From IMG/VR virus record IMGVR_UViG_3300034374_002052, positions 1 through 24,330 of that record: a DNA stretch of 24,330 nucleotides. One strand, 5' to 3'. A program made the position numbers and the translations under genes. Origin of the DNA: a virus. Positions 1 through 24,330 of the stretch are shown here, piece by piece (the stretch's first letter is position 1; each line of letters starts with the position of its first letter). The notes under the pieces are model-generated. The model searched no databases, was not told where the DNA came from, and saw only the letters and a program-made list of their open reading frames with translations.

Positions 1-490
1 CGCTGTCGATGGTTTGCGCTGTCTCGTTGGCCGTGCCCTTGTTCGGGTCAGAGTGCCGGGCGTACTTGTTCCAGAAGCTGAACGGTGGTGGCGGGACCGG
101 CCCAGGTATCGGGTCGCTGCCGTTGAGCACCCGGTTCAAGATGTCCGTGTGCTCCTGGATTAAGTAAAGCCACTGCGTGTCGCTGGTGTTCAGGTCATCC
201 GCGATCAGGTGGCTGCCATCAGCCCATTGCACGATGCGCACGTCCTGGGGCGTGACGCGCCTGATGGTCAGGGTCTGCGCTGTTGTTGGCGCAGTGCCCA
301 TCTTGATCTTCTTGTTTGTTGGCGGCCCATCCCATTGCCATTCATTGGCAGCGGTGCCTTGGCCCACCAGAGCCCCATCCAGATACACATAAATGTGCAG
401 CTGGTCGATGAAGTCGAACGTAAACGTAAAATCGACCTTCGCGCCGTCGCCCATTTCCTGCTTGTAGCTGTAGGGCGTGGGGAGGGCCAT
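1..490 (-). CDS. T7 gp17-like tail fibre protein, N-terminal part (3' end beyond window)
   Basis: This reading frame starts at ATG 490-488 and stays open to the window edge, giving 163 visible residues. The first ~125 residues match the T7 tail-fibre N-terminal domain that docks fibres onto the gp11/gp12 tail. Visible marks are FTFTFDFIDQLHIYVYLDG (residues 21-39), the TLTIRRVTPQDVRIVQWADG stretch (73-92), LIADDLN (95-101) and QWLYLIQEH (106-114), in the family order. A proline hinge, PIPGPVPPPP (127-136), follows, and the chain then enters a different region that would lead to the shaft and receptor-binding parts outside the window. The gene is last in the ejectosome block, 32 nt after the gp16-like stop, as gene 17 follows gene 16 in T7. 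No Shine-Dalgarno sequence stands at the usual distance; a GGAG lies about 20 nt upstream. The fold assignment is firm; host range cannot be read from this part. Confidence 0.88.
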   Translation of the reverse strand, partial: MALPTPYSYKQEMGDGAKVDFTFTFDFIDQLHIYVYLDGALVGQGTAANEWQWDGPPTNKKIKMGTAPTTAQTLTIRRVTPQDVRIVQWADGSHLIADDLNTSDTQWLYLIQEHTDILNRVLNGSDPIPGPVPPPPFSFWNKYARHSDPNKGTANETAQTIDS

Positions 491-522
491 CGTCGTCTAC
501 ACGGTCGTATCTCCAGTCTGGA

Positions 523-3500
523 TTACTGCAACGCCTGCTGCAAACGCTCGGCCTTTGTGATCGCCTCGTCCTCTGTCATTTGGACCTTGCTGTAATCAAC
601 GAGGTATTGCATCGACGCAGGGCTGCCGCTGGCTTCAAACGCCCGGACGGCCAGCATCATGTAGTAGTCATGGAGCCGCTTCACCAGCTGCGAAGCAGGT
701 CTCCCCTTGCGCTCCCTGTCCGGCAGTGAGACCACCCGTGGGTCCTGGGACAGGGCCGGGTCTGCCTCCAGAGCCCTGTACTCCTTGCTCTTGAAGAGCT
801 CATTCAATGCCCCGCGCAGGTTCCTGCCCCTCGTCACCTTGCTGAGCAGTTCCTTCATCCCGCCTTGGACTCGGATCTGTTGAGATGCGCCATCAACATC
901 GAACTTGTAAGTGATAGCGACATCACCAGTCGAGAACTCATCAGAGCCATAGCCGTCGCTCACCACTTCGCCCAGGTGGCGATTGAGCTGCTCCGCGCCA
1001 TCAACATCAATCGGAACACCCTTGACGGTGTTGTTCAGCAAGGGCGTGGGCGGCTGAAGCATCCCCATGGATTCGAGCTGGTTCTCGACAAGGAACTCGC
1101 CTTCCCCTGCCCGCCAACCAACCCAGCCATTGGGCCATTCACCGGCCAGCATCTGCGGGAATGGACGAAGCGGTTGACCCAGGTAGGTCTGCTTCCGCAC
1201 CGGGATGCCAGCGGCCCAGTAGGCCAGGGCGGGCTGTGACTCATAGGTCAGCTGACGCATCACATTCCATGCGGTGTTCATGGGATGGTCAGGGCCGAGC
1301 CTGGGCTCCAGCATTCCCGCATCGCCCCTGAGGGCAAACATCTCGGGTCGCTGGATGTCGAAACGACCAATGCCGAGCCCTGCCTCTGCATCACGCATCC
1401 CACCCGAAAGCGGATTAAAGGCTGTGTTGCCAAGGAACGACGCAAACCTCATAGCTGCCTGAGGTGTCCTTTCGTTCACCACCTCGATCAACTGCTCAAT
1501 GGTCTTGAGGCCAGGTGTGCGCATGATCTGAGCAGCGACCAAGGCCAGGGTGTCCCCAGCCAAGGCATTCATGTCGCCATTGCTCATGACTTGATTGCGC
1601 ATCAAATCCCAGGCATCGCTGTAAAGAAACAGCGTGTTGAGCAAAGGCAGCCCACCCAAGGGAACACCAAAGATCGAGTTGGGCTTCTGCCCCTTGGATT
1701 CAAGGTTGCGATACCACTGCCGCCGCTTTTGAGGGTCAATAGGCCCACCGCCAATGATTGCCCCCATGCTCTTGAGGGTCGCAATGCCGCCCAGGAGCGA
1801 CAGCGCCATCACGGTGGATGCCTGAGCCTTGGCCATCTGCTCTGGCGTCGCATCCCGTCCCGCCCGGGCGACATCCGCCAGCCTGAATACTGCATTGATG
1901 GGCTCAGCCCCCAGGGCCCAGTCCCACACCTGCGAGTTGAATGGAGAGCGCCAGAACGACAACAGCGCATCAAACGACTCATGCCGCCTGAGCCCCTGGA
2001 CGGAGTTGTCGATTGCCCGGGCGGCTGAACCCTCGGGTTGCTTGCCCTGCATCCGCTGGTCGATGGATGCGGCCATGGCATTGCCAGCCCCCTCGAAGCC
2101 CATCACCGGCTCGCCAACATTCTCAAGGGCGATCTTTTCAGCAATCATGTCGTCGCTGATCTCGTGACCAATTGAGAACTGATCCCGATAAGCCTTGATC
2201 TGTCGATCGGTTGGGTTGCTCTTGTAGAGCATTTCATCCAACTGGGGAATGACCGCTTCACGCCATTCCTTGAATGTCTTGTTCGGGAACTCCTTGGCCT
2301 GCTTGATCATCAAGTCATTGGCCATGACCGTCAGGAAGATCCTCATCCCTTGGCGGTTGTCCACGGCCTGCATCATCTGCAATGAGCTGAAGACAGGAGC
2401 GGGGCCAGCGTTGATCTTGTTGAGCAGTGGGTTCAGGGCGTATTGATTACCCAGCAGCTTGAGGCTGAGATGAAGCTTGTTGCGCAGCATCAATGCACGA
2501 CCCACAGGGCCGCCGGTGAATGGCTCCCGGAGGTAGTCAGCAGCTGCCTTGTATTGCTCCTCGACCGACATCTGCCCAGCGTTGTTGTTGAAGCTGTCGA
2601 TGTTCCGAGCGAAGGGCGTGTCAGACCCAAAGAAGCCATCGCTGATCGCCTTCTTCCATGACGCTGCTTTCTTTTCAAGTCCCCTGAGGTGCATGAACTC
2701 CGCCTGCACCACCTGCTCGGCCAGGTTGCTGGCAGTCGCTGCAATACGCCAGCCATCCAGCTGAGCCTTGAACATGTTCCGGGCAAAGCCATTGGCGTCT
2801 GGGTTGAACAACCCCAACTGCCTGTTGTCGCCCTCCAGTAGGCGCCAGGGGTTTGCTTGTGCCTGACGGATCCCTTCCGCCAGAAAGACCAGCTTCTGTG
2901 AGATGTAGTTCGACACCAGCTGGGTACGGGTGTTGAACAGGACGGTGTCCTTGTAGCCAGCACGGGCCATGGCCATATAAGTGCGCTTCCACCGTTCACC
3001 CTTGAGGCCGCTGTCTGGGTCAACGCCATCCAGCACCAACGTCTTCTGGATTTCGCGCATCTGCTCAACACCTTCCTTGCCTTCAATGGCGGCCTGTACG
3101 ACCCGACCGGTCACGCTGTCATTGGCGACCAGATCAGCGGGAGTGTTGGGCACCATCTCGCCGGTTACCGGGTCGGGCTTACTCGTGAGGTCTTCAGCCA
3201 CTGCCTTGGCCACCTCATCGAAATTGGCCTTCTCGACATTCCAGACATCAAAGGTCATGTTGCGCCAGTTCTGAAGCAACTGGCCGGAACGCCTGGACGC
3301 AAAGCTGCGCATCTGGTGCGCATGGATTGCCAGTGCATAGCCCTTGAGGAACTTATCCAGCTGCTGCTTTGTCGGGGCCTTCCCCGTGGCTTCCATCACA
3401 TCAGCCAATTGACCCACGACATTCGCCAGACGCACGCGGGTGACATCCGCATAAGCCTGCAGTCGGGCCTGATTGACCAGCAGGTTGTAGAAGGGCTCGC

Positions 3501-3933
3501 CATTGCGCTTGATCGCTTCGGCTACCTGATCCGCCTCGATGTCGTAGCCAGCCTGAGCAAACGACTCCGACATCTCACGCTCAAAGACATCCTTCCCGTG
3601 GATCTGCAGGTACTCCTGGTAGGAGGTGGGATCGCTATCGATCCATCCCTTCTGCAGGCCAATCAGATCAGCCCCGGCCAATGGCGCCGAACTACCAAGC
3701 ACCTTGTCGAGCTGCTTGAAGTTGGTCGGCTGGCCCTCCGCTCCCTGAGGCGTGGCACTGGTTTCAATCAACGCCTGCGCTTTTTCCAGCCGCCCCTCGG
3801 CATTGTTCAGCCAATCACCAAGTGGATTGCTGTTTGGCCTGGCAATCTGCAGCATCTCCCGACGCGCCTGCTCCAGCTGTTCACGCTGTTGGAGTGCGGC
3901 CTGGCGCTTCTGGAACAGTTCATCGCATTGCAT
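523..3933 (-). CDS. gp16-like internal virion / DNA ejection protein (1136 aa)
   Basis: This large, mostly helical protein follows the 1658-residue gene with a 1-nt gap (TGAAATG) and directly precedes the tail fibre, which is the position of T7 gene 16. Residues 1-60 are charged and coiled-coil-like (RQAALQQREQLEQARREM). The middle (about 310-560) is long amphipathic helix. Residues 706-729 (STVMALSLLGG...MGAIIGG) and 755-770 (FGVPLGGLPLLNTLFL) are hydrophobic, Gly-rich segments of the kind that form the envelope-crossing ejection conduit. From memory, the region from about 650 to 900 resembles the C-terminal half of large ejection proteins in marine podoviruses. T7 gp16 is 1318 residues and starts with a lytic transglycosylase domain; I see no such domain or catalytic Glu motif here. 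The expected role is to assemble inside the capsid and be ejected to help DNA cross the cell envelope. Placement and general role are well supported; the mechanism is inferred. Confidence 0.72.
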   Translation of the reverse strand: MQCDELFQKRQAALQQREQLEQARREMLQIARPNSNPLGDWLNNAEGRLEKAQALIETSATPQGAEGQPTNFKQLDKVLGSSAPLAGADLIGLQKGWIDSDPTSYQEYLQIHGKDVFEREMSESFAQAGYDIEADQVAEAIKRNGEPFYNLLVNQARLQAYADVTRVRLANVVGQLADVMEATGKAPTKQQLDKFLKGYALAIHAHQMRSFASRRSGQLLQNWRNMTFDVWNVEKANFDEVAKAVAEDLTSKPDPVTGEMVPNTPADLVANDSVTGRVVQAAIEGKEGVEQMREIQKTLVLDGVDPDSGLKGERWKRTYMAMARAGYKDTVLFNTRTQLVSNYISQKLVFLAEGIRQAQANPWRLLEGDNRQLGLFNPDANGFARNMFKAQLDGWRIAATASNLAEQVVQAEFMHLRGLEKKAASWKKAISDGFFGSDTPFARNIDSFNNNAGQMSVEEQYKAAADYLREPFTGGPVGRALMLRNKLHLSLKLLGNQYALNPLLNKINAGPAPVFSSLQMMQAVDNRQGMRIFLTVMANDLMIKQAKEFPNKTFKEWREAVIPQLDEMLYKSNPTDRQIKAYRDQFSIGHEISDDMIAEKIALENVGEPVMGFEGAGNAMAASIDQRMQGKQPEGSAARAIDNSVQGLRRHESFDALLSFWRSPFNSQVWDWALGAEPINAVFRLADVARAGRDATPEQMAKAQASTVMALSLLGGIATLKSMGAIIGGGPIDPQKRRQWYRNLESKGQKPNSIFGVPLGGLPLLNTLFLYSDAWDLMRNQVMSNGDMNALAGDTLALVAAQIMRTPGLKTIEQLIEVVNERTPQAAMRFASFLGNTAFNPLSGGMRDAEAGLGIGRFDIQRPEMFALRGDAGMLEPRLGPDHPMNTAWNVMRQLTYESQPALAYWAAGIPVRKQTYLGQPLRPFPQMLAGEWPNGWVGWRAGEGEFLVENQLESMGMLQPPTPLLNNTVKGVPIDVDGAEQLNRHLGEVVSDGYGSDEFSTGDVAITYKFDVDGASQQIRVQGGMKELLSKVTRGRNLRGALNELFKSKEYRALEADPALSQDPRVVSLPDRERKGRPASQLVKRLHDYYMMLAVRAFEASGSPASMQYLVDYSKVQMTEDEAITKAERLQQALQ

Positions 3934-3934
3934 T

Positions 3935-6900
3935 TCAGCAGCCCTCCTTGGCGGCGGTTTTCATCAGAGCTTGAGAGTTAAACCAGACCTCCTTGCTGGC
4001 TTGGTCCAAATACTCAGCCAGTTTTATAGGGTCGTTGTCGAGTCCCCAGAGATCTAGGAACTCATTGCGTGACTCTTTATCCGCTATCGTGCCAAGCGTT
4101 CTGTCCATCAAGCGCTCTTTGCGGCCAGGGGGCGCATTCAAAGAACGCAGCAATCGCTTTGCATTGTAGATCTTGCGGCGGTTTGCCATTCGGCCTGAAT
4201 AGGCCCGCTCATAAACATCCTCAAGCGTCTGCCAGCCGCGGCCATTGACGAAGTTTGTAGCGGCCTCCCAAACATTGAAAAGCTTGAACATAAGCTTCTC
4301 CCAGGCATTTGCGGCATCACGGCCAAGCGCCTTGATGAGCACGTCGTAATCACGCTCTGGAAGTTCTATCCCTTGTTTGCGAGATTCACGCGATAGATGG
4401 TAAGCATCTATGCCGGCATTCCTCTGCGCCGCAGGCACCACACCCTCCTTTGGTCTGCGCTCCAGCCTTCTCATCCTGGCGTAGGTCTGGAATGCAATTG
4501 CCTGCCTTTCAATCGATGCCTTGTTGTCAAGCCTGTCGAAAAGAGGCATCAGATCATCAATCTTTGCTCGCGCAAAGGCTGTATTCAATACGGCCATCTC
4601 CTTCCGCGTCAGGAACTGCATTTGGAGTCGATGCCAGGACTCATGCCACATCGTTTCGTACAACTCAAACTTTGGGGAGTCGAGAACGCTGAAGACTTCC
4701 ATGACATCTTCAACCGGCTTGTACCACCCGCCTGCAAAGCCGACATCACCGGGCTTGCCACCATGCACCTCCGGGACCTGCATTGGGGGCGATTGCCAGA
4801 AATGCCCCTTGAAACGATCACCCATGTCGTGGCCAGTAATCCGCTTGACCTCCCTCTCCATTGCAGCAATCAGCTTTTTCGCTTCCTCAGGAGTACGGAG
4901 CTTCTCTGTCCCCTCGCCAGCGGCAGGGGCCATGCTCATCAGGGGTTGATCTGCCCTGCCTGCATCGAAGGGGACTTCATCAACCTTGATCGCCATTGAA
5001 CTCTGCGGAGCACGACGACTGCCGGTCTGGCTTTCAACCGTGTCGCCAATAGCTTTCTTGACTTGCTCGCCGTGCCTACGAACAGCGTCAATATCGAATC
5101 CCTTGGCCTCAAGGCTGGCGACAATCTGGTCCTCTCCTTTCGACTTCTTGGCGCTGCTGCGGATGATGTAAGCCGCACGATCTAGGTCATTGCCGAACTC
5201 CAGGGTTGCCATGCCAAAACGGGGCTTGGACTTAGCGACATCAGCCGGTAGCTGATAGGCAGGAGCTGTGCTCGTCGGGGGTTGATCTGCCCTGACTGCT
5301 GATCCCTGCGGAGGCTGATCAACGCCATAGAACTGCTTGTAAGCATCCGCCACCGCATCTGTCGCGGCAGTCTTCCTGCCAATTGCACGATCATTTAGGG
5401 CCTGGTCGATGTCGATCCCAGGCACCTGCGACACATCAAGCAGGCTTCCCTTTGCCCTTACAAGTGCTTCAGCCTGGGCATCGCTCTTGATCAGATGCTT
5501 CTCAGGCGGAAGCATGTAGTTCGCCCAATTCATCAGCTGATTGGCCTTGGTGGGAACCCTGCCCTCGTTCTTTCTGGTGATCGCTTTGACGGCCTTCGCG
5601 GGGAACTCAATCCGCGACGCTTGGGGTGCGCCAAGCGTCAAAGATGTCTTGCCGTCATAGGCATCACCAAGGACCCGCTTGAAAAGCTTCTGCCTTGATG
5701 GAGTTGTTGGGTCGATGAAATACTTGCCACCTGGCAGGCGTTGCTTGAGTGAATCCCAGGCCGAAGAAAGCAAACGAGCTTGCTCTGTTGCGCTCAATGC
5801 CTTTAGGGCTGCATCATCAATGCCCAGCTCCAGCAATTCCTTGCCGGTCAGTTCAGCAAGATCGGGGATCTCCAGAACCCATTGGCCGTTATCCAGTGAA
5901 CGACTGAACCTGAAAGGCCCCCATCCCGTCTCCTCCACCTCATCGTTGGCCAGGTCGTCCACAAGGTCGGCCACTGTCCCGGGCTCTTCCTCCGGGAACT
6001 TCTCCATCAGGCCGTTATCAAGCTGTTCCTCCAGCGGCTGGTCATAGAAGCCTTCGTCTTCCCTGACCTTCCTCGCGGTTTCGTTTTCAACCAACGCATC
6101 ACGGGCTGCGTATTCCTCCGCCAGGCGGACCTCCTCACCAAATGCAGCCTGCGGGTTCTTGCTCAGGTCTTCCAGTGACGGGGCATTGCTACCTGGATCC
6201 GACGGGGGGATTTCTGTTGTGCTTGGTCGAACCTCTCTGTTCTTGATGGCCTTCCTGACGATCTCCTTCTTGAGCTCATTGCGGTCCGCTGCAGTCAGCG
6301 TTGATTCAGGGCGAGCGTCGTCGAGATCGTTGGGCTCTATGGGCGCAACGTCTTCATCAAGAACCTTCGGGGTAGGGGCTTCAATCTTCTCCCCAGCACT
6401 GGCCACCTCCCGTGCAATGCGTTGAGCGACAACACCAGGCTTTGCGCCATTGGCAATCTCCTCAGTCGCTTGGTTCAGCATCTGACTGAGCGTCGTGCCC
6501 TCTGCGTATTTATCGGCATCGAAGTTGCCCAGGGCGGCTTCAGCTGCAGCGGCGGCCTGCTGAGCCCTGCTCTGGTCAACCTGGGTGCCAGCACCTTCAA
6601 GCTTGGTTGCTGCCTTGTCCTTGCTGACCCTCTTGAACAATGACTTGTTGCTGGTCAACTCCGCTCGGACACGAGCAGCCAAGTCGGCCTTGATCTCAAT
6701 CGTGTCGAGCGTCTCCGCTCCAAACAGACCCATCTGGTCAGAAGCCACCGTCGGGGCAGTCCTGGCCATATCGACCATTTCCGACAGCTGAGCATCACTG
6801 ATGTTTCGCCCAGAAAGGCTGTTCATCAAGCGACCCATCTGCTCAGGATCAAGCCCGCTCTTGCCCAGGGTGATGGCTTGATTCAGCGGCAACCGACCGG

Positions 6901-8911
6901 CTACTGCGTCATCAAACAAGTTGGGCGGCAGTTTGCTCAGAGCAAAGCCCGCATCAGCCAAGCCGGACTTCAGTGGCAGGCCAGCTTGCTTCAGCTGCTC
7001 TGGTGTTTCAAAGCCCCGCTCGCGGATGAACTTGGCCGCATCAAATGGAGTGCCAGCCCCCTGGCCAATGTTCTTGATGGCGCCCATCGCACGGGCTTGC
7101 TCAGCTGTTCTGGCAGTGAGAAAATTCACCCGAAGGCTCGGGATCCCCATCTCCTTTGCCTTGGCGAGACGGTTGTGGCCATTGACCACGTAAAGCTTTC
7201 CGTCCGCCGGGTCTTGCCACACATCAAGAACATCCTCCAGGTCGGTGTTCCAGCGCTCCAGGCCAGAAAGGGATTGCCCCTTTTGAACGCCTTTCTCTGA
7301 AACGCCCTGCTTGAACTGGAACCGCTCGGGATCCACGGAGATTGCATTCACATCAGCAATCGCCAGGCCCTGGGGATCGACACGGCTGGGAATGATCTGA
7401 ATGCCCTCGGTCTCAGCCAGTGCCTTCAAGCCAGCAAGAACATCCTTCCTGGTGAACTCGTCGAAGTCCTTGCCCGTCATGACGGACACCTTCTGGAACA
7501 GCTGCTCGCTGTTGTCCGGGTGCGCTAGCGACAGCAGTTGGCTATTAGGGAATGCCTCGAACTGTTCGATATAAGGCGTGGTGGGCTCCGCCAGGTTTCC
7601 GCTGGGCGCCGATCCTGTCGCGACATTGACAGGGACAAGCTCCGGCTTAACAGCGAGCTCTGCTTCAAGCGCCGGGTTGATGGCTTCCGCCTGAGCAACC
7701 CGCTCCAGGGCTTCGTTGTCGAGCTGATCAGCTGCCCGGACAGTGGTATCCACCTCGGGAACTTCTGGATCCCACGGATCAGCCTTCGGGTCCGCCTCCG
7801 GCAGCTTGCCCTCAAGGACAGCCCCGCCCGGCTCCATTGGAGCAGTAGGGATGCCAGTCGTTGCCTCGGTGTAGGAAGCGCCAACGTCATCCAGTGTCTT
7901 GCGAGCTGGTTGCGCCGGCTCTCCAGGCTGATCGGCATCAGGCGCAAACTCATAGGTTCCGTCTTCGTTCTTGGCCTGAAGACCGTTCTGCTCAGCCCAG
8001 TCCCGCGCCTCCTGCACCTCCCGCTGTGCCTGTACTTCCCGTGTACGACGGGATGCATTCGGCAGCAGGCGGTTGATGCCACGGGTGGTTAAATTCACCC
8101 CCAGCTCAAGGCCCCCGCCCACCACTGCACCAGTGGCGATATTGCCCGGCAATGTGCGGGCTGCTGCCTGCCAGATGTTGTCACCCGGCTGCACCTGGAG
8201 CGGATTATCCGGGAACAGATCAGCGATGCTGCCATTGCGGTAGGGATCACCCAGAAGGGATGAAATGCCTTCCTCTGCAGCAACTGCAGCAGACCACTTG
8301 ACTGGCGCCTTGGATGCCCTCAGCGCCCCTTGGGCCCAGGCGGGCAGCCTGCTGGCAATAGGCACAAGCCGGGCTTTGGCCGCAGCAGCAGTTGGGCCAA
8401 GCGCCGAACCAAGCCCGCCAGTGAGCAGTGTCGACACCCCGGTCTCGGTGACGAACATGCCAAAGGCTTGAGTCCTCTTGGCATCTGGATTGGTGATTAG
8501 CTCGTCCTCTTTCGGGACTCCGAGCATTCCGGCGGTGGCATCAACAAAAGCCCGCCTGACTGTCTGCCCACCAGCCCCCTCTAGGTACTGCAGCGGCTGA
8601 GAGATCGCCCGGAAGGTGCCCTGCTGTGCATTCAGCTGGCTGGGAGTATTGCCGACAAGCCTTCCATTTGGCGCCCTATAAACCGTTTCGCCTTTGCGCT
8701 GGAAGCCCTGCGACTGATAGCCGGCATCCATGCGCCGGATGCTCCGCACCAGCGCGCGTGGTTCCTTCGTTAATACGCGTGTCCAGTAATTCCATTCATT
8801 CCCTGGGTTCCTCAGGAAACGCCCCCACCGCATCCCAGGCTGCTGCTTCTCGGCAGGAGGAGTCGCGACAGGAGCCAGCTCTTCCTGCGTGAGAGCGCGG
8901 AGCTGAGGCAT
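3935..8911 (-). CDS. Giant multidomain internal virion ('polyvalent'-type) protein with ParB-like and HExxH metallopeptidase motifs (1658 aa)
   Basis: The ATG at 8911 begins a 1658-residue protein between the gp15-like and gp16-like genes. Residues 150-275 hold Gly/Ala-rich hydrophobic stretches (TLLTGGLGSALG, GAVVGGGLELGV), as in ejection proteins. Residues ~500-640 look like a ParB/sulfiredoxin-fold domain: VDPERF (526-531), then DGKLYVVNGHNRLAKAKEMG (570-589) with the GHNR signature. Residues 735-1000 are acidic, Ala/Glu-rich and low in complexity. Residues 1231-1290 form a compact module (FGMATLEFGNDLDRAAYII) that I recall in other marine phage proteins. Residues 1423-1427 are HESWH, a zinc-metallopeptidase HExxH, and IERQAIAFQTY (1467-1477) may supply the third ligand. 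Two linkers repeat RADQPxxSxAPA (1207-1218, 1319-1330). Such mixtures are typical of phage polyvalent proteins, which are thought to be packaged and injected against host systems. Virion location follows from the neighbours; the enzyme activities are predictions from motifs. Confidence 0.7.
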   Translation of the reverse strand: MPQLRALTQEELAPVATPPAEKQQPGMRWGRFLRNPGNEWNYWTRVLTKEPRALVRSIRRMDAGYQSQGFQRKGETVYRAPNGRLVGNTPSQLNAQQGTFRAISQPLQYLEGAGGQTVRRAFVDATAGMLGVPKEDELITNPDAKRTQAFGMFVTETGVSTLLTGGLGSALGPTAAAAKARLVPIASRLPAWAQGALRASKAPVKWSAAVAAEEGISSLLGDPYRNGSIADLFPDNPLQVQPGDNIWQAAARTLPGNIATGAVVGGGLELGVNLTTRGINRLLPNASRRTREVQAQREVQEARDWAEQNGLQAKNEDGTYEFAPDADQPGEPAQPARKTLDDVGASYTEATTGIPTAPMEPGGAVLEGKLPEADPKADPWDPEVPEVDTTVRAADQLDNEALERVAQAEAINPALEAELAVKPELVPVNVATGSAPSGNLAEPTTPYIEQFEAFPNSQLLSLAHPDNSEQLFQKVSVMTGKDFDEFTRKDVLAGLKALAETEGIQIIPSRVDPQGLAIADVNAISVDPERFQFKQGVSEKGVQKGQSLSGLERWNTDLEDVLDVWQDPADGKLYVVNGHNRLAKAKEMGIPSLRVNFLTARTAEQARAMGAIKNIGQGAGTPFDAAKFIRERGFETPEQLKQAGLPLKSGLADAGFALSKLPPNLFDDAVAGRLPLNQAITLGKSGLDPEQMGRLMNSLSGRNISDAQLSEMVDMARTAPTVASDQMGLFGAETLDTIEIKADLAARVRAELTSNKSLFKRVSKDKAATKLEGAGTQVDQSRAQQAAAAAEAALGNFDADKYAEGTTLSQMLNQATEEIANGAKPGVVAQRIAREVASAGEKIEAPTPKVLDEDVAPIEPNDLDDARPESTLTAADRNELKKEIVRKAIKNREVRPSTTEIPPSDPGSNAPSLEDLSKNPQAAFGEEVRLAEEYAARDALVENETARKVREDEGFYDQPLEEQLDNGLMEKFPEEEPGTVADLVDDLANDEVEETGWGPFRFSRSLDNGQWVLEIPDLAELTGKELLELGIDDAALKALSATEQARLLSSAWDSLKQRLPGGKYFIDPTTPSRQKLFKRVLGDAYDGKTSLTLGAPQASRIEFPAKAVKAITRKNEGRVPTKANQLMNWANYMLPPEKHLIKSDAQAEALVRAKGSLLDVSQVPGIDIDQALNDRAIGRKTAATDAVADAYKQFYGVDQPPQGSAVRADQPPTSTAPAYQLPADVAKSKPRFGMATLEFGNDLDRAAYIIRSSAKKSKGEDQIVASLEAKGFDIDAVRRHGEQVKKAIGDTVESQTGSRRAPQSSMAIKVDEVPFDAGRADQPLMSMAPAAGEGTEKLRTPEEAKKLIAAMEREVKRITGHDMGDRFKGHFWQSPPMQVPEVHGGKPGDVGFAGGWYKPVEDVMEVFSVLDSPKFELYETMWHESWHRLQMQFLTRKEMAVLNTAFARAKIDDLMPLFDRLDNKASIERQAIAFQTYARMRRLERRPKEGVVPAAQRNAGIDAYHLSRESRKQGIELPERDYDVLIKALGRDAANAWEKLMFKLFNVWEAATNFVNGRGWQTLEDVYERAYSGRMANRRKIYNAKRLLRSLNAPPGRKERLMDRTLGTIADKESRNEFLDLWGLDNDPIKLAEYLDQASKEVWFNSQALMKTAAKEGC

Positions 8912-8952
8912 TTACTTAAGCCAGATACCTCTATTCTGCGGCCTCGTAACTG

Positions 8953-11316
8953 TCAGGTCACGCGATACCAGTCGTTGAGCCTCGCCAGCCTGCTTAACCC
9001 ACGCCCCTCAAGCGACGCCGTGGCGATTGAGTTGGTCATCAGGGACGTAGACGCCTGGAGCCTTTTCTTCATCCGCTGGTACTCCTCCGTACTCCAGTCC
9101 CACTTGTAATTCGGGTATTGGCGCAATTGCGCATCCAGAAAGACAAATGGATCTGCCACTCGCGCTTCGTTCATCAGGCGCCGCAAGGGCGCCGGGATCT
9201 GGTAGCTGGGATTCTTTACAAGGTTGAAAACAACATTCCGCAGTGAGGCCAGGTCAATCACTGCTTCTTTCTGGTAAGCCAACGCCCTGGCGCGACGATT
9301 CGGCATGTTGTCTAGCTCGTGAACCATGTACACCGGCTTCTGGGCCAGGTTCTGGCGCTTGGTGGAGGTGGATGGCGCATTCGTCTGCTGCGACACGGGA
9401 GGCTGTTGCTGAGTTTGCTGCGAGCGACGACGGGCGGGGTTCACAGATGGCAGGGCATTGGGGTAGTTGCTGCCTGGGTACAGGTAACGCCGGTCCTTGT
9501 CCTCCTCTGAGTTCTGGCCGTATTCATTCATCGCCCGCGCAGCGACCTCCTTCGCTTCGGCGGCAGTCAGCTCAGCCCCTTTCTTTGCTTGCGCGGCAAT
9601 CAGTCGATCTTCAATCAACTTCTCAAAAGCAAGCTGCTGTCGGTATTTGCTGGCAGCAATGCTCGCCTGGTCGTTCCCAAATGGGTAATAGGTCTGGATG
9701 TTTTGGTTGACCCTTGCTGTGATCTGGTTTCTGATATTCGGGAATGAGTCCATCAACTCCTTGCCTTCAAATGCCTGGTCGATCTTGTTCTTGGCCTGGC
9801 GGTAGAACTCATTGCCCTGGGGGCCCATCCGCTCAACAGCCTCGTTTAAGCGGTCAAGCTCCTGTTGCCTAGAGCCCAGCCCCCCATCGACCTCACGCCT
9901 GTCGAACTCCTGCTCCCAGACCAACCCCGCATCAGGCTCGAAATTCTGCTGATACAACCTGGCCTCGCTCTCCATCAGCGCAGGCAATTCACGACGCAAG
10001 CGGCTGACAGTCGTTGCGTCAGCGCCGTTCTGGGAAGCCCATTCGGTCAATGCCTGGAATGCCGCCTCCGTACGGGCACGCCCAGGGGGCATCGCAGTGA
10101 TCCTGTCAGAGATATAAACCTCGGCCGACTGCCTTTGCTGGTTGTACTGGAGCTGCTGCATCTCCCACGCAGCCTTGCCGTACTTGATCTGTGAGTCGAT
10201 GGAATCCTGGGCGTAGGCATTGCCCATCGGCAGCATCTTGATCTGGCCGGTCGGGTACTTCATCACGTTCCCCTTGGAATCACGCATCGGGATCGTCGAA
10301 GGGATGTCATCAACAAACCGACGAAGCTCTGGGTTCTGCTGGAAATCAGCCTGAGCTATCAGGATCTTGTAGGTCTCTGCGTCCCACTTGCTGCGCTGCC
10401 CCGGCAGGCCAGCCCTCAAGCCAAATTCGTTATTCAGCTGTGCTGCCTTCCATGCCAATGCCTTGGTAAATGACACCGGATCATCAGCACGGCTATAAGT
10501 GAGCTGCTGCCCTGCAATCTCGACATCAACCTGCCCCGACTGATAAGCCGTCTGTAAAAGCTGGCCGATGGCATTGGCCTGAATGCGTGGGGCATTGTCG
10601 TCAAACCACTGGGTGCGGTCTTTTGCCAGGGCGGCATAGGCCGCATCACTGCCTTTATTGATGGCAGGCAATACATTCGTCTGGAAGCCAGGGTCATTAC
10701 GGCTGTAGCCGTATTGCTCCATCAGCTGGTTGACCTTTGCGGCCTTGGCTTTCTCCAGCGCAGATGCGCCCATGTCGGGCGACAAGTACACCTCAGGCGA
10801 CAAGCCACTTGCCACCTGGGCGAGCTCCTGCTTGAGCTTTGCCCCCAACGCCTTGGAGATACCCCGCTGGAAACCCATCCGCTGGAATGGGTTCATCTCA
10901 TTCATCTGCACGCCAGCCGCCGGGTCCTTGGTGGCAAGCGAGCGGTTGCCAGCGGCATAGTCATTGGCCGCGGCATCCAACAGTCGGTCGTTATTGACTG
11001 CAGCACGCTGTGCAGCCTCCAGTGCCTTCTTCTCGCCTTCATCCATCTGCCAGCCCGCATAGGCGACAGCTCCCATCGACAGGGACTGCCCCAAGGTCGG
11101 CGAGAAATTGCTCAATGCACTGGCCAGGTCCTGCGCTGAATTGCGCCCCTGGATGCTGCCAACGCCAGCGGTTTGCACTGTGCTGACGCCCTTCACCCCC
11201 GGCAGTGATGCCGGCTGGCCTGGTCGCTGCACTTGGTAATCAATCGGCCTCAGAAACGCATCAACGCCCTGGGCAGCAGGGTTGATCTGGCCGGTGGGGA
11301 GTTCCTGTGGCTTCAT
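8953..11316 (-). CDS. gp15-like internal virion protein (787 aa)
   Basis: At 787 residues this is close to T7 gp15 (747), and it lies directly after the gp14-like gene with an ATGA overlap (11316-11313), so translation is probably coupled. The N-terminus (PTGQINPAAQGVDAFLRPID, residues 7-26) has the Pro-rich opening I associate with gp15-like proteins of marine podoviruses. The rest is Ala/Gln-rich and predicted largely helical, with no enzymatic motif visible. A Gln/Ser/Thr-rich low-complexity segment (RRRSQQTQQQPPVSQQTNAP) lies near residue 640, followed by a basic C-terminal region. In T7, gp15 forms the middle of the inner core stack and then part of the channel through which DNA enters the cell. 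The assignment rests on length, order and composition rather than on a signature motif, so it is good but not certain. Confidence 0.7.
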   Translation of the reverse strand: MKPQELPTGQINPAAQGVDAFLRPIDYQVQRPGQPASLPGVKGVSTVQTAGVGSIQGRNSAQDLASALSNFSPTLGQSLSMGAVAYAGWQMDEGEKKALEAAQRAAVNNDRLLDAAANDYAAGNRSLATKDPAAGVQMNEMNPFQRMGFQRGISKALGAKLKQELAQVASGLSPEVYLSPDMGASALEKAKAAKVNQLMEQYGYSRNDPGFQTNVLPAINKGSDAAYAALAKDRTQWFDDNAPRIQANAIGQLLQTAYQSGQVDVEIAGQQLTYSRADDPVSFTKALAWKAAQLNNEFGLRAGLPGQRSKWDAETYKILIAQADFQQNPELRRFVDDIPSTIPMRDSKGNVMKYPTGQIKMLPMGNAYAQDSIDSQIKYGKAAWEMQQLQYNQQRQSAEVYISDRITAMPPGRARTEAAFQALTEWASQNGADATTVSRLRRELPALMESEARLYQQNFEPDAGLVWEQEFDRREVDGGLGSRQQELDRLNEAVERMGPQGNEFYRQAKNKIDQAFEGKELMDSFPNIRNQITARVNQNIQTYYPFGNDQASIAASKYRQQLAFEKLIEDRLIAAQAKKGAELTAAEAKEVAARAMNEYGQNSEEDKDRRYLYPGSNYPNALPSVNPARRRSQQTQQQPPVSQQTNAPSTSTKRQNLAQKPVYMVHELDNMPNRRARALAYQKEAVIDLASLRNVVFNLVKNPSYQIPAPLRRLMNEARVADPFVFLDAQLRQYPNYKWDWSTEEYQRMKKRLQASTSLMTNSIATASLEGRGLSRLARLNDWYRVT

Positions 11317-12122
11317 GGCGTGGCGAGTTTCTTGATGTTGGCGTAAGTGTTAATGCCGGTATTAAGTCCACCCAACAGAGCTCCGAAGCTGCCGACAACA
11401 GCGCTAGCGGGGCTTGGCGCGGCTCCAGTCATGCTTGGGCCTGCTGGTGTCACCATCGACGGCAGCGGCGGGAATGGCATCACAGGCTGCTGGATTGGTT
11501 GCCTGATGTAGAACTGCTGACTGTTGTACTTGTTCAGGTAATCAGTGACTTGGCCCAGCTGTTGCCTGCTGTATTGCCTACTCATGATCTTTTCATTCAC
11601 CGCCTGGATCGCGTTGTAATCACCCACCTGCTTGGAGAAGTTCCGCACATAACGGTCCATCGTCTTGCCCTCCTGCGCTCCCGCCTGATAGGCAGCAGAT
11701 GCCTGCAACGCCCGGTAGGCATATTGCTGCTGCGCAACAGCTGCCTGCATCCCACGCTCCGCATAGGCCGCCTGGATGGCTTCCGAATTGACGATGTAAT
11801 CAGCCCCGGCTGAACGCCGTGCCTCCATCACCCGTGTCGCCTGGGCAATCTCCTTGGCGAACTCGTAGTTGTTCAGCTGTCCGGCATAGGCGGTTTGCTG
11901 GTTGTAATTAACCGTCTCGGCCCAGTATTGATATTGATTGTTCAGGTCGCGAGTCCTGGCGTTGAAACCCGCCTGCCAATTGTTGAACTCGACTTGTGCT
12001 GCCTGGAAGGCGCTCTGATTTAGGTAGTCCTGCCGCTGGCCCATGTAGCCAAAGACTGAGCTGGCAAGCCCCGTGATGGCCTGGCCGCCGCCAGCGAGCG
12101 CTGATAGCGAAATTGGATCCAT
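11313..12122 (-). CDS. gp14-like internal virion protein (269 aa)
   Basis: I place the start at ATG 12122 because a GGAGG lies 8 nt upstream and the ATG overlaps the stop of the preceding gene (TGATG). An in-frame GTG at 12131 would lie inside that Shine-Dalgarno sequence. The protein opens with DPISLSALAGGGQAITGLASSVFGYMGQ, a small hydrophobic helix typical of gp14-like proteins. A long Gln/Ala/Tyr-rich helical body follows (residues ~20-200), then Pro-rich linkers (QPIQQPVMPFPPLP) and a second Gly/Ala hydrophobic helix near the C-terminus (SAVVGSFGALLGGLNTG). T7 gp14 is 196 residues and forms the outer-membrane part of the ejection channel. The order (after gp13-like, before gp15-like) supports the same role here. 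Direct sequence identity to T7 gp14 is not obvious by eye. Confidence 0.72.
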   Translation of the reverse strand: MDPISLSALAGGGQAITGLASSVFGYMGQRQDYLNQSAFQAAQVEFNNWQAGFNARTRDLNNQYQYWAETVNYNQQTAYAGQLNNYEFAKEIAQATRVMEARRSAGADYIVNSEAIQAAYAERGMQAAVAQQQYAYRALQASAAYQAGAQEGKTMDRYVRNFSKQVGDYNAIQAVNEKIMSRQYSRQQLGQVTDYLNKYNSQQFYIRQPIQQPVMPFPPLPSMVTPAGPSMTGAAPSPASAVVGSFGALLGGLNTGINTYANIKKLATP

Positions 12123-12565
12123 CAGCTGCACCTCCAGAAACGACGAAACAATGCCTTGGCGTAACCGTATGGCTCAGGCACATCGACCGTAAAGCCAAGA
12201 TGGCTCAGCCATTTGGCCGAACGCTCGTTCTTTGCGTACACATAGTTGTACAAAGGGCCGAGCTCTTCAACACAGACATCAACCCACTGACGGCCAACAA
12301 CTGCCAGCTGCCATCTGTTCCTGGCGGTCTCAAGGAGTCGAGGGGTGCCCAACATCCAAACCCTGCTGCCATTCACTCCACACATCCCGCAGGGCTCACC
12401 GTCTTCTGTCTCAAAGGCAGCGACGCGCCTGCTGTTGACGTAACTAGAAACAACTGCATCAACTGGCTGGACGCCATGACTGAGCGCAACTTCCTCGGCG
12501 TCCTCTTTCCTGAGGTTGTACCCGATGTAATAGGCAACCTCCATGGTCGGCGTCATCCACTTCAT
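12122..12565 (-). CDS. gp13-like protein with degenerate GNAT acetyltransferase fold (147 aa)
   Basis: This small gene sits between tail tubular protein B and the gp14-like gene, overlapping the first by ATGA (12565-12562) and the second by TGATG. GGAG lies 6 nt upstream of the start, which supports it. The C-terminal part YNYVYAKNERSAKWLSHLGF (residues 106-125) matches the final strand-helix of GNAT-fold proteins and lines up with T7 gp13 (LWNYVWVGNTSHIRFLKTIG, from memory). T7 gp13, internal virion protein A, is 138 residues and is needed for proper assembly. The acetyl-CoA-binding R/Q-x-x-G-x-G/A loop is not visible, so catalysis is doubtful and a structural or assembly role is likelier. 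Confidence 0.75.
   Translation of the reverse strand: MKWMTPTMEVAYYIGYNLRKEDAEEVALSHGVQPVDAVVSSYVNSRRVAAFETEDGEPCGMCGVNGSRVWMLGTPRLLETARNRWQLAVVGRQWVDVCVEELGPLYNYVYAKNERSAKWLSHLGFTVDVPEPYGYAKALFRRFWRCS
12131..12135 (-). promoter_or_regulatory. Shine-Dalgarno sequence fixing the gp14-like start
   Basis: The minus strand reads GGAGG here, 8 nt before ATG 12122. This chooses that ATG over the in-frame GTG at 12131. The site lies inside the last codons of the gp13-like gene. Confidence 0.75.
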
Positions 12566-15156
12566 CGACGGCTCCGCGACGGGTCAGTCAAATTCCCGAT
12601 CCATTCACAGGTCGAGAATTTGCATGGATGTGGCGTGTCATTCAAGATCTCGACGTAAATCCTGCTGCCATCACCCTGCACCGGGAAGCTGAATACCCCT
12701 TCGTAATACCGCTGGATGTCATCAAGGGGACCCGCCTGCTGACCAACCCAGCTGCCGCGCACTGCGATGTCAGTGCCGTCATAGGTGTACAGGCCAGGTG
12801 AGCGGTGCTCTGGCAACGTCTTGACCTGAAAGAACCCGCTCTCGTGATACCGGAGCTTGGCTCTCCTGATCTGTGTCCGGTAAGTGTTGACCGCAGCCTT
12901 GCCGCCACCCACCTCGGCATAGAACTTGAACTTGGTGAAGCGGTAGCGGAACTCATAGGGCTCGCCAGCCCACACCATCGTGGTGGACCAGTCACCCCTG
13001 GTGGTAAACGACGTGCCGCCGGTGATCTCATCCAGCAATACCGGCCCCGGCTTGCCATTCGAGTCCATCTTGTAACCCGACCACAACTGGGTCTTGGCCG
13101 TGGCGTCGTAGGTCAATGTCCAGCTGGTCTTGTTCGTCACCGGGTCATAAACACCAGGCGCCATCCGCAAACCAGCAGGCGTGGCAGTGCTTGTGCTCAC
13201 CAGTCGGTCCAGCAGCATCGGGTATGGAGCTGACACCTCCTCACCCATGCGGTCCATCACACTGATGCGCTCAAGCCATACCTCGCTGCCATGGAGCACC
13301 AGCACATAAAGCTGCTCCTCGATCACCTCCACCTGGAGCACCTGGCCGTTGAACTGCCAATAGCTCCAGCTGGATTGCGCCCGTTCAGTGCCCTGGCCTG
13401 AATTACGGAAGAACCACTTGTAGACGTAGATCCGGTTGCGATAGTCAGCACCACCCACTACTGAGCTGGTGTCGGCCTCACTGATGACATAGGCGCTGTT
13501 GCCTGTGTCATTCACAGTCATCTTGTAGCAGTTGTTTGGGATGTAGCTCGACACATAGGCAGTGATGTCCGCCGCATCGGCCGTCAGCGCAGTTCCCGCA
13601 CCGCGGACACTGAACTCCCGGAACTGACTCCATTGGTCGTTTGACTGGGCAAACAAAATCCCGCCACCTGCCTGCATCGGCCGCAAGCCGGTATCAACGT
13701 CGAACTGGGTCAGGATCGTGATCTGCGCTGTGGCAGGCGTCAGCACCGTCTCGGCAGCGTTGAACCTGAACTGGTACTGGCTTGAGAAAACAATCAGCTC
13801 GTCCTGGTACGGCACGGCGTACTGCAGCACCGACACGCGGTTGTTACTGGCAACGACATCAACCGGGTCTGTATCCAGAACAGTCGTGACAGTCTCCGGG
13901 AAGAACTCAAAGAAATCCCTGGAGCGACTCAGCACCACTGCCTCATCAGCCAAGAAGCCAAGCCGGTTCTTGTAGATGAAGATGTCGTTGATCTTGTTGT
14001 CGATAAATGTCGGCACCGGGCTGGTCGTATCGTCGCCAGCTGTCCGGTCACCCCACTTGGGAATATCAACCTCCCAGGCCGATGGAGTGCTGCCGCTTAA
14101 TTTGCGGCCATCAGCTGGGCCAAACCAGAACTCACCATCAGGCTGACGAATCAGCACATGCGGCATCGTCGCCGTATCGATCTGGTACTGACTGCCGGGG
14201 GCGACGCACTCAACCCAGGAGCCCTCGCCAAACGTGCCAGAACGTGGCTGAAACTCGACGTGATAATTATCAAAAGCGGTGCCGGGATCGCCAGTGATCT
14301 CGACCTGATAACCCTCAGGGGCGACCGTCGGGAGCTCAGTAAATGTCTGCACCTCGCCGAGGATTGCAGTGATTGTTGTATTGGACTTGGCGTCAAACGC
14401 TTCAATCGAAATCGGATCATCCGCCTGAAGCCAGAGCACAGCGCCGCTACGCACAACAGTCAGCCCGGCAATGTCCTCCAAGCCCGTGCCGGCGCCACCA
14501 GTCTTGAGTTCTTCTGCGATTTCCTCGGAGCTGATCCGGTATTCAGTCGTGGACCCTGAGTTGCTCACCACTGGGGCTACAGGTGTTTCGACCTTCACCT
14601 CAACGGCAGCACCGCCGCCCACGCTGCAAACAACCCGGTACTCGTTGCCATAGGAGGCTTGCTTAACCCACACCAATGCCTCATGAGCCTTTGGCCTGAC
14701 TGTCGGTGGAGCCAATGCAGCGCCCATCCCAGCTGTCCGCTGGGTGTTCAGCACAAAGGTGTAGTCACTGATTGAGACCGCCCTGATCTGACTACGGGCA
14801 TTGCTGACGTTCTCTGATGCGTCGAGAGCAGGGTCGTCGAAATACTTCAGCGCATCCGTCGCGATGTTCACCGTCTGGGCGGTGCCATCCAACGCAAAAA
14901 CATCAACAGCAGTCGTGCGAAAGACGGAGATGTACTTCTCCAATGCATCCCGGAGGATCGTATGGATGAAGCAATCACCAAACGGTGTATCGCTCACCTT
15001 TGCGATTGACCTGCTGCTGTCGCGCTTACGCAGACCCTCCGCAATGGAACTCATCCCATTGATCTGGATCTCCCCCTGCGACGGATCTCGCTGGGCATCA
15101 GGCTGGTTCGAGACCCCTTGAATGAGGCTTGGGATCGTGTAGGCGACGTTCGACAT
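12562..15156 (-). CDS. Tail tubular protein B / nozzle (T7 gp12-like, 864 aa)
   Basis: I choose ATG 15156, which overlaps the tail tubular A stop as TGATG. A TTG nine bases earlier is possible but less likely. The N-terminus (IPSLIQGVSNQPDAQRDPSQ, then INGMSSIAEGLRKR) matches the T7 gp12 opening, with GGISQQPDxxRxPxQ and NGWSSxxEGLQKR. The central signature PTFIDNKINDIFIYKNRLGF (residues 382-401), then VVLSRSRDFFEFFP, DPVDVVASNNRVSVLQYAVP and DELIVFSSQYQF, aligns with gp12 almost continuously. T7 gp12 is 794 residues; this one is slightly longer. It forms the hexameric nozzle at the end of the short tail, below the gp11 adaptor, and is the attachment point for fibres. Assignment is secure. 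Confidence 0.95.
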   Translation of the reverse strand: MSNVAYTIPSLIQGVSNQPDAQRDPSQGEIQINGMSSIAEGLRKRDSSRSIAKVSDTPFGDCFIHTILRDALEKYISVFRTTAVDVFALDGTAQTVNIATDALKYFDDPALDASENVSNARSQIRAVSISDYTFVLNTQRTAGMGAALAPPTVRPKAHEALVWVKQASYGNEYRVVCSVGGGAAVEVKVETPVAPVVSNSGSTTEYRISSEEIAEELKTGGAGTGLEDIAGLTVVRSGAVLWLQADDPISIEAFDAKSNTTITAILGEVQTFTELPTVAPEGYQVEITGDPGTAFDNYHVEFQPRSGTFGEGSWVECVAPGSQYQIDTATMPHVLIRQPDGEFWFGPADGRKLSGSTPSAWEVDIPKWGDRTAGDDTTSPVPTFIDNKINDIFIYKNRLGFLADEAVVLSRSRDFFEFFPETVTTVLDTDPVDVVASNNRVSVLQYAVPYQDELIVFSSQYQFRFNAAETVLTPATAQITILTQFDVDTGLRPMQAGGGILFAQSNDQWSQFREFSVRGAGTALTADAADITAYVSSYIPNNCYKMTVNDTGNSAYVISEADTSSVVGGADYRNRIYVYKWFFRNSGQGTERAQSSWSYWQFNGQVLQVEVIEEQLYVLVLHGSEVWLERISVMDRMGEEVSAPYPMLLDRLVSTSTATPAGLRMAPGVYDPVTNKTSWTLTYDATAKTQLWSGYKMDSNGKPGPVLLDEITGGTSFTTRGDWSTTMVWAGEPYEFRYRFTKFKFYAEVGGGKAAVNTYRTQIRRAKLRYHESGFFQVKTLPEHRSPGLYTYDGTDIAVRGSWVGQQAGPLDDIQRYYEGVFSFPVQGDGSRIYVEILNDTPHPCKFSTCEWIGNLTDPSRSRR

Positions 15157-15818
15157 CAGTACCAAGCAAGGCCATTGCTGATACGACGGGTCGCAAGACC
15201 CATCCCAGGGAGGTATGTCGGGAAGGCGTGCATCCCACCAGTCAGGATGTTGGCGTGGTTCTGCGCCAGCTCCATCTTCTCCACCTCAGCCTTGGCATCC
15301 GCCTCGTCCTTGCTGGTGTATTTGAACAACGCCTCGCTGCCCAGGGCCCTGTCGCTGTAAACACGAGCGGCCCTAATGGTGGTCCATCTATTGAAGGCTT
15401 CAGGTGACTCATCCCAGCTCAAGAGCCAGACCACATCAGCTGTGATTTCCGGGATCTCCTGTGGATCAATGAAGTAGGTGTGGTTCAGCAGGTCATAGAC
15501 CTTGCTCCCACGCACCTGGAAACGATTATTCCACTGGTACGGGTTGATCGCAAACTCAACGCAGTTCGGTGGGATCAACACCTGCTTTGAGGTTGGATCC
15601 GGCTTAAAGCTGACCGAGCACTCGGTGTTCCAACTCCAGCCGCAGGTCTGCCCTTCTTTATGGAACTCAAGGATCGTGCGCTCCGCCATGCGGGCGTCCT
15701 GGATCTGCTGATTATTCAGCGAATCTACCGGCTGCTCTCCAATGTTCTCAAGGCAAATATTCACGGCCTCCAGCAGCGTCGTGCGCCCTGGCGTCTTGGC
15801 CTGATTCGCGCTCGGCAT
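15156..15818 (-). CDS. Tail tubular protein A / head-tail adaptor (T7 gp11-like, 220 aa)
   Basis: The protein follows the gp11 pattern: LLEAVNICLENIGEQPVDSL (residues 15-34), with the conserved AVNxxLxxIGExPVxSL core, then RTILEFHKEGQTCGWSWNTE, a domain with PPNCVEFAINP, and a region matching the RYWxxxKASRxF segment as FNRWTTIRAARVYSDR. T7 gp11 is 196 residues. Twelve copies form the ring between portal and nozzle. It starts after the capsid terminator and ends in a TGATG overlap with the nozzle gene. No Shine-Dalgarno sequence is seen; an inverted repeat lies just upstream of the start. Confidence 0.93.
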   Translation of the reverse strand: MPSANQAKTPGRTTLLEAVNICLENIGEQPVDSLNNQQIQDARMAERTILEFHKEGQTCGWSWNTECSVSFKPDPTSKQVLIPPNCVEFAINPYQWNNRFQVRGSKVYDLLNHTYFIDPQEIPEITADVVWLLSWDESPEAFNRWTTIRAARVYSDRALGSEALFKYTSKDEADAKAEVEKMELAQNHANILTGGMHAFPTYLPGMGLATRRISNGLAWY

Positions 15819-15825
15819 CCGCTAC

Positions 15826-15840
15826 GAGGTCGTTGACCTC
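15826..15840. repeat. Inverted repeat GAGGTC-N3-GACCTC upstream of tail tubular A
   Basis: A perfect 6-bp inverted repeat with a 3-nt spacer lies 7 nt before the ATG of the tail tubular A gene. As RNA it would form a small hairpin over the ribosome-binding region. It could also be a protein-binding site, or chance. Confidence 0.4.
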
Positions 15841-15856
15841 ATGCTATTAGAGCCGC

Positions 15857-15885
15857 AAAAAAGGGGCCAGCCGTCGCTGACCCCC
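15857..15885 (-). terminator. Intrinsic terminator after the capsid gene
   Basis: Read on the minus strand, the sequence is GGGGTCAGC, a GACG loop, GCTGGCCCC, then six T. The 9-bp stem has a single T-G wobble. It lies about 35 nt downstream of the capsid stop codon, where T7 also places its late terminator (TΦ, after gene 10). It probably lowers expression of downstream tail genes relative to capsid. Confidence 0.82.
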
Positions 15886-15901
15886 GGGGTGAACCTATCC
15901 G

Positions 15902-15907
15902 CCTCCT
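15902..15907 (-). other. Orphan AGGAGG without a start codon
   Basis: A perfect Shine-Dalgarno hexamer lies 12 nt after the capsid stop, but no ATG, GTG or TTG follows at a usable distance. The next ATG is about 60 nt away and opens only six codons. It may be a remnant, a ribosome-binding element in the trailer, or chance. Confidence 0.4.
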
Positions 15908-15919
15908 AAACGTAAGCCA

Positions 15920-16984
15920 TCAAGCGACGTTGATTGAGGCAGCGCACTCAGCGCGGAGCTGACCCATGCCAATGGCCTGACGGGCCACGAGCATGTCTGC
16001 CTGGTACTGAACGCGGAACTCAGGACCAGTCATCTGCAGAGAGGGGCTCAGCAGAGTCACGACGCCAACGGCATCCCGGTGGAAGATCAGGCCCTTGCAC
16101 TTGGAAAGGTCCTGAGCGTAATCCGGGTTCTTGTCACCGTTCTGCAAAGCATACGCAGGCTGAGCTACATGATTGCTCATGTAGATAGGAATGCCAGCCA
16201 CACTCAGAGTCTCACCTTGGGCAATTGTGCCGTTGGGAGCGGTGTAACCGTTGAAATCAGTGTTAATGGCGCGCGACGATTGCGTAATCAGGAAGTAATC
16301 TTCCGGGGTGAATACGCCGTACATGCCATCAGTTGGCACGTCCTTTTTCTCGAAGTTGACGCGGCAATCAAAGATTGCCTCAACCAGGGCATCACCCTTG
16401 GCCTGGTTGGTTGCGCCAGCGCCGGTGTAATCAGCGCCGAGGTCCATCGAGAAGCCAATCCGCCCAGCATTCGGGGGATCCTTAGCCAGAGGCTCGGTGG
16501 TGTTCTTCGATGCCGCGTAGATCAAACGTGCAACACGCTTGTCGTACTCATAAGCCAGGGCGCGACCAAGTTCCTTGGTGTAATACTGACGAACGTCGTA
16601 GTAGTTCATCAGCTCGTCCAGCTGGCTGATAGCGATGTCGCTAATCATCAGCTCATCGAGCTCGATCACACGCTCGTTGAGATCACTCGGAGCGTTGGTC
16701 TGGCCAAGGATTGGATCACCAGGGCGGTGATACTTAGCCAGCATCCGACCGGTGATGGGGAATGCAACCGACTTGCCCCCTCGGATATTGCGCTCGCGGG
16801 TCTTGCCCTTGAAAACGCAATTACGAAGGAACGCATCCAGAACCTCGGTGGAACCAAGCTTCAGGAATAGGGCACGCCAGCCATCGAGGGAGGTCGTACT
16901 ACCCCAGGAGCCGCCAGTGCCTTTGATCTGACCCGAACGGGCTAGCGCAGCATTTGGTGGTGAAGTGTCAAAAGAAATAGCCAT
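15920..16984 (-). CDS. Major capsid protein (T7 gp10-like, 354 aa)
   Basis: ATG 16984 gives MAISFDTSPPNAALARSGQ, a typical start. An in-frame TTG 15 nt earlier is less likely. The length (354) matches T7 gp10A (345). The HK97-fold signature region DELMNYYDVRQYYTKELG (residues 123-140) aligns with T7 DAMNHYDVRSEYTSQLG. RGGKSVAFPITGR (68-80) is the conserved E-loop and P-domain entry, and the C-terminal FRVQYQADMLVARQAIGMG fits the family. The gene follows the scaffold gene after a 96-nt leader containing two hairpins, and is followed by an intrinsic terminator. No clear Shine-Dalgarno sequence precedes it, which is odd for the most abundant virion protein. I see no gp10B-like frameshift extension: downstream frames close within a few codons. 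Confidence 0.95.
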   Translation of the reverse strand: MAISFDTSPPNAALARSGQIKGTGGSWGSTTSLDGWRALFLKLGSTEVLDAFLRNCVFKGKTRERNIRGGKSVAFPITGRMLAKYHRPGDPILGQTNAPSDLNERVIELDELMISDIAISQLDELMNYYDVRQYYTKELGRALAYEYDKRVARLIYAASKNTTEPLAKDPPNAGRIGFSMDLGADYTGAGATNQAKGDALVEAIFDCRVNFEKKDVPTDGMYGVFTPEDYFLITQSSRAINTDFNGYTAPNGTIAQGETLSVAGIPIYMSNHVAQPAYALQNGDKNPDYAQDLSKCKGLIFHRDAVGVVTLLSPSLQMTGPEFRVQYQADMLVARQAIGMGQLRAECAASINVA

Positions 16985-17080
16985 GGCAATAGCCAGCAAT
17001 GTTTGCAGTGCCGACTGCCGTCACTTCAGGGTATCCGCCGCAGCGGGCCTGTATCAGGCCAGTGGTAACCCGAAGCTAAC
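16985..17080 (-). promoter_or_regulatory. Capsid gene leader with two hairpins
   Basis: This 96-nt gap holds two perfect inverted repeats: GGCCTG-ATA-CAGGCC at 17046-17060 and GCAGT-CGGC-ACTGC at 17005-17018. Neither is followed by a T run, so they are not terminators. They could be RNA processing or stabilising hairpins, or control capsid translation. I do not recognise a promoter sequence. Confidence 0.45.
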
Positions 17081-17971
17081 TCAAATTGGCGACTTAGCCA
17101 AAATGTTGATTACGTTCTGGCGATAAGCCTCATCCACCTCATACAGCACCTGGCCGCGGTCATTGCGCTTGTTCATTGCGTCCAACAGCTGCTGCTGGCT
17201 TTCAAACACTCGAGGGCCTGGCGCATCCCCACCGCCGTAGAGCTTGGGCTCCACCACCGCCTCAGGAGCGCTGTAACGGCCCTGCAGTGCCCGTAGTGCC
17301 CACTTGATGGCCTCTTTGTTGCCGCTGTCTACGACGGCGTTGTACTCCGCCAGGGCGTCCTTGGTGAGGTTCTTGGCGGCCCAGCCACTTAACTCCTGGA
17401 ACTTCTCATCACCGCCAACCATCTGCCGTAACTCGGCGGCATCGCTTTCGGTCAATACGGCTTGCTGTTCTCCAGCACCAGGCACCTGAGCCTTACTGAC
17501 ATAGTTCTCGACCACCTGGCGAGAGACACCGAAAGTTTCCGCCAAGGCGTCATAGTGCTGGGAAATATCAGCGCCGGAGTCGGCTTGCTGCATGAGCTGA
17601 GCCATGTCGATTCCCCGTTCGGCGAGCTTATTGACCGCCTCCTCTCCATAGATCTGCTGTGCCGCATCCTTGGTATAGGCAACATCTGCTGGGGCTTCCT
17701 CTTTTTGCTGGCTTTGCTGCCCCAGCTTGGCTTCAAGTTCCTTGTATGCCCGCTCTAGGTCTTCCGGGCTTTTGTATTTCCCCGCCAGCAGCGTTGGGTT
17801 TTCCTCTTGCCTGGCCTCCTGCTCCTGCTCCGCCATGAACTGCTGTAGCAATTCCTCCTGACCAGGGCCAGCCATCCCCTCACGCCCTTCGTAGTCAGGC
17901 ATGACCGGATTGCGGAAATCAGGCTCTGTCGGATTGCCAGGTTCGGTTGCTTGATACGGAACTGTTGTCAT
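17081..17971 (-). CDS. Scaffolding / capsid assembly protein (T7 gp9-like, 296 aa)
   Basis: The gene overlaps the portal stop as ATGA and precedes the capsid gene, the position of T7 gene 9. Its length (296) is close to gp9 (307). The protein is acidic, Gln/Glu-rich and disordered at the N-terminus. It contains LAGKYKSPEDLERAYKELEA (residues 62-81), the GKYxSxEELExAYxELE motif common to T7-like scaffolds, and ends in a mixed-charge helix that would contact capsid subunits. It would guide procapsid assembly around the portal and then leave or be degraded. The assignment is supported by both motif and context. Confidence 0.92.
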   Translation of the reverse strand: MTTVPYQATEPGNPTEPDFRNPVMPDYEGREGMAGPGQEELLQQFMAEQEQEARQEENPTLLAGKYKSPEDLERAYKELEAKLGQQSQQKEEAPADVAYTKDAAQQIYGEEAVNKLAERGIDMAQLMQQADSGADISQHYDALAETFGVSRQVVENYVSKAQVPGAGEQQAVLTESDAAELRQMVGGDEKFQELSGWAAKNLTKDALAEYNAVVDSGNKEAIKWALRALQGRYSAPEAVVEPKLYGGGDAPGPRVFESQQQLLDAMNKRNDRGQVLYEVDEAYRQNVINILAKSPI

Positions 17972-19590
17972 GAGCTTTGTTCAGGTGGCATTTGACCGGT
18001 GGCCGTCATTTGGACTTCCTGCGCGGTCTTGGCTGCATTTGCCATCTTGTCCGAAGACTCCATGGCCATTTGCATCATTGCTTGCTGCTGGGCTTGTTGT
18101 TGCTCAGCTGCAAGCTCCTCCTCAGTCTTGACCAGATTATTGACATCAATGCCCATTGAGTAGGCCAATCGCTTGATCAACTCAGATTCATTGATGTAAG
18201 TCGCCATCTGCTCTGGTCCGATGGTCTGGCCCAGTGTGGTCGTGAAACGCACCAACTGTTCAAGGTCATTGCCGCGGCCGACAGCAGCAAGACCAACCGT
18301 CATGATCGGCTTGACCAGCTCCTTCGGCATCTTCGGCACCCGACCTGACTTCTGCATCAGGTACAGCTTGCGGTTCACATACGGCACCTGAAATTCAGTG
18401 GTCAGGATGCTGTAGATCGATCCGAGACTGTTTTCGATTTGAAGCGCTTGGAGCCGAACCTCTTCTGCTGTTGTGCGCTCGCTATCTCGGACATCAGCCA
18501 GCATGAAGGCAGTGCTAAGACGTGCCTCGATCTGCTGCTTGCCCTGCATGGCAACGGCGAGGTCAGTGGATTTCTGCACTTGCAGAGCGAGCACATCGTT
18601 TGGATCACCGGTTACAAAGGAGCCATTTGGAGCCTGGGCCAGATCCCGTGCCTTTGTCACCCCCGACGGCTTGACCAGAAACAAAACCTTGCTGCTCGCA
18701 AGTGATCCCTCAGCAATTGCCTGGCAGAGCGCTTCCACTGTCTGGAGATCAGCCAGAGCTGCAGCCTCCACATAACCAACCCCGTACATCTGGCCATCAA
18801 CCCGGGTCATCCGCAGGGGCAGCCATGGCGACACATCAAGCGGTGCGCGGCCCTCAGTGCCTTCAATGACCTTCCCCTCCACCTCCTGGTGCCAACGAAC
18901 GACCTTGTCGTCACCCCAGGCGATCTTGGTGTAAAGCCTGATCTCGCTGTAATCCGTTGATTTGGTGGTGAGCGGATCGTTCTGACTTGCCTCCGGCAAG
19001 CCCTTCAGCTCACCACGGCTTTCATCAACCGTATCCCGCACCTTCTTGGGCGCTGTGTCGTAGGTCAACACCTCGCAAATGATCGCCTCGATGGGATTAC
19101 CCATCGGATCACGGGTCATCACATAACGGTTCAGGTGGAAGACACGCATGCCCTCCTCCCCGATGTAAAGCATGCAATTGCCTGAGACGATCAGGTGAAG
19201 CAATGCCTCGTGAAGCACCACTCGGTCATTACTGGCTTCAATCTCACGCAACACCAGCCGCTCAATCTTGCTGAGCGCCTGCTCCATCTCGCTCAGCGCT
19301 TCAGGGGCAACGCCCTGCCTGGCCAGCTCGGCCTCGTCCAATGAGAAGCGAAAGAACTGCTGTGTTGGGGGCAGGAGCGCCAGCAGCATCCGACTAGCCA
19401 GGTTCAACACACCCCTGGCGCCAATGCCATTCCATGGGACCGGATAGGTCTCATTGGTGTTGGGCGTCGGCTCATTTGCCGTTGGGATCAGATACGGCAG
19501 CGTCAAACGTGATGACGCACGAGCACGACTCAGGAAGTAATCCCGATTGCTCTGAAGCTCGCCATAGCGGGCCTGGGCGGTCTTTTCCAT
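17968..19590 (-). CDS. Portal protein / head-tail connector (T7 gp8-like, 540 aa)
   Basis: The length (540) is nearly that of T7 gp8 (536), and identity is visible along most of it. Examples are WNGIGARGVLNLASRMLLAL (residues 53-72, T7 WQAVGARGLNNLASKLMLAL), SGNCMLYIGEEG, RMTRVDGQMYGVGYVE, SSKVLFLVKPSGVTKARDL, GSFVTGDPNDVLALQ, EARLSTAFML (355-364) and ERTTAEEVR (371-379). The C-terminus is Gln/Met/Ala-rich, as in gp8. Twelve copies form the channel through which terminase packages DNA and to which the gp11 adaptor binds. It starts 2 nt after the last GLNI-tail gene, with a weak AGG upstream. Confidence 0.96.
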   Translation of the reverse strand: MEKTAQARYGELQSNRDYFLSRARASSRLTLPYLIPTANEPTPNTNETYPVPWNGIGARGVLNLASRMLLALLPPTQQFFRFSLDEAELARQGVAPEALSEMEQALSKIERLVLREIEASNDRVVLHEALLHLIVSGNCMLYIGEEGMRVFHLNRYVMTRDPMGNPIEAIICEVLTYDTAPKKVRDTVDESRGELKGLPEASQNDPLTTKSTDYSEIRLYTKIAWGDDKVVRWHQEVEGKVIEGTEGRAPLDVSPWLPLRMTRVDGQMYGVGYVEAAALADLQTVEALCQAIAEGSLASSKVLFLVKPSGVTKARDLAQAPNGSFVTGDPNDVLALQVQKSTDLAVAMQGKQQIEARLSTAFMLADVRDSERTTAEEVRLQALQIENSLGSIYSILTTEFQVPYVNRKLYLMQKSGRVPKMPKELVKPIMTVGLAAVGRGNDLEQLVRFTTTLGQTIGPEQMATYINESELIKRLAYSMGIDVNNLVKTEEELAAEQQQAQQQAMMQMAMESSDKMANAAKTAQEVQMTATGQMPPEQSS

Positions 19591-19592
19591 GT

Positions 19593-19976
19593 TCAGCCTG
19601 CGATGTTGAGCCCGCTGCCGGAGCTAGTTGGCGTACCGCCAATCCGTAATGACGCACTAGTTCGTGCCCTGGTGACACGACCTGGCCTGCGCTTGGTCTG
19701 CTTTGCCGCGGCAGTCACATTGGCTTGATTACTGCCCAGGATCTGTAGCGAACGACGTGCTGCATTGACTGACGACGCAGCCTGCTGCTGAATACGTTGT
19801 GCATTGGCAAAAGCAGCCTGCTGTTGTCGCTGGGCAGCTGCATATTGCGCGGCTGCTTGAGCCTGCTGCTGCTGTGCGGCTTGTTGTGCCTGTGCCTGCT
19901 GAACGACAGGGTTAGTCGCAAAGCCAGGGAGACCTGCGTTGATGCTGATGCCAGGGGCAATCTGAATCCAGCTCAT
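19593..19976 (-). CDS. Small virion-type protein with Gln/Ala coil and GLNI tail (127 aa), paralogue 3
   Basis: This is the last of three tandem small genes before the portal gene. Residues ~24-66 are an almost pure Gln/Ala helix (QAQAQQAAQQQQAQAAAQYA). A basic stretch (KQTKRRPGRVTRAR) and a C-terminal tail (LRIGGTPTSSGSGLNIAG) follow. Tail spacing and sequence match those of the two upstream genes. The location, between the terminase region and gene 8, is where T7 encodes 6.7 and 7.3, small virion proteins ejected at infection. From memory T7 gp7.3 ends in SSGGGINI, very like this tail. I infer a minor virion protein, possibly ejected. No enzymatic function is visible. Confidence 0.68.
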   Translation of the reverse strand: MSWIQIAPGISINAGLPGFATNPVVQQAQAQQAAQQQQAQAAAQYAAAQRQQQAAFANAQRIQQQAASSVNAARRSLQILGSNQANVTAAAKQTKRRPGRVTRARTSASLRIGGTPTSSGSGLNIAG

Positions 19977-19978
19977 GG

Positions 19979-20368
19979 CTATACCCCGATGTTGAGACCA
20001 GCGCCGCTAGTCGCTGGAAGCGACCCCGACGAAATCCTTAGGGTGCTGATCGCATCCTCTTCCTTCTTCTTGACCTTGGTGGTCTGTGCATTGGCACTCA
20101 GCTCGCCTTCCTGGGAGCTGGTCGTATAGGCGCCAACTGCAGCATCAGCCGCGGCCTGTTGTGCTGCCAGCTCTTGATCGAACTGGCTTTGCATCCGCTC
20201 GGTTTCGCTGGTCAGCTGCGCGATCTGGTCAGCAATGTTCGCTGCATAGGCATCGCTTTGCGCCTGCATCTGCTGGGTATAGGCAGCCATCTGCTGCTGT
20301 TGCTGCGCCATCAACGCCTTGTCGGGCTTTGAGTAATCGACCTGTGGCTGTTGTCCGCCGAAACACAT
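19979..20368 (-). CDS. Small virion-type protein, MCFGG start and GLNI tail (129 aa), paralogue 2
   Basis: I place the start at ATG 20368, with GGAGG 6 nt upstream. An in-frame TTG two codons earlier overlaps the previous stop and is less likely. The protein begins MCFGGQQPQVDYSKPDK, reminiscent of the MCFSPKIKTPK start I recall for T7 gp6.7. Residues ~15-80 are a Gln/Met/Ala-rich predicted coiled coil (QQQQMAAYTQQMQAQSDAYA). A Lys/Glu stretch (KVKKKEED) and the tail TLRISSGSLPATSGAGLNIGV follow. It lies two bases after the stop of the previous gene and two before the next start, so it is probably coupled. The likely role is a minor or ejected virion protein, inferred from position and tail. 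Confidence 0.7.
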   Translation of the reverse strand: MCFGGQQPQVDYSKPDKALMAQQQQQMAAYTQQMQAQSDAYAANIADQIAQLTSETERMQSQFDQELAAQQAAADAAVGAYTTSSQEGELSANAQTTKVKKKEEDAISTLRISSGSLPATSGAGLNIGV

Positions 20369-20370
20369 GA

Positions 20371-20769
20371 TCAACCTCCAGTGATGTTGAGACCACTGCC
20401 CGCAGCAGTGCTGGTTGGACGCTTGCCAATACGCAACGCCTTCTTCCCTTCAGCGCCCTTGCCATAGCGGCTGGTATCACCAACCTTGGGTGACGCTGCC
20501 GTCTTCTCCGGCGGTGGTGGGCCCATCAGCTGGGCCATCCGCATCGCCTGTTCATTCACGGCCGCGGCGTCATTTGCCATTGCCGTCTTTTGATCTGCAA
20601 TCCGTCGATATGTCGATTCCTGTTGCCTGATTGCAGCCTGTAGATCCGACTGGGCCCTATTGATGCCGCCATTCATCTGCGCCATCATCGCCTGCTGCTG
20701 CATCTGCAGCATTGAGTCGTAGGCAGCCGTGTTGGGCATCTGGATTGATGCACCACCTCCCATGCACAT
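20371..20769 (-). CDS. Small virion-type protein, MCMGGG start and GLNI tail (132 aa), paralogue 1
   Basis: This gene overlaps the stop of the 86-residue gene as TGATG, with a G-rich stretch 7 nt upstream. The protein starts MCMGGGASIQMP. It has a Met/Gln-rich helix (residues 18-75: YDSMLQMQQQAMMAQ...), a Pro run (MGPPPPEK), a basic region (YGKGAEGKKALRIGKRP) and the tail TSTAAGSGLNITGG. The general plan (Cys/Gly start, Gln coil, basic linker, LRI...GLNI tail) is the same in the next gene, and except for the N-terminus in the third. Its last glycine codons contain the GGAGG that serves the next start. I infer a minor virion protein; the function is unknown. Confidence 0.7.
   Translation of the reverse strand: MCMGGGASIQMPNTAAYDSMLQMQQQAMMAQMNGGINRAQSDLQAAIRQQESTYRRIADQKTAMANDAAAVNEQAMRMAQLMGPPPPEKTAASPKVGDTSRYGKGAEGKKALRIGKRPTSTAAGSGLNITGG
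20375..20379 (-). promoter_or_regulatory. Shine-Dalgarno sequence for paralogue 2
   Basis: GGAGG on the minus strand lies 6 nt before ATG 20368 and inside the final Gly codons of the preceding gene. It decides the MCFGG start. Confidence 0.72.
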
Positions 20770-21029
20770 CAGGCCACCCCCTGGAGCTCGTAGCCCATGT
20801 TCAGTTCCTGCTGACGCTCATAGAGAGACACCAGATGACGCACAACTGATGCCTGGCCTGCTTTGAACCACACCTCCTCCATCACCATCCCTGGGTTGGG
20901 AGCACGGTCTGGATATAAAGCCTCAAGGTGAGAAATCAGACGTTGGTCGATGGGAGGCAGTGATCTCACCTCATCGGGCCATTCGCGGCCCCTGGGGTAG
21001 ATCTTGCCCTCCAGGTCCGCGTGTTGCAT
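20769..21029 (-). CDS. Conserved small phage protein of unknown function (86 aa)
   Basis: This is the first gene of the left-going structural run, starting 95 nt from the divergent small terminase. The sequence has LPPIDQRLISHLEALYPDRAP (residues 24-44) and a later GQASVVRHLVSLYE (57-70). I recall a similar layout (PP.D...I..LE..YP, then a GQ..VV..L segment) in small genes near the portal of marine T7-like phages. No catalytic or DNA-binding motif is visible, and the function is unknown. It overlaps the next gene by TGATG, so both are probably translated together. A weak AAGGG lies about 16 nt before the start. Confidence 0.65.
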   Translation of the reverse strand: MQHADLEGKIYPRGREWPDEVRSLPPIDQRLISHLEALYPDRAPNPGMVMEEVWFKAGQASVVRHLVSLYERQQELNMGYELQGVA

Positions 21030-21124
21030 TACGGCGCCGTAGATGCCCTTAGCGTATCTCTGATCGTCTTAACGACACAGCCCCTAGGCCCTGAGCTACT
21101 AATGGGGCGTGTCTCATCTGTCTT
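21030..21124. promoter_or_regulatory. Divergent intergenic region between small terminase and the structural run
   Basis: This is the only divergent gap in the window, so it should hold promoters for both directions. I see no convincing consensus. A TACTAA at 21097-21102 on the plus strand could be a poor -10 element. TCGT-CTTA-ACGA at 21065-21076 is a short inverted repeat. A recognition site for a phage RNA polymerase may be here, but I cannot identify one. Confidence 0.35.
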
Positions 21125-21379
21125 ATGAGCAGTTCTCTTGACAAGCTTTCTGAGATCCACGACCTCGTAATTGAGCAGGTGCTGGAGGATCTACAGAACG
21201 GCGACCGCAAGGCTCGCAGTGAAGCCATGGCTCTCCTGAAGCAGAACAACATCACAGCCACCGCTGGCGAGGGGACCATGCTGAGCAAGCTCGCAGGCAA
21301 GCTGGACTTCTCCAACATGGACGAGCGAGTCATTGAGTTGAAACGACCTCCGAGGACTAACCCACCCTCAGCGGTCTGA
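21125..21379 (+). CDS. Probable terminase small subunit / DNA maturase A (84 aa), opposite strand
   Basis: This is the only plus-strand gene I support. It encodes 84 residues, against 89 for T7 gp18. Its pattern is LDKLSEIHDLVIEQVLEDLQ (residues 5-24), then ARSEAMALLKQNNITATAGE and LSKLAGKLDF. This resembles the helical L.ELH..L...L...L / A....A..FLK.N.I.A / L..La..L.F plan I recall for small terminases of pelagi- and cyanopodoviruses. It sits beside the large terminase as expected, but faces it: the last 23 nt overlap tail to tail. The minus-strand frame here has a Ser/Arg-rich composition and looks spurious. It would recognise the phage DNA concatemer and bring it to the large subunit. I am fairly sure of the coding strand and moderately sure of function. 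Confidence 0.72.
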   Translation: MSSSLDKLSEIHDLVIEQVLEDLQNGDRKARSEAMALLKQNNITATAGEGTMLSKLAGKLDFSNMDERVIELKRPPRTNPPSAV

Positions 21380-23117
21380 CGCCCCCATGGATTGACCCTG
21401 CACTCTTAGGTGGCCTCCAGCCCATCACCAGGCAGTCAATCTCCTCCTCAGTTCCGCTCAACCAGCTGGCCAGTGCCTCATCCCGTAGTGCATCTGCCCG
21501 GCTGCGTTGCTGGATCGCCTGATCCTGAGCAGCGGCCTCAACAAAGAACGCCACGGCAATCGCCAAGGCATCAACCCGGTCATCAAACGACAAGCAACCC
21601 TTCTCCTCAGTGAGTCGGCTCATCTGCCAGAACAACGACCTGGAGTATCCATGCTCCGGGTCTTCATCCAACTGGCGATAGTCCTGCCTGATCACACGGC
21701 TGGTCACCACCAGGCGGTGCTGTTGGATCAATGGTGCAAGCGTGTCACATAGGCGCACTTCCTTGCGAATGGAATGGTTGACCTCCTCAATCGTGACGGG
21801 ATGCTCCCTCAGCATGTGTGGCTTGAGCAGGGCAGTAAACATGCCTCCACCCATGTTGTTTTCAGCGACGACGTAGTTCACGTCCCATTTCTTGGCCACC
21901 TTGGCCAGATGTTGGAGCACCTCATCGGCATAACCCAAGGTGCTGCCACCTGATTCCAACAGGAACAAGTTGCCGTTCAACTCCGCCACCACCGCCCAGG
22001 CCAGTTCGTCCTTGCCGCGGCCAGCTGGATCGACCGACAACACACACCGCCATGCCTCACTCTTGGTCACCCAACCGTTCTGGAAGATCGGCTTGTGGTA
22101 GTGGCAGTCAGCGCCCATCCCGATGCACACCAGCTCCTGCAGGCGGCAATCGGGTTGGTTTGACCAGATCACAGTCTCTGGCAATGCACTGCCGTCGATG
22201 TCCATCACCATCAGGTCACCCAGGCGGATCGGATAACGATCCAAGGTGGCCAGGCGCGTGTTGAGCATGAACTGCAGCTCAAACGCACTCTTCGTCATCG
22301 ACGCCTGCCGCTGCAGGATGTCCTCATGGCTAAAGCGTTCCGGGTCGGTGGGTTCACCAACCAACGACGCATCAGCCAGGACTTCTTCCTGGATTACAGG
22401 GTCCAGATTGCCGTCATAGCAATCAAACTCCTCGGGATAAAGCGCTGGCCAATACCGGCTCTTGTAGCCACGTTCCCGCACCAGGCGGAGGTAAATCGAC
22501 GCCTCGGTATGGGGTGTGCCCAGGTAAACGATCTTGCGTGGCAGCAGCTGCCCCTCATCTGGCTTGAGGATGGATTCCATCTCAGTCACAGCATGAGCAA
22601 CACGCTCCTGCTTCAACTGGGAAATCACCGTCTGCACGGTCTCGATGTCATCCAGGATCGCGCAGGTACAACGCTGACCCGTCGTCTGGGCCTGCACCCC
22701 CAATGCCCGGACGCTTGGGCTCTGCTCCACCGTGCAAGGCCCAACATCAAAGGCGACATTGGAAAAACGATTGCTTGGCCCAGGCAGCAAGCACTGGAGG
22801 ATGTCCACCTCCGCCATGGTGCGCAGCATGAACTGCGTGAAGTCAGCTGCTTTCACTGCAGTGGCCGACACCACCATAATTTTTTCGGCCGGGTCTAGGC
22901 GAAGCCGCCACAGCGCGTAATACGACGCCAGGATCGACTTCCCCAGACCCCTGAAAGCCACTGTCAGGCTGCGGTCAGGGCCGTACTGCATCCAATCCGC
23001 AACAGCACACTGCTGTCTCGTTGGCTTATCAGCCAGGCCCTGCTCCCTGAGGAGATAGCAAACCCAATTGCGGAAGCTCTGGAGCTGTTCAGGCAGCGGC
23101 TCCCACGGTTGCTGCAT
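21357..23117 (-). CDS. Terminase large subunit / DNA maturase B (T7 gp19-like, 586 aa)
   Basis: The length is 586 residues, the same as T7 gp19. The ATPase domain shows a Walker A-like AFRGLGKS (residues 54-61) and Walker B CAILDDIE (152-159), followed by a coupling motif YLGTPHTEASIY (198-209). The RNase H-like nuclease domain has SVDPAGRGKDE (361-371, catalytic Asp 363), VVAENN (416-421, Glu 419) and FDDRVDAL (511-518). All expected catalytic residues are present. It packages DNA through the portal and cuts the concatemer. In T7 this gene lies after the tail fibre; here it precedes the structural genes. Its stop overlaps the end of the plus-strand small terminase by 23 nt. The GAGG upstream of the ATG is about 16 nt away. 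Confidence 0.96.
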   Translation of the reverse strand: MQQPWEPLPEQLQSFRNWVCYLLREQGLADKPTRQQCAVADWMQYGPDRSLTVAFRGLGKSILASYYALWRLRLDPAEKIMVVSATAVKAADFTQFMLRTMAEVDILQCLLPGPSNRFSNVAFDVGPCTVEQSPSVRALGVQAQTTGQRCTCAILDDIETVQTVISQLKQERVAHAVTEMESILKPDEGQLLPRKIVYLGTPHTEASIYLRLVRERGYKSRYWPALYPEEFDCYDGNLDPVIQEEVLADASLVGEPTDPERFSHEDILQRQASMTKSAFELQFMLNTRLATLDRYPIRLGDLMVMDIDGSALPETVIWSNQPDCRLQELVCIGMGADCHYHKPIFQNGWVTKSEAWRCVLSVDPAGRGKDELAWAVVAELNGNLFLLESGGSTLGYADEVLQHLAKVAKKWDVNYVVAENNMGGGMFTALLKPHMLREHPVTIEEVNHSIRKEVRLCDTLAPLIQQHRLVVTSRVIRQDYRQLDEDPEHGYSRSLFWQMSRLTEEKGCLSFDDRVDALAIAVAFFVEAAAQDQAIQQRSRADALRDEALASWLSGTEEEIDCLVMGWRPPKSAGSIHGGVRPLRVG

Positions 23118-23157
23118 TCAGATACCGAACTGCTGCCTCAAGAGTACCGAATACGGC

Positions 23158-23568
23158 TCACTGAGGATCGACCAACATCACCTCACACAGCCAGCCAATG
23201 CCGCCACCGACATCACCGCTGGAAACTGCCAGCTGGTCACCCTTCTTGTACGCCTGGCCTCCGTTCTGAATCACTTCCATCACCAGCTTCCCGCCCTGGA
23301 CGACGAAATCAGCTGTCGCAAATAACCCCGTCGCACTGCCGGTATCGACCAAAGACACGTTGCTGTACGGACCCCCCGAATAACCCGAACCCTCGTTCAA
23401 CACACGCACCTCGACAATCGAGCCAATGGCATTCGTCAGGCCAGGGATCGACAAGTTGTCATTACCCGTCGCAATCATTGCCTGGATCACCTTGTCCGTA
23501 TCCACCACCGAAGGTCCCTGCAACCGCAGCTTCTCCCTCTGGGGACTTGTCAGATAAACCAATGGCAT
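23158..23568 (-). CDS. Small beta-rich, Gly-rich protein, probably structural (136 aa)
   Basis: After a short N-terminal helix (TDKVIQAMIATGN) the protein has two related beta units: VEVRVLNEGSGYSGGPYSNV (residues 52-71) and VMEVIQNGGQAYKKGDQLAV (96-115). The pattern V..V.I...G.GY..G....V recurs in many structural and adhesin proteins of marine phages, where it builds elongated beta domains. The gene lies 40 nt before the large terminase and after an intrinsic terminator. A GGGAGG lies about 17 nt upstream of the start. Possible roles are a capsid decoration or tail-associated protein. I do not recognise the family exactly. Confidence 0.62.
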   Translation of the reverse strand: MPLVYLTSPQREKLRLQGPSVVDTDKVIQAMIATGNDNLSIPGLTNAIGSIVEVRVLNEGSGYSGGPYSNVSLVDTGSATGLFATADFVVQGGKLVMEVIQNGGQAYKKGDQLAVSSGDVGGGIGWLCEVMLVDPQ

Positions 23569-23605
23569 TACAACCCCGTATGCACCTCCCCATCAGCGTG
23601 GCATG

Positions 23606-23649
23606 AAAAAGCGGCCTGGGCACTCCCTGAGGAGAACAGCCCAAACCGC
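23606..23649 (-). terminator. Intrinsic terminator after the winged-helix gene
   Basis: On the minus strand an 11-bp outer stem (GCGGTTTGGGC with GCCCAGGCCGC, two G-T wobbles) encloses an inner CTCC-TCAG-GGAG hairpin and is followed by five T. It starts 15 nt after the stop of the winged-helix gene and separates it from the terminase genes. Confidence 0.82.
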
Positions 23650-23664
23650 CACCATTCACAACGC

Positions 23665-24330
23665 TTAAAGGCTATCAGGCGGGGATTGTTCCCTCCAGCG
23701 TGCAACCCTCTCGGCGTTGGCCTTCTTCAGTTCAGCCCTTCGCTCTGGCGAGATGTCCTTGTTCCATCCAAAGGGCTCGGCAGTCCGTCCATTGCGGCCC
23801 TTGTGCGCTCCAGATCCTTCAGTTGCGCATACTGCCTCCTGTCTTCTGGCGTACCCGTCCAGCACGTGCTGAGGTACGACAGGCTTGCCTTGATCTGCTC
23901 CATCGGCGGCACAGGCATCCCGTATTTGGTCGAGCGCTCTCTGCCAGCTCTTTGCGTCTCCTGGCGACTGAGGCGCTGGTAGTTCAAGCGGGTCATAGCT
24001 GTCGTGATTGGTTTTGTTTGGCCGTGCCTGCTTCCGCCCTGACGGGGGACCCATCACCTTGATTGCATGCCTCTGGGCTTCCAGCATCTCGGGGTGCGTG
24101 ATCCGATAGCTGGCCTTTGAGCTCCCCTTGCCCGTAGGCAGGTAGCCGTTGTGCTGAATCAGCCCTGCATCAAGCAATCCATTGATCGCTTTCAACACAG
24201 TGGCCTTGCCCAGGTGCAACTTGTCAGCAATCCCCTTGTGACTCCACTTGGTCGTTCCGCTGTTCCCGTTCTCGTCGTCATGGTGGACCCAAGCCGAATC
24301 CCACAGGAAGACGTAAACCAGCAATGCGGT
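23665..24330 (-). CDS. Winged helix-turn-helix DNA-binding protein (start beyond window edge)
   Basis: The frame stays open to the right edge. The first possible start inside, TTG 24324, is preceded by in-frame Thr and Ala codons, so the true start is probably outside. At least 219 residues are visible. Residues 26-57 (counted from the TTG) form a winged helix: KWSHKGIADKLHLGKATVLK, then INGLLDAGLIQ, and a wing ending with KASYRI (70-75). This is the fold of phage replication initiators and of GntR- or MarR-like regulators. The C-terminal half is basic and disordered, ending in a helix ELKKANAERVARWREQ. It may control or initiate replication, or regulate genes. The upstream context that would tell is missing. 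A terminator directly follows, so it belongs to a separate transcription unit from the virion genes. Confidence 0.68.
   Translation of the reverse strand, partial: TALLVYVFLWDSAWVHHDDENGNSGTTKWSHKGIADKLHLGKATVLKAINGLLDAGLIQHNGYLPTGKGSSKASYRITHPEMLEAQRHAIKVMGPPSGRKQARPNKTNHDSYDPLELPAPQSPGDAKSWQRALDQIRDACAADGADQGKPVVPQHVLDGYARRQEAVCATEGSGAHKGRNGRTAEPFGWNKDISPERRAELKKANAERVARWREQSPPDSL

What the first reader, a model, noticed from the sequence alone, without database searches (positions are those of the whole stretch)
3935..8911. Giant ejected-cargo candidate: polyvalent-type protein inserted between gp15-like and gp16-like genes
T7 has only gp15 then gp16 here. This genome places a 1658-residue protein between their counterparts, joining a ParB-like domain, a DLDxAAYII module, an HExxH domain and long acidic linkers. 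Such combinations characterise polyvalent proteins (Iyer, Aravind and colleagues) of phages and conjugative elements. Location in the ejectosome operon predicts that it is packaged and enters the cell with the DNA, where it could disarm host defences or process phage or host proteins. I do not know a description of this exact domain combination in a T7-like ejectosome.
Basis: partly seen in the sequence, partly recalled or inferred. Interest (0 to 1): 0.8.

Follow-up and report, generated by a model that had tools for sequence, protein, structure and literature searches.

The report
Split phage ejection protein, paired cysteines
A marine T7-like virus carries a giant multi-domain protein, almost certainly injected into the host with its DNA, whose only cysteine is its very last residue and faces the only cysteine of the next virion protein; related viruses make both as one chain, suggesting the two are physically linked, perhaps by a bond that breaks inside the cell.

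Summary
Window 8911-3935 (minus) encodes an intact 1658-aa protein (X) in the internal-virion-protein operon. It has a ParB-fold domain (X 515-717), a widespread 'DLDxAAYII' module and an HExxH...E zincin-like metallopeptidase (X 1333-1579); both catalytic segments have fold matches. It is a polyvalent-type protein: the ParB region is homologous to that of a 3912-aa Ruegeria phage protein with helicase, methyltransferase, GNAT and LPD38 domains. It is not unique. A gp14-gp15-X-gp16 order recurs in at least 65 distinct viral contigs, with variable C-terminal modules. The closest relative already bears a 'large polyvalent protein' name. Ejection proteins here are nearly cysteine-free, but X has one cysteine at its C-terminus (65/65) and the adjacent gp16-like protein has one near its N-terminus (65/65). 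In Prochlorococcus MPP-C phages and relatives, X and gp16 are one fused chain without cysteine. I infer that X is cargo coupled end-to-end to gp16, by fusion in one clade and probably by a terminal disulfide in the other, which the reducing cytoplasm could cut. Virion presence, the disulfide and the activities are untested. Fused versus split is a single evolutionary contrast.

The parts
3935..8911 (-). X: 1658-aa polyvalent-type protein in the ejection-protein operon
   Evidence: open frame; homologue in same place in S31-C1; conserved cassette in 65 contigs
7415..8911 (-). X residues 1-499: Gly/Ala-rich N-terminal part, then acidic linker (300-470: 20% D+E)
   Evidence: 40 of 65 relatives have a hydrophobic stretch within the first 480 residues and none later; the window's own X does not pass that threshold
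6539..7414 (-). X residues 500-791: ParB-fold domain (nucleotide-binding part and helix-turn-helix part)
5987..6304 (-). X residues 870-975: 'AnchX' region shared by 64 of 65 split-type X proteins, including those without ParB
5288..5983 (-). X residues 977-1208: module absent from the S31-C1 protein, present at other positions in other X proteins
5000..5272 (-). X residues 1214-1304: DLDxAAYII module, function unknown
   Evidence: pLDDT about 90
4175..4915 (-). X residues 1333-1579: zincin-like metallopeptidase domain
4631..4645 (-). HESWH zinc-binding motif (X 1423-1427); third ligand candidate Glu1468 at 4508-4510
   Evidence: invariant in A8; HExxH in 32 of 32
3938..3940 (-). Cys1658: only cysteine of X, its last residue
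3943..3949 (-). AAGGAGG, probable ribosome-binding site of the gp16-like gene, inside the end of X
523..3933 (-). gp16-like (internal virion protein D family) 1136-aa protein
   Evidence: homology to internal virion protein D / phrog_6651 members
3925..3927 (-). Cys3: only cysteine of the gp16-like protein
8953..11316 (-). gp15-like 787-aa protein, no cysteine
   Evidence: position and size; N-terminal 225 aa shared with S37C6, S38C3, S-SRP02
11313..12131 (-). gp14-like 272-aa protein, no cysteine
   Evidence: homologues in same place
12122..12565 (-). gp13-like protein (phrog_308, 'internal virion protein')

Best explanation
X is the cargo-carrying front part of an internal virion (ejection) protein that related phages make as one chain with gp16. 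SHOWN by sequence: (1) X has a ParB fold and a zincin-like metallopeptidase fold with conserved catalytic residues, plus exchangeable modules, in a fixed place between gp15-like and gp16-like genes. (2) In another clade (P-SCSP1 and relatives) X and gp16 form a single chain of about 2260-2630 residues in the same order. (3) Where they are separate genes, X keeps one cysteine at its C-terminus and gp16 one near its N-terminus, in proteins otherwise almost free of cysteine. INFERRED: X is packed in the head next to gp16 and passes through the tail with it. The two cysteines form an X-gp16 disulfide, probably once the virion is outside the reducing cell, which stands in for the missing peptide bond. 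On arrival in the new host's reducing cytoplasm the bond is cut and X is freed. The ParB domain then binds and/or cuts DNA or nucleotide, and the metallopeptidase either releases X's own segments or cuts a host protein.
For: Cassette order and domains. Fusion: the full fused proteins match the X profile over 456-1260 (E 3e-92) and the gp16 profile over 1370-2334 (E 1e-14) (E 1.6e-19 over 907 columns). gp16-like belongs with internal virion protein D of isolated phages (E 8e-23 and, for the fused proteins, 4e-40). Cysteine: 65/65 X proteins have one within 4 residues of the end and it is the only one in 61; 64/65 gp16 have it within 7 residues of the start, and the exception carries a 43-aa N-terminal extension with the same lone Cys displaced to 46. 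X pool: 70 Cys in 89,065 aa; gp15: 6 in 50,643. T7 gp15 and gp16, P-SSP7 gp15 and gp16, the 2571-aa P-SCSP1a fusion and the 3912-aa Ruegeria protein: none. Both codons TGC and TGT are used. Folds.
Against: No virion proteomics, and no biochemistry on any member. The Shine-Dalgarno sequence of gp16 overlaps the end of X and explains the conserved E/G-G before the Cys; the Cys codon sits at -8 from the gp16 start in 44 of 65. Homotypic disulfides or a metal site would show the same conservation. Fused and split forms are each a single clade, so the link between splitting and cysteines rests on one contrast. The gp16-like model has no fold match and T7 gp16 is not detectably related.
Confidence: 0.6

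Rival explanations
1. X is an ejected polyvalent protein coupled to gp16, but the two lone cysteines act otherwise: as X-X and gp16-gp16 disulfides, or as a metal site at the symmetry axis of the core, fixing oligomers rather than joining X to gp16.
For: Same conservation pattern would result; T7 and many relatives have a lone Cys2 in gp14 with no partner Cys elsewhere in their core proteins.
Against: The cysteines lie at exactly the two ends that are continuous in the fused relatives, and the fused proteins have none.
Confidence: 0.25
2. The C-terminal Cys of X is a by-product of the gp16 ribosome-binding site (GGAGG-N-TGC-stop-ATG) and translational coupling; only the gp16 cysteine matters, or neither does.
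For: AAGGAGG overlaps the last codons of X and the Cys codon is at -8 from the start in 44 of 65.
Against: Cys is kept when the register differs (GGSC, GRAC), when 1-3 residues follow it (GGCGT, EGCSL, GGCALP), and with TGT; the gp16 Cys is not near a Shine-Dalgarno sequence and stays with the protein when a 43-aa extension is added; both proteins are otherwise cysteine-free.
Confidence: 0.12
3. X is a structural or maturation protein rather than an effector: the metallopeptidase acts during assembly (as proposed for P1 DdrB) and the ParB fold only binds packaged DNA.
For: Iyer et al. describe P1 DdrB processing before packaging (PMC5512222); ParB, DLD and peptidase modules are absent from some X proteins, so the shared core (AnchX and the Cys end) may be the structural part.
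Against: The modules that vary are those expected to act in the host; catalytic residues are invariant; the ParB relative sits in a classical multi-enzyme polyvalent protein.
Confidence: 0.3
4. X is not packaged and acts in the infected cell late in infection.
For: No virion data for any relative.
Against: Near absence of cysteine as in known ejection proteins, compared with 14 Cys in the 586-aa terminase; fusion to the internal virion protein D family.
Confidence: 0.07

Closest known systems
Polyvalent proteins of phages and conjugative elements (Iyer, Burroughs, Anand, de Souza, Aravind 2017, PMC5512222)
   Same: Several unrelated domains in one long phage protein beside late virion genes; ParB-type domain and zincin-like metallopeptidase; predicted injection with the DNA.
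   Different: Set in a T7-like ejection operon as a detachable front part of gp16, with a single cysteine at its end; I found no description of that in the library searched.
MedDCM-OCT-S31-C1 BAQ94395 / A0A6S4PA15 (named 'Large polyvalent protein associated domain-containing protein')
   Same: Same place, 42-47% identity, same ParB, DLD and peptidase order, same terminal Cys.
   Different: Lacks the 232-aa module at window X 977-1208.
P-SCSP1a PSCSP1a_00021 (2571 aa; MPP-C cyanophages, PMC9860041)
   Same: ParB, DLD and peptidase regions in the same order.
   Different: Fused to the gp16 part in one chain, no cysteine, fibre gene follows directly.
Internal virion protein D of CRP-114, ProddE, S-TIP28 (phrog_6651) and P-SSP7 gp16
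   Same: C-terminal ~600 residues homologous to the gp16-like partner.
   Different: No X gene; different N-terminal ~550 residues; no cysteine pair.
T7 gp15/gp16 ejectosome
   Same: Gene place and size; nearly cysteine-free proteins.
   Different: No extra gene; gp16 carries an SLT transglycosylase domain; no detectable sequence relation.

Membership tests
Polyvalent protein (phage type) | Two or more domains of unrelated biochemical kind in one polypeptide | tested here: met
   ParB fold and zincin-like metallopeptidase fold
Polyvalent protein (phage type) | Encoded beside late virion genes | tested here: met
Polyvalent protein (phage type) | Domain shared with established polyvalent architectures | tested here: met
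   ParB region homologous to the 3912-aa Ruegeria phage 45A6 protein with helicase, MTase, GNAT and LPD38
Polyvalent protein (phage type) | Packaged and injected | not testable with these tools
   only indirect: lack of cysteine, fusion to an internal virion protein
DdrB-like ParB family | Family-specific residues (Asp/Asn after strand 2, extra helix with Tyr) | not tested
   only the general ParB fold and the conserved G-H-x-R motif were checked
Zincin-like metallopeptidase of polyvalent proteins | HExxH plus downstream Glu in a zincin fold | tested here: met
   H94, E95, H98, E139 of A8 (= X 1423, 1424, 1427, 1468) invariant in 31 sequences; fold match Z 7.8
Internal virion protein D (gp16-like partner, 1136 aa) | Sequence homology to annotated members | tested here: met
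   hhalign E 8e-23; tblastn of the S-SRP02 partner to CRP-227 and ProddE
T7 gp16 (gp16-like partner, 1136 aa) | SLT transglycosylase domain at the N-terminus | tested here: not met
   no Pfam match in the window protein; T7 gp16 has it
T7 gp16 (gp16-like partner, 1136 aa) | Detectable homology to T7 gp16 | tested here: inconclusive
   no profile or fold match; model confidence only moderate

The most novel reading that the evidence does not exclude
A phage delivers a multi-domain cargo protein tied to its channel-forming ejection protein by a single terminal disulfide that forms in the virion and is cut by the reducing host cytoplasm: a redox-released cargo replacing the peptide bond of the fused relatives.
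Probability: 0.38. Interest if true: 0.87.

Novelty: new variant of a known kind. Interest (0 to 1): 0.72.

Why it matters
How giant injected phage proteins are held in the head, pulled through a narrow tail and let go inside the cell is open. Here comparison alone points to two specific residues, in two named proteins, that can be tested in one gel on an isolated phage (S-SRP02). The near absence of cysteine (zero in 3912 residues of a multi-enzyme polyvalent protein) may also serve as a sequence mark for proteins that cross the envelope with phage DNA. The work also explains large genes that the MPP-C cyanophage genome paper could not annotate.

Tried and rejected
Pfam found nothing in X or its close relatives that reached a curated cut-off, so domains were identified by family profiles and folds. 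PHROG 21 ('portal protein') matched X 512-791: this is the ParB region of a composite family, not a portal. My first assumption that the 1079-1103-aa genes after X in P-SCSP1a and P-SCSP2 are gp16 was wrong: P-SCSP1a's matches the T7 gp17 fibre (E 3e-14) and P-SCSP2's is 42% identical to it. I first took the conserved C-terminal '-GGC' for a packaging tag: the Gly part is the gp16 ribosome-binding site, the Cys is not explained by it. The DLD profile hit PDB 8fre (E 1.8e-5 over 48 columns); I do not interpret it. Profiles of the gp16-like and gp15-like families found no solved structure at a convincing E-value; the gp16-like model gave no fold match. Searches for papers on ejection-protein cysteines or disulfides found none on point. 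A host-genome scan failed because the alignment was too diverse.

Full report
OBSERVATION. The minus strand of the window carries a T7-type late operon: terminase, head-tail adaptor, scaffold, capsid, tail tubular A, nozzle, gp13-like, gp14-like, gp15-like (787 aa), X (1658 aa, 8911-3935) and a gp16-like gene (1136 aa), followed by a gene cut by the window end. X is open from ATG to stop. A homologue in the same place in MedDCM-OCT-S31-C1 aligns along the whole protein except for a 232-aa module (X 977-1208) that is absent there.

DOMAINS. X 500-791 is a ParB-type region. A 30-sequence profile finds ParB structures (E 0.003); the AlphaFold model of X 460-1658 (mean pLDDT 70.7, higher in the domains) matches ParB, Noc and KorB structures (Foldseek E 9.4e-5; Z 10.5). 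It is homologous to a region of a 3912-aa Ruegeria phage 45A6 protein with helicase, methyltransferase, acetyltransferase and LPD38 domains, a classical polyvalent protein. X 1333-1579 has HESWH and Glu1468, invariant in 31 relatives, and its best fold match is the metallopeptidase domain of lethal factor (Z 7.8) and then IrrE/PprI (Z 6.7). Z below 8 alone would be weak, but it agrees with the motif and with Iyer et al., who placed polyvalent metallopeptidases in the same superfamily (PMC5512222). The DLDxAAYII module (X 1214-1304) recurs in 118 ORFs, some over 4000 aa; its function is unknown.

NOT AN ISOLATED INSERTION. IMG/VR holds many relatives: 399 stretches with the ParB region. Of 65 distinct cassettes in which an X gene directly precedes gp16, 64 X proteins share a ~105-aa region ('AnchX', X 870-975), 53 have the ParB domain, 33 the DLD module and 31 the peptidase. 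Modules after AnchX are present, absent or reordered. X thus looks like a frame with exchangeable cargo. The gp16-like partner is homologous to internal virion protein D of isolated phages (CRP-114, CRP-227, ProddE, S-TIP28; phrog_6651) and to P-SSP7 gp16, not detectably to T7 gp16. These phages and T7 have no X gene.

FUSION. In Prochlorococcus phage P-SCSP1a and several contigs the X slot holds 2259-2633 aa. The full-length fused profile matches X over 456-1260 (E 3e-92) and gp16 over 1370-2334 (E 1e-14), in that order, and internal virion protein D at E 4e-40. The next gene in P-SCSP1a is the fibre (T7 gp17 match). X and gp16 are therefore one protein there.

CYSTEINES. Window X has one cysteine, residue 1658, its last; the gp16-like protein has one, residue 3. 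In the 65 cassettes all X proteins have a cysteine within four residues of the C-terminus (the only one in 61), and 64 gp16 have one within seven residues of the start as listed; the 65th has a 43-aa N-terminal extension and the same lone cysteine at 46. The X pool has 70 cysteines in 89,065 residues, gp15 6 in 50,643. In the window, terminase has 14 in 586 and nozzle 6 in 867. T7 and P-SSP7 gp15 and gp16 have none; nor do the fused proteins or the 3912-aa Ruegeria protein. Four other ParB-bearing proteins of 1167-1573 aa have 11-14 each; I did not study them. Cysteine avoidance fits proteins that unfold and cross the periplasm (inference), so the two that are kept stand out.

RIBOSOME-BINDING SITE CHECK. 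The end of X overlaps AAGGAGG of the gp16 gene, which explains the conserved E/G-G. It does not explain the cysteine: Cys is kept in another register (GGSC, GRAC), when residues follow it (GGCGT, EGCSL, GGCALP), and with either codon; the gp16 cysteine follows the protein, not the start codon.

MECHANISM. Best reading: X is cargo physically continuous with gp16, through a peptide bond in the fused clade and probably through a Cys-Cys bond in the split clade. In the models X ends in a helix followed by Gly-Cys, and gp16 starts with Cys followed by a helix. A disulfide would form after lysis and be cut in the next host's cytoplasm, freeing X. Shown: folds, order, fusion, cysteine pattern. Inferred: packaging, the disulfide, release, enzymatic action. 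Limit: fused and split forms are one clade each in the ParB tree, so splitting plus cysteines is one event; the weight lies in conservation across gp16 proteins only about 20-42% identical to the window's.

KNOWN OR NEW. The polyvalent class is known, and the closest relative is already so named in UniProt. The MPP-C genome paper could not annotate these genes (PMC9860041), and the P-SCSP1u structure paper does not mention cysteine, disulfide or ejectosome (PMC10575957). I found no report of the split/fused ejection protein or the terminal cysteine pair in the library searched; that library is incomplete.

Noticed in passing
L011 5729-6319 (T7 gp14); P-SSP7, P-SCSP1a, P-SCSP2, CRP-114, CRP-227 and ProddE gp14: gp14 of T7 and of several relatives begins Met-Cys and has no other cysteine, whereas gp14 of the split clade has none: another lone cysteine at an ejection-protein terminus.
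   Followed up: partly
L256 6358-10164 (Desulfovibrio phage ProddE internal virion protein D): This gp16 homologue from a phage of an anaerobe has three internal cysteines, unlike its aerobic-host relatives; possibly relaxed avoidance.
   Followed up: no
L003, L086-L090, L170-L181 and others: Giant polyvalent proteins of other phages (2000-4900 aa) have zero to five cysteines; lack of cysteine may mark injected proteins generally. Four ParB-bearing proteins (L074, L084, L096, L103) have 11-14.
   Followed up: partly
L052 10382 onwards and L053 8977 onwards: gp16-like proteins with an extra N-terminal Gly/Ala-rich hydrophobic segment (about 43 aa) before the conserved lone cysteine.
   Followed up: partly
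L134 4782-12680, fused protein around residues 1620-1760: Insertion that looks by eye like an ADP-ribosyltransferase domain (GKGVYFTTNP) within the gp16 part.
   Followed up: no
L004 15444-18755 (P-SCSP2 PSCSP2_00031): Suggested in PMC9860041 as a possible internal virion protein; it is 42% identical to the P-SCSP1a fibre, so the preceding gene 00030 is the better candidate.
   Followed up: yes
window 23665-24330 and 23158-23568: A replication-initiation O-like protein and a small gene with weak baseplate/fibre-type PHROG hits lie upstream of the terminase gene, an order unlike T7.
   Followed up: no
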